NCBI RefSeq assembly: GCF_002024165.1
Contig: NZ_MWQN01000001.1
Location: 2,170,001 to 2,234,000 of the forward strand
Origin: Embleya scabrispora
GTDB taxonomy: Bacteria; Actinomycetota; Actinomycetes; Streptomycetales; Streptomycetaceae
Direction of reading: 5' to 3'
Length of the DNA: 64,000 nt
Part shown: positions 1 to 64,000 of the stretch, piece by piece
Position numbering within the stretch: the first letter of the stretch is position 1
Layout of the letters: each line of letters begins with the position of its first letter
The notes under the pieces: model-generated
Seen by the model: only the letters and a program-made list of their open reading frames with translations
Told to the model about the DNA's origin: nothing
Databases searched by the model: none
Made by a program: the position numbers and the translations under genes

Positions 1-1937
1 TGCGCCATCAGGATCTCTTCCTTGCGGGTGCTGGACGCGTCCACGTCCACCGCCGGGAAGATGCGCTTGTCGGCGAGCTTGCGGTCGAGCTTGAGCTCCA
101 TGTTGCCGGTGCCCTTGAACTCCTCGAAGATCACCTCGTCCATGCGCGAGCCGGTCTCGACGAGCGCGGTGGCGAGGATGGTCAGCGAGCCGCCGTTCTC
201 GATGTTGCGCGCGGCGCCGAAGAACTTCTTCGGCGGGTACAGCGCGGTCGAGTCGACACCACCGGACAGGATGCGGCCGGAGGCGGGCGCCGCGAGGTTG
301 TACGCGCGGCCCAGGCGGGTGATCGAGTCGAGCAGCACGACCACGTCGTGGCCCAGCTCGACCAGGCGCTTGGCCCGCTCGATGGCCAGCTCGGCGACGA
401 TCGTGTGGTCCTCGGCGGGGCGGTCGAAGGTCGAGGAGATGACCTCGCCCTTCACCGACCGCTGCATGTCGGTGACCTCTTCGGGGCGCTCGTCCACGAG
501 CACGACCATCAGGTGGCACTCGGGGTTGTTCACGGTGATCGCGTTGGCGATCGCCTGGAGCACCATCGTCTTGCCCGCCTTCGGCGGCGCGACGATCAGG
601 CCGCGCTGGCCCTTGCCGATCGGCGACACGAGGTCGATGATCCGCGTGGTCAGCGCGCTGGAGTCGGTCTCCAGACGCAGCCGGTCCTGCGGGTACAGGG
701 GGGTCAGCTTGTTGAAGTCGGAGCGCTGGCGGGCCTGTTCCGGCTCCATGCCGTTGACCGTGTCCAGCCGCACGAGGGCGTTGAACTTCTCCCGACGCTC
801 GCCGTCGCGCGGCTGACGCACCGCGCCGACGATCGCGTCACCCTTGCGCAGGCCGTTCTTGCGGACCTGGGCGAGCGAGACGTACACGTCGTTGGAACCG
901 GGCAGGTAGCCCGAGGTCCGCACGAAGGCGTAGTTGTCGAGGATGTCCAGGATGCCCGCGACGGGGACCAGGACGTCGTCGTCGGCCAGCACGGGCTCGT
1001 TGGTCTCGAAGCCCTCGCGGCCGCCGCGACGACGGTTGCGGTCGCGGTAGCGGCCACGACGCCGACGGCCGCCGCCCTCGAAGTCGTCGTCGTCCAGCGG
1101 GCCGTTGTCCTGCTGCTGCTGTTGCTGCTGCTGCTTGCCGCGCTCGCCGCGCTCGGCCCGGTCACCGCGGTCGTTGCCGCGGTCGCCGCGCTCGTTGTTG
1201 CGCTCGCCACGCTCGCCGCGTTCCGCACGCTCACCGCGCTCGGGGCGCTCGCCGCGCTCGTTGTTGCGCTCGCCGCGGTCGCGCCGGTTCTGGCCGCGCT
1301 CGCGCCGCTCGCGGCGGCCCTCGCGCTCGCCGCCCTCGCGCTGCTCGCCCTGCTCCTCGGCGCGCTCGGCGCGCTCGGCCCGCTCGCCACGACGGCGCGT
1401 GCCGGTCTCGGCGACCTCGGCGGTCGGCTCGCCCTGCTCACGCCGCCCACGCCCGTTGGCGGGCGCCTCGGCGGCGGCCTGCTCCGGGATCTCGATCTGC
1501 GTGGCGGTCTCGACCGCCACGCGCGTCCGGGCGGCCCGGCGGGTCCGGGTGGGCGCCTCCGCGGCCGGTGCCTCGGCGGCGACGGCGGGGGCCTCGACGG
1601 GCGCCGCGCCGTTGTCCGCCGCGGTGGCGGCGGCGGCCTTGGCCCTGGTCGCCCGGGCCGGCTTCGTGGCGGCAGCGGCGGCGGGAGCGGCGTCCGAACC
1701 ACCCTGCTTCGCCTGGATGGCCTCGATCAGCTGGCTCTTGCGCATGCGGCCGGTGCCGCTGATGCCGAGACCGGTGGCGACCTGCTGCAGCTCCGCCAGC
1801 ACCATGCCGTTGAGGCCGGTGCCCGTCGAGCGGCGGCGCCGCGTGGCGGGAGCGGGGGCGTCCGCGGTGGCAGCCGCGTCACCCGAGGCGGACGCGGCCT
1901 GCGGCGTTGCGTCCATGAGTTCGGTGGTGTCGCTCAC
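1..1937 (-). CDS. rho: Transcription termination factor Rho (3' end outside window)
   Basis: RNA-dependent ATPase/translocase that ends transcription in the cytoplasm. The GTG start at 1937 has GGAAGG about 8 nt upstream. The N-terminal Rho_N domain ([14 protein letters not shown]) is followed by a long disordered actinobacterial insertion rich in [11 protein letters not shown] repeats, an 8-Gln run (around 1107-1130) and a polybasic stretch. Then come the S1-like RNA-binding fold ([20 protein letters not shown]), Walker A (APPKAGKTM), Walker B-like [15 protein letters not shown] and the Q-loop region ([21 protein letters not shown]). The window edge removes the C-terminus after RKEEILMA. Identification is secure; a large plus-strand open frame opposite it is a codon-bias shadow. 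Confidence 0.97.
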
Positions 1938-2533
1938 GAAGGGTCCTTCCCTGGAGCGGGCGTCGGCCTTGAGGGGGCTCGGCGACCGGTTGTGCTGTCC
2001 GTCCCGCTTCCAGTGCGGTCCGGTGCGGTGGTCCGCCGGATGGCGGGAATCATCGAAAATGTGCCCGGTACTGCGAGGATCGGGCTCATATATGCCTGTG
2101 GGGGCTCGTATTCCTGTAGGGGCTCGACTTCCTGCGAAGGAACAGCCCTCGGGTCCCCGGGATGAGCTCGACGCGGCGCGGTGGTCCCGCCGGTCTGTAT
2201 CGGGGAGCCACGTTCGTCACGAAGGACAGGCAGGAGGGGAAACTCCCAAAGGATCGTGGCCACAGAGCACCGAACGCGCCCAACCCTGTGCGGGCGGGGG
2301 ATCTGGTGCGGTGATGACGCTAACACTACCGGACCCAAGAGACATTCCCCCACCCCATCGCTCCCCCGGCACAGCCCATTTTTCTCCGGTGACGCAGTTC
2401 CTGCGGTAATGCGGTGGAGTGAACGGATCCACCGCCGTCACCGTCGCCGACTCGCCGCCCGGCTGCGCCGAGTGTGCCGCCGGTCCGGTTCCGACCTACC
2501 GGGCGTACTGCCAACGAACGGCGAGTACGCAGG
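1938..2533. other. rho 5' leader / intergenic region
   Basis: About 600 bp between rho and thrB with no convincing gene on either strand; open frames here lack RBS and family resemblance. It must hold the rho promoter and leader, but I could not fix -35/-10 boxes. The only distinct structure is the triple 18-bp repeat listed separately. Confidence 0.5.
2082..2136 (-). repeat. Three tandem ~18-bp repeats in rho leader
   Basis: Consecutive units at 2082-2100, 2101-2118 and 2119-2136 share the plus-strand pattern GGGGCTCG-TATTCCTGT (GGGCTCATATATGCCTGTG, GGGGCTCGTATTCCTGTA, GGGGCTCGACTTCCTGCG). They lie 145-200 nt upstream of the rho start, so they would be in the untranslated leader. Role unknown. 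Confidence 0.7.
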
Positions 2534-3448
2534 TCACGCCAGTGGCATGACGCTTGCTCCGGCCCCGTCCACGTCCAATTGCCGAACCACCCAATCGGGC
2601 CCGGCAGTGCCGATCGCCTCGTCCACGCGGTCGGGTGTGACCAGGGCGAGTACGGTCGGCCCCGCGCCGGAGACGACCGCGGCCATCCCCTGTGCGCGCA
2701 GCTTGTCGATCAATTCGGCGCTCGCCGGCATCGCGGGCGCCCGGTACGTCTGGTGCAGTCGATCCTCGGTCGCGGCGAAGAGCAGATCGGGCCGCGAGGT
2801 GAGCGCGGTGACCAGCAGCGCGGCGCGCCCCGCGTTGGCCGAGGCGTCGCGATGGGTCACCTTGGCCGGCAGCAGACCGCGCGCGACCTCGGTGGACAGC
2901 GGGGTGGAAGGTACGAACACGACGGGAGATATACCCCGGTCGGGGCTCGATCGCACCGCCCGGGGGCCGTCCTCGTCGGTCCACGCGATGGTGAAGCCGC
3001 CGAGCAGACACGCCGCGACGTTGTCGGGGTGTCCTTCGAGTTCGGTGGCCAGGGCGAGCGCGGCCTCGTCGTCGAGCCGTTCGGCGCCGCCTATGGTCAG
3101 CGCCCGGGCGGCGATCACCCCGGCGCAGATGGCGGCGGCCGACGAACCCAGGCCGCGGCCGTGCGGGATGCGGTTGGCGCAGACGACGTCCAGGCCGGGC
3201 GGGCGGCCGCCCATCGCCTCGAACGCGGCGTGGGCCGCGCGAACGACCAGGTGGTTCTCGTCGCGGGACAGGTCGTCGGCGCCCTCACCTGCGATGTCGA
3301 TCGACAAGCCCTCGTCCGCGACCCGGATCGCGACGTCGTCGTACAGTCCGAGCGCGAGTCCGAACGCGTCGAACCCGGGACCCAGGTTGGCGCTCGTGGC
3401 CGGGACGCGAACCCGGACGGGGGCGGCACGGAATGCGGGGCCGGCCAT
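2534..3448 (-). CDS. thrB: Homoserine kinase
   Basis: GHMP-family kinase that phosphorylates L-homoserine for threonine synthesis in the cytoplasm. It has the N-terminal VRVPATSANLGPGFDAFG motif, the glycine-rich ATP loop PHGRGLGSSAAAI near residue 100 and the C-terminal SGAGPTVLAL motif. Length (304 aa) is normal for ThrB. The ATG at 3448 is chosen because family homology starts immediately after it. The frame runs on upstream to 3484, and a GTG four codons before the ATG sits almost on top of an AGGAGG, too close to be the start. thrC lies 789 bp upstream, so thrB probably has its own promoter. Confidence 0.95.
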   Translation of the reverse strand: MAGPAFRAAPVRVRVPATSANLGPGFDAFGLALGLYDDVAIRVADEGLSIDIAGEGADDLSRDENHLVVRAAHAAFEAMGGRPPGLDVVCANRIPHGRGLGSSAAAICAGVIAARALTIGGAERLDDEAALALATELEGHPDNVAACLLGGFTIAWTDEDGPRAVRSSPDRGISPVVFVPSTPLSTEVARGLLPAKVTHRDASANAGRAALLVTALTSRPDLLFAATEDRLHQTYRAPAMPASAELIDKLRAQGMAAVVSGAGPTVLALVTPDRVDEAIGTAGPDWVVRQLDVDGAGASVMPLA

Positions 3449-4159
3449 ACGCGTGGACACTCCTCCTCGTGGAGTTCCGGGCACCTTCGCGGGACGGTCC
3501 GAACCGGTGGCGCGTTCGGGAAATCGCGGGTGCTGCGGAACGGCAGGAACAGACGCGAGACTCGGGCGGCATGCGCCGCGGAACGAGTGGAAGGTCGCGT
3601 CCGGTGATCAGCCTACCGAAGGTGCGTTCCCTCGCGGGACACCGTAACCACCGCGTCGTGGGATTGGTACCGGAAATGGGATCGAAAAGGATCGGTGGCG
3701 GTCGGCGGTCGATCATGGACCGACCTGATTCGATCTTGTCGCCGATCGTGCGCCGATCGGGTGTTTCTGCCGGCGGTGCGCCCGAATGGCCGCGCCGGAC
3801 GGCCGTCGCGCGCGTCGGGCCGGGACGCCGACCAGGCACTTCGGGCGGATGTGCCGCCGGAGCACGCGGGTGGGTGGCCGAATCGGGTACGCCCGCCGAG
3901 CGGCTCGAAGGGGCCGTGGTGGGGCTCGCGCCGGGCGTGTCCCACTCGGTCGCTCGACTGGCGACTTTTTCCGAGTCGCTCGCTTGGCGGGCGGCATTCC
4001 CGGCGGATATTCGCGGGTGTGCGGCTTCGGAGGGAATTCGACTTCGGGAGTGTCGGCCGCGCGGGTATCGGCTTCGCGGGGGTGCGACTCGGCCCATGTG
4101 GGCGTTACACGTATCGGTGCCGAAGGCGGTGGTTGTCGCGCGTGTCGTCGTGGCGCGTG
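3449..4159. other. thrB-thrC intergenic region, no gene seen
   Basis: About 700 bp of GC-rich DNA in which all frames are open by codon bias only. No family motif, no RBS-start pair and no RNA gene were recognised. The thrB promoter should be in the part nearest 3449. Confidence 0.5.
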
Positions 4160-4195
4160 CGCGTCGGCCACCCGCTTTCGCGGGTGGCCGACGCG
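4160..4195 (-). terminator. Perfect hairpin downstream of thrC
   Basis: A perfect 16-bp stem (4160-4175 with 4180-4195) closes a TTTC loop, 43 bp past the thrC stop. There is no clear U-tract, which is common for streptomycete terminators. It separates thrC from thrB. Confidence 0.8.
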
Positions 4196-4237
4196 TCGTG
4201 GTCGACGCCGAGTGCGGTGTGCGTGTGCGGTGTGCGG

Positions 4238-5320
4238 TCAGCCCAGGCCGAGTTGCGCGGCCGCGGCGGCGGCGTCGATCGGGACGACGATCGGCTTGGG
4301 CGCGCCGGCGACGGCCCAGTCGGGGTCCTTGAGGCCGTTGCCGGTGACCGTGCAGACGATCCGCTGACCCGGGTCGACCCGGCCCTGTTCGGCCGCCTGG
4401 AGCAATCCGGCCACACTCGCGGCGGACGCGGGCTCCACGAAGACGCCCTCCTGCGCGGCCAGGAGGCGGTAGGCCGACAGGATCTGACGGTCGGTCACCG
4501 ACTCGATGTGGCCGCCGGATTCGTCCCGCGCGGCGATCGCGAGGTCCCACGAGGCGGGGTTGCCGATCCGGATCGCGGTGGCGATCGTCTGCGGCGAAAG
4601 CACCGGCGCGCCGTTGACCAGCGGCGCCGAACCGGCCGCCTGGTAGCCCCACATGCGCGGGCGGCGGGCCGCGAGGCCGTCGGCGGCGTACTCGCCGTAG
4701 CCCTTCCAGTACGCGGTGATGTTGCCCGCGTTGCCGACCGGCAGCACGTGGATGTCGGGCGCGTCGCCGAGCATGTCCACGATCTCGAAGGCGGCGGTCT
4801 TCTGGCCCTCGATGCGCACCGGGTTGACCGAGTTCACCAGCGCGACCGGATACTTTTCGGCCAGATCGCGGGCCAGGGTCAGGCAGTCGTCGAAGTTGCC
4901 GTCGACCTGCAGGATGCGCGCGCCGTGCACGAGGGCCTGGCCCATCTTGCCGAGCGCGATCTTGCCCTGCGGAACGAGTACGGCGCACACCATGCCGGCG
5001 CGCACCGCGTAGGCCGCGGCGGAGGCCGAGGTGTTGCCGGTGGAGGCGCAGATGACCGCCTGGGCCCCCGCCTCCTTGGCCTTGGAGATGGCCATCGTCA
5101 TCCCGCGGTCCTTGAAGGACCCGGTCGGATTGGCCCCCTCGACCTTGAGGTGAACATCACATCCGGTGCGCTCGGAGAGCACCTGGGCCGGGACCAGCGG
5201 CGTGCCACCCTCACGCAGGGTGACCACCGGTGTGCTCGCCGAGACCGGCAGTCGGTCGCGGTATTCCTTGATGACCCCGCGCCACTGTGTGGTGCGGACG
5301 CCTTCCTTGAGCGCGCTCAC
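4238..5320 (-). CDS. thrC: Threonine synthase
   Basis: PLP enzyme converting O-phosphohomoserine to threonine. The PLP lysine is K70 in [12 protein letters not shown]. The substrate/PLP loops [16 protein letters not shown] and [16 protein letters not shown] are intact and the 360-aa length is typical of the short actinobacterial form. The start lies 6 bp downstream of the hom stop, so the two genes are surely co-transcribed. A strong hairpin follows the gene. Confidence 0.97.
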
Positions 5321-5326
5321 GGTCCT

Positions 5327-6619
5327 CTACTCCCCTTCGACCCGCATGATGCCTGCGATGTCACGGACGATGTCCATACCGCGCAGATCGGCGACGGTCG
5401 CCGCGAGCGCGGCGTCGGTGGCGGTATGGGTGACGATCACGAGTGTGGCATCCCCGTCCCGGCCCTGTTGACGCACCGTGTCGATGGACACATCGTGCTG
5501 GGCGAAGACCGCGGCGACCTGGGCCAGGACACCGGCGCGGTCGGCCACGTCCAGGCTCAGGTGGTAGCGGGTGCGGGCGATGCCCACCGGCTGCGGGGTG
5601 AGCGCCGCGTACGCGGATTCGCCGGGCCCGGTGGCGCCGGAGAGCTTGTTGCGGCAGACCGCGACCAGGTCGCCCAGGACCGCGCTGGCGGTCGGCGCGC
5701 CACCGGCGCCGGGGCCGTAGAACATCAACTGCCCGGCCGCCTCCGACTCGACGAAGACCGCGTTGTACGCCTCGCGCACCGACGCGAGCGGGTGCGAGCG
5801 CGGAATCATCGCGGGGTGTACGCGGGCACTCACGCTCTGCCCGTCGGCGCCGCGCTCGCAGATCGCGAGCAGTTTCACCACGCAGTCCATCGCCTTGGCC
5901 GAGGCCACGTCGGCGGCGCTGACCTCGGTGATGCCCTCGCGGTACACATCGGCCGCGGTCACCCGGGTGTGGAACGCCAGGCCGGCCAGGATCGCGGCCT
6001 TGGCGGCGGCGTCGAAGCCCTCGATGTCGGCCGTGGGGTCGGCCTCGGCGTAGCCGAGCGCGGTGGCCTCGTCCAGCGCCTCGGCGAAGCCGGCGCCGGT
6101 GGTGTCCATCCGGTCCAGGATGAAGTTGGTGGTGCCGTTGACGATGCCGAGCACCCGCTCGACCTTGTCGCCGGCCAGCGACTCGCGCAGCGGACGCAGG
6201 AGCGGGATGGCGCCGGCGACGGCGGCCTCGTAGTAGAGGTCCACGCCGTGTTTCGCGGCGGAGGCGTGCAGCGTCGAGCCGTCCTCGGCGAGCAGGGCCT
6301 TGTTGGCGGAGACCACGGAGGCGCCGTGCTCCATCGCGGACAGGATCAGTCCGCGGGCGGGCTCGATGCCGCCGATCACCTCGACCACCACGTCGATGTC
6401 GTCGCGTTTGACGAGTTCGACGGCGTCGGTGGTGATCAGCGCGGGGTCGATGCCCGCGCGCTCGCGCCCGCCCCGGCGTACGGCCACGCCGGCGAGTTCG
6501 ACGGGGGCCCCGATCCGGGCGGCGAGGTCGGTCGCGTGCGTCGTCATGATGCGGGCCACTTCGGAGCCGACCACACCACAACCGAGCAGCGCCACCTTCA
6601 GCGGCTGCGTACGCATCAT
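5327..6619 (-). CDS. hom: Homoserine dehydrogenase
   Basis: NAD(P)-dependent reduction of aspartate semialdehyde to homoserine, the entry to threonine and methionine synthesis. The N-terminal Rossmann motif is LLGCGVVGSEVA. The catalytic core contains GIVNGTTNFILDRM and EADPTADIEGFDAAAKAAILA, and a C-terminal ACT domain begins near residue 350 (HLSLDVADRAGVLAQV), implying feedback control by threonine. Length is 430 aa. First gene of hom-thrC; its promoter should lie in 6620-6780, upstream of the lysA terminator. Confidence 0.97.
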   Translation of the reverse strand: MMRTQPLKVALLGCGVVGSEVARIMTTHATDLAARIGAPVELAGVAVRRGGRERAGIDPALITTDAVELVKRDDIDVVVEVIGGIEPARGLILSAMEHGASVVSANKALLAEDGSTLHASAAKHGVDLYYEAAVAGAIPLLRPLRESLAGDKVERVLGIVNGTTNFILDRMDTTGAGFAEALDEATALGYAEADPTADIEGFDAAAKAAILAGLAFHTRVTAADVYREGITEVSAADVASAKAMDCVVKLLAICERGADGQSVSARVHPAMIPRSHPLASVREAYNAVFVESEAAGQLMFYGPGAGGAPTASAVLGDLVAVCRNKLSGATGPGESAYAALTPQPVGIARTRYHLSLDVADRAGVLAQVAAVFAQHDVSIDTVRQQGRDGDATLVIVTHTATDAALAATVADLRGMDIVRDIAGIMRVEGE

Positions 6620-6809
6620 CCGACCTCACTTCTCGAAGACAAAGGTTGTCCGAGTCTGCCGTCCCGGCGGGTTTCCGGCGACGGGCAGTGCCGACAAGTG
6701 TCGCTCGGATCCGGGCCGGAACCGGCTGTGGTCCAGGATCCGAGACGGGAATTCTTGCGGCTCGACTCGGTGCCGACGGGATTTTCTCCCGTCGATTTTC
6801 TCCCGTGCG

Positions 6810-6835
6810 CGGGGGCCGCCGGCTGGCGGCCCCCG
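6810..6835 (-). terminator. lysA terminator hairpin
   Basis: Perfect 11-bp GC stem (6810-6820 with 6825-6835), loop GGCT, 15 bp past the lysA stop. A second 8-bp hairpin with loop TTTTC (6774-6794) and a 14-bp direct repeat (6780-6793, 6794-6807) lie just beyond. Confidence 0.8.
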
Positions 6836-6849
6836 ACGAGGTGTCCCGC

Positions 6850-8238
6850 TCAGCCGACGTCGAGGGCCAGCAGGTCCGCTTCGGTCTCGCGGCGCACGAT
6901 CACGCGCGCCTCGCCGTCGTGTACCGCGATCACCGGGGGGCGGGTCACGTGGTTGTAGTTGCTCGCCATCGAGCGGCAGTAGGCGCCGGTGGCCGGCACC
7001 GCGATCAGGTCGCCGGGGGCCAGGTCGGCGGGCAGGTACGCGTCGCGCACGACGATGTCGCCGGACTCGCAGTGCCGGCCCACCACGCGCGAGAGCATCG
7101 GCGCGGCGTCGCTGGTCCGGGAGACGAGCGTCACGGTGTACTCGGCGTCGTAGAGCGCGGTGCGGATGTTGTCCGACATCCCGCCGTCGACGCTGACGTA
7201 GGTGCGCAGGCCCTCCAGGGGCTTGATGGTGCCCACCTCGTACAGGGTGAACGTGCCCGGTCCGGCGATCGCCCGGCCGGGTTCGACGGACAGCCGGGGC
7301 GCGGCCAGGCCGGCCGCCGCGCACTCGCGGCGCACGATGTCCAGGAGCGAGGCGGCGATCGTGGCGGGCTGCTGCGGGTCGTCGGCGGAGGTGTAGGCGA
7401 TGCCGAGGCCGCCGCCGAGGTCGATCTCGGGCAGCTCCACCCCGTGCTCGTCGCGGACCGCGACCAGCAGGCCGACCACGCGGCGCGCGGCGACCTCGAA
7501 GCCGGCCGTGTCGAAGATCTGCGAGCCGATGTGCGAGTGCAGGCCGATCAGTTCGAGCGCGTCGAGCTTGCGGATCCGGCGCACCGCCTCGGCGGCCTGC
7601 CCGTCGGCGAGCGAGAAGCCGAACTTCTGGTCCTCGTGCGCGGTGGCGATGAACTCGTGGGTGTGCGCCTCGACCCCGACGGTGATCCGGACCAGCACCT
7701 TTTGCCGGACACCGCGCCGGTCGGCCAGGAAGGCGAGCCGGCTGATCTCCTCGAAGGAGTCGACCACGATCCGGCCGACGCCGGCGTCGAGGGCGCGGTC
7801 GAGTTCGTCGGTGGACTTGTTGTTGCCGTGGAAGGCGATCCGGGCCGGGTCCATGCCGGCGGACAGCGCGATGGCGAGTTCGCCGGCGGTGCACACGTCC
7901 AGGTTCAGGCCCTCCTCGGCGATCCAGCGCACGAGCGCGCGGCAGAGGAAGGCCTTGCCGGCGTAGAACACGTCGGCGCCCTCGAACGCCTCGCGCCAGT
8001 CCCGGCAGCGGGCCCGGAAGTCGGCCTCGTCCAGGATGTAGGCGGGGGTGCCGAACTCGCGGGCCAGGTCGCGGACGTCCAGGCCGGCGACGGTGACCAC
8101 GCCGTCGGCCCCGCGGGCGGCGGTGGTGGGCCAGATCTTCGGGTCGAGCAGGGCCAGGTCCTCCGGCGCGACGGGCGGTGCGCCGTCGGGCAGGACGTCC
8201 GCGTGGCGGGGACCGGCGGGGTGGGCGGAGCGGCTCAT
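6850..8238 (-). CDS. lysA: Diaminopimelate decarboxylase
   Basis: PLP fold-III decarboxylase making L-lysine from meso-diaminopimelate. The PLP lysine is K95 in [34 protein letters not shown] and the active-site Cys in GRHCESGDI are all present, as is the C-terminal [12 protein letters not shown]. Length is 462 aa. The protein starts at 8238 in a GC-rich leader; a shorter start is possible because the first 30 residues are not conserved. It precedes hom in the streptomycete order. Confidence 0.96.
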
Positions 8239-8377
8239 GTCGTGGTGCTCCCCTTGGGGTCAGGGCGTCGGTGGGTGTCGGGGGTGTCCGTCGGGCGGGT
8301 CCGGCGGTGGATGTCGGTCGGTGCCGGCCGGCCGTATCCGGCGGTGGTGTCCGTCTGTGCGTCGGGGCGGGTACGAC

Positions 8378-8411
8378 CGAAGGCCGGGCAAGTACTTCCG
8401 CCCGGCCTTCG
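8378..8411 (-). terminator. argS terminator hairpin
   Basis: Perfect 12-bp stem (8378-8389 with 8400-8411) with a 10-nt loop, about 30 bp after the argS stop and upstream of lysA. Confidence 0.75.
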
Positions 8412-8441
8412 ACCTGTCGCCTGTTGCGTTGTGACGATCCG

Positions 8442-10100
8442 TCACATGCGCTCGGGGGCGGACACCCCCAGGAGGGCGAGGCCGTTGGCCACCACGGTTT
8501 TCGCGGCTTCGGCCAGCCACATTCGGGCGTACGTCAGGTCGGTGACCGCTTCCTCGCCCTTCGGCAGGATCTGACAGTGGTCGTAGAAGCGGTGGTACGT
8601 GCCGGCCAACTGTTCGAGGTAGCGCGCGACGTGGTGCGGCTCGCGCATCTCGGCGGCCTTGGCGACCACGCGCGGGAACTCGCCGAGCATGCCCAGCAGG
8701 TCGGACTCCCACTCGGTGGAGAGCAGTTCCGGCTTGAACTCGCCCTTGACGATGCCGCGTTCGGCCGCCTTGCGCTCGACGGAGGACATCCGCGCGTGCG
8801 CGTACTGAACGTAGAACACCGGGTTCTCGTTCTTGTGCGACGTGAGGATGTCGATGTCGAGGGTGATGGTGGAGTCGGTGGACGAGCGGGCCAGCGAGTA
8901 GCGCGCGGCGTCGACGCCGATCCACTCCACGACGTCGTCGATGGTGATGATGTTGCCCGCGCGCTTGGACATCCGGACCTCTTCGCCGGCGCGCATCATC
9001 TTCACGAACTGGCCGACGATGACCTCGATGTTGTGCTCGGGGTCGTCGCCCGCGCAGGCCACGATCGCCTTGAGCCGCCCGACGTAGCCGTGGTGGTCGG
9101 CGCCGAGCATGTACACGGCGACCTCGTTGCCCCGGTCGCGCTTGTTCAGGTAGTACGCGGCGTCGGAGGCGAAGTAGGTCTTCTCACCGTCGGACTTGAT
9201 CAGGACACGGTCCTTGTCGTCCCCGTAGTCCGTGGTGCGCAGCCAGATCGCGCCGTTGTCGTCGTAGACGTGGCCCTGCTCGCGCAGCCGCTCGATCGCC
9301 TTCTCCACCGCGCCGGAGGCGTGCAGCGTGGTCTCGGAGAACCAGACGTCGAAGTGCGCGCCGAAGTTCTCCATCGAGCGCTGGATCTCGGCGACCATCA
9401 GCCGCAGTCCGGTGGCCCGGAAGATCTTCTCCTGAAGGGCCTCGTCCATGCCGAGCACGTCGGGGTGCTCGGCGAGGATGTCGGCGGCGATGTCGTTGAT
9501 GTACGCGCCGACGTAGCCGTCCTCGGGCACGGGCCGCTTGTTCGCCGCCGCCATCAGCGACTTGCCGAACTTGTCGATCTGTACGCCGGCGTCGTTGATG
9601 TAGTACTCGGTCGTGACGTCGGCGCCGGACGCGCGCAGGATCCGCCCGAGCGAGTCGCCGACGGCGGCCCAGCGCACCCCGCCGATGTGGATCGGCCCGG
9701 TCGGGTTGGCGGACACGAACTCAAGGTTGATCTTCAGCCCGTCGAACGCGTTGTTGCTGCCGTAGTCGGCGCCGGCGTCGACGATGGCGCGGGCCAGCTC
9801 GCCCTGGGCGGCGGTGTCGACCGTGATGTTGAGGAAGCCGGGACCGGCCACGTCGACCTTCGTGATGCCGGGCACCCGCGCGATGCGCGCGGCCAACAGC
9901 TCGGCGATCTCCCGCGGCGCCCGCTTCGCCGGCTTCGCGAGCTGCAGCGCGATGTTCGTCGCGTAGTCGCCGTGCTCGCGGTTCTTCGGTCGCTCCACCG
10001 TCGTGCTCTCGGGCACGGCAACGGCGAGCTCGCCCGCCTCGACGGCGGCACGAACCGCGGACAACACTGACTGCGAAAGCTCTGCGGGGGTCACGCGCAC
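8442..10100 (-). CDS. argS: Arginyl-tRNA synthetase
   Basis: Class I aminoacyl-tRNA synthetase charging tRNA-Arg. The N-terminal additional domain is followed by the HIGH-type motif in SANPTGPIHIGGVRWAA, the KMSKS-type motif in EVRMSKRAGNIITIDD and the C-terminal DALR anticodon-binding domain (VQYAHARMSSVERKA to the end, LGVSAPERM). Length is 552 aa. Incidentally, its substrate tRNA-Arg(CCG) is encoded 590 bp away on the other strand. Confidence 0.97.
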   Translation of the reverse strand: MRVTPAELSQSVLSAVRAAVEAGELAVAVPESTTVERPKNREHGDYATNIALQLAKPAKRAPREIAELLAARIARVPGITKVDVAGPGFLNITVDTAAQGELARAIVDAGADYGSNNAFDGLKINLEFVSANPTGPIHIGGVRWAAVGDSLGRILRASGADVTTEYYINDAGVQIDKFGKSLMAAANKRPVPEDGYVGAYINDIAADILAEHPDVLGMDEALQEKIFRATGLRLMVAEIQRSMENFGAHFDVWFSETTLHASGAVEKAIERLREQGHVYDDNGAIWLRTTDYGDDKDRVLIKSDGEKTYFASDAAYYLNKRDRGNEVAVYMLGADHHGYVGRLKAIVACAGDDPEHNIEVIVGQFVKMMRAGEEVRMSKRAGNIITIDDVVEWIGVDAARYSLARSSTDSTITLDIDILTSHKNENPVFYVQYAHARMSSVERKAAERGIVKGEFKPELLSTEWESDLLGMLGEFPRVVAKAAEMREPHHVARYLEQLAGTYHRFYDHCQILPKGEEAVTDLTYARMWLAEAAKTVVANGLALLGVSAPERM

Positions 10101-10124
10101 AAGGGTAGGCGACCCGCCGACCGA

Positions 10125-10141
10125 CCCGCCCGGCGGGCGGG
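10125..10141 (-). terminator. Short GC hairpin after response regulator
   Basis: CCCGCCC-GGC-GGGCGGG perfect stem in the 46-bp gap between the response-regulator stop and the argS start. It could weakly terminate the upstream gene or lie in the argS leader. Confidence 0.45.
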
Positions 10142-10146
10142 GTAGG

Positions 10147-10557
10147 TCATTCGGGTGACAGTCCGGTCCCCGGCTCCGGCGACAGCGCCCGCACGAGCCG
10201 AATCAACTGCTCGGGATGAAACGGCTTGGTCAGATACCCGTCGACCCCCACCGCCCGGGCCCGCGAGAAATCCTCGTCCTGCGCACAGGCACTGATCATC
10301 AAGATCTTCAGCCCCTTGGTCCGCGGATCCGCCCGCAACCGCGCAGCCGTCCCGATCCCGTCCAGATGCGGCATGACCACGTCGAGCGTCACCAGATCCG
10401 GCCGCACCTCGTGCACGAGCCGCAGACACTCCTCCCCATCGCGGGCGGTGCTCACCACGAACCCCTCCAGCCGCAGATTGACCGCGATCAGCCGCCGAAT
10501 CACCTCGTCGTCATCCACGACAAGGACCCGCGCCGCCTCACCACCAATCCCGCCCAC
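10147..10557 (-). CDS. Single-domain response regulator (CheY-like)
   Basis: A stand-alone receiver domain: acidic pocket VLVVDDDE, phospho-acceptor Asp in LVTLDVVMPHLDG and conserved Lys in GYLTKPFHPEQL. There is no output domain (about 136 aa), so it probably acts by protein-protein contact in a phosphorelay. The GTG at 10557 is the first plausible start before the receiver. The frame extends upstream to 10650 through a low-complexity Gly/Trp/Pro stretch that looks non-coding. No partner kinase is visible. Confidence 0.85.
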   Translation of the reverse strand: MGGIGGEAARVLVVDDDEVIRRLIAVNLRLEGFVVSTARDGEECLRLVHEVRPDLVTLDVVMPHLDGIGTAARLRADPRTKGLKILMISACAQDEDFSRARAVGVDGYLTKPFHPEQLIRLVRALSPEPGTGLSPE

Positions 10558-10687
10558 GCCAGTGAGGTTAGGCCCCCCACCCCCACGAGGGGGCCCGATC
10601 CGCACATCTCGTCCCCACCCCACCCACCCCCACCCCCAACCCCTTCGCAACCGCCCCCGAAGAACTGGTAATGTTCACGTCACCCGA

Positions 10688-10759
10688 GCCCCTGTAGCTC
10701 AGGGGATAGAGCAACGGCCTCCGGAGCCGTGTGCGCAGGTTCGAATCCTGCCAGGGGCA
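10688..10759 (+). tRNA. tRNA-Arg (anticodon CCG)
   Basis: Complete cloverleaf. Acceptor GCCCCTG pairs with CAGGGGC. The D-arm is GCTC...GAGC, the anticodon stem ACGGC/GCCGT closes loop CTCCGGA with anticodon CCG, and the T-arm is GCAGG-TTCGAAT-CCTGC. The discriminator is A and CCA is not encoded. The 3' half is the integration site of the following element. Confidence 0.96.
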
Positions 10760-10760
10760 C
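10715..10760 (+). repeat. attL: 46-bp tRNA 3'-end core
   Basis: The 46 bp from the anticodon arm to the end of tRNA-Arg are repeated exactly at 19060-19105. This is the classic signature of tyrosine-recombinase insertion into a tRNA gene; the left copy keeps the tRNA intact. Confidence 0.95.
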
Positions 10761-10787
10761 CTCAACCGCTGTGACCAGCGGAAACAG

Positions 10788-10850
10788 GCCGCAAAGCTGA
10801 ACGGTCCACCGTATTTGACGGTGTTAGACCAGACGCCTTGCGGCTTTTTT
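10788..10850 (+). terminator. Stem-loop with T6 tail after the tRNA
   Basis: GCCGCAA (10788-10794) pairs with TTGCGGC (10838-10844), followed by TTTTTT. The enclosed part folds further (GGTC/GACC and ACCGT/ACGGT). It probably ends tRNA transcription before the integrase gene. Confidence 0.6.
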
Positions 10851-10898
10851 GTTGCGTAGGAGCGCCTGTCTGACACCCCTGACGATGGGGACCGGCGC

Positions 10899-11966
10899 AT
10901 GACCGCCACTGTGACAACCGGGCGCAAGAGCCCGTTCCGAATCGCCGCCATGGGCGACCAGACGCACGCGCTGAAGGCGCGGGGGCCGGTGAAGGGGTCG
11001 AGCGCCGACGCTCGCGCCCGACAGTTGGCCGAGTACACCAGCCACTTGCGCACCATCAACAACCGCTACGGCCGGCCGTACGCACCGCGCACGATCGGCG
11101 CGTACCGAGACGCGGTGATCGCGCTCGACAAGTGGATGACCGAAAAGAAGGTCACAGGCGACTTCACCGCGTGCGACACGGACACCCTGAACCGCTTCTT
11201 CCGCTGGTACCACCGCGAACACGACCAGGCGACCGGCGACACGTACACGGGTGCCACGAACACGAAGCAACGCAACCTACGACACCTGTTCACATGGCTT
11301 CAGGAGGAGTACGACCACGAACACCCCTACACGGGCAAGGGGTTGGTCCGGTACTCGGCACCGAAGGCGGGGCGCCCACAGACGCTGTCCCGGGACTTCG
11401 TCGGGGACATGCTCAAGGCCACGGGCAACAGCAGTCCGCGCGTGCGCGACTTCGAGACCGTCCGGGATCACGCGATCATCCGCGTACTGACCGACGGTGT
11501 ACGCGCAACAGAGCTGCTCATGCTCCAGGTCTCGACCGTGCTTCTCGACCAGGGCGTTGCACAGATCGTGCCGCTCAAGAGCGGCCGGGGCGCCGCAAAG
11601 GGGCGCCTGGTCCCCTTGCAGCCCAAGACCGTGATCGCGCTGCGCCGCTACCTCCGGGCACGCGAGACGCACAAGCTGTCTCGTTCCGAGTGGTTGTGGC
11701 TGGGTACGCGTGGACGCGGTCACCTGAAGTACAGCGGGTTGTATCGCATGCTCAACCGGCGGGCCGAACAGGCCGGTTACGGCGCAGTCGCGCCGCACAT
11801 GTTCCGGCACACCTGGGCTGATGACCTGTTGGCGTCGGACGTGTCTGAGGAGGACGTCATGGAAGCCGGCGGATGGACCGACCGCAGCATGCTGCGTCGG
11901 TACGCGGCGGACATGGCCTCCAGCCGGGCAGTGACCGCCGTACAGGGTCTCGGCGACCGGTACTGA
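10899..11966 (+). CDS. Tyrosine recombinase / integrase
   Basis: Site-specific recombinase adjacent to attL, expected to catalyse attP x tRNA integration. The N-terminal SAM-like core-binding domain spans about residues 35-150 and the catalytic domain follows. Visible catalytic residues are R202 (GVRATELL), H300-x-x-R303 (HMFRHTW), the GGW variant of the second His box, and Y335 (SMLRRYAAD). At 355 aa it is a compact integrase. GGGGA lies about 7 nt before the ATG. No excisionase gene of the usual MerR-like type is obvious in the element. Confidence 0.94.
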   Translation: MTATVTTGRKSPFRIAAMGDQTHALKARGPVKGSSADARARQLAEYTSHLRTINNRYGRPYAPRTIGAYRDAVIALDKWMTEKKVTGDFTACDTDTLNRFFRWYHREHDQATGDTYTGATNTKQRNLRHLFTWLQEEYDHEHPYTGKGLVRYSAPKAGRPQTLSRDFVGDMLKATGNSSPRVRDFETVRDHAIIRVLTDGVRATELLMLQVSTVLLDQGVAQIVPLKSGRGAAKGRLVPLQPKTVIALRRYLRARETHKLSRSEWLWLGTRGRGHLKYSGLYRMLNRRAEQAGYGAVAPHMFRHTWADDLLASDVSEEDVMEAGGWTDRSMLRRYAADMASSRAVTAVQGLGDRY

Positions 11967-11989
11967 CCCCACCGATTCCGAGGCATAGC

Positions 11990-12022
11990 AAAGCCCCCGA
12001 CCGCTGGTCGATCGGGGGCTTT
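11990..12022. terminator. Integrase terminator (bidirectional)
   Basis: AAAGCCCCCGA (11990-12000) pairs with TCGGGGGCTTT (12012-12022). The stem is flanked by A and T on either side, so it can serve both the integrase and the convergent GntR gene. Confidence 0.85.
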
Positions 12023-12099
12023 GACGGATTTTGAACTTCCCGGAACGCCAAGGAAGTTCGCCAGAAGCCTGGGAGGGACACGCCCTCCCGGGCTCCCCG

Positions 12100-12861
12100 T
12101 TACGGTTGCGGGTTGTACGCGTAGCCGAGTGTGAACCTGGGAGGAAGGCACCACTCGCCGTACTCGATTATCCCGTCATCATCCGCCCACCGGTGTGCCC
12201 CGGCGAGGATCGGAGCACCGATCGGCAGCCCAAGGTGGCTGGCTTCCCGGGCGTCCGCCGGACGGGCGTGCATGTCATCGCGCGCATCCGTGACATGACG
12301 CTTCGTAGCCTCAAGGACCTTGGCCGTGATGTCGTCCGCCTTGCTCCTGGACGTGCTGAGCAGCGCGGGCACCAGTACGGCAAACGGCGCGGGATACCAG
12401 TTGACACCGAATAGTGTCTTGGTCTGTCCGCGACCGGCCGTGAACTCCCGCCGTACGACCTGATCGCCGTGGTCAAGGTCGAAGATCTCGGCAACGTAGA
12501 GCGGTGGCACGACCAATGCCGCCGACGTCACGGTGATGGTCTCGCCGTCCATGAGGTGAGTACGCAGCCGTATCACGCGCCCGAGCCGATCCCGGGCGGT
12601 TGCTGCCGTCTTCGGGTCGTCCGCCACGAACGTGCCACGCGGAGACGTCCGGATGTACCCCTCTACCTGAAGTTGCTGGAGTGCGCGTCCGACCGTCGCC
12701 GTAGCCACTCCCCACGTGTTCGCAAGTTCCTTGTTACTCGGAAGCCGATCACCGCCCGGCAATTCGCCGCTGAGGATCTTGGATCGGTAGTGATCTGCAA
12801 TTCGAGCAAATGTGCGGTTGCTGCTGTCGGGCACCACGTCGCTCCAAAGCTTGGCAGGCAA
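12100..12861 (-). CDS. GntR/HutC-family repressor of the element
   Basis: The N-terminal winged helix (IADHYRSKILSGELPGGDRL, then SNKELANTWGVATATVGRAL) is joined to a C-terminal UTRA effector domain (about residues 95-250, ending FTLGYAYNPQP). The TTG start at 12861 is preceded by GGAGAG at 10 nt. GntR proteins of this type (for example KorSA of pSAM2) keep streptomycete integrative elements quiescent. Three CTAG(T/C)TCAC sites lie directly upstream between this gene and the rightward small-gene operon, so repression of both directions is likely. Confidence 0.88.
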   Translation of the reverse strand: MPAKLWSDVVPDSSNRTFARIADHYRSKILSGELPGGDRLPSNKELANTWGVATATVGRALQQLQVEGYIRTSPRGTFVADDPKTAATARDRLGRVIRLRTHLMDGETITVTSAALVVPPLYVAEIFDLDHGDQVVRREFTAGRGQTKTLFGVNWYPAPFAVLVPALLSTSRSKADDITAKVLEATKRHVTDARDDMHARPADAREASHLGLPIGAPILAGAHRWADDDGIIEYGEWCLPPRFTLGYAYNPQP

Positions 12862-12862
12862 A

Positions 12863-12943
12863 CTAGTTCACTCTCCAGCCTAGGTGAATTCCATCCGAAC
12901 CGTAGAGAGCAACCTAGTTCACAGATACAGTGGACTAGCTCAC
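12863..12943. promoter_or_regulatory. Divergent control region with three GntR-type operator repeats
   Basis: CTAGTTCAC at 12863-12871 and 12914-12922 and CTAGCTCAC at 12935-12943 form direct repeats. Each sits in an imperfect palindrome close to GTGnnCTAGnnCAC (best match GTGGACTAGCTCAC). The second and third are 21 bp apart, two helical turns. The region separates the TTG-started GntR gene from the rightward gene at 12970. Confidence 0.65.
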
Positions 12944-12969
12944 TCGATGCGATGAGGGCGGAGTCTGGC

Positions 12970-13134
12970 ATGGAGCAAAACGCGTACGAACGTTCGCGCC
13001 ACAACGAGCGCAGCGATGGGCGGACGCTGCCACTGAACTCGGTTGAGCGTGAGCAGCGGGCGCAGATCATCCGCAAGGCGCGTGAGCGATACCGCCGAAT
13101 CGTCGGAACCTCACTGCCCCGGTTGACGCCGTGA
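12970..13134 (+). CDS. Small charged protein, first gene of rightward operon
   Basis: 54 aa with many Arg, Glu and Asn residues (MEQNAYERSRHNERS...; REQRAQIIRKARERYRR predicts one amphipathic helix). GGAG lies 6 nt before the ATG; an alternative ATG is at 12951. It overlaps the next gene by GTGA, implying translational coupling. No family recognised. It is the first gene downstream of the operator cluster. Confidence 0.6.
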   Translation: MEQNAYERSRHNERSDGRTLPLNSVEREQRAQIIRKARERYRRIVGTSLPRLTP

Positions 13135-13430
13135 GTCGGGCAGCGGGCTTCGTTGTCGATTCTGACGGAGTAGCGGCGCCGGTTGTCGTGGCGCGCGAGT
13201 TGCCCCCGCGTGAGGAGCCCCGGCCGGTTGTCGAGCGGTACGCCGTTGGTGATTGGGTCGCCCCGCTGCCCGGCCGAGGTCACGACGACTACCCCGCCGG
13301 ACGGGTCGAGCGGGCCGAGGACTCTCCCGGACTCGACAACGACCAAGTGGTCATGGTGCAAGCCGGCGGGGACGGCATGCCATACCTGCTGAAGGGCTCC
13401 GAGTTGTACCGGGTCAAGCCACCGCGCTGA
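13131..13430 (+). CDS. Hypothetical protein of the element
   Basis: 99 aa; the GTG start overlaps the previous stop. The mid part VGDWVAPLPGR...DDYPAGRVERAEDSPG...QVVMVQ and the C-terminal LLKGSELYRVKPP suggest a small SH3-like beta barrel of the kind found in accessory element proteins. No function can be assigned. Confidence 0.6.
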   Translation: MSRAAGFVVDSDGVAAPVVVARELPPREEPRPVVERYAVGDWVAPLPGRGHDDYPAGRVERAEDSPGLDNDQVVMVQAGGDGMPYLLKGSELYRVKPPR

Positions 13431-13524
13431 CCCCCCGCATTCGCCCCGCCCGGTGGTTCTGGGGAACGTCGGGCGGGGTCTGCAAGGCACCGACACAGCA
13501 CGCCTAGCGAGAGGTGGAACGAGC

Positions 13525-13968
13525 ATGACAAGCACGATCACACCGACCGCCACGACGGGGGTTCCTGTCCCCGACGCGGTACGCGCAAGGCTCATCACCC
13601 GCATCCGTGCGGACCGTCCCGAGATCGGCGCCGAACTCGCCGACCGGATCGTGACGGGTACGGCCGTTTTCCTCGCGGTCGGCGCGGCGAACCCGGAAGC
13701 GCGCATGACTCCGTCCGCACTGGTTGACGTCGGTTGGCACGCGTGGGTGCTCCACACGATCGACTACGCCGAGTACTGCGAGCGGATCGGCCGCTTCGTC
13801 CACCACGTACCCGACCCGGCGCCACGCACCATGGCAGACGCACGGGCCGAGGTCTCCCGTACCGCAGAGCGGATCAAGGCGGCCGGCCACCCGGTCGATG
13901 CCGAACTGTGGACGGTCGCCGCCGCCGACTGCACCCAGTGCCACGCGGGATGCTCCGACAGTCCGTGA
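13525..13968 (+). CDS. Glycine-rich-domain (GRDP)-like protein
   Basis: 147 aa. The ATG at 13525 has GAGAGG 9 nt upstream. The core (RMTPSALVDVGWHAWVLHT followed by IDYAEYCERIGRFVHHVPD) matches the pattern of glycine-rich-domain proteins that carry a conserved W-H...YxxFC...HH motif. The C-terminus ends in a Cys-rich tail (DCTQCHAGC). Biochemical role unknown. It sits between the small genes and the kinase, probably in one transcript. Confidence 0.6.
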   Translation: MTSTITPTATTGVPVPDAVRARLITRIRADRPEIGAELADRIVTGTAVFLAVGAANPEARMTPSALVDVGWHAWVLHTIDYAEYCERIGRFVHHVPDPAPRTMADARAEVSRTAERIKAAGHPVDAELWTVAAADCTQCHAGCSDSP

Positions 13969-14056
13969 CCCCGGACAGAGCAGGGGCGCCCCCGAGCCGG
14001 ATCGCTCGCCCGGGGGCGCCCCGCCACCGACCACCCTCACGAGAGAGCGCCATACG

Positions 14057-14941
14057 ATGCCCCGTCGCCACGCATGGACCGAGCTACCCGCATCGGTTCG
14101 GGACACGATCGAACAGCACACCGGACCCATCCGGTCGATGCACGCGCCCGAGTTCGGCAGGTCCTCGGAGTTCTCGGCGACCCTCGAAACACGCGTCGGG
14201 CGGGTGTTTTGCAAGGGGGTCCGGGCGGATCGGCCGTACGCGTGGACGCACCGCAACGAAGCCGCCGTAGCGCCGTTCCTGCCCGCGTTGCTCGCGCCCC
14301 GGTTGCTGTGGAGCATCGTGCGCGACGGGTGGCACATGCTGGGGTTCGAGTACGTACCCGGCCGGCACCCGTCGCTGTCGCCGACGTCCGGCGACCTGGA
14401 CATGGTTGGCGACCTGGTTGTGACAATGGCCGAAGCGTTGACGCCGTGTCCGTCCGCCGCGCTGCACTCGATCGCCGACAGGTGGGGAAGCGCTCCCGGT
14501 TGGGCTGCCGTCTACGCGAAGTTGCCGAACGACCTTGACCCGTGGGCACGTACGAGCATCGGGCGACTCGCGACACTCGAACGGGGCGCGTTCCTTGACG
14601 GGGACACCCTCGTTCACTCCGACCTTCACCCCGCCAACCTGCTCACCCAAGACGGTCGGGTACGCGTGATTGACTGGGCATGGTCGGCACGCGGCGCCGC
14701 GTGGATCGACTCCGCTTACGTGGTCGTCCGACTCATGCACGCCGGCCACACACCCGAAGCGGCCGAAGCGTGGGCCATGCACGTGCCCGCGTTCGCGAAG
14801 GCGCCCGATCCGGTGATCGACGCGTTCGCCGTGAAGCTGTCCGGCATGTGGGAGTACATCGCCCGTTCGCCGAAGGCACGTGCGCATGCTCGATCGCTCG
14901 CCGACACAGCACGCGCTTGGGCCGCCTACCGGCTCCAGTAG
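14057..14941 (+). CDS. Aminoglycoside-phosphotransferase-like kinase
   Basis: 294 aa. The kinase-like catalytic loop HSDLHPANLL (Brenner motif) and the metal-binding VIDWAW (DFG equivalent) are intact. The N-terminal lobe is present (RVFCKGVRADRP contains a plausible ATP Lys), as is the hinge GFEYVPGRHP. The family phosphorylates small hydroxylated molecules, and many members on actinomycete elements have no known substrate, so antibiotic resistance should not be assumed. ATG start after the CACGAGAGAGCG leader. Confidence 0.8.
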   Translation: MPRRHAWTELPASVRDTIEQHTGPIRSMHAPEFGRSSEFSATLETRVGRVFCKGVRADRPYAWTHRNEAAVAPFLPALLAPRLLWSIVRDGWHMLGFEYVPGRHPSLSPTSGDLDMVGDLVVTMAEALTPCPSAALHSIADRWGSAPGWAAVYAKLPNDLDPWARTSIGRLATLERGAFLDGDTLVHSDLHPANLLTQDGRVRVIDWAWSARGAAWIDSAYVVVRLMHAGHTPEAAEAWAMHVPAFAKAPDPVIDAFAVKLSGMWEYIARSPKARAHARSLADTARAWAAYRLQ

Positions 14942-15047
14942 CACCGCTCACGACGAAACCGTGACGACCAAATGAAGAAAGCCCCGGCGACCGCGCTCAC
15001 GGTCCCCGAGGCAGCCATCAGCTGACCCCTTGCAAGGAGCTGACGAC

Positions 15048-15398
15048 GTGACCCACTTTATCGCTGCCATTTTCGGATGGCTGCGCCGACTGCTCACCCC
15101 GCCGAAGTCGGCCGGAAAGCACGCCCGGCAAGGTAACCGGACCATCCGCCCACGCCCCGCGCGGCCCGTACAGCCCAAGCCGCAGAGCCGCCCGAAAGGC
15201 GCGTGGCTCGACTTCCCACCGGCCGCCCCGGCGCCCCTCAAGCCCCCGGCCCCGGTTCCGTGGTCCACAGACCTACCCGCCGACGACGGCTCAGAGGACG
15301 TCGGGCGGTTGGTTCCTCGGTACATGCTGCTCGCGCCGCACGAACAGGCAGAGGTATGCAGGCAGCAACTTGCGGGCACGGCACGGGTGTTCGCGTGA
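15048..15398 (+). CDS. Small Pro-rich protein with N-terminal hydrophobic segment
   Basis: 116 aa. The GTG start is fixed by AAGGAG 8 nt upstream. A short hydrophobic N-terminus (MTHFIAAIFGWLRRLL) may be a membrane anchor. It is followed by a basic Pro/Arg-rich linker and a C-terminal part that may bind a partner (VPRYMLLAPHEQAEVCRQQ). Overlaps the next gene by GTGA. Unknown family. Confidence 0.55.
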   Translation: MTHFIAAIFGWLRRLLTPPKSAGKHARQGNRTIRPRPARPVQPKPQSRPKGAWLDFPPAAPAPLKPPAPVPWSTDLPADDGSEDVGRLVPRYMLLAPHEQAEVCRQQLAGTARVFA

Positions 15399-15622
15399 TA
15401 CCCGCGCGGTCGTACCGCCACTGCTGCCGGTGTGACGTCACCACCGGGCTTGTGCCCGTGCAGGTGATCGAGTCCGGGCGTGGCGCGTCCGGCTGGACGC
15501 TGTGGGCGTGCGCCGAGCACGCATGCGCCTTCCCGCCGCTGCCGGTTGCGTCCACACCATCCGAGGCCAGCGCGCTTCCGACACACGGGCATCGGACGGC
15601 TATTCGGCCCCTGCCTCGTTGA
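15395..15622 (+). CDS. Cys-rich mini-protein, possible zinc binder
   Basis: 75 aa, GTG start overlapping the preceding stop. CCRCD near the N-terminus and CAEHAC further on give a CxxC-type plus CxxHxC arrangement that could hold one zinc ion. Last gene of the rightward operon; a strong hairpin follows 16 bp later. Function unknown. Confidence 0.5.
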   Translation: MIPARSYRHCCRCDVTTGLVPVQVIESGRGASGWTLWACAEHACAFPPLPVASTPSEASALPTHGHRTAIRPLPR

Positions 15623-15637
15623 GCGTGTAAACGCGAG

Positions 15638-15664
15638 AGAGCCCCCGCCGTCGGCGGGGGCTCT
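15638..15664. terminator. Convergent terminator inside the element
   Basis: Perfect 12-bp stem AGAGCCCCCGCC / GGCGGGGGCTCT with loop GTC and a short T-rich tail. It separates the rightward operon from the leftward capsid unit. Confidence 0.85.
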
Positions 15665-15699
15665 GTTGCGTTCCCGGCCACGTAGGGCCGCTGGAAGGT

Positions 15700-16929
15700 C
15701 TAGCGGGCGGTCTTGCGGGGCGCAGGCGCGGCGGCCTCGGCCGAGAGCGTCTGTGCGCCCTGGAGCGCTCCGGCGGTCCCGGTGAGGATGCGCACGGCCT
15801 TGATGTCGGACAGGCCGACGCCGGCCCATCGGGACGTGACGCGCGCGACGGTCTTGTCTTCCGTGAACAGGACTTGATCGGAGAACGCGAGGACGACATC
15901 CGACCGGAGCCCGGTGAACACCTGCGTGGGGTCCATGACGATGACGGTTCCCGGGGCAAGCCGTGGCGCGGGGATCAGGTTCGCGCCCCACACCTGTCGG
16001 GGTCCGTCCTGCGCCACGAACGGTGACGAGTGGTAGGTGCCGGCGGTGGACGCCTTCAACTTGCGGACGACGTTGAACGTTGCCGGGTCCACCAGGATCG
16101 CTGACGGGACGCCGCCCTCGGCTTCGATCGCTGCCATCTCGTCACTGACGTCATCCAGGGTGACCGCAGCGCCGAGCGCCCGCTTCGACACACCGGGCGT
16201 GTTCAGCAGCCCCAACGGCTGTTTGACGCCGGACCCGTTCAGGAACAGGTCATCGACGGTCGCGCCGACCGACCGTGTCAGCGCGTCGGAGACCGACTGT
16301 CGGAAGTCGGTCGCCGAGTCCTCCAGCAACTCACTGGTGATCGTGATCATCTTCGCGACCTTGTACGCCCGGAAGCCGGCGTCCGACAGTTGCATGTCGG
16401 TCATGGGGATGGTCGCGCCCTCGGCGACGACGGACGCGGCGCCGTCGTCGCGCACAACCGGGATGACCATGGAACCGGCGTCCATGGGGATCAGGTTGAC
16501 GCCGGACGCGAGCACGGCCGACCGCTTGCGCAGGGACACCACGAACTTGTCGTAGACCGACTTGGGAACCGTCAGGCCGGCCGACGCTGGATCGGTGGTC
16601 AGCGCCCGAGCCTCTACGTACTCACGGGCCGACGGGATGCGGAAGTCCGTCCCGCCCCAACCGCCCCGCTCATCCGAGCGTGCACCGTTGGGGTTGAGGA
16701 TCGCGCCCACGCGGGACTCCATGGCCCGCTGTTCGGCCTCGGCCTCTGCGCGCGACACCAGGGCGTTCGCCTCGGCGGTCAGCTCGGTCAGCCGGCTGTC
16801 GAGCGCCTCCAGGCGCTTGCGCTTGTCGTCGGCGCCCATGGCCGTGTCGTCCTGCGTCCGGGTGTACTCGGCGAAAACACCGGCGCGGGTCTCCAATACG
16901 GCCTGCGCCTTCTGCTTTGCATTGGTCAA
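15700..16929 (-). CDS. HK97-type phage major capsid protein
   Basis: 409 aa. The TTG start is fixed by AAGGAG 8 nt upstream. An N-terminal helical delta/scaffold-like part (about residues 1-85, Lys/Glu/Ala-rich, coiled-coil-like) precedes the HK97 fold. The fold shows family hallmarks: GLTVPKSVYDKFV, IPVVRDDGAASVVAEGATIP, KMITITSELLEDS, LFLNGSGVKQPLGLLN, IPAPRLAPGTVIVMDP and a C-terminal P-domain strand. Normally this protein is cleaved by a prohead protease and assembles with a portal; neither is encoded nearby. The gene is full length with no frameshift, so it is likely under selection. Confidence 0.93.
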   Translation of the reverse strand: MTNAKQKAQAVLETRAGVFAEYTRTQDDTAMGADDKRKRLEALDSRLTELTAEANALVSRAEAEAEQRAMESRVGAILNPNGARSDERGGWGGTDFRIPSAREYVEARALTTDPASAGLTVPKSVYDKFVVSLRKRSAVLASGVNLIPMDAGSMVIPVVRDDGAASVVAEGATIPMTDMQLSDAGFRAYKVAKMITITSELLEDSATDFRQSVSDALTRSVGATVDDLFLNGSGVKQPLGLLNTPGVSKRALGAAVTLDDVSDEMAAIEAEGGVPSAILVDPATFNVVRKLKASTAGTYHSSPFVAQDGPRQVWGANLIPAPRLAPGTVIVMDPTQVFTGLRSDVVLAFSDQVLFTEDKTVARVTSRWAGVGLSDIKAVRILTGTAGALQGAQTLSAEAAAPAPRKTAR

Positions 16930-17007
16930 ATAGCGGTCTCCTTGTGACTCGACAACTCATGACAGGTGGGATGGGTGCTGCGGGGTGGCCTCGTGAAGCC
17001 GGCCCGC

Positions 17008-17205
17008 CTAGCGGGCCGTTCCGTGGCTGCGTCGCCACTCGGAAAGGGCCGTTCGGTACTCGGTGTCAAGCGCCTGCCGGGCGCCCTCCAGGCGCGCTCT
17101 GCGGGCTTGCCCCTTGCATCGCTCCCCGCAGTAGCGCGGCGGCCTTCCGGGGCCGCTGGGCGGGGGCAGGGGGCATGCGCAGGTAGAACATGAGCGGGTC
17201 TTGAT
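17008..17205 (-). CDS. Small Cys-rich zinc-finger-like protein (start codon unusual)
   Basis: About 65 aa: CSTCACPLPPPSGPG then RYCGERCKGQARRAR gives CxC/CxxC...CxxxC, a small zinc-ribbon pattern seen in actinophage and element mini-proteins, followed by a basic helix. In frame there is no ATG, and the GTG codons at 17277 and 17235 lack an SD. A perfect GGGGAGG (17211-17217) sits 5 nt before an ATC codon (17205), immediately ahead of the Cys motif. I take ATC as the probable start. It lies just upstream of the capsid gene in the same direction. Confidence 0.5.
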   Translation of the reverse strand: MKTRSCSTCACPLPPPSGPGRPPRYCGERCKGQARRARLEGARQALDTEYRTALSEWRRSHGTAR

Positions 17206-17277
17206 TCGAACCTCCCCAGTACGAGAAATGCCCACCGGGAATACCCGGCGGGCATTGCATAACGGGATATCCCTCAC

Positions 17278-17722
17278 TGGTTAAAGAGGCGACCGACCGA
17301 CCCCAAACCAGGGCTGAAATAGAGTGGCGTCGGTCACAATTGATACGTCACAACGGAATCCCGCTGCGGGCTTGACCGCAGGACGCACGACCGGTAGGCA
17401 TGACCGGCGCGACTCGCTACGGCTTCACCCTGGGTAGTCATTTCTGGAGATTTCGCGATTCTGTCGAAACGCGAAATGTCAACCCCCTGTCAATAATCAC
17501 TCTTTGTAATTGACTACCCTTAGTGACTTGTAACCCTTGGTGACATATGGGTAAAACGGACATGAAGGGCAAAGTGACCAATCACAAAAATTCGGACATT
17601 TCGCGCACATGAAAGTCCGAAGACCGAAGGGGGTCACCACCCTTCAGGTTTCAGACTTTACGACCGTACTTGCCCGCATTTGACCCAAAGAGGGTTGATG
17701 CGAGCTAGGTCACATATAGACA
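17278..17722. other. AT-rich control region of the element (promoter/origin candidate)
   Basis: About 450 bp without a gene, clearly richer in A+T than anything else in the window. It holds an 11-bp inverted repeat CGCGAAATGTC (17470-17480) / GACATTTCGCG (17595-17605). A second inverted pair is GGGTAGTCA (17432-17440) / TGACTACCC (17511-17519). ACCCTTAGTGAC and ACCCTTGGTGAC repeat 17 bp apart, and a hairpin has arms at 17591-17602 and 17611-17621. These look like protein-binding sites for replication or for control of the leftward capsid unit. Confidence 0.6.
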
Positions 17723-17911
17723 ATGAGTGTTGAATGTTCGATTTCATCAGATGTTGCATTCCGTGATTCCGTCACGTTCGGTACTCGGCGTGACGCCACT
17801 TCAGCCGCGCCGGTGTCGCTATGCGTGATGGCCATCAAGGTGACAGTCAGCTACTTGCTGACTGGCAACTACCTCGGTCGAGTAGCGACCGCGACACCCC
17901 GCCGCGCGTGA
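17723..17911 (+). CDS. Possible 62-aa ORF, weak
   Basis: ATG-started frame with no clear SD, coding MSVECSISSDVAFRDS... A shorter version starts at 17828. A perfect 8-bp inverted repeat (17844-17864) lies inside. An excisionase would be expected somewhere here, but I see no helix-turn-helix. Kept only as a candidate. Confidence 0.25.
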   Translation: MSVECSISSDVAFRDSVTFGTRRDATSAAPVSLCVMAIKVTVSYLLTGNYLGRVATATPRRA

Positions 17912-18081
17912 GCCCCCAGGGCGAAGCAGCTCACGAGTGAGACGTAAGGCGCTGGTCGTCCTCCGCTCTCCAGCGCCCACCCGTGCGCCGAGCCAACGCG
18001 GGCGCACACTTCGATTCAACGGTCTCGGGTAAGCCCATTCATGGGATTACCCGAGACTTCCTACGAATGCGTTACAGGCGC

Positions 18082-18636
18082 CTAGAAAGGCGCGGGTGTG
18101 CCATCGGGGCGCGGGGCGTCCGGCCACGCCCCATCAAACGGCGGATGAGATCCGCCGTACTGCTCGAATACATCCTTGGAAATGTCCGAAGGGCTTTTCC
18201 CTTCGGACATCCTTGCAAGCAGACGATCAAGGCGACGGGGCTTGGTGACCCGTCGCCTATTGAACGACCCTGTGTCGAGGGTCGTTCCGCTGATATCCGG
18301 ACCCCCGTCGGAGGGGGTCCGAGCGAACTGATCTTTACTTATATTGTGTTCCTCCAGGGGCACACTTCGCGCCCCTGGAATGGTCAACTCATAGACCTTC
18401 ACGCGCCGGTGCTTCCGGCCCGTATCGCGCAGCCATCCGGCCGCAACGAGCCTGCCAACGTGCTGGGTCACGTTGCCCCGCGATTGGCGCCTACAGGCCG
18501 CCACCGAGGCCATCGCCGGCCGAACCTCGGTACCGGTCCGGTAATCCCCCCACAGAGCCATGGTGACCCCCGTCAGCTTCAGGTGATCGGGAAGGTCCGA
18601 CTTCAGTACGGCGGACCGCCACGCGTACTCAGACAT
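18082..18636 (-). CDS. Winged-helix DNA-binding protein, putative replication initiator
   Basis: 184 aa from the ATG at 18636. The N-terminal half (MSEYAWRSAVLKSDLPDHLK, then LTGVTMALWGDY...RPAMASVAACRRQSRGN, VTQHVGRLVAAGWL) is a winged helix of the kind found in actinomycete plasmid/element replication proteins and in DnaD-like loaders. The basic C-terminus (NRRRVTKPRRLDRLLARM) could contact DNA. It is transcribed toward the AT-rich region. The replication role is inferred from fold and position. Confidence 0.6.
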   Translation of the reverse strand: MSEYAWRSAVLKSDLPDHLKLTGVTMALWGDYRTGTEVRPAMASVAACRRQSRGNVTQHVGRLVAAGWLRDTGRKHRRVKVYELTIPGARSVPLEEHNISKDQFARTPSDGGPDISGTTLDTGSFNRRRVTKPRRLDRLLARMSEGKSPSDISKDVFEQYGGSHPPFDGAWPDAPRPDGTPAPF

Positions 18637-19059
18637 CGTTGTCGCCGTTGTGCTGCTCCTCTGATCATTCACACACCAGGTCGGCCCCGGAACACAAAAG
18701 GGCCGGCCTCGGACTCTCATCCGACGACCGGCCCCGGTTCGTCCTGGGACCGTCCAACTCCGAGTTGGACTGACCGCGCATCGCGCGCGACTGCTTGCAC
18801 CGTCGCACGCCTCCTGACGCTCCGTCAACGGACTTCCGAGACACCAGCGCTACGCCCCCGACCGGCAGAGCTGCCTAAATGCCGTAGGGCGTCTTGACGG
18901 CGTCCGCTTGGAGCCGGATGCCCTAAGCACTGTTCATGACTGTGAGTTACCGCGAAGCTTGCCTAGGCCGTGCTACGCACACGGCCTCAGCCCCCATCGG
19001 CTTTCGGCCGTTGGGTTGACGCGCAGGTCAGCGCGTCGCTACGGTCCACTTAGACCGTT
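18637..19059. other. Right end of the element, hairpin-rich, no gene
   Basis: No supported gene. Inverted repeats: GGTCGGCCCC/GGGCCGGCC at 18679-18709, AGGCCGTG/CACGGCCT at 18965-18987, and CCC-CGGC/GCCG-GGG at about 18993-19015. Those close to attR could be integrase arm-type sites. Confidence 0.45.
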
Positions 19060-19105
19060 CGGCCTCCGGAGCCGTGTGCGCAGGTTCGAATCCTGCCAGG
19101 GGCAC
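19060..19105 (+). repeat. attR: second 46-bp tRNA-Arg core
   Basis: Exact copy of 10715-10760, lacking the 5' tRNA half, so it is not a gene. It marks the right junction of the element. Confidence 0.95.
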
Positions 19106-19123
19106 ACCGTTTGACCAGCAGAT

Positions 19124-19145
19124 ATGGCCCCTCACCAGGGGCCAT
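19124..19145 (+). terminator. Displaced hairpin next to attR
   Basis: ATGGCCCCT / AGGGGCCAT with loop CACC, followed by a T-rich stretch. It may be the original terminator of the tRNA-Arg gene, moved 8.3 kb away by the insertion. Confidence 0.6.
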
Positions 19146-19200
19146 TGCTGTTTGTGGGGTCTAGGCCATGTGCGGCCGTAGGTCGCGATGTGCAGCCCTG

Positions 19201-19470
19201 TCACGGGCGCCGTGGACTATTTGTGGACGAGCGTTCGATGTGTTTCCGCAGGTCAGGGCTTGGAGAGCCGCGAAGGCCTCGGGAGTCCAAGGCCTTCTTG
19301 TTGCGGTTGATCTCATGTTGCGCGTCGAGGCACTTCACGTAGTGGCTCATCAGGGTTGCCACCGGGTTGCCCGCTTGCGGGCCGCCTCCGCCGGTCCGGT
19401 GCAGGTGAGTTGCTGTCGAGCACCCGGGTGCGGATTGGTCGGGGGGCGACCTGTCGGGTCCAGGTGAAGT
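19201..19470 (-). pseudogene. C-terminal remnant of a second tyrosine integrase
   Basis: Read leftward, three successive frames give the usual end of an actinomycete integrase: VLDSNSPAP, then PAEAARK, then AGNPVATLMSHYVKCLDAQ and HEINRNKKALDS, stop at 19201. This parallels the family pattern VSTWLNSGVPAPEVARRAGHSV..LxxYxKCLDGQ. At least two frameshifts and loss of the N-terminal part make it dead. Its 3' end points to the att core, as in pSAM2-type elements. Confidence 0.65.
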
Positions 19471-20203
19471 GGGTGGGGAGGTCGGTCTGCTTCGTCTTGG
19501 GGCCGGGCGTGTGCGTGCGGGCGAGGGTGGTGTGAGTGGTGTCGTCTAGAGGTTCGGCGCTCGTCCGGGGTGCCTGCTGTGGCAAGGGCGTTAAGCGGGC
19601 TCAGAGTGTGTTCGCGTGAGCGTTCCGTGGTTCGGCCGTGTGGTGGTCGTACGTGCTTCGGGCGAGCGCGGGGTCCTTGGTGTGGTGTCTGGCGGCGGAG
19701 CGGCAGGGGCGTCTTCCCGAGGGCAGGTGGTGGGTCGGGCCGAGCCAGCGTGGGGAACGCGTGGGGGTGGATGGTGATGCATGTCGGGCGCGCCCGGTCA
19801 CCGGTGAGGGTCGCGCTGGTTGGGTGGTGGCGGTGGGTGTTCGTGCAGGCGGGGCGGTGCGGGGCACCGAGGCGTGGTCGGCCGCCGTGTCGTGTGAGGA
19901 GGATGCTCGCAGGGCTTCGTCGGTGGGCACGTCGACGTGGAGGTGGGTACCGGGCCAGGCGCACGGGTTGGGGCAATGGCGCGGCTTGGCGAACTGGTGG
20001 GCCCGGCTGGGGTGTTGCCTCCTCGGGTGATGCGCGTGAGGTCTCGGATCGCCTTGTCGTCGGTCAAGGCCGGGATGGTCACCGGCGCCTCGGTTCCCTT
20101 GGCCGTTCGATGGCGCGAGCGCCTACGTGCCGAATCATCCTCGCTGGGGAACCGGGCTTTCCGGAATGGGCGTTGCCGTTGCGTGCCCGCGGGGGTTTTG
20201 GGG
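19471..20203. other. Degenerate GC-rich region
   Basis: No gene recognised. Long open frames on both strands are low-complexity (Pro/Arg/His or Gly/Trp) shadows. A minus-strand GTG frame from 20082 begins VTIPALTDDKAIRDLTRITR and looks like a possible remnant of a real protein start, but it soon turns into low complexity. Confidence 0.4.
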
Positions 20204-21346
20204 TCAGCCGGGTTGGTGGGCGGGGATTTGGGGTTCGGGTTTCTGGGGGGCGGGGTGGGGGATGTTCGGGGGCTGGTCGGTGGGGGTGGGCTTGCGGGCG
20301 TCGAGGGTTTTGATGAGGCGGCGGCCCACTTCGACCATGGGCTTTTCGAGGCGGTGGTGGAGGGCGTCGGCGGCGAAGAGCGCGATCACGGTTACGGCGA
20401 TGGCGAACAGGACCGTACCGGGGCGGAGGTGGGGGGCCATGGCGACCACGGCGACCTCGGCGGGGCCCTGGATCAGGTACAGGCCGTAGGAACGTTCGCC
20501 GACAAATACCAAGGGGCGAAGGGACAGAGTCCATTTGCCGATGCCCGGAGCCAGCAGGGTGGGCAGGAAAAGGGCCACTGCGACGCCGTAGAGGAAGACT
20601 ACCGGGCGTTCGTCGTCGAAGTATTCGACGAGGTTTTTGAGGTTCAGGTGCAGAGTCACGAAGCCCGCGCCGACGATTGCGCCGACCACCGGATGGGTGA
20701 GCGGGCTGAACAGGGCAAATCCGCGCGGCTGGTGCAGGATGATGGCGAGCAGGGCACCGGTGAGCAGGACCGCGTAGTGGATGCCCATTCCGCGCCAGGT
20801 GTCCGTGTAGGGGACCAGGACCAGAGCTATCGCAATGATGGTGAGGGGAATCCGGAGGCGGCTGGAGACGAAGCTCACCAGGATGAGCGCGAGCGGCCAT
20901 ACCAGGTAGAACTTCTGCTCGATTCCGATCGTCCAGGAATAGAGGTACGGCACGTCCCCGGCCGGGAGGTGGTACTCGTTCATGAAGCCCAGGTAGTTCG
21001 GGAGGTGCTCTTTCAGCAGGGTCCACGAACGGCCGGTTTTGTAGGCTCCCACGACGACTACCGCCAGCACCACGTAGTAGAGGGGCATGATGCGGAAGAT
21101 TCGGCGGATGTAGAAGTTCCGGAGGGACACCCGTCCGGTTCGGTCCCGCTCGCGCAGCATCAGCGTGGTGATGAGGAAGCCGGAGATGATGAAGAATGCG
21201 TGAACGCCGATCCAGCCGGACAGGAATTCGACCTTCCGACCGCCGAAGTGGAAGAAGATCACAATCACGGCGGCAAAGGCGCGCAGACCGTCGAGCGCGT
21301 CGAACCTCCGCATCGCCAGGAATTCGCCGTGTGTCAGTTTCCGCAT
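20204..21346 (-). CDS. Acyltransferase-3 family membrane protein (OafA-like)
   Basis: 380 aa with about ten membrane helices. Family marks are RRFDALDGLRAFAAVIVIFF with the conserved His (FHFGG), GWIGVHAFFIISGFLITTLM and RRIFRIMPLYYV. The family transfers acyl groups (often O-acetyl) from the cytoplasm to sugars or lipids at the membrane. GGAG lies 9 nt before the ATG at 21346. The open frame continues far upstream in phase, but that part is unrelated degraded DNA. It is the only intact gene among the pseudogenes here. Confidence 0.85.
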   Translation of the reverse strand: MRKLTHGEFLAMRRFDALDGLRAFAAVIVIFFHFGGRKVEFLSGWIGVHAFFIISGFLITTLMLRERDRTGRVSLRNFYIRRIFRIMPLYYVVLAVVVVGAYKTGRSWTLLKEHLPNYLGFMNEYHLPAGDVPYLYSWTIGIEQKFYLVWPLALILVSFVSSRLRIPLTIIAIALVLVPYTDTWRGMGIHYAVLLTGALLAIILHQPRGFALFSPLTHPVVGAIVGAGFVTLHLNLKNLVEYFDDERPVVFLYGVAVALFLPTLLAPGIGKWTLSLRPLVFVGERSYGLYLIQGPAEVAVVAMAPHLRPGTVLFAIAVTVIALFAADALHHRLEKPMVEVGRRLIKTLDARKPTPTDQPPNIPHPAPQKPEPQIPAHQPG

Positions 21347-21734
21347 TCTGGAATCTCCGAGTGGGCGGCGGGAGTGCGCGGTCGTGGTGGCCGTGATGCC
21401 CCTACACGACCTGGTCGCGGACGATCTCGCTCGGCTTGCGGCGGATATCGAGTGAACTGACGACCAGATGATCCGACGGCCTGGTGTTGCCTGTTCGATA
21501 TGCGATATCCGCGACAGGAACTCGGACAGCGGGCCGGGAAATGTGCGTCCACGCCGTTCCGTGAGTCGTGAGCCGTGATCGAGTGCATGCCGATCAGCGG
21601 ATCGACCGGGGGGCTTGTGCGTACGGCAGTATCGCGGATCGCGTCGGCTCTTGACCAGCGGGGGTGGTCGACCGGCCACGACCCGGCCGCGGGCCGACGG
21701 ACCGACGGATCGACTGCCGGTCGGTGACGACCGA
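21347..21734. other. Upstream region of acyltransferase, no gene
   Basis: About 390 bp between the acyltransferase start and the MarR remnant; contains the acyltransferase promoter region but no supportable gene. Confidence 0.4.
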
Positions 21735-22194
21735 CGGCTCGAACCACGGCAGGCGGGGTACGCGTCGCTCCTGGCTGACAGGTGGCGTAGGGCTGCCATG
21801 AGGGCCGGGTGGTTCAGGGTGGTGGCGAAAAAGGTGGCGTCGACGGCTTCCACCGTCTCGAAGGCTTCGGCGACCAGGCGGGCGCCGGTGTCGGTGCTCT
21901 GCAGCAGCTTGGCGCGGGTGTCGGTCGGGTCGGTGGCCCGGAGACCAGGAGGGACTTGGCTTCCAGGCGACAGAGGACCCTGGGGGCGGGCTTGGCGTCC
22001 ATGCCCGCGTGGTTGGCGAGGGTGAGTTGCTTGGGGCGTACGTCTCGGCCGTCCAGCCGCCACAGGCTTGCCGGCGGTACGAATTGAGGGTGGGTCAGGT
22101 CGAGCGGGCCGAGTGTGGCCGCCATCGTGCGCTGCCGAGGGAGGGTTGCGTGCCGAGGCGGCAAGCCCGGACTGTCGTCGGAGGCGAGCAGCAT
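21735..22194 (-). pseudogene. MarR-family regulator, frameshifted
   Basis: From 22194 leftward: TLGPLDLTHPQFVPPASLWR, LDGRDVRPKQLTLANHAGMD and RVLCRLEAKSLLV give the winged helix of a MarR protein. After a frameshift near 21930 the neighbouring frame continues with PTDTRAKLLQSTDTGARLVA and VDATFFATTLNHPALMAALR, the C-terminal dimerisation helices. The two halves together match an entire MarR chain, so this is a recent pseudogene or contains a sequencing error. Confidence 0.7.
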
Positions 22195-22410
22195 GGTGAG
22201 CCTCCGCCTGTGCGGTGGGCGGGGGGCAGGGCGGAGGGCGGGAAAGCGATCGGGGTCGAACGCCGATGGTCGAAGTAGGCGACGGGTCGACCGGCCACCG
22301 GGCGAGCACGCTGCCGAGCGGCGTCGCGCCGACGACCGAAGCAAACGGCTGGTCCCTCTGTCCGGCTGATCGACCGGCGCGTGCGGCATGTAGTCGGCAG
22401 CCCCGCCCCC

Positions 22411-22930
22411 CTACAGTCCCCCTCCCGTATACACCGCCTTGCCCTCCACGGATGTGGCCACTACCCGTGTCTCGGCGATTTCGGTTGGCGGGTCCGCGTA
22501 CGGGTCGCGGTCGAGAGCCACCGGGTCGGCGAGTTTGCCGGGCTCGATCGTGCCGGTGTCGAGGTCGCGGGTGGTTCACGTACGCCGTGCCGACCGTGTG
22601 GGCCGCCAGGGCCGCCAGGGCCGCCGTCAGGTCGCTGCGCTGTTCGGGCAGGAAGGATCTGTCGGACGGCTCGGTGAAGGCCGGCAGCACTCGGTTGACC
22701 GCCGTGCGGATGCCCCACATCGGGTCGGAGCGGAGGAGGTCGTCGAAGGGGTATTGCCACGCGGCCCGTTCGTCGCCCGGGAACGGGATGGTCAGCCCGT
22801 CCATCCGAGCCTCATTGGGCGGCCCGCAGGGGCTGGAGGTTGGCGGACACGCCCAGCGCGGCGAAGCGCGGGATGTCGTCGGGGTGGACCACCGGGAGTT
22901 CGACGAAGCCCAGGCCGCTGTTGCCGGTGC
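22411..22930 (-). pseudogene. YtcJ-type amidohydrolase, C-terminal fragment
   Basis: Three frames in order give VVHPDDIPRFAALGVSANLQ, then DGLTIPFPGDERAAWQYPFD, then IRTAVNRVLPAFTEPSDRSF...AAHTVGTAYVNH, and finally GTIEPGKLADPVALDRDPYA...GKAVYTGGGL with the stop at 22411. This is the end of a metal-dependent amidohydrolase. The segment that should contain GSDWPV is deleted and everything N-terminal is missing. Confidence 0.75.
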
Positions 22931-23400
22931 GGCGACGACCCGCTGGTGGAGGACTTCCTGGCCGCGCACATCCCGGTCGCCTCGGGCCGACGCGTCCAGG
23001 GCAAGCCGGGGCGCACTGTGTGGACATCGACCACGAGGCCGCGGTGCGGGGCGTGCTCGACCGCCCGGCGGCGGGCGGCGCGCGGCGGATCGGCGTGATC
23101 GGCGCGGGAACCACGTCGCCGTTCTACGAGTTGGCGCTGACGACGTATCACGAATGGTGCACGGAAAGGGGGTTCGCCCCTTTCGTTGAGCTGAGCGAGC
23201 GTCCCGGGAGCCGGCCCACCCCTGATCCTGGCGGCCGCCCAGACCGACCCACCGGTCACCACCCTGAGCCTGCGCCCCGTCGAAATCGCCACGGTGGGCA
23301 TGGAGTTGCTGATCAAAGCCCTGGAATCCGGCGACCAAGCCCCCGCGGGTCGAACCGTGGAAACCCGCCTGGAGGTACGCGGGACGTCCCGCCGCGGGGG
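22925..23400 (+). pseudogene. LacI-family regulator remnant
   Basis: Three frames in order give DDPLVEDFLAAHIPVASGRR, then AHCVDIDHEAAVRGVLDRPA and RRIGVIGAGTTSPFYELALT, and then LILAAAQTDPPVTTLSLRPV and EIATVGMELLIKALESG. This is the effector domain of a LacI repressor. The helix-turn-helix is absent and roughly 100 residues are deleted in the middle. It lies directly upstream of the aldehyde dehydrogenase, whose regulator it may once have been. Confidence 0.75.
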
Positions 23401-23577
23401 TACACCGGGCCGAACATGAAGGCGCGCCGGAGCGGGCGGCACGAACCGCGCGACTGTCGGCCGGGGACCCCGAATCGCCGGCACGGGCATGGTTCGATGG
23501 CTGTCGGCCGACACACCCGCGCCCCGGCCGATCGCCCCGAACTCCCCCGCCCGCTCGTCCACTCCGGAGGAACTGCC

Positions 23578-25083
23578 GTGATCGAGTCGCATGCGACCGC
23601 CCGTGCCACCGTGCGGGGATTCAATCCCCGCACCGGGAAACCGTCGGGCCAGCCCGTGCCGGTCAGTGACGAGGCCGAGGTCGGCCGGGTCGTCGCGGCG
23701 GCTCGGGAGGCGTTGCCCGGGTGGGCCGCGCGCGGCGGGGGTGAGCGGGCCTCGGTGTTGGAGGCGGTCGCCGACGCGTTGGATGCCGCGCGGGACGAGT
23801 TGGTGGCGATCGCCGACGGCGAGACCGCGTTGGGTGAGGTCCGGCTGAGCGGAGAGGTCGGGCGTACGTCGGGGCAACTGCGCATGTTCGCGGGCCTGCT
23901 GCGGGCCGGCGCGCACGTGGGCGCGGTGCTCAGCCCGGCCGATCCGGCGCTCGGCCGTCCCGACGTGCGCCGCATGCTGCATCCGATCGGCGTCGTCGCG
24001 GTGTTCGCCGCGAGCAACTTCCCGTTCGCGTTCTCCGTGGTCGGCGGCGACACGGCGTCCGCGTGGGCGGCGGGGTGCCCGGTCGTGGTCAAGGTGCACG
24101 AGGCGCATCCGGCGACCTCGATCGCGGTGGCCCGGGTGGTCCGCGCCGCGCTGGCCGCGGCCGGTGCCGCCGAGGACCTGCTCGGCCTGGTCGTCGGCCC
24201 CGCCTCCGGCGCCGTACTGGTCACCCACCCGGACATCGCGGCCGTCGGCTTCACCGGCTCGCTCTCGGGCGGCCGGGCCCTGTTCGACCTGGCTGCCGGC
24301 CGGCCCGACCCGATCCCGTTCTTCGGCGAACTCGGCAGCGTCAACCCCGTCGTGGTACTGCCCGGCGCGGCGGCCGAACGGGCCGACGAGCTGGCCCGGG
24401 GCTACCTCGGCTCGCTCACCCTGGGCACCGGCCAGTTCTGTACCAATCCCGGCCTGCTGTTCGTCCCCGAGGCCGGCGGCCTCCTCGACGCCGTCGCCGC
24501 GCACACCCGCACCACGACCGGCGGCCCGATGTTGTCCGAGCGCATCCGGGACGCGTACGAGCGGGGCACGGCGGGGCACACCGGGCGCGAACTGGCCCGA
24601 GGCACCGCCGGCGAAGGCGCCTGGGCGGTCGCCCCCGTGGTCCGGCACGCCGACCTCGCCGAGTTCCTCGCGCACGCCGCCGAGCTGACCGAGGAGACCT
24701 TCGGCCCGGCCGGCCTGGTCGTCACCTACCCCGATCCGGACGCCCTCCTCGCCGCCCTCACCGTCCTCCCGGGCAGCCTCACCGGCTCGGTCCACGCCGT
24801 CGAGACCGACCACCCGCTCGCCGCCCGGGTCGCCGCCGTGCTGCGTCCGCGCGTCGGCCGGCTCGTCCACAACGGCTGGCCCACCGGCGTAGCGGTGTGC
24901 TGGGCCATGCACCACGGCGGCCCCTGGCCCGCCACCACCGCCCCCGGCCACACCTCGGTCGGCGGCACCGCGCTGCGGCGCTGGCTCGTCCCGACCGCCT
25001 ACCAGGACTGGCCCGACGCCCTCCTGCCTCCCGAATTGCGCGACGCGAACCCGCTGGGCGTACCCCGTGAAATCCAGCCCTGA
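23578..25083 (+). CDS. NADP-type aldehyde dehydrogenase (alpha-ketoglutarate semialdehyde dehydrogenase-like)
   Basis: 501 aa, GTG start with GGAGG 7 nt upstream. The ALDH fold has FAASNFPFAFSVVGGDTASA, VVVKVHEAHPATS, GFTGSLSGG, general base E251 in FFGELGSVNP and nucleophile C288 in TGQFCTNPG. The sequence style resembles the KGSADH group that oxidises 2-oxoglutarate semialdehyde from sugar-acid or hydroxyproline catabolism. Substrate is inferred. The LacI remnant upstream suggests loss of specific control. Confidence 0.85.
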   Translation: MIESHATARATVRGFNPRTGKPSGQPVPVSDEAEVGRVVAAAREALPGWAARGGGERASVLEAVADALDAARDELVAIADGETALGEVRLSGEVGRTSGQLRMFAGLLRAGAHVGAVLSPADPALGRPDVRRMLHPIGVVAVFAASNFPFAFSVVGGDTASAWAAGCPVVVKVHEAHPATSIAVARVVRAALAAAGAAEDLLGLVVGPASGAVLVTHPDIAAVGFTGSLSGGRALFDLAAGRPDPIPFFGELGSVNPVVVLPGAAAERADELARGYLGSLTLGTGQFCTNPGLLFVPEAGGLLDAVAAHTRTTTGGPMLSERIRDAYERGTAGHTGRELARGTAGEGAWAVAPVVRHADLAEFLAHAAELTEETFGPAGLVVTYPDPDALLAALTVLPGSLTGSVHAVETDHPLAARVAAVLRPRVGRLVHNGWPTGVAVCWAMHHGGPWPATTAPGHTSVGGTALRRWLVPTAYQDWPDALLPPELRDANPLGVPREIQP

Positions 25084-25159
25084 CCCGGCGGGTGAGCCGA
25101 GCCGCCCACTTGTCCACAGACCGCACTCGGCTGTCGCCACAAGCTCTTAGACTGCTCGG

Positions 25160-27247
25160 ATGACAGCGCTCGACGACGGTCCCCAGATCAGCGAAGCGCT
25201 GCAGGTTCTGCATCGCGTCTTCGGCTACGACTCCTTTCGCGGCAGCCAGCAGGAGATCATCGAGCATGTGATCGGCGGCGGCGACGCCCTCGTACTCATG
25301 CCCACCGGTGGCGGCAAATCGCTCTGCTACCAGATCCCCGCGCTGGTCCGCAAAGGCGTCGGGGTGGTGATCTCCCCGCTGATCGCGCTGATGCAGGACC
25401 AGGTCGACGCGCTGACCGCGCTCGGCGTGCGGGCCGGATTCCTGAACTCCACGCAGAACCCCGACGAGCGGCGCATGGTCGAGGCGGAGTTCCTGGCCGG
25501 CGAGTTGGACCTGCTCTACCTCGCGCCCGAGCGGCTGAAGGTCGACGCCACCCTGCGGCTGCTCGACCGGGGCATCGTCTCGCTGTTCGCGATCGACGAG
25601 GCACACTGCGTGGCGCAGTGGGGCCACGACTTCCGGCCCGACTACCTCACCCTGTCCCAGTTGCACGAGCGCTGGCCCGACGTGCCCCGCGTGGCGCTCA
25701 CCGCGACGGCGACCGAGGCCACCCACGCCGAGATCGCCTCCCGGCTGAACCTGCAGCAGGCCCGGCACTTCGTGGCCAGCTTCGACCGGCCCAACATCCA
25801 GTACCGGATCGCCCACAAGGACAAGCCGCAGAAGCAGTTGCTCGACCTGCTCCGGGCCGAACACGCGGGCGACGCGGGCATCGTCTACTGCCTGTCCCGG
25901 GCCTCGGTGGAGAAGACCGCCGCGTTCCTGGTCGACAACGGCATCGACGCGCTGCCGTACCACGCGGGCCTGGACTCGCGCGTGCGCGCCGCCAACCAGG
26001 CCCGGTTCCTGCGCGAGGACGGCATGGTGATGGTGGCGACCATCGCCTTCGGCATGGGTATCGACAAGCCCGACGTGCGCTTCGTCGCGCACCTGGACCT
26101 GCCCAAGTCGGTCGAGGGCTACTACCAGGAGACCGGCCGCGCGGGGCGCGACGGGCTGCCGTCCACCGCGTGGCTGGCCTACGGCCTGCAGGACGTCGTA
26201 CAGCAGCGCAAGATGATCGAGGGCTCGGAGGGCGACGCGGCCCACCGCCGCCGACTCGGCACCCACCTGGACGCGATGTTGGCACTGTGCGAGACGGTCG
26301 AGTGCCGTCGGGTGCGCCTGCTCGCCTACTTCGGCCAGCAGAGCACCGCGTGCGGCAACTGCGACACCTGCCTGTCGCCGCCCGCCGCGTGGGACGGCAC
26401 GATCGCGGCGCAAAAGGTGTTGTCGACGGTGTGGCGGCTCAAGAACGAGCGGCGCGGACAGAAGTTCGGCGCGGGCCAGATCGTCGACATCCTGCTCGGC
26501 GCGAAGACCGCCAAGGTGATCCAGTTCGACCACGACACGCTGCGCGTGTTCGGCATCGGTACCGAGCTGAGCCGAACCGAATGGATGAGCGTGGTGCGGC
26601 AGTTGCTCGCCATGAAGCTGCTCGCCGTGGAGCCGTCGTACAACGCGCTGGTGCTCACCGAGGGCAGCGACGAGGTGCTGGCCCGCAAGCGCGAGGTGAT
26701 GTTGCGGCGCGAGCCCGAGCGGCCGGCGCGCGCGGCAAAGGCCGCGAAGGCGACCAAGGCCGGCAAGGGCAAGGCGGCGCCGGTCGAGATGCCGGCGGCG
26801 GCCGCGCCGATCTTCGAGGCGCTGCGGGCGTGGCGCGGGGCCACCGCGAAGGAGCAGGGCGTCCCGGCCTACGTGATCTTCCACGACGCGACGCTGCGCG
26901 AGATCGCGACGGCCCTGCCGACCACGCTCGCCGAGTTGGGCACGATCAGCGGGATCGGCGAGAACAAGCTGGCCAAGTACGGGCAGCCGATCCTGGACAC
27001 GCTGGCCGGCTCGGCCCCGACCGGCGCGACTCCGGGGGCGGCGCCCACCGTGCCCGCCCAACCGACGAAGCCGACGCGGCCGGCGGCCGAGCTCACCCGC
27101 GAGCCCGTGCCCGAACTCATCCGCGAGCCCCTCCCGGACTACCAGCCGGACTATCAGGCCGACTACCCGCCCGACTACGAGCCGGACTTCGAACCCACCC
27201 CGGAATACGACCCGGACTTCGACCCGGATCCCGACTACCGGGGCTGA
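25160..27247 (+). CDS. recQ: ATP-dependent DNA helicase RecQ
   Basis: 695-aa superfamily-2 3'-5' helicase for recombination and fork repair. Walker [13 protein letters not shown] is near residue 50 and DEAH box [18 protein letters not shown] near 145; ALTATA and [12 protein letters not shown] (motif VI region with [10 protein letters not shown]) follow. The zinc-binding Cys cluster ([18 protein letters not shown]), RQC winged helix and HRDC domain (FEALRAWRG...[16 protein letters not shown]) are all present. The last ~45 residues are an unusual acidic repeat of P-D-Y/F units. Confidence 0.95.
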
Positions 27248-27260
27248 CGAACCGAGCCGG

Positions 27261-27292
27261 GGCCGGGCCGCGAGGACCACCGCGGCCCGGCC
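27261..27292 (+). terminator. recQ terminator hairpin
   Basis: GGCCGGGCCGCG pairs perfectly with CGCGGCCCGGCC (loop 8 nt), 14 bp after the recQ stop. It is followed by two copies of GCCCGGCCCGAAGGCCAC. Confidence 0.8.
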
Positions 27293-27409
27293 CGAAGGCC
27301 ACGCAGCCCGGCCCGAAGGCCACACCATCCCAAAAAGCCCTCACCGGCGTGCCACACCGCGCAGCGCCCGCGCCCACCCGCACAGCCCGGCCCCGGCCCC
27401 ACAACGAAA

Positions 27410-27448
27410 ACGACCGGCCCCGGGGAGTCCACCCCGGAACCGGTCGCC
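27410..27448. terminator. Hairpin between convergent recQ and b-subunit gene
   Basis: CGACCGGCCCCGGGG pairs with CCCCGGAACCGGTCG (one mismatch), 16 bp past the minus-strand b-subunit stop at 27464; likely its terminator. Confidence 0.7.
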
Positions 27449-27463
27449 TCGAAAGCGTGTCGG

Positions 27464-27994
27464 TCAGCCCTTGTCCGCCGCGCCGCCTTCCGGCGTCTCG
27501 TCGAGCTCGGCCAACTCCGCCATGAAACGCTCGATCACGTCGCTGTCGGCCACCAGCGTGCCGACCGGCTCACCGAGCACCTTGCTCGCCAGCTCGGTCG
27601 CGATCAGACCCAGCTCCGCGTGCAGCGACGCGGTCGCGAGCGTGACGTCGCCGTTCAGCTTCTCGTGGCCGGTGGTCACCAGCTCCTCACGGATGCGCTG
27701 CCCCTCGGCGCGCGCCTCCGCGATCAGCCTGGCCCCCTCCTCGGCCGCCTGCTGCCGAACCAGCGCGGTCTCGCGCCGGGTCTCGGCCATCTGCGCCCGC
27801 AGCTCGGCCAGCGCGGCCTCGCTCTCGGCCTGGATGTCGGTCGCCCGGTCGAAGCCGCCTTCGAGCGCGTCGTGCCGTTCGGCGAGCGTCTTACCGATCC
27901 GCGGCAGCAGGACCTTCGCGAAGACCGCGAAGACCAGGGCGAAAACGATGACTCCGAAGATCAGTTCGCCGACATCCGGCTTGAGAGGTCCCAT
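27464..27994 (-). CDS. Orphan ATP synthase F0 subunit b-like protein
   Basis: 176 aa. One N-terminal membrane helix (ELIFGVIVFALVFAVFAKVL) is followed by LPRIGKTLAERHDALEGGFD and a long Ala/Glu/Arg coiled coil, then a delta-contact-like end (ASKVLGEPVGTLVADSDVIE). This is the b-subunit (atpF) layout. No other ATP synthase gene is near; in actinomycetes the true atpF sits in the atp operon, so this is probably a paralogue. ATG at 27994 with GAGG upstream. Function uncertain. Confidence 0.75.
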   Translation of the reverse strand: MGPLKPDVGELIFGVIVFALVFAVFAKVLLPRIGKTLAERHDALEGGFDRATDIQAESEAALAELRAQMAETRRETALVRQQAAEEGARLIAEARAEGQRIREELVTTGHEKLNGDVTLATASLHAELGLIATELASKVLGEPVGTLVADSDVIERFMAELAELDETPEGGAADKG

Positions 27995-28116
27995 GGTCCG
28001 AAATCCTCGAACACGACGGACCACAAATCAAGTTACGCCCACATCGCCGATCACCCACCGCGACGTATCGACTCCCCTGTGCACTCGTAAGCGCGCCCGG
28101 CCCGCCGATCCACCCC

Positions 28117-28869
28117 TCACGACCGCCTCGCCGGAAAGTCGATCAGCGCGATGGGCTCCCCGGAGGGCTCCGCCGAGCCGCCCGCCGGCTCCACCGTCAC
28201 CCCGACCCCCGACGCCCGGTCCAGGCCCGACGCCAGCAGCGCCGTCCCCGGCCGGATCAGGCCGATCGACCGCATCCGGCCGCCGTCGTTATACCACCCC
28301 TGGTACACCCGCGCGTCCGGCAGCGTCGGCAGCCCCGAGGTCAGCACCACCGTCCGGTCCAGCGCGGGCGAGGCGATCACCCGCACCGTCCCACCGCCGC
28401 CCGCCGGCGCCGACCCCCCGACCGCGTCCGGCGCGGTGAGCACCGCCTCGATCGCCGCGCCCCGCGCCCGCTGCTCGGCCACGGCCCGTTCGGCGTCCCG
28501 CGCGTCCCGGTACTGATCGATCGCCACCCCGCCCAGCGCGCCGATCGCCGCCAGGCAGGCCGCCAGTACCAGGCCCACCACCCGCCGGGTCCGGCGCGGC
28601 GCCACCGGGGTGGGCGAGTGCCGATCGGGCACCTCCGGCGGCAGCTGACGCACGGTCGCGATCTCGCCCATCACCCGCCGTTTCAGCTCCGGGCTCGGCG
28701 TCTCGGCAACCGCGACGGCCAGGCGTGCCGAGGTCGCCCGGAACTCGCGCACCTCCCGCGCGCACGCCGCACACTCGGCCAAGTGGCTCTCGAACTCCCG
28801 CCGTTCGTCCTCGTCGAGGGCGTGCAGGGCGTACGCGCCCGTCATCGTGTGCAGGTCGGCGGAGGTCAT
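28117..28869 (-). CDS. rskA: Anti-sigma-K factor RskA-like
   Basis: 250 aa. The N-terminal zinc anti-sigma motif (FESHLAECAACAREVREF, HxxxCxxC) is followed by one membrane helix (VVGLVLAACLAAIGALGGVA) and an extracytoplasmic RskA domain (TVRVIASPALDRTVVLTSGL, ARVYQGWYNDGGRMRSIGLI). It holds SigK at the membrane until a redox or proteolytic signal. The ATG at 28869 overlaps the sigma stop by ATGA, so the pair is translationally coupled. Confidence 0.92.
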   Translation of the reverse strand: MTSADLHTMTGAYALHALDEDERREFESHLAECAACAREVREFRATSARLAVAVAETPSPELKRRVMGEIATVRQLPPEVPDRHSPTPVAPRRTRRVVGLVLAACLAAIGALGGVAIDQYRDARDAERAVAEQRARGAAIEAVLTAPDAVGGSAPAGGGGTVRVIASPALDRTVVLTSGLPTLPDARVYQGWYNDGGRMRSIGLIRPGTALLASGLDRASGVGVTVEPAGGSAEPSGEPIALIDFPARRS

Positions 28870-29450
28870 GCGCCCACTCCCAGGCAGTCGCGGAGGCGGA
28901 TCAGACCGTCCCGCAGGCGGGTCTTGATCGTGCCCAGCGGCACGTCCAGCAGGCCGGCCACCTCCCGGTGCGTACAACCCCGGTAGTAGGCCAGAGTCAC
29001 GGACTGACGCTGCAACTCGGTGAGGGTGCGCAGGCAGCGCCGTACCTGCTCGCGTTCCAGCCGCGCCTCGACCTCCTCGATCACCTCGTCGTACTCCGGC
29101 GTGCGCTCGCGGAGCGCGGTGCGGTGCTCCCGATCGGTGGCCGCCTGCGCCGAGCGCACCCGGTCGACGGCCCGGTGGTGCGCCATGGTCAGGATCCAGG
29201 TCATCGCGCTGCCCCGATCGGGGCGAAAACGCGCGGCGCCGCGCCAGACGTCGAGCAGCACCTCCTGGGCCACCTCCTCCGACTGCGCCGGATCGCGGAC
29301 CACCCGCCGGGCGACGCCGAGCACCGCGCCGATCACCGCGTCGTAGACGAACGAGAAAGCCTCCTGATCACCCTGCGCGACGCGGGCGAGGCGGTCCTCC
29401 AGCGTGGGCCCGCGCTCACCGGGCGCGGCGATGTGTACGACGGTCCTCAT
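28866..29450 (-). CDS. sigK: ECF sigma factor SigK
   Basis: 194 aa. Region 2 is AFSFVYDAVIGAVLGVARRV...EEVAQEVLLDVWRGAARFRP, with the GSAMTWILTMAHHRAVDRVR signature of SigK. Region 4 is LQRQSVTLAYYRGCTHREVA followed by GLLDVPLGTIKTRLRDGLIR. The ATG at 29450 follows a G-rich leader. The divergent oxidoreductase and fasciclin genes are the probable regulon. Confidence 0.92.
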   Translation of the reverse strand: MRTVVHIAAPGERGPTLEDRLARVAQGDQEAFSFVYDAVIGAVLGVARRVVRDPAQSEEVAQEVLLDVWRGAARFRPDRGSAMTWILTMAHHRAVDRVRSAQAATDREHRTALRERTPEYDEVIEEVEARLEREQVRRCLRTLTELQRQSVTLAYYRGCTHREVAGLLDVPLGTIKTRLRDGLIRLRDCLGVGA

Positions 29451-29704
29451 CCGGCCCCACCCCCCTGCCCGAGCCCGTCCCGGCGGCGGTGTCCGTGCCG
29501 ATCGTCCATGTCCCACTCCCACTCGCGCCGACCCCGAGGCGGACACCCGTGCCGGGCATCCGGCCCCGGTCGACCCCGGCCCCGTCACGCACACGGCCAT
29601 CCGACCCATGTTCGGCGCCGCGGACCGCCCGGATTGGTCCCCGCTCCCATCGATGTCCGGATCGGCGCACCATCGCGACCCGTTCGGGTGAACGACCAAT
29701 CCGA

Positions 29705-31297
29705 ATGGCCGACGGCGGCGAATGGCCCCTCGTGAAGGCAAACGAAACTCGCCGATGGCTGCGGGCCGGACTGGGCGCGCTGAGCGGACTGCTGTCCGCC
29801 GGCGCGGCCCTGGCCGTCGCGGAGCTTGTGGCCGCGTTCGTCCGCCCCGAGGCGGGCCCCCTTCCGGCCATCGGCGGAGCGGTCATCGACCGCACTCCCC
29901 CGGCGGTCAAGGACTGGGCCGTCCGCCACTTCGGCACCGACGACAAACTCGTCCTGCAGACGGGGATCCTGGTGGTCCTCGGCCTGATCGCGATCGGTCT
30001 GGGCGTCCTGTCGCTGCGGCTGCGCCGCACGGCGATGGCCGGAGTGTTCGCGTTCGGCCTGGTCGGCGCGTACGCGGCGGTGCACCGCGCCGGCGCCGGC
30101 GCCGTCGACGCGGTGCCCTCCGTGCTGGGCGGCGTGGTGGGCGCCGCCGCGCTGTGGTGGTCGACCGAGCCGGTGGTGCGAGTGCGCGCGGAGGATCGCG
30201 CATTCGACCGCCGGGCGTTCCTGATCGCCGCCGGCGCGCTGGCGCTGGGTTCGGCCGTGGCCGGCACCACCGGTCGGATCGTCGCCGACGGCAAGCGGGC
30301 CTCGATCGCCGCGTTCCGCAACCGGATTCGGCTGCCCGCCGCGGCGGAACCGGCCGCGCCGCTGCCGCCGGGCGCCGACCTGCGCCTGCCGGGACTGTCC
30401 GCCTTCACCACCTCCAACGCCGACTTCTACCGCGTGGACACCGCCCTGGTGGTCCCCCGCGTGGACGTGGAGAACTGGTCGTTGCGGATCCACGGCAAGG
30501 GTGTCCGCACCCCGCTGCGCTACTCCTACAACGACCTGTTGCGCCGCCCGCTGATCGAGCGCGATCTCACCCTGACCTGTGTGTCGAACGAGGTCGGCGG
30601 GCCGTACACGGGCACCGCCCGCTGGCTCGGCGTGCGCCTCGCCGACCTCTTGCGCGAGGCCGGCGTACGCCCGCCGAGCCGGGGCGGGCCCGCCGATCAA
30701 CTGGTCTCGCGGTCCGTCGACGGGATGACCATCGGCACCCCGGTCGAGGTGGCCATGGACGGGCGCGACGCCCTGTTGGCGATCGGCATGAACGGCGAAC
30801 CCCTGCCGTTCGAACACGGCTATCCGGTCCGGATGGTGGTGCCCGGACTGTATGGCTACGTGTCCGCGTGCAAGTGGCTCGTCGACCTCGAACTGACCAC
30901 GTTCGCGAGCTACGACGCCTACTGGGTCAAGCGCACCTGGTCTCGGGAGGCGCCGATCAAGACCCAGTCGCGGATCGACACGCCCAAGCCGTTCGCCCGC
31001 CTTCGGGTCGGCGTTCCGATACCGATCGCCGGCATCGCGTGGGCGCAACATCGGGGCGTGTCCGCGGTCGAGGTGAGCGTGGCGGGCGGGCCGTGGCAGT
31101 CGGCCCGACTGGCCGAGGTACCAGGCCCCGACACCTGGCGGCAGTGGGTGTGGGAGTGGACCCCGACCCGAACCGGCTCGCAGCGCATCGAGGTCCGCGC
31201 GACCGATGCCACCGGTGCGGTGCAGACCGACAAGCGCGTCGGCACCGTGCCGGACGGTGCCACCGGACGACATTCGGTGGTGGTCACCGTCGCCTGA
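29705..31297 (+). CDS. Membrane-anchored molybdopterin-dependent oxidoreductase (sulfite-oxidase fold)
   Basis: About 530 aa. Four or five N-terminal membrane helices (residues ~15-195) precede a sulfite-oxidase Moco domain. Its molybdenum-ligand Cys lies in LTLTCVSNEVGGPYTG; FEHGYPVRMVVPGLYGYVSA and CKWLVDLELT follow. A C-terminal dimerisation Ig-like domain (AWAQHRGVSAVEVSVAGGPW) ends the chain. The start may instead be the GTG at 29732. It is divergent from sigK. The family includes extracytoplasmic methionine-sulfoxide or sulfite-type reductases; substrate unknown. Confidence 0.85.
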   Translation: MADGGEWPLVKANETRRWLRAGLGALSGLLSAGAALAVAELVAAFVRPEAGPLPAIGGAVIDRTPPAVKDWAVRHFGTDDKLVLQTGILVVLGLIAIGLGVLSLRLRRTAMAGVFAFGLVGAYAAVHRAGAGAVDAVPSVLGGVVGAAALWWSTEPVVRVRAEDRAFDRRAFLIAAGALALGSAVAGTTGRIVADGKRASIAAFRNRIRLPAAAEPAAPLPPGADLRLPGLSAFTTSNADFYRVDTALVVPRVDVENWSLRIHGKGVRTPLRYSYNDLLRRPLIERDLTLTCVSNEVGGPYTGTARWLGVRLADLLREAGVRPPSRGGPADQLVSRSVDGMTIGTPVEVAMDGRDALLAIGMNGEPLPFEHGYPVRMVVPGLYGYVSACKWLVDLELTTFASYDAYWVKRTWSREAPIKTQSRIDTPKPFARLRVGVPIPIAGIAWAQHRGVSAVEVSVAGGPWQSARLAEVPGPDTWRQWVWEWTPTRTGSQRIEVRATDATGAVQTDKRVGTVPDGATGRHSVVVTVA

Positions 31298-31390
31298 TCA
31301 CCCCCTCGCCGTCTGTCGGCTCCCCGATCCCGTCACCCGTTGGAATCCGCGGCACATGCGTCGCGGACACGTCCCGAAGGAAGTCTCGCC

Positions 31391-32056
31391 ATGACCGTCA
31401 TCCGTCTCCCCCGCACCATCGCCACCGTCGCGACCGTGGCCGCGCTCGCCCTCCCGCTGGCCGCCTGCGGCAGCGACGACAAGAAGGACGACTCCGCCTC
31501 GAAGACGGCGACCTCCGCACCGGCCGCGGCCCCCTCGGCGGCCGGCGCCCCCGCCACCTCGGCCGCCACCCCGGCCGCCGCGCCCTTCGGCCCCGCCTGC
31601 TCGGCCGTCCCGGCCGCCGGCGCGGGCAGCTTCACCGGCATGGCCCAGGACCCGGTCGCCACCGCCGCCTCGAACAACCCCGTGCTGTCCACGCTGGTGG
31701 CCGCGGTCAAGGCGGCCGGCCTGGTGGACACGCTCAACACCGCGCAGAACATCACGGTGTTCGCGCCGACCAACGACGCGTTCGCCAAGATCCCCAAGGA
31801 CACCCTGGACAAGCTCCTCGCCGACAAGGACGCGCTGACCAAGGTCCTGACCTACCACGTGGTGGGACAACGCCTGGCCCCCGCCCGGTTGTCCGGCGGC
31901 TCGTTCGAGACGCTGGAGAAGCAGCCGCTGACCACGAAGGGTTCGGGTGACGCGTACACCGTCAACGACACCTCGAAGGTGGTCTGCGGCAACGTGTCGA
32001 CCGCGAACGCGACCGTGTACCTCGTGGACACCGTGTTGATGCCGCCGGCCTCCTGA
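31391..32056 (+). CDS. Fasciclin-domain lipoprotein (MPT83/MPT70-like)
   Basis: 221 aa. Signal peptide with lipobox LPLAAC (Cys26), a low-complexity Ala/Pro/Ser linker, then one FAS1 domain: AASNNPVLSTLVAAVKAAGL, NITVFAPTNDAFAKIP, LTYHVVGQRL, VYLVDTVLMPP. In mycobacteria MPT83 and MPT70 are the main SigK targets, so its place beside sigK/rskA is telling. GGAAG precedes the ATG. Confidence 0.93.
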   Translation: MTVIRLPRTIATVATVAALALPLAACGSDDKKDDSASKTATSAPAAAPSAAGAPATSAATPAAAPFGPACSAVPAAGAGSFTGMAQDPVATAASNNPVLSTLVAAVKAAGLVDTLNTAQNITVFAPTNDAFAKIPKDTLDKLLADKDALTKVLTYHVVGQRLAPARLSGGSFETLEKQPLTTKGSGDAYTVNDTSKVVCGNVSTANATVYLVDTVLMPPAS

Positions 32057-33002
32057 GCGATCCACGCGCCCGTCCCGGTCGAACCGGTGGACGGTCGGCC
32101 CCCGCGCGTGGGGGCCGACCGTCCACCCGGGTGCCGTGCACCGCCGGGCCTCTCCCTCCCAGGCCCGGGAGTGCCGGCCGCCGCGCCGGTCGAAACCGCC
32201 CCCGTCGGTCGGCCACATCGACCTCGCGCCCCGAGTCGTGTCCGCAAACCCCCGTCGGCTTCGTCGGGGGCTTGCGGACCCGACCCGGTTCGTCGCCACC
32301 CACCACGTCACCCGCGCGAGCGAACCTCCCCGTCGAAGGTGAAGCCCCTGTCCAGCCCCCGCGCCGGACAGTCGTCTTCTTCCCTCGCGGCGGATTCGGC
32401 CGCTCGGTGTCCGTGGCGGGTGGGCGCCGATACCCGGGTACGTACACCCAGGCCGTCTCGTCGACCTCCTTGGCCCGCACGTGGACCTCCCCGTAGGCCG
32501 CGCTCTCCAGGCCGCCCCGCTCCGGGACGACCACCGCCTCGTGCCAGGACCCGGAGACGATCAGCGCCAGACACGCACGCTCCGCGGCGGCCAACACCTC
32601 GCGCAACGGGTCCGCGTTGACCAGCCGGCAGGCGGTGTTGATCGCGCTGCCCGACCAGCCCCGGGTGTCCCGCACCACGTCCCCCGCGTGCAGCGACACC
32701 CGCAGCCGGATCCGTGCCTCGTCGCTCGCGTGCCGGTCGTGGTTGCGCAACCCGGCGTGCAGGCGATCGATGAACAGATCGGTCAGATCCTCCTTCGGCA
32801 CGTTCGCCGGGATCAGCAGGATCGCCCCGTCACCGCGATCCTCGACCACACACGCGTCCCAGGCGATGCCCGCCGATTCGAGGGCGGAGTGCAGCAGTTC
32901 GTACAGACGTCCCCGTACCCACTCCTGCGTCACGTCCGAGCGCCTGCCGAATCGCTCGACGTCGAGCACCAGGATCGACATGTATCGCGACTTGGCTCCC
33001 AC
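31962..33002 (-). CDS. Class III nucleotidyl cyclase-like protein (C-terminus doubtful)
   Basis: A cyclase homology domain spans residues 8-205: SILVLDVERFG (metal Asp14), VEDRGDGAILLIP (second Asp), RLRVSLHAGDVV and GSAINTACRLVNADP (transition-state Asn/Arg pattern). The GTG at 33002 is preceded by AGGGGG. Relatives end soon after VYVPGYRRPP (about residue 215). Here the frame runs another ~130 residues, through two terminator hairpins and into the 3' end of the fasciclin gene. A frameshift near 32310-32420 would give an end at 32308. It follows the Crp-type gene in the same direction. Confidence 0.7.
   Translation of the reverse strand: MGAKSRYMSILVLDVERFGRRSDVTQEWVRGRLYELLHSALESAGIAWDACVVEDRGDGAILLIPANVPKEDLTDLFIDRLHAGLRNHDRHASDEARIRLRVSLHAGDVVRDTRGWSGSAINTACRLVNADPLREVLAAAERACLALIVSGSWHEAVVVPERGGLESAAYGEVHVRAKEVDETAWVYVPGYRRPPATDTERPNPPRGKKTTVRRGGWTGASPSTGRFARAGDVVGGDEPGRVRKPPTKPTGVCGHDSGREVDVADRRGRFRPARRPALPGLGGRGPAVHGTRVDGRPPRAGADRPPVRPGRARGSLRRPAASTRCPRGTRSRSRSTRCRRPPSRCR
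32086..32127. terminator. 18-bp perfect hairpin after the fasciclin gene
   Basis: Left arm 32086-32103 and right arm 32110-32127 pair perfectly over 18 bp with a GCGCGT loop, 30 bp past the fasciclin stop. One of the longest perfect stems in the window. Confidence 0.9.
32240..32279. terminator. Second hairpin, likely end of the cyclase-like gene
   Basis: A 15-bp stem (32240-32254 with 32265-32279, one G-T-type mismatch) and a 10-nt loop, located 29 bp beyond a stop at 32308 that the cyclase gene would reach after a frameshift. Confidence 0.7.
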
Positions 33003-33118
33003 GGAATCCCCCTATCGGGCCGTGCGCTCGCGCGCCCCGCTCGCCACTCCCTGCCTCCTGCCCCTCAAGGAGTACTCCGGCGCCGGCCGCTTGTACGCGT
33101 CAGATGACACACAACGCG

Positions 33119-33763
33119 TTATCCGTCGGCCCATTCCCGTAAAGCGAGCGGATCGGACACCACGATGCTGCCGCGCCGGGTCTGCACCAGGTCCGACTCG
33201 TGCAGCACGCGCAGCGCCCGGACCACCGATTCCCGGGAGATGCCGATCGCGTCCGCGAGCTCCTGCTGGGTGGTCCGGATCACGCACGGACCCTCGGCCC
33301 GGCCCAGCGTACGATCGGCCAGCGCCCGGGCCACCCGCCGCCCGGTGGCGAGCGCGCCGTACTCGACCCGCCAGCGATCCGACTCGCGGATCCGCAACAC
33401 CGTGCGGATCAACACCGCGTACACCAACGGGGCGTTCGTGTTGAGCAGTTCGCGAAAGCGGGTCAGCGGCACCAGGACCGCCACCACCGGGCCGAGCGCG
33501 ACCACCGTCGCCGAGCGGCCGCGCCCGTCGATACACGCGAGTTCGCCCACCAGCTCGCCCGGTCCGCGCACCGCGATGGTCACCGCCGACCCGTCCGAGG
33601 TGGCCCGTTCGATCTTGACCTGCCCGTGTTCGATCAGCACCACGTGGCGCGGGTGATCGCCCTCCATGAACAGCGCGTCACCTCGGTCGTAGCCCAACCG
33701 GCGGCCCGATTCCCGCAGCACTTCCCGGAGTTGCCTGGGCAACGCCCTGTCTTCCTCCGCCAC
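33119..33763 (-). CDS. Crp/Fnr-family transcriptional regulator
   Basis: 215 aa, GTG start fixed by GGAGGA 6 nt upstream. The N-terminal cyclic-nucleotide-binding fold (GRRLGYDRGDALFMEGDHPR, HVVLIEHGQVKIERA, RGPGELVGELACIDG with a plausible phosphate-cassette RSATVVAL) leads via a long helix to a C-terminal winged helix (TTQQELADAIGISRESVVRA). It is 116 bp upstream of, and co-directional with, the cyclase-like gene, so it could read the product of that protein (inference). Confidence 0.9.
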   Translation of the reverse strand: MAEEDRALPRQLREVLRESGRRLGYDRGDALFMEGDHPRHVVLIEHGQVKIERATSDGSAVTIAVRGPGELVGELACIDGRGRSATVVALGPVVAVLVPLTRFRELLNTNAPLVYAVLIRTVLRIRESDRWRVEYGALATGRRVARALADRTLGRAEGPCVIRTTQQELADAIGISRESVVRALRVLHESDLVQTRRGSIVVSDPLALREWADG

Positions 33764-34064
33764 ACCCGCTCCTCCGTCGCCCGTGCCGCCAGAGCTTAAT
33801 TCCGCGTGTCGGGGTCGGGCAGGCGTTCGGCGATCTCGCCGAACCGGCCCGACCGACCGTGCGTCGCCCCGCGCGCGGCGCACGATCCGTCCCGCCGACC
33901 GGTCACCCCATCGACGGATTTCCGCCGGTTCCCCGACGGGACGTCGCCCTCGCCGCCACGATCGGGGAGTGAATCGGCCCGTTCCCGGGGAGGGATACGG
34001 CTCCCGAACGAGGGCCGCGCCGGGGACGCGCGAGTGCCGGGACCGACGAGTGGAACGGTGGACG

Positions 34065-34703
34065 ATGGACGCACGAAAGCTCTATACCCAGGTCGTCCGG
34101 GACCTGACCGAGGGCGCCGCGAACCGGTTCGTGGACCGCGCCGAGGCCGGCCCGGTCGACATCGAGGCGTTGCGCCGGATCGCGGGCGAGGAGTACCGGA
34201 TCATCTGCGCCGACGAGCGCTCCTTCGCCCTTCTGGCGGCCCGCTTCCCGGACTCCGCGCCGCTGTTCCTGGCACTCGCGAGCGGCGAGGCGCGGGCCCT
34301 GGAGTTGTTGACGCTCTATGCCGAGGCGGTCGGCATGGGCGCCGCCGAACTGCGCGGCTATCCGCCGGTCGCCGCCGCCCAGGGGTATCCGCATCACCTG
34401 GCCTGGCTGGCCCAGTTCGGCTCACGGGCCGAGGTGGCGCTTGCCCTGTTGGTCAACTTCGGCTTCTGGGGCGGCTATTGCGGGCGCTTCGCGCAGGCTC
34501 TTCGTACCCACCACGACCTGACCGAGGATCAGGTGTCCTTCTTCACCTTCTTCTCGGCACCGCCCCCGGGTTTCGAGGACGCGGCGCTGACCCTGTTGCA
34601 GACCGGCCTCGACGGCGGCGACGACCAGGAGGGCGCCAAGACCGCCGCCCGACTGATGCAGAGCTACGAACTGGCCTTCTGGGACGCCCTGCCGACGTCG
34701 TAG
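34065..34703 (+). CDS. TenA/heme-oxygenase-fold-like protein
   Basis: 212 aa, all alpha-helical: FVDRAEAGPVDIEALRRIAG, GYPHHLAWLAQFGSRAEVAL, NFGFWGGYCGRFAQAL, SYELAFWDALP. The helical pattern, the Trp-Gly-Gly-Tyr-Cys segment and the closing Glu/Trp resemble TenA thiaminase-II-type proteins, but the match is loose. A GTG five codons upstream (34050) is an alternative start. No thiamine genes are nearby; enzymatic role unproven. Confidence 0.55.
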   Translation: MDARKLYTQVVRDLTEGAANRFVDRAEAGPVDIEALRRIAGEEYRIICADERSFALLAARFPDSAPLFLALASGEARALELLTLYAEAVGMGAAELRGYPPVAAAQGYPHHLAWLAQFGSRAEVALALLVNFGFWGGYCGRFAQALRTHHDLTEDQVSFFTFFSAPPPGFEDAALTLLQTGLDGGDDQEGAKTAARLMQSYELAFWDALPTS

Positions 34704-34725
34704 CCGACCCGCACGGGGCACGGCC

Positions 34726-35967
34726 CTAGCGGTCCTCCACCAGCCCCGCCCCCGCCGCGCCCTCGGACAGCACCGCGTCGACCACCGTCGACCGCGCCGT
34801 CTCCAGCAGCGCCCGGGTGGCGGCCGGGGTGCTCGGGTCGGCGAGTGCCCGGTTCACGTCCCGGATCCGAAACGGCGGGCCGGGGTCGGCGAACAGCGGC
34901 CGGAACCGCGCCTCGCTCACGCTCCACCGCCCCGCCGCGTCGCGCGTGAAGGTGAACATCCCGGCCGAGCTGTAGTTGCCGCGCGGTTTGTCCGGGAAGT
35001 TGGCCAACTCGTCGCCCATGCCGTAGATCACCCAGGTGCCGTTGACCTTCTCGTATGCCTGCGGCACGTGGTTGTGGGTGCCGACGATCAGGTCGACGTC
35101 CTTGACCCCGTTCGCCGCGGAGGCGGTCAACTCCCTCGCCAGGGTGCGCTGTTGCTCGTCCGGCTCGCGCTGCCACTCGGTGCCCCAGTGCAGGCTGAGC
35201 AGGACCACCTCGGCGCCGGCCGCGCGGGCGGCCCGGGCCTGGGCGATGATCCGCTGCTTGTCGATCACGTTGACCGACCACGGTTTGCCCTCGGGCAGCG
35301 GGATCCCGTTGGTGTCGTAGGTCCAGGACAGGTGGGCGACCCTGACCCCCTTGACCTCCAGGACGGTCGGCGCGGCCTCCTCCTCGGTGCGCGCGCTGCC
35401 GGCGTGCCGCACACCCGCCGCGTCCAGGGTGTCCAGGGTGCGCCGAACCCCGGCGAAGCCGCCGTCCAGCGTGTGGTTGGACGCCGTCGAGCAGCCGTCG
35501 TAGCCGGTGTCCGCCAGCGCCGCGGCGATCTGCGGCGGCGCGGCGAAGATCGGATACCCGGTGAACGGCCCCTCGGGCGGCCCGTACGGGGTCTCCATGT
35601 GGCACAACGCGAGGTCGGATCCCTGCACGAGCGGCCGGACGTCGGCGAAGATGCGGTGGAAGTCGTGCCCCGAGCCGCCCGCGTCCTGCTGCGACTGGGC
35701 GATGATCGTCGGGTAGGCGAGTACGTCGCCCGTGGCGGTGAGGGTGAAGCTCATCGGTGCTTTCCCGGCCGGTCCGGTCCCCGGCGCCCCGGACCCGGAC
35801 GACCCGCCCGCGGTCGGCGTCGCGACCGGGTCCCGGCGCGCGCTGCCCTCGGTGCGGTCCGCGTCCCAGACCAGGGTGATCAGCCCGGTGAGCAGGCCGA
35901 CCACCACCAGCGCGACCCCGGCCCGGCGTCGGGTGCGTGCCGTGTCCCTCGTGCGTGACGTATCCAT
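34726..35967 (-). CDS. CapA-family protein (PgsA-like, exported)
   Basis: 413 aa. An N-terminal membrane anchor/signal (RAGVALVVVGLLTGLITLVW) and a Gly/Ser linker precede a calcineurin-like CapA domain: LTATGDVLAY, HMETPYGPP, STASNHTLDGGFAG, VVLLSLHWGTEW and LIVGTHNHVPQAYE. CapA proteins are linked to poly-gamma-glutamate capsules, but stand-alone actinomycete copies have no proven role and no pgsB/C genes are here. ATG at 35967 with GGGGA upstream. Confidence 0.85.
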   Translation of the reverse strand: MDTSRTRDTARTRRRAGVALVVVGLLTGLITLVWDADRTEGSARRDPVATPTAGGSSGSGAPGTGPAGKAPMSFTLTATGDVLAYPTIIAQSQQDAGGSGHDFHRIFADVRPLVQGSDLALCHMETPYGPPEGPFTGYPIFAAPPQIAAALADTGYDGCSTASNHTLDGGFAGVRRTLDTLDAAGVRHAGSARTEEEAAPTVLEVKGVRVAHLSWTYDTNGIPLPEGKPWSVNVIDKQRIIAQARAARAAGAEVVLLSLHWGTEWQREPDEQQRTLARELTASAANGVKDVDLIVGTHNHVPQAYEKVNGTWVIYGMGDELANFPDKPRGNYSSAGMFTFTRDAAGRWSVSEARFRPLFADPGPPFRIRDVNRALADPSTPAATRALLETARSTVVDAVLSEGAAGAGLVEDR

Positions 35968-36037
35968 GGCCCCGTGTTCCCCTTCGGCCGCGACCGCAGC
36001 CGAAGAACGACCGTTCGGCCGAACGCGTCGGGGGTAC

Positions 36038-36349
36038 TCAGAGCCGCCACACCTCGGGGAGGCTCGCCTGCGCACCCGTCGCCGAGTAGTCGTGGCCGAC
36101 TTCGGTCAACTCGGCCATCCGAGCCTGCCAGGCCACGTTGACCGGGAGTTCCGCCAGTTCGGTGAGCAGCCGAGAGTAGTCCTCGCAGTCGATCAGGTGG
36201 AACAGTTCCGACCCGCTGCGCCAGATGCTCCACTCGCGCACGCCCGCCGCCCGGATCGCCGCGGTCAACTCCGCCGGCACTTCGCGGTGGGCCTGCTCGT
36301 ACTCGTCCTCGTGTCCCGTCCGCAGCCGGGTGTGCAGTGCCACGCGCAT
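36038..36349 (-). CDS. rhaM: L-rhamnose/L-fucose mutarotase (RhaM family)
   Basis: 103 aa, the usual size. MRVALHTRLRTGHEDEYEQA, His of the active site in AHREVPAEL, REWSIWRSGSELFHLIDCED and the C-terminal PEVWRL are family marks. It interconverts anomers of a 6-deoxyhexose. Divergent from the FAH/lactonase operon, with which it forms a deoxysugar catabolism set. Confidence 0.88.
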   Translation of the reverse strand: MRVALHTRLRTGHEDEYEQAHREVPAELTAAIRAAGVREWSIWRSGSELFHLIDCEDYSRLLTELAELPVNVAWQARMAELTEVGHDYSATGAQASLPEVWRL

Positions 36350-36574
36350 GTCGGCGCCTTTCGAGTCCCGGATCGACGCCGGCGGCCGGTCGTGGTGCGG
36401 ACGGTTTCCCTCCGACCCGACACAACCTTGACATTGATCCGATCATTAAGTTTCAGTGGTCGAGTCAATCTTGCATATCGGCAGTATCAAGGCCAGGGTT
36501 CCGGAAAATCGAATCCCATTGGTCCGATGACTGAGTCGCATGCAGACCTTTCCGTACCTCTGGAGTGACCTTCC
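36350..36574. promoter_or_regulatory. Divergent promoter region of the deoxysugar genes
   Basis: An AT-rich stretch in the 225-bp gap. Rightward: TTGACA at 36428-36433 overlaps the palindrome TGATC-C-GATCA (36435-36445), a likely operator. Leftward: TTGACT and TTGATA boxes are visible near 36455-36490. No regulator gene is adjacent. Confidence 0.5.
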
Positions 36575-37435
36575 GTGAAATTTCTGCGGGTCGGCGCCCC
36601 CGGCCTCGAACGTCCCGCCGTGCTCGGCCCGGACGGCGCGGTGCACGACCTGTCGTCGATCACCGCCGACCTCGACGGCGCGTTCCTCGCCGGTGACGGT
36701 ATCGCCCGGGCCCGCGCGGCGCTGGCGGCCGGCGAACTGGCCCCGATCGCCGAACCGGGTCGGATCGGCGCGGCCCTGGCCCGCCCCGGGAAGGTGGTGT
36801 GCATCGGGCTGAACTATCTCGACCACGCGGAGGAGACCGGCGCCGAGGTGCCGGCCGAGCCGATCGTGTTCATGAAGGACCCCGGCACGGTGATCGGCCC
36901 CGACGACGAGGTCCTGATCCCCCGGGACAGCCACAAGACCGACTGGGAGGTGGAGCTCGCGGTGGTGATCGGCGCCCGGGCCCGCTACCTGGAGTCCGAC
37001 GCCGAGGCCGCGTCCTGCGTCGCGGGCTACACGATCAGCAACGACGTCTCCGAGCGCGAGTTCCAGTTGGAGCGCGGCGGCCAGTGGGACAAGGGCAAGT
37101 CCTGCGAGACGTTCAACCCGCTCGGCCCCTGGTTCGTCACCTCCGACGAGGTGGCCGACCCGCAGGCACTCGACCTGCGGCTGTGGGTCGACGGGGTGCT
37201 GCGGCAGGACGGTTCGACGGCGAAGATGATCTTCGGCGTGCATCACCTGGTCCGCTACCTGAGCCGGTTCATGGTCCTGGAGCCCGGTGACGTGATCAAC
37301 ACCGGTACTCCGGCCGGCGTCGCCCTCGGCCTGCCGGGCACGCCCTACCTGCGCGCCGGCAGCGTGGTCGAGGTGGAGATCACCGGACCGGGCGGCTCGC
37401 TCGGCCGCCAGCGGCAGCGGATCGGACAGGCGTGA
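36575..37435 (+). CDS. Fumarylacetoacetate-hydrolase-family protein
   Basis: 286 aa, GTG start with GGAG about 10 nt upstream. The FAH fold has the acidic metal triad in DWEVELAVVIG and the Asp of ISNDVSERE; PGKVVCIGLNYLDHAEE, FMKDPGTVIGPDD and GDVINTGTPAGVALG are also present. In non-phosphorylative rhamnose or fucose routes such proteins hydrolyse or cleave 2-keto-3-deoxy acids or diketo acids. It overlaps the lactonase gene by GTGA. Exact substrate inferred from neighbours. Confidence 0.88.
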   Translation: MKFLRVGAPGLERPAVLGPDGAVHDLSSITADLDGAFLAGDGIARARAALAAGELAPIAEPGRIGAALARPGKVVCIGLNYLDHAEETGAEVPAEPIVFMKDPGTVIGPDDEVLIPRDSHKTDWEVELAVVIGARARYLESDAEAASCVAGYTISNDVSEREFQLERGGQWDKGKSCETFNPLGPWFVTSDEVADPQALDLRLWVDGVLRQDGSTAKMIFGVHHLVRYLSRFMVLEPGDVINTGTPAGVALGLPGTPYLRAGSVVEVEITGPGGSLGRQRQRIGQA

Positions 37436-38286
37436 GCGAGGCCGCGCGGCGGGTCGACGCGCACCACCACCTGTGGGACACCGACGCCCGCCCCGACGCG
37501 TACGGGTGGATGGACGGGCCGTGGGCCGACCCGCTGCGCGGCCGGTTCGGACCGGACGAACTGGCCCGGGCGGCGGGCCGGGCGGACACGATCGCGGTCC
37601 AGGCGCGCACCGACACCGAGGAGACCCTGGACCTGCTCGCGATCGCCGCCGATCCGAACACGCCGGTGGTCGCCGTCGTCGGCTGGATCGACCTGACCGC
37701 CCCCGACCCGGCCGAGCGCGTGGCCGCGCTGCGGGCCGCGCCCGGCGGGGAACTGCTGGTCGGTGTGCGGCACTTCGTCCAGGACGAGGCGGATCCGCAG
37801 TGGTTGGCGCGCGCCGACGTGGCCCGCTCGCTGGAAGCGCTGGCCGCCGCGGGGCTGACCTACGACCTGCTGGTGCGGGAACCGCAGTTGCCGGCCGCGG
37901 TGCGGGTCGCGGAGCGCCATCCCGAGGTGTCCTTCGTGCTGGACCACCTCGGCAAACCCGCGATCGGCGCGGGCACGTGGCAACCGTGGGCGGACACGAT
38001 CGAGCGACTGGCCGCGCTGCCGAACGTCTCGGCCAAACTGTCCGGCCTGGTCACCGAGGCGCACTGGCGGGACTGGACGACGGCGCAGATCCTCCCCTAC
38101 GCCCGGCACGCACTGGCCTGCTTCGGCCCGGAACGCACCATGTTCGGCTCGGACTGGCCGGTATGCACCCTGGCCGCGTCCTACGACACGGTGGTCTCGA
38201 TCGCCGATCTCGCGTGCGCGGAGCTGTCCGAGGCCGAGCGGGACCTGGTGTTCGGGGCGAGCGCCCGCCGGGTGTACGGCCTGTGA
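37432..38286 (+). CDS. Amidohydrolase-2 lactonase (L-fuconolactonase-like)
   Basis: 284-aa TIM barrel. The metal motif RVDAHHHLWD is at the N-terminus. FVLDHLGKP, LSGLVTEAHW and the C-terminal catalytic Asp in MFGSDWPVCTL follow, the pattern of L-fuconolactone / L-rhamnonolactone hydrolases. Its GTG start overlaps the FAH stop. Together with RhaM and FAH it gives three steps of a deoxysugar pathway; dehydrogenase and aldolase steps are not adjacent. Confidence 0.85.
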   Translation: MSEAARRVDAHHHLWDTDARPDAYGWMDGPWADPLRGRFGPDELARAAGRADTIAVQARTDTEETLDLLAIAADPNTPVVAVVGWIDLTAPDPAERVAALRAAPGGELLVGVRHFVQDEADPQWLARADVARSLEALAAAGLTYDLLVREPQLPAAVRVAERHPEVSFVLDHLGKPAIGAGTWQPWADTIERLAALPNVSAKLSGLVTEAHWRDWTTAQILPYARHALACFGPERTMFGSDWPVCTLAASYDTVVSIADLACAELSEAERDLVFGASARRVYGL

Positions 38287-38368
38287 CGACACGTCGGGGC
38301 CGCTTTCGACGGCGCATGGCACGGGGGGAGCCATGCGCCGTCGGGTGCGACACGAGTGTCGCCCGCGA

Positions 38369-39199
38369 CTAGCCGCAGGCCTCCAGATACTTGTGCAGGA
38401 TCAGCTTGGCCACCGCGGTGTGCGCCCCGATCGGCCCGGCCGCGGTACAGCCGGCCTGATCGGCGACCTCGGCGATCCGGCCCGCCTCGACGTCCGGGCC
38501 GAGCACGTGCGGCGCGAGCGCTATCGACCCCGCGCCCATCTCGCGCAACCGCTCGGCCGCGGCCACCACCGTCTTGGGATCGCCCAGGTCGGCGGTCATC
38601 ACCGGCAGCGCCAGTCGGGCCGCGAGAAGCACGCCGGTCACCTCGGCGGCGGCCACCGCCTCGGGGCCCCCGTCGGTGACCAGCACGATGCCCTCGGCGG
38701 CGGTGGCCACACTGAACAGTCGGGCCCGGTCGGCCCGGGCCAGGCCCGCCTCGGACAGCCGCTCGTGCAGCACCTCGGCCAGCAGCGGGTGCGGGCCGAG
38801 CACGCCGCAGTGCTGGAAGTCCCCTTCCGCGGCGGCGAGCGCCGCCTCGGTACGGGCCGTGGCCGCGGCGTTCGGGCCGAGCAGGAGCGGGACGACGACC
38901 GCCGCAGGAGCACCGTGGAGGACGGCGGCCAGATCGGTGCCGTCCTCCTCTATCACCACCGGTCGGATGTCGAGACCGGGCAGATCGGCGCCGGCCAACA
39001 GCGCGACCTCGCCCACGAGGGCGAGCAGTTCGCCGTTCGCGGGTCCGGGCACGGCGAGAATCAACGGTTTGGCGGCCTCCGGGAGTTCATGGGAATCGGG
39101 CCGACGGTGCCGTCCGCCCTGACGGGGTTGCGGCACCCGGGTGGGCAGACCTGGGGTGCGGGCGGGCAGCGGGGACGCTGCGTCCGAGGAGGAGCTCAT
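38369..39199 (-). CDS. CbiX/sirohydrochlorin-chelatase-like protein
   Basis: 276 aa. Two CbiX repeats are seen: LILAVPGPANGELLALVGEV ... VVVPLLLGPNAAATARTEAA ... LGPHPLLAEVLHERLSEAGL, and VLLAARLALPVMTADLG ... GSIALAPHVLGPDVEAG. The family inserts Fe or Co into sirohydrochlorin. The usual N-terminal AHGS/T with its metal-binding His is VPGP here, so catalysis is doubtful or uses other residues. No sirohaem gene adjoins it. Confidence 0.78.
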   Translation of the reverse strand: MSSSSDAASPLPARTPGLPTRVPQPRQGGRHRRPDSHELPEAAKPLILAVPGPANGELLALVGEVALLAGADLPGLDIRPVVIEEDGTDLAAVLHGAPAAVVVPLLLGPNAAATARTEAALAAAEGDFQHCGVLGPHPLLAEVLHERLSEAGLARADRARLFSVATAAEGIVLVTDGGPEAVAAAEVTGVLLAARLALPVMTADLGDPKTVVAAAERLREMGAGSIALAPHVLGPDVEAGRIAEVADQAGCTAAGPIGAHTAVAKLILHKYLEACG

Positions 39200-39275
39200 G
39201 GGACCGGATTTTATGGAATCCGGCCAAAGCCTTCACAGCCGGACGCCAAGAGCAACAGGACTGTTACGGCCATGA

Positions 39276-39857
39276 TCACCGGTACTGCGTGCGCTCGGCC
39301 CGGATTCGGGTGCCCAATTGCGGATAGTCCACGACCAATCCCTCGCGGTCCACGGACAGATCACTGGCGAAGTCACCCGATTCGTACCGCACCCGAGCCC
39401 CGTCGGCGGTCGTCTCCAGGTGCGTGTACGTCTGCACGGACGGGCGCACCACCAGCTCCGGCACGGCCACGAAGGCCATCAGGAACCGGTGCCTGCCCGG
39501 CTCCTCGTGCAACCCGTGGCGCCGGATCGGCATCGTGTTGGTCAGCGGGGACAGACCCAGGTCGCAGTCCAGCGCGTCGGCCAGATCCGGGCGCGGGACG
39601 CCGTCCACCGTCCAGCCCTCGGCCGTGCGCCGCAGATCCAGTCGCCTGGTCTCGCCCGCACCCTGCGCGACCACGCGCAGCCGGGTGGTCACGTACTCCT
39701 CCGCCGTCTCCAACTGGTAGGTGAGCCGATAGGACCGGGGCGACGTGCCCAGCGCCTCGCCCCGCGCGCTCAGCCGGGACGCGCCCAACTCGACCCACGA
39801 GGTCTCCTGCCCGCCGCTCTCGGTCACCTGCCACGTCAGTACGCGCTCATCCGTCAC
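39276..39857 (-). CDS. Putative glycolipid-binding domain protein (DUF1089-like)
   Basis: 193 aa from the GTG at 39857. The pattern SRLSARGEALGTSPRSYRLT..RLRVVAQG..RRLDLRRTAEGW..CDLGLSPLTNTMPIRRHGL..FVAVPELVVRPSVQTY is characteristic of the family, an antiparallel beta barrel. No signal peptide. Role in the cell unknown. Confidence 0.8.
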   Translation of the reverse strand: MTDERVLTWQVTESGGQETSWVELGASRLSARGEALGTSPRSYRLTYQLETAEEYVTTRLRVVAQGAGETRRLDLRRTAEGWTVDGVPRPDLADALDCDLGLSPLTNTMPIRRHGLHEEPGRHRFLMAFVAVPELVVRPSVQTYTHLETTADGARVRYESGDFASDLSVDREGLVVDYPQLGTRIRAERTQYR

Positions 39858-39944
39858 GTGTGCATCGGTACCCCGAATCGGCCGCCCGCACCAACGCTTT
39901 TCCCGGACCCGCACACGACGCGCACCCGGGCGGCCCCCTCCCGT

Positions 39945-41699
39945 TCAGCCCGCGGCGGCGGCCGCGGTCGCCAACAGCTCGGGCAGCGTCCCCGCGAACG
40001 ACGGGGCCAGGTGAGCCGCGACCACCCGGGGTTCGATGCCCTCGCCCAGGTATTCGCGGAGATACGCGGGCATGCGCTTCCGATGGGTGTCGACCAACGA
40101 CGCGTCGGCGCCGTAGCGCTGGATCCGGTCGTAGACGTCCAGTGCCTTCCCGGCGGGCACCAGGCCGGAGAACACCTGCTCGGCCAGTCCCGGAATCTTC
40201 GCCAACTCGACGCGCAGCCGACGCGCCTCCTTCGCGTACACGTGGTCGTGCCCGGTCGCCGAACACCACCGGCCGCGGACCGGCCAGTGTGCCCGCAGGA
40301 CGGTGCCGTCCTCGGCGGCGGCGAGGATCTCCGCCGGGCAACCGGGGAACGCGCTCAGCGTGCGCGCCGTCGCGGCGGCCAACGGCTCCTCGGCGTGCGC
40401 CGCCAGGAGCATGGGCCATCCCATTCGCGCATAGCCCGGGGCACCGGCCCGAAAGCCCATCGGCTCCCGGAGCACCACATAGCAGGAGCGCTTGTCGAAC
40501 GCCCGTCGGCACTCCTCCCGCATCCGCGCCCGGCCCGCGTCCCCGTCCGCGCACATCGCCCGCACCTTCGCCGCCACACCCGGCCGCAGCGGCAGGTCGT
40601 CGACCAGCCGCTCCGCCTCCGCCGGCCCGTGCCGGTCCCACAGGCCGAGCAGTGCGCCGAGCAGCACACCGCGCTGCACCGGCGGCACGAACGGTTCGTG
40701 CTGCTTGTTCTGATAGCGGTTGTGGAACAGCGGGCGCAGCGCCGCCATCCCGCCGCGCTCCCACGTCTCGATCGCCTCGGACACCACGACCGCCGAGTGC
40801 CGCACCCGCAACAGCGCGGCGCGCACCAGGGACGGGTCGCCGGACCACACCCCGGGGCGCCGGTAGCGCACGTTGTCCGACCGCAGCGCCCGCGCCACCG
40901 TGGCCGGATCCAGCGGAACCGTGCCCGCGGCGGCCATGATCAGGTTCCGCTCGCGGTCGCCCACCCGGGAGTTGGCGTAGACGACCGCGTTCAACCCGGG
41001 GTCGCCCAGCGCGATCAGCGCGTCGAACACCTCCGCGCGCGGGTATTCGGCGGCGGCCAGCGTCCGGCGCTGTCGGGCGGTCGCGCGGCGCACCGTCTCG
41101 ACGACCACCTCGACGGGCAACGCGGCGCCGAAGTGCACCAGGTCGAGCACGGTACGCGGGCGCAGGTGCGGGAGCAGCGCGGCCAGGTGCTCGGGGCGGG
41201 CGCACAGCAGCAGTTGCCGCCACTCGACGGCGATCGCGGCCGGCGGCGCGGGAATCGCCTCGCGGCCGCCCGACCCGGCGCCCGCGGCCTCGATGGTCTC
41301 GGCGACCGTGCCCGGGGCGTTGGGGAGCGCCGCGAGCAGCCGCGACCAGGCGCGCGGGTCGGCGCCCAGGTGCCGGTCCACAAGCGCGGTGACCTCGACC
41401 ATCGGTCGCAGGTAGGACAGTTCGTCGTGGGAACCGCAGTGGCGCAGGAAGCGCAACACGGCGACGGCCGGTCGCGCCTCGGCGAACACCTGGGCGGTGA
41501 TCCGCTCGTGCGGGTTGCGCGCCGCGGCCTTCATCAGGTCCGCGCCGGAGCCGTGCCGGATCACCGAGCGGACCAGCGCGACCGGGAGGCCTGACGACTT
41601 GTTCAGGTGTGGGGCGTAGGTGCCGCGCACCCGGGCGAACACCTCGCCCTCGGCGTTGTCCAGCGCGGCCAGCAGCGCGAACGCGGCGGGGTAATCCAT
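39945..41699 (-). CDS. Large uncharacterised protein, paralogue A
   Basis: 584 aa, cytoplasmic, helical repeats (HEAT-like appearance). ATG at 41699, 56 bp after its paralogue. It begins MDYPAAFALLAALDNAEGEV; the middle has LLPHLRPRTVLDLVHFGAAL, FDALIALGDPGLNAVVYANS and VWSGDPSLVRAALLRVRHSA. Each of these has a counterpart at the same place in the next gene. No enzymatic motif found. The C-terminal third contains W/G/Y-rich GYARMGWPMLLAAHA. Confidence 0.8.
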   Translation of the reverse strand: MDYPAAFALLAALDNAEGEVFARVRGTYAPHLNKSSGLPVALVRSVIRHGSGADLMKAAARNPHERITAQVFAEARPAVAVLRFLRHCGSHDELSYLRPMVEVTALVDRHLGADPRAWSRLLAALPNAPGTVAETIEAAGAGSGGREAIPAPPAAIAVEWRQLLLCARPEHLAALLPHLRPRTVLDLVHFGAALPVEVVVETVRRATARQRRTLAAAEYPRAEVFDALIALGDPGLNAVVYANSRVGDRERNLIMAAAGTVPLDPATVARALRSDNVRYRRPGVWSGDPSLVRAALLRVRHSAVVVSEAIETWERGGMAALRPLFHNRYQNKQHEPFVPPVQRGVLLGALLGLWDRHGPAEAERLVDDLPLRPGVAAKVRAMCADGDAGRARMREECRRAFDKRSCYVVLREPMGFRAGAPGYARMGWPMLLAAHAEEPLAAATARTLSAFPGCPAEILAAAEDGTVLRAHWPVRGRWCSATGHDHVYAKEARRLRVELAKIPGLAEQVFSGLVPAGKALDVYDRIQRYGADASLVDTHRKRMPAYLREYLGEGIEPRVVAAHLAPSFAGTLPELLATAAAAAG

Positions 41700-41755
41700 C
41701 TCGAAGGCCCTCTCGGGGTCGTGGCCCACCCGGCGACGGCCGGTGCCGGGCGCGG

Positions 41756-43522
41756 TCAGGTACGGGCGGCGCCGGCCGCGGTGGTGACCAGTTCGGCCAG
41801 GCTGCCCTCGAAGTCCGGCAGCAGCCGCAGCGCGACCACGGCGAACGGCACGCGGTCCTCGGGGGCGACCTGATGCTCTATCAGGGCCCGGAATCGCTCC
41901 CGGAGTTCGCGAGCGGCGGGCGCGTCCGGGGCGATCGCCTCGCAGCGGCCGAGGAGTTCGGCGGCGGCCGCCGCGCGTGGACGTGTCAGCACCTCGGCGA
42001 GCGGCATCCGCCCGGTCGCCAGCTCGGTCGCGGTCGTCTGCTCCTCGGGAGGGCGCCGGTGCATGCCGCGCGGATCGCTCCAGGTCACCGGCGTGGGCCA
42101 CCGACCGGGGCGCGGGCGGTACGGGGAGCGTGGCACGGCCTCGGCGGCGCGGCGCAGTTCGCTCGGGCACCCGTCCTGGTCGAGCAGCAGCGCCAGCGCC
42201 CGGACGCCGAACGGGTTGCGCCGGTGCGCCCGGCGGATCTCGGCCCAGTCCACGACGGGTGTCTCGATCATCGGCCAGCCGACGCCCGGCAGGTGGCCGC
42301 GCAATCGCCGGGCGAGTCGGCGGGTGCCGCCGGCGGCGGCGACCTCGGTCCGCAGTCGGTCGAGCGCGTCCGGCCCGGTGAGCAGTTCGCGACAGCGGGC
42401 GGCCAGGGGTTCCGGCAGGGCCAGGTCGGCCACCAGGTCCAGGGCGGCGCGCGGTCCGGATCGTTCGCCCAGCCGCAGCAGGGTGATCAGCAGCACCAGC
42501 CGGTAGCGCGGCGCCCGGAACGGCTGCGCCTGCCGCCCGGTCGGCATCGGCACCACGTGGTGGGTGTAGGGGCGCAGCCCCTCCACGCCGCGTTCCTGCC
42601 AGATCGCCAGGCACTCGGACAGCGGCAGGCCCAGCGCGCCGCGCCGCAGCAGCGCGGAGCGGACCAGGAGCGGGTCGCCGGACCACAGCGCGGGCAGCCG
42701 GATCGTGATCGCCCAGTCGCGGCACACCCGTTCCGCCACGGTCGGGTGCAGCGGGGTCGTCGAGGCCATGATCCGGGCCCGGATCGCCGGGCCGGTGCGC
42801 GGGTTGAGGTAGACCGCCGCGTTCAGCGCCGAGTCGCCGAGTTCGATCAGCGCGCCGGCCACCTCGGGGCGGGCCCGCCGGGCCCGGGCCAGGGCGAGCC
42901 GTTGGGCCGGCGTCGCCCGGGCGATCTGCTCGGCCAGGACGGCCGGCGGCACCTCGGCGCCGAACCGCAGCAGGTCGCGCACGGTGTGCGGGCGCAGCGC
43001 GGGCAGAAGTTCGGCCAACACTCCCGCCGGCGCGAGCAGCAGCAACTGGCGGAATTCGGCGCGCAGATCCGCCGGCACGCGCAGGTCGGCCGCTTCCTCG
43101 CCGGCTCCCGCCGCCTCGATCGCCGCGCCCAGGGAGGTCGTGCGGGTCGGCAACGCGGCCAGCAGTCGGCCCCAGGCGGCGGTCGAGTCGCCGAGGTGAC
43201 GCTCCATCAACTCACCCAGTCCGCGCGTGGCTTCGGTATAGGCGCGGGGATTCTTCGGGGCCAGTGCCCGCAGCGCGCGCAGTGCCGGCAGGGCCGGTCC
43301 CGTGTACAGCGCGGCGAGCGCGCCGCGCGGCAGCCCCAGGTTGCCGGCGATCGCGAACAGCGCGGCCTGGTCCGCCCGGCGCAGCGCGTCGCGCACCAGG
43401 GCCGGCGGCAGCGTCTCGGTCTCCCGGAGTGCCGCCGGCATCTCCTCCCGCATCCGTGCGAAGATCGTTCCGTCGACATCGTTCAATTCGGCCAGCAGCG
43501 CGATGATGGCGGTCTTCGACAC
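41756..43522 (-). CDS. Large uncharacterised protein, paralogue B
   Basis: 588 aa, starting MSKTAIIALLAELNDVDGTI, like paralogue A. Shared landmarks are LLPALRPHTVRDLLRFGAEV, AGALIELGDSALNAAVYLNP, LWSGDPLLVRSALLRRGALG and VGWPMIETP. The two genes form an operon with the first (B) nearest the promoter. They probably arose by tandem duplication and diverged strongly. Family not recognised; no membrane segments. Confidence 0.8.
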   Translation of the reverse strand: MSKTAIIALLAELNDVDGTIFARMREEMPAALRETETLPPALVRDALRRADQAALFAIAGNLGLPRGALAALYTGPALPALRALRALAPKNPRAYTEATRGLGELMERHLGDSTAAWGRLLAALPTRTTSLGAAIEAAGAGEEAADLRVPADLRAEFRQLLLLAPAGVLAELLPALRPHTVRDLLRFGAEVPPAVLAEQIARATPAQRLALARARRARPEVAGALIELGDSALNAAVYLNPRTGPAIRARIMASTTPLHPTVAERVCRDWAITIRLPALWSGDPLLVRSALLRRGALGLPLSECLAIWQERGVEGLRPYTHHVVPMPTGRQAQPFRAPRYRLVLLITLLRLGERSGPRAALDLVADLALPEPLAARCRELLTGPDALDRLRTEVAAAGGTRRLARRLRGHLPGVGWPMIETPVVDWAEIRRAHRRNPFGVRALALLLDQDGCPSELRRAAEAVPRSPYRPRPGRWPTPVTWSDPRGMHRRPPEEQTTATELATGRMPLAEVLTRPRAAAAAELLGRCEAIAPDAPAARELRERFRALIEHQVAPEDRVPFAVVALRLLPDFEGSLAELVTTAAGAART

Positions 43523-43645
43523 TCGTGCACCCTCCGTGGCGTCCTCACCAGGAAGCTACGGGGTCCGGCCGACAACCACTCGGCCGAGGTGCACCCCGGC
43601 GCCGAAGCGCGCGAGGTGCCCTCCTCGGTTCGCCGAACTCCCGGT

Positions 43646-44908
43646 TCAGCCGCTCGTCGTGGCGCACTGCCCCCGGTCGACGCGCACCGGTCCGGCCGCC
43701 GACGGGCGGATGTCGACGTCGAAGATCTCCGTCGGCAGATACAGCGTCGCGCAGGCGTTCGGGATGTCCACCACGCCGGAGAACCGGCCCTCGATCGGCG
43801 CCGCGCCCAGGATCAGATACGCCTGTTCGGGGGTGTAGCCGAACTTGGTCAGATAGGCGATCGCGTTCAGGCAGGCCCGCCGATACGCCAACGTCGAGTC
43901 CAGGTAGCGCTGTTCGCCGTCCTCGGTGACCGAGAACCCGGTGAACGTCAGGTATTCGCTGTACTGCGGCGCCGACCGCCCGGGCATGAAGATCGGGTTG
44001 GTGGTCACCCCGTAGGTCTCCATGCCGCCCTTGATCACGTCCACGCGCAGGTCGATGAAGCCGCCCATCTCGATCGCGCCGCAGAAGGTGATCTCGCCGT
44101 CGCCCTGACAGAAGTGCAGGTCGCCCACGGAGAGTTTGGCGCCGTCGACGAACACCGGATAGAAGATCCGGGAGCCGGCGGTCAGGTTCTTGATGTCCTG
44201 GTTGCCGCCGTTCTCGCGCGGCGGCGCGGTGCGCGCGGCCTCCAGGGCGGCCTCGGCGGCGCGTGCGGCGTCCATCGAACCGAGCACGGCGGCGATCGGC
44301 TCGGGCGGCAGCGCGAGCGGCGGCACCCGGTTCGGGTCGGTCGCGCGCAGCGCGCCCTCGCGGGCGTTCCACTCGGCGAGCAGGCGGGCCGAGGGGGCGG
44401 TGCCCATCAGGCCGGGGTGGATCATGCCGGTCAGTTCGACCCCGGGGACGTGCCGGGAGGTGGCGCGTTGCCCGTGGAAGTCCCAGACCGCCTTGTACGC
44501 GCCGGGGAAGTGGTCGGTGAGGAAGCCGCCGCCGTTCTCCTTCGCGAACAGGCCGGTGTAGCCCCAGCCCTGGCCGGCCACGGGGCCGGTCACCGCGAAG
44601 GTGTCGTCCTGCGGGCAGGCGCCGACGTCGAGGATGTCCACGATCAGCAGGTCGCCGGGACGCGCGCCCTCGACCCCGATCGGGCCGCTGAGTTGGTGCA
44701 CCATGGTCAGGTCCGCGTCGCGCACGTCGTCGGCGCTGTCGTTGTTGCCGATCGTGCCGTCGAACCACTCACGGCACTCGATCCGGAACTCGGCGCCGGG
44801 CTTGACCACGGTCACCGGCGGCACGTCCGGGTGCCATCGGTTGTGGCCGAGCGTCTGCTGCTCCCGGAAGGGGCGGGACTGGTCGACACCGAACACGATC
44901 TCGGGCAT
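43646..44908 (-). CDS. fmdA: Acetamidase/formamidase
   Basis: 420 aa. FmdA_AmdA fold: HNRWHPDVPPVTVVKPGAEF, VHQLSGPIGVEGARPGDLLI, GYTGLFAKENGGGFLTDHFP, GDLHFCQGDGEITFCGAIEM and AYLTKFGYTPEQAYLILGAA. It hydrolyses formamide or short aliphatic amides to acid and ammonia. It is followed from the 5' side by an FmdB-type zinc-ribbon gene 45 bp upstream, the usual partnership. Confidence 0.93.
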   Translation of the reverse strand: MPEIVFGVDQSRPFREQQTLGHNRWHPDVPPVTVVKPGAEFRIECREWFDGTIGNNDSADDVRDADLTMVHQLSGPIGVEGARPGDLLIVDILDVGACPQDDTFAVTGPVAGQGWGYTGLFAKENGGGFLTDHFPGAYKAVWDFHGQRATSRHVPGVELTGMIHPGLMGTAPSARLLAEWNAREGALRATDPNRVPPLALPPEPIAAVLGSMDAARAAEAALEAARTAPPRENGGNQDIKNLTAGSRIFYPVFVDGAKLSVGDLHFCQGDGEITFCGAIEMGGFIDLRVDVIKGGMETYGVTTNPIFMPGRSAPQYSEYLTFTGFSVTEDGEQRYLDSTLAYRRACLNAIAYLTKFGYTPEQAYLILGAAPIEGRFSGVVDIPNACATLYLPTEIFDVDIRPSAAGPVRVDRGQCATTSG

Positions 44909-44953
44909 GTGACTCCTCGAAGCCTCTTGGTGGCGGCGGCCGGTGACGGGGGG

Positions 44954-45229
44954 TCACGACCGGGGCAGTCGGGCGTGCCGGGGGTCGCCCGGCGCGCGTG
45001 TACCCGGTCGGGGTGGTGGGCCGGAGGTCACGGTGGGGGCGTGGGCCGAGCGCTCCTCGGCGGCGGCCGCGCGCGTCCGGACGCCGTTGTCGGCCAGTCG
45101 CGGTGCGGTCCACACCCGCCGACCGGGCTCCGCGCAGGCGGGACATCGTTCGCTCGGGCCGGCCTCGCCCAGCGGTCGGGTCAGTTCGAAGTCACCGCAG
45201 TCCGCGCATCGGTACACGTAGGTCGCCAC
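44954..45229 (-). CDS. fmdB: FmdB-type zinc ribbon protein
   Basis: 91 aa. ATYVYRCADCGDFELTRPLG and CPACAEPGRRVWTAPRL form the CxxC...CxxC zinc ribbon of the FmdB family, with a disordered C-terminus. It is thought to regulate or assist the amidase; first gene of the fmdB-fmdA operon. Confidence 0.9.
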   Translation of the reverse strand: MATYVYRCADCGDFELTRPLGEAGPSERCPACAEPGRRVWTAPRLADNGVRTRAAAAEERSAHAPTVTSGPPPRPGTRAPGDPRHARLPRS

Positions 45230-45404
45230 GATCGCCTCCTCGCCTGGTCACCGGGTCTGCGGGAAGCACAACACAGCGCCGGGCAAAAGGAAACGGACGA
45301 CACGCGGATCGCACCTGACGCATGGTCAATTCGCGGGCTCCGTGGTTCCATCGCGCTGTCGATCACCGATCGGCCACCAGTCGGCCACCACCTTCGGAGG
45401 TCCC

Positions 45405-46148
45405 GTGGCGGAACAAGTCGCCCTCGTCGTGGGTGCGACCGGCCTCGGCGAGGCCGTCGCGCACCGGCTCGCCGCGGACGGCCGCGACCTGATCCTGTGC
45501 GACCGGACGGCGGCAAAGGCGTCGGTTCGGCTCGCCGGGACCGCCGCCGCCACGGGTGCGCGCGTGGTCACCGCCGGGGTCTGCCTGGACACCCCGGACG
45601 CCTTCCGCGACGCCCTCCCCGACCTCCTGCGGCGCGCGGGCCACGACGCGATCGACGCGCTCGTGTACACCCTGCTGCCCGAGGACGCCTTCACCCCGCG
45701 CCCGCTCGCCGCGCTGACCGACGACCAGTGGCGGCGGCTGGCCGAGGATCCGGTCCGGCACGGCCTGACGGTGCTCCAGGCCGCCCGCGAACTGCTCGCC
45801 CGGCGCCGGGGCCGCCTCGTCCTGGTGGTGCCCGCGGTCGCCCTGGAGGGCGCCGCCGACCTGGTCCCGCTCGCCACCGCCGCCGAAACGCTGCGCGCGT
45901 TGGCCAAGTCGGCCGCGCGCCGCTGGGCGGCCGACGGGATCACCGTCAACCTCGTCACCCCCGACGTGTTCGCCTACGGCGCCGAGCACCTGCGCGGCAC
46001 CGACGTGGACCGGGGCGAGGCGGTGCTGCCCGGCCCGACCACGCCGGCCGACGTCGCGGACGCCGTGGCGCTGCTGCTCGACCCGGCCGCGGCGCGGCTG
46101 ACCGGCACCACCCTGATCGTCGACGGAGGAGCGCTGATGACGCCGTGA
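45405..46148 (+). CDS. SDR-fold protein lacking catalytic residues
   Basis: 247 aa, GTG start with GGAGG 5 nt upstream. The Rossmann start QVALVVGATGLGEAVAHRLA is shorter than the normal TGxxxGxG loop. The end WAADGITVNLVTPDVFA...LTGTTLIVDGGALM is clearly SDR. Where YxxxK should be the sequence reads ATAAETLRALA, and the Ser strand is LVLVVPAVALEG, so the active site is missing. It overlaps the next SDR gene by GTGA, suggesting a heteromeric complex with an active partner. Confidence 0.82.
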   Translation: MAEQVALVVGATGLGEAVAHRLAADGRDLILCDRTAAKASVRLAGTAAATGARVVTAGVCLDTPDAFRDALPDLLRRAGHDAIDALVYTLLPEDAFTPRPLAALTDDQWRRLAEDPVRHGLTVLQAARELLARRRGRLVLVVPAVALEGAADLVPLATAAETLRALAKSAARRWAADGITVNLVTPDVFAYGAEHLRGTDVDRGEAVLPGPTTPADVADAVALLLDPAAARLTGTTLIVDGGALMTP

Positions 46149-46900
46149 CCGAACACGTGGCCTTGGTGACGGGCGCGGCGGCGGGCCTCGGCAGGGGCAT
46201 CGCGCTGGCCCTGGCGGCGGCCGGCTCCACCGTCGTGGTCACCGCGCGCCGACTCGCGGCCGGTACCGAGGTGGCGGACGAGATCGCCGCGCGCGGCGGC
46301 ACCGCGTGGGCGACCACGTGCGATGTCACCTCGGGGGAATCGGTCCGGGCCGCGATCGAGGCGACCGCGGCCCGCTTCGGCCGGCTGGACGCGGTGGTGC
46401 ACAACGCCACGTCGCGACGCTCCAGCGAGCCGGTGGACCTGGAGCACGCGGACCCGGCGCTGTGGCGCGAGCACGCCGACGTCTCGCTCACCGGCTCGTT
46501 CACCGTCGCCCGCGCCGCGTACCCGCATCTGCGCGCCACCGAGGGCGCGTTGTTGCTGCTGACCTCCCCGGCGGGGATGCGCGGCAGCGCGAACCTGTCC
46601 TTCTACGCGGGCGTCAAGGGCGCCCAGCGGGGCTTCGTCAAGGCGCTGGCCCGCGAGTGGGGTCCCACCGGTGTCCGGGTCAACGGGCTGGCGCCCCTGG
46701 CCGTGACACCCGCGCTGGCGGCCGCGTTCGAGGCGGATCCGACCATGGAGGGGCGGATCGCGGACAAGGTGCCGATGCGCCGGGTCGGCGATCCGGAGAC
46801 CGACATCGGGGCGCCCGCGGTGTTCCTGTGCGGGCCCGCCTCCCGCTATGTCACCGGCCAGACCCTGATCGTCAACGGGGGTCGGGACACGTTCCTGTGA
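46145..46900 (+). CDS. Short-chain dehydrogenase/reductase
   Basis: 251 aa. Cofactor loop VTGAAAGLGRG, HNATSRR, catalytic Ser region LLLTSPAGMRGSANL and the YAGVK catalytic pair are intact. A classical C-terminus follows (RVNGLAPLAVTPALA, GQTLIVNGGRDTFL). GTG start overlapping the upstream SDR. Substrate unknown; a deoxysugar or hydroxyacyl-CoA would both fit the neighbourhood. Confidence 0.9.
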   Translation: MTEHVALVTGAAAGLGRGIALALAAAGSTVVVTARRLAAGTEVADEIAARGGTAWATTCDVTSGESVRAAIEATAARFGRLDAVVHNATSRRSSEPVDLEHADPALWREHADVSLTGSFTVARAAYPHLRATEGALLLLTSPAGMRGSANLSFYAGVKGAQRGFVKALAREWGPTGVRVNGLAPLAVTPALAAAFEADPTMEGRIADKVPMRRVGDPETDIGAPAVFLCGPASRYVTGQTLIVNGGRDTFL

Positions 46901-47056
46901 TCCGGACCGAGCGGTGATCTCCCCCAAATCCCCCCAAGCGACCCGTACTTAGCACACGGCTCCCTTTTCCGGCAAGGGCGAACACCGTGTGGTAACCGGC
47001 CGATCACGCGTCTAACCTGACCGGGTTGCCGAGCGGAACGAGGGGGCGCCCGTTCC

Positions 47057-48340
47057 ATGTCCAGCACCACAGCACGCTCGATCACCCGCCGTCCGTCGCG
47101 GGCCCGGTCCCGACTGCCCGCCTCCACACCCGGCCGATTGGTCGCGCTGGCGCTGTTGTCGGTGCTCGCGCTGATCCCGGTGTGCGCGCTGTCCGTGGTG
47201 ATGGCGGACCGCTCCCGGGCGACCACGGCGGAGTTGCGGGACCGGCGGATCCCGGCGGTGCTGGCTCTCGACCAGGCCGCCGCCGCGCTGACCGAGGCCG
47301 ACCGGGCGACGGCGACGAGCCTGGTGTCGGGCGCGTTCTCGTTGACCGGACCGGGGCAGGACTACCAGGACGCGGTCAAGCGGGCGAACCGGTATCTCAA
47401 CGTGGCCACCGATCTGCACCGCGACGATCCGAAGGCCCGCGCGCAACTGACCGGGATCAACGCGCTGGTGGTCGAGTACACGATCATGGTCGGACTGGCC
47501 CAGACCGGCGGCGACGGGCCGCTGTCGCTGGCCAACGTGTTCTACGCGTCCGATCTGCGGCGGTCGATCGTCGCCGGGCTCTACGCCCAACGCGGAACCG
47601 ACCTGGACGAGATCCGGGCGGCCCGCTCGACCTGGTGGGTCGGCACCTACGTGGCGGTCCCGTTCGGCGCGACCGCGTTCCTGGCGTTGCTGCTCCTGTT
47701 GTTCGCACACCGCTACGTACGTCGCCGCTTCCGCCGCCGTACCAGCCCGCCGCTGCTGCTCGGCGCCGCCGCGCTGGCCGCGCTGATCGTCTGGACCGTG
47801 CTGCACGCGCAGACCACCCACGACCGACTGGTCGAGGCGACCGGGCGCGGGGTCACCGGCCAGTCCGCGCTGTGGCAGGCGCGTACCGCGGTCCACGAGG
47901 TGGTCGGCAGCACCGCGCTCGACCTCGCCTCCGGCGGTGTACCGCGCACGAGCGACGAGCAGGCCGGGCCCACTCGGCAGGTCCTGGCCAAGCCGCTGCC
48001 GGCGGCCGGCGAACGGGCGCTGACCGCGCTCGGCGCGCTGCGCGAAGCGGAGAAGCGGGCCCGAGCCGAGACGCCTCCCGGGGGCACCCGGGACGGCGGC
48101 GCCGGGGCGGCCACGGTGACCGGCCGCTCCCCGGAGCGCATGTCCGGCGCGGCGGACGACGCGGAGGCGGCGTTGGCCGACGCGCTGATCACCGGCCGCC
48201 GGGAGACCGACGCGGCACTGGCGGAGGCCGCCGACGACGGCGGGCTGACCGTGGGCGGGCCGGCGATGTGCGCGGGCGTGCTCGTGCTCGCCCTCGCGGG
48301 GGTGCTGGTGCGCCGATTCGAATACGGGGGGCTTCGGTGA
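47057..48340 (+). CDS. Membrane protein with two extracytoplasmic helical sensor-like regions
   Basis: 427 aa, ATG at 47057. Membrane helices are near residues 27-50, 198-218, 233-250 and 405-422. Between them lie two Ala/Asp/Arg-rich helical segments outside the cell, reminiscent of four-helix-bundle sensor domains (RRIPAVLALDQAAAALTEAD). No kinase, HAMP or GGDEF part is present. It overlaps the following binding-protein gene by GTGA. The pair is probably one complex; function unknown. Confidence 0.7.
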   Translation: MSSTTARSITRRPSRARSRLPASTPGRLVALALLSVLALIPVCALSVVMADRSRATTAELRDRRIPAVLALDQAAAALTEADRATATSLVSGAFSLTGPGQDYQDAVKRANRYLNVATDLHRDDPKARAQLTGINALVVEYTIMVGLAQTGGDGPLSLANVFYASDLRRSIVAGLYAQRGTDLDEIRAARSTWWVGTYVAVPFGATAFLALLLLLFAHRYVRRRFRRRTSPPLLLGAAALAALIVWTVLHAQTTHDRLVEATGRGVTGQSALWQARTAVHEVVGSTALDLASGGVPRTSDEQAGPTRQVLAKPLPAAGERALTALGALREAEKRARAETPPGGTRDGGAGAATVTGRSPERMSGAADDAEAALADALITGRRETDAALAEAADDGGLTVGGPAMCAGVLVLALAGVLVRRFEYGGLR

Positions 48341-49593
48341 TCATTGGCGGCGGGCCGCGAGCGGCCCTCGGCGCGCTGCTCCTGATCGGGGCGGCGCTGA
48401 CCCCGGTGGCGTGCACCACCGCGTCGCCGACGCGCGTCGTGAACGTGCTGGGCACCTGGGAGGAGGCCGAGAAGGAGGCGTTCTACAAGGTGGTGGCGCC
48501 GTTCGAACGGGAGACCGGGATCGACGTGCGCCTGGAGGGAACCCGGGACGTGGCGGCGGTGGTCGCCGGTCGGGTGGAGGAGGGCGATCCGCCGGAGATC
48601 GCGGTGCTCAGTTCGCCGGGCGATCTGCTGCACTACGACAAGATGAACAAGCTCGCGCCACTGGACGGGATCCACCCGGATTACGCGCCCGAGTGGCTGG
48701 CGCCGGGGCGGGTGAACGGCCGTCAGGTGGCGGTGGTGATCAAGGCCGCGCTCAAGAGCACCATCTGGTACAACCGGGCCAAATTGGATGCGGTCCATGA
48801 ACCGGTGCCCACCACGTGGGCGCAACTGCGGGCCACCACCGCCAAGTTGCGGGCCGCGGGCACGACTCCGTGGTGCATGGGGCTGGCCTCCAGCACCACC
48901 TCGGGCTGGCCCGGCACCGACTGGATCGAGGATCTGGTGCTGGCCCGCTCCGGGCCGGACCTCTACGACGCGTGGGTACGCGGAAAACTGCCCTGGAAGG
49001 GACCGGAGGTCAAGGCCGCCTGGCAGAGCTGGGGCGAGTTGCTGAACCCGGACACGGTCCAGGGCGGTGCGATCAACGTGCTGCTGACCGGCTTCGACAA
49101 GTCGGCGCAGGTGGTCGACGCCCGCGGCGGTTGCGCGTTCGACCACCAGGGCTCGTTCGTGGCCGGCACCTACGCGTCGCACTTCCCACCCGGCGCGACC
49201 CCCGACTACGCCACGTTCCCCTTCCCCGGATTCGACACGCCGGTCCCGCGCGTGGTCGCGGGCGATGTCGCGGCGATGTTCCACGCGACCCCGGCGGCCC
49301 GGGACCTGCTCAACTACCTCACCAGCACCCGGGCACAGGCGTTGTGGGTCGCGACGAGCACCGCGCTGTCCCCGGACCGCAACGTGCCGTCGGACGCCTA
49401 CCGGGACGAGGTGACCAAGCGGCTCGGCGCCGAGTTGTCCGGGGCGCGGTCGATCCGCTTCGACGCGTCGGACCTGATGCCGACCACCATGCGCAGCGCG
49501 TTCCAACGGGCGGTTTCGGCCTACGTATCGGATCCCTCTGCCCTGGACCGCATCCTCGACGACCTCGATCGGGTGCGGGACACCGCGTATTGA
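48337..49593 (+). CDS. Extracellular solute-binding lipoprotein (family 1, sugar type)
   Basis: 418 aa. Signal peptide with lipobox LTPVAC (Cys26). The binding-protein fold shows VVNVLGTWEEAEKEAFYKVV, TGIDVRLEGTRDVAAVVAGR, PPEIAVLSSPGDLLHY, TIWYNRAKLDAV, TPWCMGLASSTTSGWPGTDW and FDHQGSFVAGTYASHFP. This is the usual sugar-ABC binding-protein order. No permease or ATPase is adjacent, so it may sense rather than import. Confidence 0.85.
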   Translation: MIIGGGPRAALGALLLIGAALTPVACTTASPTRVVNVLGTWEEAEKEAFYKVVAPFERETGIDVRLEGTRDVAAVVAGRVEEGDPPEIAVLSSPGDLLHYDKMNKLAPLDGIHPDYAPEWLAPGRVNGRQVAVVIKAALKSTIWYNRAKLDAVHEPVPTTWAQLRATTAKLRAAGTTPWCMGLASSTTSGWPGTDWIEDLVLARSGPDLYDAWVRGKLPWKGPEVKAAWQSWGELLNPDTVQGGAINVLLTGFDKSAQVVDARGGCAFDHQGSFVAGTYASHFPPGATPDYATFPFPGFDTPVPRVVAGDVAAMFHATPAARDLLNYLTSTRAQALWVATSTALSPDRNVPSDAYRDEVTKRLGAELSGARSIRFDASDLMPTTMRSAFQRAVSAYVSDPSALDRILDDLDRVRDTAY

Positions 49594-49628
49594 TCGGGTC
49601 GGAGACCGTTCGGTTCCGGGAGGGACGC

Positions 49629-49692
49629 GGCGGGCCCGCCCCGGCCGGGCCCGCCTCGTCTCGAAGTGTTCGCCACGCTCCCTGGCGAACAC
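49629..49692. terminator. Two adjacent hairpins after the binding-protein gene
   Basis: GGCGGGCCC/GGGCCCGCC (49629-49655) and GTGTTCGCC/GGCGAACAC (49666-49692) are both perfect 9-bp stems. They lie between the rightward operon and the convergent kinase gene. The region 49693-49819 holds nothing further I can support. Confidence 0.7.
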
Positions 49693-49819
49693 CTGCAATC
49701 TTGGCCCCTCGACCGGCTACTCATGCGTATCCGAGGCGAAGTTCTTGAGAATTTTACTTTTCTCTGCACAACCATCGAGGGGTTTGCCCCGATTTTCGGG
49801 GTTCGTTCCGGGCAGAACC

Positions 49820-50890
49820 TCACTCCTCCAGCGTGTCCCGGGCAAGGGCCGTCAAACCGGTCACGAGGGACTCGATTCGCCGCCGACGCTCACCCGACGG
49901 ATCCGCGGTGCGACGGAGCGCACCCGCGCACACGATAGCGAGCTTGATCACCGCGAAGGCTTGCCAGAACGGGATATGACGGATGTTCAGCTCATCCCGG
50001 GCGACGGGGTCGGTGGGGGCGGCGGCGCGCTCGGCGGCGGCGCGCTCGGCGAGATATGCGGCGAGCAGCTCGTCCGCCGTGGGCAACCCCGGATTGACGT
50101 CCGGCGCGTGCCCGCCACGCCCGGCCGCCAACAACCGACCCGCCGGCCCCCAGTAGGCGAGCAGTTGGCCGACGTCGGCCGCCGCCGGGCCGAGCGCGGC
50201 CAACTCCCAGTCGAGCACCGCGAGCACCCGCTCCGGGCGGTCCCGTGCGTACATCACGTTGGCCAGGTTGTAGTCGCCATGCACGATCCGGTCCGGGCCC
50301 ACGTCCGGGACCCGGGCGGCCAGCGCGGCCAACACCTCGTCGACCGCCGGCACCGATCCCGCGGCGGAGGCCGCCCATTGCCGCCGCCACCGCCGCAACT
50401 GGCGTACCGGATAGGGCTCGGGCCGCGCGTAGTCGCCGAGCCCCGCCGCCACGGGGTCCACCGCGTGCAACCGGGCCAGGGTGCGCGCCAGTTCGCCGCC
50501 GACCGCCGCCGCCGTGTGCGCGGGCAACCCCCGCACCGACTCGGCCCGGCCGTACACCACCCCGTCCAGCCGGCCCATGAGGTAGAACGGCACCCCGATC
50601 ACCGCCGGATCCGGACACAGCGCGACCATCGGCGCGACGGGGACCGCGCCGCCCGCGAGCGCCGCCTGGAACCGGTACTCCCGGTCCATGTCGTGCGCGG
50701 TGGGCAAGCCGCCGCGCCGAGGCGGCGTACGCAACACCAGGTCGACACCGCCGCCGCGCACCCGGTAGGTGGGATTGGACGAGCCGCCCGCCAACGCCTC
50801 CACCCGCAACCGCGCCCCGCGCGCGAGCAGACCCCGTCCGGCCGCCCAGTCGGCGAGCGCCCGCGCGTCCACCGACCCCGGCGCACTCAC
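49820..50890 (-). CDS. Phosphotransferase-family (APH-like) kinase
   Basis: 356 aa. ALAGGSSNPTYRV is the glycine-rich ATP strand, RIVHGDYNLANVMY the Brenner loop and VLDWELAALGPAAADVG the DFG-equivalent loop. It belongs to the ACAD10/11-type kinases that phosphorylate 3- or 4-hydroxyacyl-CoA (as LvaA does in levulinate catabolism) rather than to resistance enzymes. The GTG at 50890 overlaps the acyl-CoA dehydrogenase stop, so the two are coupled. Confidence 0.88.
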   Translation of the reverse strand: MSAPGSVDARALADWAAGRGLLARGARLRVEALAGGSSNPTYRVRGGGVDLVLRTPPRRGGLPTAHDMDREYRFQAALAGGAVPVAPMVALCPDPAVIGVPFYLMGRLDGVVYGRAESVRGLPAHTAAAVGGELARTLARLHAVDPVAAGLGDYARPEPYPVRQLRRWRRQWAASAAGSVPAVDEVLAALAARVPDVGPDRIVHGDYNLANVMYARDRPERVLAVLDWELAALGPAAADVGQLLAYWGPAGRLLAAGRGGHAPDVNPGLPTADELLAAYLAERAAAERAAAPTDPVARDELNIRHIPFWQAFAVIKLAIVCAGALRRTADPSGERRRRIESLVTGLTALARDTLEE

Positions 50891-52179
50891 GGCAGGTCCA
50901 GCAAGGTCGCGAAGCGCGCCTCGGCCGCCGCACGACGGGTGGGGATGTGCTCGCTCGGCCACCCCTCGACCGCCCGCCGGCCGCGCAGCGCGAGTTTGGC
51001 CACCTGTGCCACGTGCACCTCGTCCGCACCGTCCGACAACCGGAAGTTGCGGGCCAGCCGGTACATCTCCTCCAGCGGCAGGTCGGCCGAGTAGCCCAGC
51101 GCGCCGTGCACCTGGATCGCCCGATCGACCACGTCGTGCAGGATCCGCGCGCCCCGGTACTTGACCTCCGACACCGCCTGCCGGGCCGCCGCCGGCCCCT
51201 GGTGGTCCCAGATCCAGGCGGCTTCGAGGGTCATCAGCCGCAACGCCCGGATGTCGATCGCGGATTCGGTCACCATCGCCTGCACCAGTTGGTGCTCGGC
51301 GAGCGGCCGGCCGTGCGAACGCCGGGAAAGGGTCCGCTCGCAGAGCATGTCGAAGGCCCGCCGGCACTGGCCGATCCAACGCATCGTGTGCTGGATCCGA
51401 CCGCCGTTCAGCCGCTTTTGGGCCAGTACGAACGCATCCCCCGGCGCGCCGATCAGGTTCTCGTGCGGCACTCGGCAGCCCTCGAAGAGCAGTTCCGCGT
51501 GACCGCCGAGGTGGTGGGTCGCGGCGCCGTCGTAGGGGTGGTGCATGGTGGGCACGTCGCGCACCACGCGCATCCCGGGCGTCCCCCGCTCGACCACGAA
51601 CATCGAGGCCCTCCGGTGGCGTTCGGCATCGGGGTCGGTGACCGCGAAGACCAGCACGAAGTCGGCCCGGCGGGCGTTCGAGGCGAACCACTTGTGCCCG
51701 TCGATCACCCAGTCGGCACCGTCGCGCACCGCCCGGGTGCGGATCCCGGTCGGATCGGAGCCGGCCGTGTGCGGTTCGGTCAACGAGAACGAACTGGTCA
51801 GCCGGCCGTCCAGAAGCGGCCACAACCAGCGCTCCTTCTGCGCCTTCGACGCACCCACGGCGAGCAGTTCGCTGTTACCCGAGTCGGGCGCCTGATTGCC
51901 GAAAACGGCCGGCGCGGACGGGGTACGCCCCAGGATCTCGTGCATCAGCGCGAGCCGCACCTGGCCGAACCCGCCGCCGCCCAGGGCCGGATCCAGGTGT
52001 GCGGCCCAGAGCCCCCGGTCCTTGACCGCCTGCTTGAGCGGCTCGGTGACGGCGCGCCAGTTGTCCGCGCTCATCCGGTGTTTCACCAGGTCGAGCGGCT
52101 CGATCTCGTCGACCACCATCCGCCGGATCCAGGCCAGTTCGGCGACGACCTCCGGATCGGTACTGAAATCCCATGCCAT
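50887..52179 (-). CDS. Acyl-CoA dehydrogenase (ACAD11-like)
   Basis: 430-aa flavoenzyme. HLDPALGGGGFGQVRLALMH, SFSLTEPHTAGSDPTGIRT, WVIDGHKWFASNARRADFVL, LNGGRIQHTMRWIGQCRRAF, IQVHGALGYSADLPLEEMYR and FRLSDGADEVH fit the ACAD11/FadE group. Proposed role with the coupled kinase: removal of the phosphorylated hydroxyl of a 4-hydroxyacyl-CoA. The transcript appears leaderless, starting at the ATG. Confidence 0.92.
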   Translation of the reverse strand: MAWDFSTDPEVVAELAWIRRMVVDEIEPLDLVKHRMSADNWRAVTEPLKQAVKDRGLWAAHLDPALGGGGFGQVRLALMHEILGRTPSAPAVFGNQAPDSGNSELLAVGASKAQKERWLWPLLDGRLTSSFSLTEPHTAGSDPTGIRTRAVRDGADWVIDGHKWFASNARRADFVLVFAVTDPDAERHRRASMFVVERGTPGMRVVRDVPTMHHPYDGAATHHLGGHAELLFEGCRVPHENLIGAPGDAFVLAQKRLNGGRIQHTMRWIGQCRRAFDMLCERTLSRRSHGRPLAEHQLVQAMVTESAIDIRALRLMTLEAAWIWDHQGPAAARQAVSEVKYRGARILHDVVDRAIQVHGALGYSADLPLEEMYRLARNFRLSDGADEVHVAQVAKLALRGRRAVEGWPSEHIPTRRAAAEARFATLLDLP

Positions 52180-52185
52180 GACGGG

Positions 52186-52214
52186 ACGTTAACCCTGTTA
52201 ATTAACAGAGTCAA
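52186..52214 (-). promoter_or_regulatory. acyl-CoA dehydrogenase promoter with palindromic MarR operator
   Basis: Minus strand: TTGACT (52209-52214), 17-bp spacer, TAACGT (52186-52191). The spacer contains the perfect 14-bp palindrome CTGTTAATTAACAG (52195-52208). The expected start point about 7 nt beyond the -10 box falls on the A of the ATG at 52179, and there is no SD. The adjacent MarR gene is the obvious regulator. Confidence 0.75.
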
Positions 52215-52246
52215 TCATCTCGTTCGGGGCACTTCTCCACGTCGAC

Positions 52247-52705
52247 TCACTCCTCGTCGAGCGGCCCGCGCAGGTCGGCCACCAACCGCTGCATCCGATC
52301 GGCGAGATCGTTCAACTCCGCCGCCGTCCACCCGGCCAACTGCCGCGCCAGCATCTCGTCATTGGCCGCCACGAACAGCCGGTACGCCTCGCGACCGCGC
52401 GCGGTCGCCTCCAGGAGCGCCACCCGCCCATCCTCGGGCGCGGTCACCCGAACCGTGTAGCCACCCTCCTCGAGGATGCGGATCTGCCGACTCAACGCGG
52501 CCGGCTGGATATCGGCCCGCTCCGCCAACTCCGTCGGCCGAATCGGCCCGAAGTCGATGATGCGATGCAACACCCCGATCGCCACCAGACTCAACGGCAC
52601 CCCGGACCGCTCCATGTGCAGCGCATCCAGCCGCCGACTACTCATCAGCCTGCGCACCGAACTGATCGCCTCATTGATCCTGCGCCGGCTCACCTCGTCG
52701 GTCAT
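52247..52705 (-). CDS. MarR-family transcriptional regulator
   Basis: 152 aa. LSLVAIGVLHRIIDFGPIRP, ELAERADIQPAALSRQIRIL and the wing TVRVTAPEDGRVALLEATAR make a full MarR winged helix with dimer helices. It lies 67 bp upstream of the acyl-CoA dehydrogenase in the same direction, with the palindrome between them. Ligand probably an acyl-CoA or aromatic acid (inference). Confidence 0.9.
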   Translation of the reverse strand: MTDEVSRRRINEAISSVRRLMSSRRLDALHMERSGVPLSLVAIGVLHRIIDFGPIRPTELAERADIQPAALSRQIRILEEGGYTVRVTAPEDGRVALLEATARGREAYRLFVAANDEMLARQLAGWTAAELNDLADRMQRLVADLRGPLDEE

Positions 52706-52836
52706 GGCGCCAGGGTACGGGGGGCCGAAGGCCGGGAACCGACGAGGTGAGGGGGCGGGGCGGAGGCGGCGCGGGGGTGACGCAAGGCGAGCAGGACAGG
52801 CGGTCGGACGCGCTGGGCAAGCGGGCCGGAGGGCCG
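52706..52836. other. Upstream of MarR, no gene
   Basis: GC-rich leader of the MarR gene merging into the tandem repeats that follow; nothing else seen. Confidence 0.4.
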
Positions 52837-52934
52837 GGGTCGCGACGCGGGCGGAGGGTGGGGTTGGGGTCGCGACGCGAACACAGAGCGAGGCCCGGGT
52901 CGCGACGAGAACACAGAGCGAGGCCGAGGTCGCG
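52837..52934. repeat. 30-bp tandem repeats
   Basis: Units start at 52837, 52867, 52897 and 52927, each opening with (G/A)GGTCGCGACG. The second and third differ at only a few positions and continue with AACACAGAGCGAGGCC. The exact 30-bp period without unique spacers argues against CRISPR. A related array lies inverted at about 54060-54185. Confidence 0.8.
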
Positions 52935-52974
52935 TTCGCGGCGTTGCTTTTTATTGGGCGCTCCGCGCCGGCTC

Positions 52975-53076
52975 GCGAGGGACCGCTTTTCTGCTCCCCC
53001 GCTTCGCTCCTCCGCAGAAAAGCGGCCCCTCGCTCGGGGCCGGGTGCCCCTCCGCTTCGCTCCGGGTCACCCGGCC
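52975..53076. repeat. Two adjacent stem-loops with the same apical loop
   Basis: Hairpin 1: arms 52975-52994 and 53014-53033, 19 paired positions with one mismatch around CCGCTTTTCTGC/GCAGAAAAGCGG. Hairpin 2: GGCCGGGTG (53038-53046) / CACCCGGCC (53068-53076). Both loops contain CGCTTCGCTCC. A further small stem (GCGGC/GCCGC) follows. Looks like structured non-coding DNA or RNA. Confidence 0.7.
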
Positions 53077-53414
53077 CAAGTTTTGCGGCTCCGCCGCTCT
53101 CCGCGCTTCGCGCGTCGATCGCGTGGGTGGCCTGGGTCGTGGGCGCTGACGCGCCGAAGTGGCGGGTGAAGTCGGCGGCCAAGGTCGCGAGTCGAACCCT
53201 CGCCTCGGCCTCGTAGCGGCGGATGGGCGGCCACGGCGCGCAGCGACGTAACCACCCGGCCGCGAAGCGAAGGTTAATTCCCACGCGCGACGTCAGACGC
53301 CGCGCCACCCTGGCCGCGCGGCGAACTCGGGCAACCTGTCGGGGTTGCGCTTTTGCTACGGGGTGCCGGTGCGGGGTCATTCGGCGCGTGCGATGGGTCA
53401 ACCGTCGGCGTTCG

Positions 53415-53544
53415 GGGTTCCGGGACTCGGGAGCTCCCGACGAACCAGCTGCATTGCTCGGCGAAAACTGGCCGGCAGGAGCGGGAGGGTGGGTGGTCGG
53501 GTCGAGTCCGCCGGGGCCTCCCCGAGTGGGTCGGGGCATCTCGG
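53415..53544. repeat. Left arm of ~100-130-bp imperfect inverted repeat
   Basis: From 53448 the sequence GCTGCATTGCTCGGCGAAAA and the following ~80 bp recur in reverse complement at 53922-54020 with roughly four of five bases matching by eye. Weaker similarity continues outward to about 53415 and 54060. Confidence 0.75.
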
Positions 53545-53921
53545 AGGCGGTGGGAAGGGGGCGGGGTTCGAAACCGGATCCCGGCGGGGTAGTTGTGGGC
53601 TTCGAGCTTCGGTGACCTGCGGTTTTGTGGAGTCTGGGTGGAGCATCGGGCTTCGAGTGCCGGCTTCGTACGTTTCGACTCCCCGAAGGCTGTGGCGGGG
53701 ATCGAAATCGGCTGATCGGAGTCGGCTTCGGGCACTGCGGCCTCGTATAGGCGGTCGCGAAGGTCGAGAGTGCCCGGCGGAGGCCAAAACCGATTCCGAG
53801 GCGCCCGAAATTGCCGGACCCTCGCGCTGGGCTGTGGTTTCTACTCACGCCGAGGCAACGGCGCTCCACGCGCGATCCGACCGGCTTCATGAGCGGTCGT
53901 CACGCGGATGCTCACCGCACC

Positions 53922-54060
53922 CCGAAGCCACCCGACCCAGTCGGGAAGGCTCTCCGGCGGACTCCACCCGACCGTGCCCCTCCTCGCCGCTGCCGGTCGG
54001 TTTTCGCCGAGCAATGCAGCCATCTCGCCGGGAATCCCAGGCCTCGGGCCTCGGGCCCCG
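53922..54060. repeat. Right arm of the imperfect inverted repeat
   Basis: Reverse complement of the left arm (ends TTTTCGCCGAGCAATGCAGC at 54020). Downstream, at about 54060-54185, the inverted counterpart of the 30-bp tandem array follows. The two arms therefore keep the same internal order, although the left arm is ~470 bp longer. Confidence 0.75.
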
Positions 54061-54317
54061 CGCTTCGCTCGCGTTGCGACTCCGGTTGCCCGATCTGCTC
54101 GCCTCGCGACCCTGCTTACACGCCTCCGCCCCCTCGCTCGCCCTGTGACTCTGCTCGGCGATCTCGCTCACCCCGCGACCCTGCCCGCCCAGCTCACCGC
54201 GCGGTGCGCGAAATTCCGTCCGCTCGTCGCGCGGTCCGACCCCGACCCCCACTCCTTCGAGCCAATCACTCCCGTACCCCTGTCCCCGCCGCCCCTTCGT
54301 CCCCAAGACTGATCTTC

Positions 54318-54890
54318 GTGCATGCCGAAGTGGTCGTCGAAGGCCCGAAAAACGATTCCGCAGACCGCGCGTTCGCGCTCGCCACGACCGAGGCCGGGGT
54401 CGTGGTGGCTGCCGCGTCGGCCGAGCCGGTGGGTGGGTGTGGGCACGGCATGGGGTGGTTCCTGCGGCGGCTGGGGGTGCACCTGCTCGCCCGGTTGACC
54501 GATCGGCCGGAGCGCGCCATCGCCGACTGTCTGGCCGACACGATTGCCGAGACCGCCGCGCTGCACGGGGCCCGCTGCGACCTCGGGCACGAGGCCACCC
54601 CGGCCGCCTCGGTGGTCGCCTGTCGGGTGCTGGCACGCGAGTTGCAGTACCTGGTGCTCGGCCCCGGCGTGATCCACCTGCACCACGACCGGGGCCCGAG
54701 CAGCCGGATGACCGGCCCCGACGGGCCGTTGGCCGCCGCCCGGGCCCGCCCCGGCATCGCCGCCTACGCCGGCGTCGGCTCCGCCCGCCTGTACAGCCTC
54801 AGTGGCGCCTCCCTGGCCGCCGACGGCACCGATCGACCGCCGGCCGGGATCACCCTGACCTTCGGCACGCCCGCGCCGGCCACGCGATAG
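54318..54890 (+). CDS. PP2C-like small protein
   Basis: 190 aa from a GTG at 54318 (no SD; start uncertain). VVVEGPKNDSADRAFALATT, CGHGMGWFLRRLGVHLLARL, DCLADTIAETAALHG and ELQYLVLGPGVIHLHHDRGP echo a reduced PP2C phosphatase fold. The metal-binding DG motifs are poorly kept, so activity is doubtful. The frame extends far upstream into the repeat region, which I do not accept as coding. Confidence 0.55.
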   Translation: MHAEVVVEGPKNDSADRAFALATTEAGVVVAAASAEPVGGCGHGMGWFLRRLGVHLLARLTDRPERAIADCLADTIAETAALHGARCDLGHEATPAASVVACRVLARELQYLVLGPGVIHLHHDRGPSSRMTGPDGPLAAARARPGIAAYAGVGSARLYSLSGASLAADGTDRPPAGITLTFGTPAPATR

Positions 54891-54918
54891 GGCGGCCCTT
54901 CGAGCACCGGGCGACCCG

Positions 54919-56181
54919 CTATCCCGCCGCGGGCAGCTTGTACTCCCGCGCCGCCGGCACCTCGTAGGCGTCCTTGGCCACCACCAGGCTGCCCGGCGCG
55001 GCCTTGCTCGGCTTGAGGATGTACGACTTGTAGGTGGCCGGCTTGGTCACGTCGGAGAAGTCCTCGGGCGTGCCGAGGCCGGTGTCCATCTGCTTCTGCT
55101 GCCGGTGTGCGGCGATGATCCCGGCGTGCGACAGGTCCTTCGCCGCGCAGGCCGCCTTCAGGTCCTCGCCGAAGATCTTCATCGCGTTGTACCCGGAGAT
55201 CACCCCCTGGTCCAGGGTGCCGTCCGGATACTTGGCCTTGTAGTCGGCGGCGAGCTTCTTCACCGCCGGGATGTCCGCGCCCATCGCCGGCGCCGCGCTC
55301 ACCACGTACAGCAGTTGCTCCAGCGCCCCGGCCGCCGCGCTCGCCATCACCTGCGGGTGGAAGCCCGGCGCGCTGGTGAGCACCGGCACCCGCAGCCCGG
55401 CCACCGCGCCGAAGCCGACCAGGGTCGCGGTCTGCGTCGGCCCGGCACTGATCAGGATCGCCTTGACGCCCGCGCCGCGCAGCGCGGCGATCTGCGCGGT
55501 GAGGTCGGTGTCGGTGGCCTTGATCTTCTGCTCGACGATCTGCACGCCGAGCTTCCCGGCCGCGAACTTCGCGCCCGCCAGCGCGTTTTCGCCGTACTCG
55601 CCCTCGAAGTAGACGTGCCCGACCTTGTCACCGGACTTGAGCTGCGCGGCCTGGGCCAGGAAGTCCATCCCGTTGATCATGTCGATGTCGTAGGTGGTGC
55701 CGACGATCTGGATCTCCGGCCGGTTCAGCAGGGTCGCCGGCCAGGCCTGCGGGAAGGTCAGGATCCGGTCCTGCTTCAGGCTGTCCTGCAGCGCGGTGAC
55801 CACGGCCGAGCCGATCACCTGCGGGAAGCCCGCGACACCGCCCTTGATCTCGGTATAGGCGGCCACCGCCTTCTGCACGTCGTAGCCGTGGTCGCGCACG
55901 GTGATCGCCAGCTTGCGTCCGCAGATCCCGCCCTGCGCGTTGATCTCGTCCACGTACAACTGCTGGGCGTTGACGATGCTCTTGCCCAACGGCGCGTAAG
56001 GGCCGGACAGATCGGTCAGCGCGCCGAGCGTGATCGTCGTATCGGTGACCCCGGGGCCGGACTTCACCCCACCCGACTGCTTGTCTTTCCTGTCGTCGTC
56101 GCCCTTGGTGCTGCACGCCGTCGCCGCCAGCACGAGCGCCGCGAGCGCCGCCCCCACGCGCACGCCATTCCGAAGCCTCAC
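54919..56181 (-). CDS. Liv-type ABC transporter substrate-binding lipoprotein
   Basis: 420 aa. GTG start fixed by AAGGAG 7 nt upstream. Lipobox near LVLAATAC, then DTTITLGALTDLSGPYAPLG, NAQGGICGRKLAITVRDHGY, GHVYFEGEYGENALAGAKFA and GTLDQGVISGYNAMKIFGED: the periplasmic-binding-protein type I fold of branched-chain amino acid or amide transporters. Last gene of a five-gene import operon. Ligand not predictable. Confidence 0.9.
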   Translation of the reverse strand: MRLRNGVRVGAALAALVLAATACSTKGDDDRKDKQSGGVKSGPGVTDTTITLGALTDLSGPYAPLGKSIVNAQQLYVDEINAQGGICGRKLAITVRDHGYDVQKAVAAYTEIKGGVAGFPQVIGSAVVTALQDSLKQDRILTFPQAWPATLLNRPEIQIVGTTYDIDMINGMDFLAQAAQLKSGDKVGHVYFEGEYGENALAGAKFAAGKLGVQIVEQKIKATDTDLTAQIAALRGAGVKAILISAGPTQTATLVGFGAVAGLRVPVLTSAPGFHPQVMASAAAGALEQLLYVVSAAPAMGADIPAVKKLAADYKAKYPDGTLDQGVISGYNAMKIFGEDLKAACAAKDLSHAGIIAAHRQQKQMDTGLGTPEDFSDVTKPATYKSYILKPSKAAPGSLVVAKDAYEVPAAREYKLPAAG

Positions 56182-56185
56182 GGTG

Positions 56186-57418
56186 CTACTCCTTGGAGCC
56201 GATACGGATGGAGCCCTGGGTACGTCCGAGTCGTCCGAGTCCTTCGCCGCGCCCGCCGGGGCCACCGAGGCCGCCACCCGGTCGACCGCGCAGCAGGCCG
56301 ACCAGGCCGCCCGGGGCGAACAGCAGGACCAGCACGATCGCCGCGCCGTACAGGTAGCGCGCGGCCTCGCCCGGTCCCACCCCCGACTCCGGGCTGCCGG
56401 GCGCCACCACGAGCGGCAACGCGTCCGCGTACTTGCTCAGCACCTGCGGCAACATCGTCACGAACGCCGCGCCCACCACGGCGCCGGTGACCGAGCCGAG
56501 GCCACCGATCACGATCATCGCGAGGTAGTCGATGGACAGCGCGAGGCCGAAGTAGTCCGGCACCACCCGGTTGAAGATCAGCGCGATCAGCGCGCCCGCG
56601 AGGCCCGCGTACATCGACGACACCACGAACGCCGCGGATCGGTACCGGGCCGGCGCGACCCCCATCACCGCGGCCGCGATCTCGCTGTCCCGTACCGCGC
56701 CCAGCGCCCGGCCGGGCCGCCCGCGCAGCAGGTTGCGCGCGGTCAACGCGGCGACCAGGACCAGGATCAGCACGAAGTACCACAGCCGTTCGAGCCGACC
56801 GAACGGAATGCCGAGCACCTCCAGGCCGTCCGGCCGGCCGTCGGTGAGGGTGAGGTCGCCGACCCCCATCGAGGGCACCGAACGCCCGTTGAAGCCGCCG
56901 GTCACCGACGCCGCGTTGAGCATGACGTGGTGTCCGATGAACACCAGGGCCAGCGTGGCGACGCCGAGGTACATCCCGCGCAGCCGCCCGGAGATCGGAC
57001 TGAACAGGCCGCCGACCACACCGGTCAGCAGCACCGCGAGGACCAGCGCGAGCAGCGGCGGCAGGCCCGCGCCGCTCAGGTGGCGCACCCCCACCCGACC
57101 CGAGTCGCCGGCGAGCCAGACGTAGCCGTAGGCGCCGAAGGCCAGGAAGAAGGCGTGCCCGAGGGAGAGTTGGCCGGTGGTGCCGGACAGCAGGTTGAGC
57201 CCGATCGCACCGATCGCGGCGGCCATCGCGAACAGGCCGGTCTGCAACCAGAACGCGGTCACGTAGAACGGCAGCACCAGCAGCACGCCGACGACCACGA
57301 CCACCGCGCCCGGCCCGAACCACCGGCGCGGTCCCGGGCGGACCGCCGCGGCGTGCCGGGCCGGAATCGATTCTGCGGCCCGGCTCACCGGCGCGGACAG
57401 GCGCTCAGACACGGACAC
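56186..57418 (-). CDS. Liv-type ABC transporter permease (LivM-like)
   Basis: 410 aa, about ten membrane helices. LSGTTGQLSLGHAFFLAFGA and IGGLGSVTGAVVGAAFVTML are permease family marks, and the C-terminus is a Gly/Arg tail (LRGRPGGGLGGPGGRGEG). Its GTG start overlaps the LivH-like gene by 14 bp. Confidence 0.92.
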   Translation of the reverse strand: MSVSERLSAPVSRAAESIPARHAAAVRPGPRRWFGPGAVVVVVGVLLVLPFYVTAFWLQTGLFAMAAAIGAIGLNLLSGTTGQLSLGHAFFLAFGAYGYVWLAGDSGRVGVRHLSGAGLPPLLALVLAVLLTGVVGGLFSPISGRLRGMYLGVATLALVFIGHHVMLNAASVTGGFNGRSVPSMGVGDLTLTDGRPDGLEVLGIPFGRLERLWYFVLILVLVAALTARNLLRGRPGRALGAVRDSEIAAAVMGVAPARYRSAAFVVSSMYAGLAGALIALIFNRVVPDYFGLALSIDYLAMIVIGGLGSVTGAVVGAAFVTMLPQVLSKYADALPLVVAPGSPESGVGPGEAARYLYGAAIVLVLLFAPGGLVGLLRGRPGGGLGGPGGRGEGLGRLGRTQGSIRIGSKE

Positions 57419-58295
57419 GCTCCTTCGAACCGAGCAGGCCGGTGGGCCGCCAGATCAACACGAGCAACATCACGACGTAGGGGGCCACATCGCCGAGGTT
57501 GGCGCCGAGCCAGCTCAGATCGCTCTGGTAGCCCGCCGTCAGCGCCGAGGTCAGCCCCACCAGCAGGCTGCCGAGCAGGGCCCCGGCGGCCGAGTCCATG
57601 CCGCCCAGGATCGCCGCCGGGAACGCGGCGAGCGCGATCTGCCCGGTGGACCGGTCCAGGCCCGCGGACGGGAACGCGGCCAGGAACACCGCCGCGACCG
57701 CGGCCAGCGCGCCCGCCACACACCACGCGATCAACTGCACCCGTCCGAGCCGCACGCCCATCAGCGCCGCCGCCTCCCGGTCCTCGGCCGCCGCGCGCAT
57801 CGACAACCCCCAGGCGGTGAAGCGGAACGCCGCGAAGAACGTGCCGATCAGCAGCACGGCCACCACGATGCAGGCGATCCGGGCGTCGGCGACGTGCACA
57901 CCGCCCCAGTCCCGCACCCCCGCCTGCCACGGATCGCCCAGGCTCAGCACGTCGGAGCCGATCCGGCGGGTGAGTTCGGTGGTCAGCAGGATGTCCACAC
58001 CGATGGTGAGGATCGTCAGGGTGTGTACCTCGGTGCGTCCCAGGCCGCGGATGAACACCATCTCGACCAGGCCCGCCACCGCGGCCGTCACTCCCACCGC
58101 GACGAGCAGCGCGAGGGTGAAGCCGAGGTCGTCGTGCAGCTTGGCCACGGTGAACCCGCCGAGCAGCAGCAGCGACGCGTGCGCGAAGTTGATCACGCCC
58201 GACGCCTTGAAGATCACCACGAAGCCGAGCGCGATCAGCGCGTAGACCGATCCGAGCGCGAAGCCGTTGAGGACGATCTCGGCGAGTTTGGTCAT
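57405..58295 (-). CDS. Liv-type ABC transporter permease (LivH-like)
   Basis: 296 aa. VLNGFALGSVYALIALGFVV, INFAHASLLLLGGFTV, AAFPAAILGGMDSAAGALLG and LLVLIWRPTGLLGSKERVRV are classical LivH motifs. ATG at 58295, overlapping the upstream ATPase stop by ATGA. Confidence 0.93.
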   Translation of the reverse strand: MTKLAEIVLNGFALGSVYALIALGFVVIFKASGVINFAHASLLLLGGFTVAKLHDDLGFTLALLVAVGVTAAVAGLVEMVFIRGLGRTEVHTLTILTIGVDILLTTELTRRIGSDVLSLGDPWQAGVRDWGGVHVADARIACIVVAVLLIGTFFAAFRFTAWGLSMRAAAEDREAAALMGVRLGRVQLIAWCVAGALAAVAAVFLAAFPSAGLDRSTGQIALAAFPAAILGGMDSAAGALLGSLLVGLTSALTAGYQSDLSWLGANLGDVAPYVVMLLVLIWRPTGLLGSKERVRV

Positions 58296-59149
58296 CGGGA
58301 CTCCTCGGGACTCTCGCTCCGGCCGTCGTCGCCGCCCGGGTCGTGCTCGCCGCCCTCGCCGCCCTCGTCCCCGGCGCCGAGGTAGGCGCGGATCACCGCG
58401 GGGTCGCGCCGCACCTCGGCCGGTGTACCGCTCGCGATCCGCCGGCCGAAGTCGAGCACGGTCACCGCGTCGGCGATCCGCATCACCAGCCCCATGTCGT
58501 GCTCGACCAGCACGATCGAGATGCCGAGCGAGGCCCGGATCGAGGCGATCGCCTCCGCGGTCTCCGCTCGCTCCTCGGCGTTCATCCCGGCCACGGGTTC
58601 GTCGAGCAGCAACACCCTGGGTTCCATGCACAGCGCCCGGGCCATCTCCACCCGCTTGCGCATGCCGTACGGCAACAGCGCGACGGAGGTGTCGAAGACC
58701 GCGCCCAGGTGCAGAAACTCGGCGATCTCCCGGGCTCGTTCGCGATGCCGGCGCTGCTCGCGGACCACCCTCGGCAGACGCAGCGCGGTGGCCGCGAAGC
58801 CGGAGCGGGTCAGCACGTGCCGGCCGAGCATCAGATTGTCCGCGACCGTGCCCCGGGTGAGCACGATGTTCTGGAACGTACGGGCAAGGCCGAGACCGGC
58901 GATCCGGTGCGGGGGCAGCCGGGTCAGGTCGTGCGCGCCGAGCCGCACGCTGCCGCGCTCGGCCCGGTACACGCCGGAAAGCACGTTGAAGCAGGTCGAC
59001 TTGCCCGCGCCGTTCGGGCCGATGACCGCGTGGATCGTGCCCGGCGCGACGGTGAAGCCGACCGCGTCCAGCGCGAGCAGGCCGGCGAAGCGCACGGTGA
59101 CCGCGCGCAGCGTCAACTCGGGCACGTCCGGTGCCGTCGCGCCGCTCAT
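58292..59149 (-). CDS. Liv-type ABC transporter ATPase (LivG-like)
   Basis: 285 aa. Walker A IGPNGAGKST, long LivG insertion (LTRSGFAATALRLPRVVREQ), signature LPYGMRKRVEMARAL, Walker B VLLLDEPVAGMN and H-loop VLVEHDMGLVM. The signature starts LPYGM instead of the usual LSYG/LSGG. ATG at 59149 overlaps the LivF-like gene's end. Confidence 0.93.
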   Translation of the reverse strand: MSGATAPDVPELTLRAVTVRFAGLLALDAVGFTVAPGTIHAVIGPNGAGKSTCFNVLSGVYRAERGSVRLGAHDLTRLPPHRIAGLGLARTFQNIVLTRGTVADNLMLGRHVLTRSGFAATALRLPRVVREQRRHRERAREIAEFLHLGAVFDTSVALLPYGMRKRVEMARALCMEPRVLLLDEPVAGMNAEERAETAEAIASIRASLGISIVLVEHDMGLVMRIADAVTVLDFGRRIASGTPAEVRRDPAVIRAYLGAGDEGGEGGEHDPGGDDGRSESPEESR

Positions 59150-59955
59150 CCGGTCCACCGTCCCAGCACCCGGCGCGGGGCGGTTCGGACCGGCGCGGGT
59201 GCGCCCTCCGGCTCGACGGCCTCGCCCAGGTACAACCGGCGCACCTCGTCGGTGCGGGCGAGGTCGGCCGACGCACCGGCCAGCCGCACCTCGCCCACGT
59301 CGAGCACGTACGCCTTCTCGGCCAGATCGAGGGCGATCGCCGCGTTCTGCTCGACCAGCAGCACGGCCGTGCCCCGGGCCGCGATCTCCCGGATCACCCC
59401 CGCGATCCGACCCACCATGCGCGGCGCGAGGCCGAGCGAGGGCTCGTCCAACAGCAGCAGGCGCGGCGCGGCCATCAGCGCCCGACCGATCGCCAACATC
59501 TGCTGTTCGCCGCCGGAGAGCAGGCCGGCGCGCTGCTCGCGCCGCTCGGCGAGGATCGGGAACAGGTCGAGTACGCGGTCGTGTTCGGCGCGCGTCCGCG
59601 CCGTCCGCCCGCGCCGGCCCAGCGTGCCCGCGCGCAGGTTCTCGGCCACCGTCAGATGGGCGAACACCCGCCGTCCTTCCGGGACCTGCACCACCCCGGC
59701 GCGGACGATCGCGGCCGGGTCGCGGCCGCCGAGCCGGGCGCCGTCGTAGCGGATGGAGCCGCCGGCGATCGAGCCCCGGTGCAGGGACAGCGTGCCCGAC
59801 ACGGCCCGCAGGAGGGTGCTCTTGCCCGCCCCGTTCGCGCCGAGCACGGCCACCACGCCGTTGCCGGGCACATCGAGGGAGACGCCGCGCAGGGCCCGGA
59901 CGGACCGGCCGTAGACGACCTCCAGGTCCTCGACGAGGAGCGCTCCCGGTTCCAT
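59146..59955 (-). CDS. Liv-type ABC transporter ATPase (LivF-like)
   Basis: 269 aa. Walker A LGANGAGKST, PEGRRVFAHLTVAENL, signature LSGGEQQMLAIGRALM, Walker B LLLLDEPSLGLAP and H-loop LLVEQNAAIALDLAE. First gene of the transporter operon, 163 bp from the PucR-type gene. Confidence 0.93.
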   Translation of the reverse strand: MEPGALLVEDLEVVYGRSVRALRGVSLDVPGNGVVAVLGANGAGKSTLLRAVSGTLSLHRGSIAGGSIRYDGARLGGRDPAAIVRAGVVQVPEGRRVFAHLTVAENLRAGTLGRRGRTARTRAEHDRVLDLFPILAERREQRAGLLSGGEQQMLAIGRALMAAPRLLLLDEPSLGLAPRMVGRIAGVIREIAARGTAVLLVEQNAAIALDLAEKAYVLDVGEVRLAGASADLARTDEVRRLYLGEAVEPEGAPAPVRTAPRRVLGRWTG

Positions 59956-60117
59956 CGCACCCCTCCCCCGCTGTTGGAGTGACCGCGATCACAGCACGGG
60001 GGGTGCACGGAGTCCAGATCCGCCCGCGAGGTCGGGGCAGCCGACCAACGCGGCGGCGCAGGTCTTGTGCAGCGGCACAGCACGCACCGCACGGCACCCG
60101 GTGTCCCGGGCCCGTGG

Positions 60118-61317
60118 TCAGGCGCTCAGTCGATGTGCGTCCAGGGCCAACGCCAACTCCACCAGGTCGCGGGGCAGGCCCAGTTCGCGCCCGGTCAACT
60201 GCTCCATCCGGCGCAGCCGGTTGAGCACGGTGTTGCGATGGCAGAACAACCGCCGGCCCGCGCGCACCGCCGAGCCGCCCGAGTCGAGCCAGGCGCCGAA
60301 CGTGCCGAGCAGCAGGTCCCGGTCCACCGCGTCCAGGGCCAGGATCGGCCCGAGCACCCGGGCGGCCAGATCCCGCGCCAAGTCGGGCTGCGAGGCCACC
60401 AGGGCCGCGGGCAACCGCTCGTCCAGGCGGGCGCATTCACCGTCGGCGGTACATGTGCGCAGCGCGATCTCGGCCAGCCGCCGGGCCCGACCCAGCGCGG
60501 CCAACCCGTCCACGATCGGGCTGATCCCGGTCCGCGACCCGGCCACCGGGCCGAACGTTTCGGCAATCTCGTCCAACCCCGAGGTGCCGAGCAGGACCAC
60601 CGCGAACTCCCCCTCCGCGCGCGCCCGCCAGACCACCCGCACCCCGTTCGGCGCGGCCCGCCGAGGAGCGTCGTGCACACCGGTGCCGGGCAGCGGATGG
60701 CGCACCGCGACCACCGCGTAGCGGCCCCGCTCGGGCAGGTCCAACACCCCCGCCGCCGCGGCGAGGTCCGCCTCCGGCGCGCGGCCGTCCAAGAGTGTGT
60801 CCAACAGGGCGTGCACCCGCTCGTCGTGACGGTTGGTCAGCTCCGTCTGGACCCGCCGATACTCGTCGGCGATCGCGCTCGCGTGCCGGTCGACGAAGTT
60901 CCACACGTCGGTGGCCACGTGCACCAACAGCCGTACCTCGTCCGGCTCCTGCTCCGCCGCGACCTCGACGAGCGTCTGCCACAGCAGCACCCCGCCGAGC
61001 CGGTAGGCGTGCAGCAGCGCCTCCAGCGGCACCCCCTGCTCGGCACGCCGCCGGGCCAGCCGCCCCGACGCCCAGCGGCTGCCCTCCAGTTCGCGCGGCC
61101 AGATCGCGAGCGCGCCGACCGCGACCCGCAGCGCCTCGTGGGTGCTCTGCCACAACTCGTCCGGCGGCACCCCGCCCGCCACATAGGCCGGTTCGAGCTC
61201 CTGCAACTCGGCCACGAGCCGATCGGTCAGCTCCGGCAGCCGCCCCGGCAGGGCCCGTGCCGCCCGCCGCAGCAGCGCGCTGTGTTTCGGCCCGTCGGAC
61301 CCCTCCGCATCGACCAT
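60118..61317 (-). CDS. PucR/CdaR-family transcriptional regulator
   Basis: 399 aa from the ATG at 61317. The N-terminal RsbRD-like helical region (LPGRLPELTDRLVAELQELE; LLHAYRLGGVLLWQTLVEVA) is followed by a GGDEF-like middle and the C-terminal PucR helix-turn-helix (RLFCHRNTVLNRLRRMEQLT). Directly upstream of, and co-directional with, the Liv-type operon, so it is the likely activator of that operon. Confidence 0.88.
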   Translation of the reverse strand: MVDAEGSDGPKHSALLRRAARALPGRLPELTDRLVAELQELEPAYVAGGVPPDELWQSTHEALRVAVGALAIWPRELEGSRWASGRLARRRAEQGVPLEALLHAYRLGGVLLWQTLVEVAAEQEPDEVRLLVHVATDVWNFVDRHASAIADEYRRVQTELTNRHDERVHALLDTLLDGRAPEADLAAAAGVLDLPERGRYAVVAVRHPLPGTGVHDAPRRAAPNGVRVVWRARAEGEFAVVLLGTSGLDEIAETFGPVAGSRTGISPIVDGLAALGRARRLAEIALRTCTADGECARLDERLPAALVASQPDLARDLAARVLGPILALDAVDRDLLLGTFGAWLDSGGSAVRAGRRLFCHRNTVLNRLRRMEQLTGRELGLPRDLVELALALDAHRLSA

Positions 61318-61464
61318 GGAACCCCACCCCACAAGGTCAAGGACGCCGTCCGGGGCAACAGTGGCAGATCGAAACGTCCGGCAGGCAGGGGACGAACGGG
61401 CCGCCGCCGAGCTGTGATGTGCCGGCGCCCGAGGGCTCGGCCGTCGCGGCCGGGGGTCCGGGCC

Positions 61465-62292
61465 TCAGCCGTTCCAGGCGAAGCGCGGCGCGCGGCGCTC
61501 GGTGAAGGCGGCCAACCCCTCGCGGACGTCGGCCGAGCCGCGCGACTCCCGCTCCCACCGCTCGCGCCAGGCCGCGACCGGGTCGCCGTCGGCTCCCGGA
61601 TCCGCGCCCGGGGCGCCGGAAAGGTCCATCGCCAACAGGTCCTTGGCGGCGCGTACCGTCAACTGCGAGCGCGAGGCGATCGTCCGGGCCAGGTCGTACA
61701 CGCTCTTCTCGGCCTCCTCCGGCCCGAACACCCCGTCCACCAGGCCCACCCGCAACGCGTGCGCCGCGTCGATCAACTCGGCGGAGAACAACAGGTACTT
61801 GGCCGTGGACACGCCCACCAGCCGGGCCAGCCGCGCGGTCGATCCCGCGTCGTAGACGATGCCGAGCTTGGCGGGCGTCACCCCGAACCGGGCCGTGGTG
61901 TCCGCGAAGCGCAGGTCGCACGCGGCGGCGAGCTGGCATCCGCCGCCCACGCACGGGCCCTGTACGAAGGCGATCGTCGGCTTCGCGAAATGGGCCAACG
62001 CCCGCTCGGCGGCCGCGTTCAGCGCGTGGTAGGCGTCCGCCGCCTCGGCCGTGGCGTAGTGCCCGCGCAGTTCGCGGATGTCGGCGCCCGCCGAGAACAC
62101 CCCGCCGCTGCCGGTCAGCACCAGCACACTCACCCCGGGGTCGGCCGCGAGCGCGGCCAAGGTGCCCGGCAGCGCCGCCCACATCGCCGCGGTCAGCGCC
62201 CCTCGCGCGTGGGGGCGATCGATCCGCAGCGTGGCGATCGTGCCCTCCACCTCGACTCCGAGCCCGTCGACCCCGGTGTCCATGGTGCCCAT
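61465..62292 (-). CDS. Enoyl-CoA hydratase/isomerase-family (crotonase-fold) protein
   Basis: 275 aa. ATG at 62292 with GGAGAGG upstream. Oxyanion-hole segments GVFSAGADIREL and VGGGCQLAAACD are intact. The two Glu residues of classical hydratases are absent (Q in GGGCQLA; FGVTPAKLG instead of FGxPE), while a Tyr occurs in KLGIVYDAG as in decarboxylase-type members. It may therefore be a decarboxylase or isomerase. Confidence 0.85.
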   Translation of the reverse strand: MGTMDTGVDGLGVEVEGTIATLRIDRPHARGALTAAMWAALPGTLAALAADPGVSVLVLTGSGGVFSAGADIRELRGHYATAEAADAYHALNAAAERALAHFAKPTIAFVQGPCVGGGCQLAAACDLRFADTTARFGVTPAKLGIVYDAGSTARLARLVGVSTAKYLLFSAELIDAAHALRVGLVDGVFGPEEAEKSVYDLARTIASRSQLTVRAAKDLLAMDLSGAPGADPGADGDPVAAWRERWERESRGSADVREGLAAFTERRAPRFAWNG

Positions 62293-62346
62293 CCCGCCGC
62301 CTCTCCCGCGCCGACCCACGTCGCCGACCCACGTCGCGAGGCCACG

Positions 62347-63885
62347 CTACGGTGCCGGCCGCTCCCGCCCCGTCACGCCCCCCTGTACCCGCTCGTGCCC
62401 GGGATCCAGCGGCGGCCCCGCCATGTCGCAGCCGACCCGCACACACGGCGCGGCGCGCCCGTCCGGGACATCCGGTTCGGTCGCGGCCAGCGCCCGGCTC
62501 GGCACGGTGAACCAGGCCACCGCCGAGCCGACCACGAGGAGCGCCGCGCAGATCCACAACGCGCGGTCGAAGCCGGTGTCCACCACCCCCGGGTCCCGGT
62601 AGCCGTCACCGGACAGCCCGACCAGCGCCGGCAGACCGGCCACCGCGAGCAGCCCCGCCGCCCGGGCCGCCGCGTTGTTGACCCCGCTCGCGATGCCCGC
62701 CCGCCCCACGTCCACCGAGGCCAGCACGGTCGCGGTCAGCGGCGCGACCAGGACCGCCAGACCCAGACCGAACACCACCACCCCGGGCAGCACATCGGCG
62801 ACATAGGACGCGTGCGGACCGACCCGCAGCAGGGTCAGCAGCCCGCCCGCGCACACCAGCGGCCCCACGGACAACTGCCACCGCGGCCCGATCCGCCGGG
62901 CCAGATCGCCCGACCGGGCGGACAGGAGCAGCATCACCACGGTCACCGGCAACAGCGCCAGACCGGCCTCCTGCGCCGAGTAGCCCGCCACCGTCTGCAA
63001 TTCGAGCACCAGGAGCAGCATGAACGCGCCCAGCGCGCCGTAGACGAACAGCGTCACCACGTTGACCGAGGTGAACAGCCGGATCCGGAAGATGTCCAGC
63101 GGCAGCATGGGCTCGCGCGAGCGCTTCTCCACCACGACGAACGCCACACCCGCCACCACGCCGGCCGCGCCCGCGAGCGCCGCCGAGGTCGGGTTGCCCT
63201 GCGCCTCCACCAGGGCCCACGTCACCCCGGCCAGGGCCAGCGCGGCGAGTGCCGCGCCGCTCACGTCGAACCGCCCGCGCGGTTGGGGGTCGAAGGTCTC
63301 CGGGACGCTGCGCAGCGCCACCACGATGGTCACCACCGCCAACGGCAGATTGATCAGGAAGACCCACCGCCAACTGACCGCGTCCACCAGCCAGCCGCCC
63401 AGGAACGGCCCGATCGCGCTCGCGACGCCGCCGAGCCCCGACCACGTGCCCACCGCGCGGGCCCGGTCGTCGGCGTGGAACGTGGCCTGGATGATCGCCA
63501 GCGAGCCGGGGGTCAGCAGCGCGCCGCCGATGCCCTGGAGCGCGCGGGCGGCGATCAGTGTCTCGACGTTCGGCGCGATCCCGCACAGCAGCGAGGCCAG
63601 CGCGAACCAGGCCACCCCGATCACGAACACCCGGCGCCGCCCGTAGCGGTCGCCGAGCGCGCCGCCGAGCAGGATCAGCCCGGCCAGGGTGAGGGTGTAC
63701 GCGTTGACCGTCCACTGCAACGCCGCGAGCGAGGTGTCGAAGGACCGTCCGATGCTCGGCAGCGCCACGTTGACCACGGTCGAGTCGAGCATCGCCATGC
63801 CGGAGCCGAGCACGGTGGCGAGCAGCACCCACCGACCGGCGGGAGTCTTGGCGCGGATGCCCCCGGAGGGGAGGGAGACGGACAC
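62347..63885 (-). CDS. MFS transporter, DHA2 (EmrB/QacA) family
   Basis: 512 aa, 14 predicted membrane helices. Motif A GALGDRYGRRRVFVIG, MLDSTVVNVALPSIGRSF, ARALQGIGGALLTPGSLAII and GPFLGGWLVDAVSWRWVFLI are typical of drug/proton antiporters. The C-terminal ~50 residues form a soluble tail. It could export a metabolite or antibiotic. No TetR-type regulator is visible before the window end. Confidence 0.93.
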   Translation of the reverse strand: MSVSLPSGGIRAKTPAGRWVLLATVLGSGMAMLDSTVVNVALPSIGRSFDTSLAALQWTVNAYTLTLAGLILLGGALGDRYGRRRVFVIGVAWFALASLLCGIAPNVETLIAARALQGIGGALLTPGSLAIIQATFHADDRARAVGTWSGLGGVASAIGPFLGGWLVDAVSWRWVFLINLPLAVVTIVVALRSVPETFDPQPRGRFDVSGAALAALALAGVTWALVEAQGNPTSAALAGAAGVVAGVAFVVVEKRSREPMLPLDIFRIRLFTSVNVVTLFVYGALGAFMLLLVLELQTVAGYSAQEAGLALLPVTVVMLLLSARSGDLARRIGPRWQLSVGPLVCAGGLLTLLRVGPHASYVADVLPGVVVFGLGLAVLVAPLTATVLASVDVGRAGIASGVNNAAARAAGLLAVAGLPALVGLSGDGYRDPGVVDTGFDRALWICAALLVVGSAVAWFTVPSRALAATEPDVPDGRAAPCVRVGCDMAGPPLDPGHERVQGGVTGRERPAP

Positions 63886-64000
63886 CCGGGGATCATGCCC
63901 CTCGCGCGTCCGCCGAAAGCCGCCACGCGCGGGTCCTGCGCCGAACGGCCGATCGGTCCCCGGCCCCGCACCCGCGCACGGTACGAACTAGCGCGCTATC
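63886..64000. other. Window end, upstream of MFS gene
   Basis: 115 bp expected to hold the MFS promoter; no other gene supported. Confidence 0.3.

Follow-up and report, generated by a model that had tools for sequence, protein, structure and literature searches.

What does a phage-type major capsid protein (MCP) gene do in a region in which no portal, protease or terminase gene accompanies it? This question is raised by positions 15700–16929 of the 64,000-nucleotide stretch of Embleya scabrispora DNA that was analysed here (the window). A preliminary description of the locus had suggested that the protein might take over the protease and portal of a helper phage, poison the assembly of that phage, or form a stand-alone shell like an encapsulin.

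Sequence and predicted structure of the capsid protein

The MCP open reading frame occupies exactly positions 15700–16929 on the minus strand and encodes 409 amino acids from a TTG start codon. Direct reading of the sequence showed a Shine-Dalgarno motif, AAGGAGA, at 16937–16943, seven bases 5′ of the TTG. The codon composition is gene-like (GC1/2/3 of 0.67/0.51/0.89), and the product matched Pfam PF05065 Phage_capsid at 6e-39 and the PHROG_10 major head protein at 1.2e-45. The profile match and the HK97 fold, the two marks of the PF05065 family, are both present, and the host genome contains the capsid gene once. Positions 15700–16929 are an intact, genuine HK97-fold MCP gene.

An AlphaFold2 model of the protein, made with a 21-sequence alignment (mean pLDDT of 77.6), begins with two long confident helices at residues 2–27 and 33–76, followed by a low-confidence linker at about residues 78–121 and then the HK97 core. 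Residues 1–76 are predicted to be a delta-like N-terminal domain with the layout of the type that is removed by a protease, and this region aligns with the MCPs of two related loci, L007 and L008. The model agrees with the earlier suggestion that a delta-like N-terminal region has been kept in this protein. Foldseek comparison of the model with HK97 Head II gave an E value of 2.2e-16 and a TMt of 0.76, and the top matches among solved structures were HK97 Head II, capsids of further phages, and those of gene-transfer agents and of SaPI1. The capsid of EcCI2, a capsid-forming PICI (cf-PICI; 9gyi), was found at rank 42 and the first encapsulin at rank 48, so that in the comparison with HK97 capsids and encapsulins that had been proposed for this protein, phage-type capsids ranked above the first encapsulin. 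Matches by phmmer to repeat proteins in the PDB were rejected as artefacts of one 25-residue stretch.

An HK97 fold alone is able to form closed shells, and the presence of an encapsulin among the structural matches, together with a related MCP (in L011) that would need no protease because its delta region is missing, would be in keeping with a compartment of the encapsulin kind that serves the element or the host. We consider a compartment of this kind very unlikely. Phage and gene-transfer-agent capsids match better, the delta-type N-terminus is retained in most members of the group described below, no cargo enzyme or cargo-loading partner was recognised beside the gene, and the family is associated with integrases, a small terminase subunit (TerS) and HNH nucleases. 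The encapsulin-like shell of the preliminary description is disfavoured on these grounds, the nearest structures being phage, gene-transfer-agent and satellite capsids.

Boundaries and gene content of the integrated element

The capsid gene lies within an inserted element of 8.4 kb at 10715–19106, as judged from 47-bp repeats at both ends and from an empty site in a congener that joins the two flanks. The integration target is a tRNA-Arg (CCG) gene identified by ARAGORN on the plus strand at 10688–10761, and attL, at 10715–10761 on the plus strand, covers the 3′ part of this gene and is identical to attR at 19060–19106 on the same strand. In the empty site of the congener (genome G031, locus L026), window positions 10177–10760 correspond to 2071–2643 and window positions 19060–19256 to 2598–2794, and the 46-bp overlap of these two matches is the att core. 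The GC content of the element is 0.66, compared with 0.71 and 0.73 in the flanks.

Next to attL, a tyrosine integrase is encoded at 10899–11966 on the plus strand (PF00589, 9.1e-21; phrog_1 integrase, 3.6e-25), and the element holds an integrase and an MCP within one delimited segment, the combination that defines candidate PICIs in Mycobacterium. A GntR/UTRA-type regulator follows at 12100–12861 on the minus strand (PF00392, 8.7e-12; PF07702, 1.5e-8). Two small plus-strand open reading frames, at 13131–13430 (called from codon composition only) and at 15030–15398 (likewise from codon composition), matched no Pfam or PHROG family. Between them, the plus-strand frame at 13453–13968 is without a Pfam match and encodes a 'W-H-x3-L-H-T ... 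V-H-H-x-P' pattern, which by eye resembles proteins in or near two of the related loci (L009 and L060). A phosphotransferase gene of the APH fold at 13724–14941 on the plus strand (PF01636, 8.9e-8) is carried as cargo, and its real start is probably a downstream internal ATG.

The frame next upstream of the capsid gene, at 17008–17277 on the minus strand, is small and zinc-finger-like, with a 'GRPPRYC' motif, and gave a weak match to phrog_16925 (0.0018); in L007 and L013 the MCP gene is likewise preceded by this motif. A repeat scan of the intergenic region at 17280–18080 showed inverted repeats around the repeated sequence ATTTCGCG, possibly an origin or an operator. The adjoining minus-strand gene at 18082–18828 encodes a winged-helix protein that resembles replication initiators through weak matches (phrog_11896 primosomal, 4.9e-4; phrog_391 replication initiation O-like, 0.0014).

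Search for portal, protease, terminase and tail genes

In the open reading frames of the element that were scanned against Pfam and PHROG, no annotated structural or packaging family besides the capsid was found; the capsid, the integrase, the GntR regulator, the APH-like kinase and the weak replication-initiator match were recognised, and neither TerS nor HNH was. For the large terminase subunit (TerL) and the portal, profiles were seeded from the prophages of the host itself and built outward. Seeded TerL profiles were used instead of the Pfam model TerL_ATPase (PF03354) because the latter, rejected as a test of absence, is too insensitive and misses most phage controls as well as both host prophages. 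The seeded profiles detected the portal in 10 of 10 control loci with phage modules and TerL in 9 of 10, and found nothing at E < 10 in window positions 10001–20000 or in the 17 orphan loci, the window included. For the protease, absence rests on the Pfam S78 model PF04586, which was positive in all 10 control loci, since protease seeds from the host prophages missed the phage controls.

The portal, TerL, protease and tail genes that stand near the MCP in a complete prophage are not found in the element, and neither are the protease, portal and terminases that accompany the MCP in cf-PICIs. The preliminary description of a lone MCP gene held: the reading frame is intact, its PF05065 match is strong (6e-39), and none of the three partners was found in the element.

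A six-frame search of the whole host genome for portal and S78 protease likewise gave no match near the element and located only two distant places, at 0.5 and 3.07 Mb of the same contig and 1.7 and 0.9 Mb from the element, each inside an apparently complete siphovirus-type prophage. These prophages lie at about 0.48–0.51 Mb and 3.05–3.085 Mb of the host contig (loci L018–L021) and share a near-identical gene for a 95-aa protein near the putative lysis region. Packaging-site-like (cos-like) DNA common to the element and the two prophages did not rise above an equal-length control, and the MCP of one of them (prophage B) is only remotely related to the window MCP, so the resident prophages are not established as helpers. 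Matches by tblastx between the element and the prophages were broken up into fragments dispersed along the records and were disregarded.

Related elements with a lone capsid gene

No close relative of the window MCP was present in the genome-contig and viral-contig collections. Searches in the host family and class produced MCPs 28–34% identical to it. A profile built from four MCP sequences matched in 57 of 393 Streptomyces genomes, and the surroundings of 23 of these 57 were examined, giving 13 lone-MCP loci, one of them truncated. Altogether, 15 further integrase-bearing elements with a lone MCP were found; Streptomycetaceae contributed 14 of them, and the remaining one came from a different family of the same class. 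Their MCPs are diverged, and no portal, protease or TerL was found nearby. Among 26 related MCPs whose surroundings were read or tested, 10 are part of head modules in which a portal and a protease gene lie no more than about 3 kb away and 16 have neither nearby, and all nearest relatives of the window MCP belong to these 16. Two of the 16 loci are a truncated copy (L061) and one near a contig end (L073). No Pfam HK97-type portal was detected anywhere in 12 of the genomes that host lone MCPs; a helper in these hosts would therefore be an incoming phage.

The genes near the lone MCPs include integrases (serine enzymes in most cases, tyrosine enzymes in some, and for the most part identified by eye), genes for winged-helix proteins or primases, with clear primases in L011 and L062, and HNH nucleases. 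An HNH gene adjoins the MCP in L057 and L058, and L007 likewise has one. In L059 (genome G1032; 11383–11841 and 12800–13126), a TerS gene (PF05119 Terminase_4, 5.8e-21) is present with two HNH nucleases. TerS, HNH and primase genes are typical of PICI-type satellites. Repeats that mark att sites were found in L007, with 19-bp copies at a distance of 9.5 kb, and in L011, with 22-bp copies at a distance of 9.2 kb. The three elements delimited by such repeats, the one in the window among them, measure 8–10 kb. Alignment A1 was too diverse for use in a pattern scan. A scan of this type with the L007 group returned seven Streptomyces loci, some already found, and one IMG/VR contig that carries an integrase-like gene, a winged-helix-like frame and a lone MCP.

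Individual elements differ in what else they carry. Profiles that recovered nearly all phage controls found no siphovirus-type tape measure in the further lone-MCP elements. A separate scan showed that L013 (G614:C5; 5166–8858 and 9065–10252), the serine-integrase element from the other family of the class, has a tape measure of its own: its lone MCP is accompanied by a tail tape-measure protein of 1,230 aa, with no portal or protease match, and this protein may set the tail length on the tail of a helper. In L011 (9091–9513 and 9544–10386), the MCP without a delta region is preceded by a separate 140-aa coiled-coil-like frame, which might be a scaffold. Insertion sites recur: L007, L057, L059 and L061 are all located at one LysE-type transporter gene, either within it or next to it, and L058, L060 and L081 are next to one fumarate-hydratase-like gene. 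A pair of genes for proteins of about 172 aa and about 280 aa, the latter an XRE-type regulator, is found in or beside L007, L010, L057, L058, L060, L080 and L081; a similar pair in the phage-plasmid NBC_01335 is annotated as DUF6879 and helix-turn-helix. Some copies are decaying, as seen in the truncated MCP of L061 and in the transposase-like genes that apparently adjoin the MCP in L080 and L081.

Evolution of the lone capsid proteins

A maximum-likelihood tree was made of 27 MCPs, 16 from orphan loci and 11 from phage modules. Orphan status changes once on this tree, compared with a mean of 8.9 changes for shuffled labels, and none of 500 shuffles was as low. The branch that separates the two groups has weak support (69/60), with the split kept in 70% of bootstrap trees, and at that support the orphan MCPs appear to fall on one side of the phage-module MCPs; the window MCP is on a long branch.

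For nine pairs drawn from the orphan MCPs of the related elements, whole-gene dN/dS ranged from 0.13 to 0.26, with synonymous sites near saturation. Within these proteins, pN/pS was 0.16–0.30 in the core and 0.48–0.82 in the N-terminus, which evolves faster. The pair L072/L073 (44% identical, dN/dS of 0.63) was left out, since N-terminal extensions and divergence make its value unreliable. Judged from these ratios, the related orphan MCPs are under purifying selection. Neutral evolution of the capsid gene, which the preliminary description had named as an outcome that would speak against it, is contradicted by these relatives, the nearest relative of the window MCP itself being 33% identical.

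The window MCP is about 24–31% identical to known phage MCPs, with no record covered over more than 80%. In a search of 50,697 phage records, no match over more than 80% of the length was found for the window MCP or the L007 MCP and one weak match of this kind for the L010 MCP, compared with 377 matches, phiC31 gp36 included, for a control phage-module MCP.

These results bear on the explanation that the element is a decaying prophage remnant, in which the integrase and the capsid gene are chance survivors of a complete phage. Decay does occur in the family, as indicated by the truncated L061 and by the apparent transposase genes beside the MCP in L080 and L081, and the GC content of 0.66 against 0.71–0.73 in the flanks marks a foreign insert. 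A remnant is nevertheless quite unlikely here, given that the att repeats, the integrase and the MCP with its start signal are all intact, that the same gene set is found in 16 diverged elements, that the related orphan MCPs are under purifying selection and cluster apart from phage MCPs, and that the phage records hold so little near full-length similarity to the orphan MCPs in comparison with the control.

A second explanation is interference, in which the lone MCP would enter or compete with the shell of a helper, or titrate its protease or portal, and would so protect the host and the element, with packaging of the element secondary or absent. A lone MCP gene would suffice for this role, which accounts for the missing partners, and satellites and prophages are known that keep invading phages from assembling their virions (PMC10884400, PMC10945586). 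Direct co-assembly with a known phage is not obvious because the window MCP is so diverged from all known phage MCPs. Moreover, the integrase, replication initiator, TerS and HNH genes in the family indicate transfer and not only defence, and purifying selection across the whole core suits assembly more than simple titration. Interference as the main role is thus unlikely.

A satellite that may encode its own shell

On this evidence, we consider it fairly likely that the 8.4-kb element is a phage satellite with its own small shell, for which the portal, protease, terminase and tail would come from a helper phage. This reading starts from what was observed, namely the insertion in tRNA-Arg, the intact att repeats, integrase and MCP, the absent partners and selection on related MCPs. 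The number of related elements with a lone shell gene suggests parasites that borrow the rest from a co-infecting phage. Infection by a helper phage, or induction of one, would lead to excision of the element and replication by its own putative initiator; its MCP would then assemble into a small shell on the portal of the helper, whose protease would trim the delta domain and whose terminase would fill the shell, steered in some sister elements by their own TerS and HNH, before the tail of the helper would finish the particle. With its own shell protein, such a satellite could set a shell size that fits an 8–10 kb genome and would not need to remodel the capsid of the helper. The earlier suggestion that the protease and portal of a helper are hijacked is in this way the best supported of the options, through the delta-type N-terminus, the absence of partners in 16 elements, the TerS and/or HNH genes of sister elements and purifying selection on related MCPs; it stays at the level of what we infer from genes, and no helper for the element was identified among the two resident prophages.

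Small islands with an integrase and an MCP in Mycobacterium, phiRv1 and phiRv2 included, have been proposed as candidate PICIs; their integrases are of the tyrosine type at tRNA genes or of the serine type at other sites, and their MCPs are diverse (PMC10654092). Some of them carry replication, terminase or scaffold genes, and phage induction has not been shown (PMC10654092). Compared by description, the elements here are alike in being small integrated elements defined by integrase and MCP (PMC10654092). They differ in belonging to another host family, and the Streptomycetaceae elements are without protease, portal and TerL. By comparison, phiRv1 and phiRv2 also encode a prohead protease. We infer that the lone-MCP elements are a variant of these already described, still unproven candidate PICIs.

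In cf-PICIs, the protease, the portal, the head-tail connectors and the two terminase subunits are all supplied by the satellite (PMC10690885). They share with the elements here a satellite-encoded HK97-fold MCP, as reflected in the EcCI2 match (9gyi), and the pairing of TerS and HNH that is seen in one sister element (L059), whereas their head and packaging kit of protease, portal, connectors and terminases is missing here. TerS, TerL, portal, MCP, scaffold and adapter are all present in MulchRoom and MiniFlayer, two satellites of Streptomyces (PMC10690885). Like the elements here, these satellites encode an MCP, and their capsids are small and they depend on a helper, as the elements here would. 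In contrast to them, the elements here have only the MCP, plus TerS and HNH in one case.

P4, SaPI and PLE build their shells from the MCP of the helper and themselves provide a scaffold or a factor that redirects shell size. The elements described here resemble them as small elements that would need the portal, terminase and tail of a helper and that presumably also aim at a small shell, and differ from them in encoding the MCP itself. A possible parallel in Bacillota is pCD-ISS1 of Clostridioides difficile (NZ_MG266000.1; L077), which is about 8 kb and has an annotated MCP as its sole listed structural gene, plus a helicase; unlike the elements here, it is a plasmid and not integrated, and its MCP is about 24% identical over part of the length. 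No paper that describes the lone-MCP form in Streptomycetaceae came up in the literature searches made, although such a paper may exist.

A broader reading, which we hold tentatively and with somewhat less than even confidence, is that capsid-only satellites are an old and diversified lineage of Streptomycetaceae whose lone shell protein is fitted to the portals and proteases of incoming helpers. This would be a third packaging strategy, beside remodelling of the helper capsid (P4, SaPI, PLE) and the full head kit of cf-PICIs. If true, one capsid gene would suffice to hijack a phage. The satellite MCP would then have to work with a portal and a protease that are not its own, recognising the former and being cleaved by the latter, and the MCP–portal and delta–protease interfaces could be tested with elements of only 8–10 kb. 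It may also explain why integrases in actinobacterial genomes are found next to single genes for a 'phage major capsid protein', genes that are readily mistaken for phage remains.
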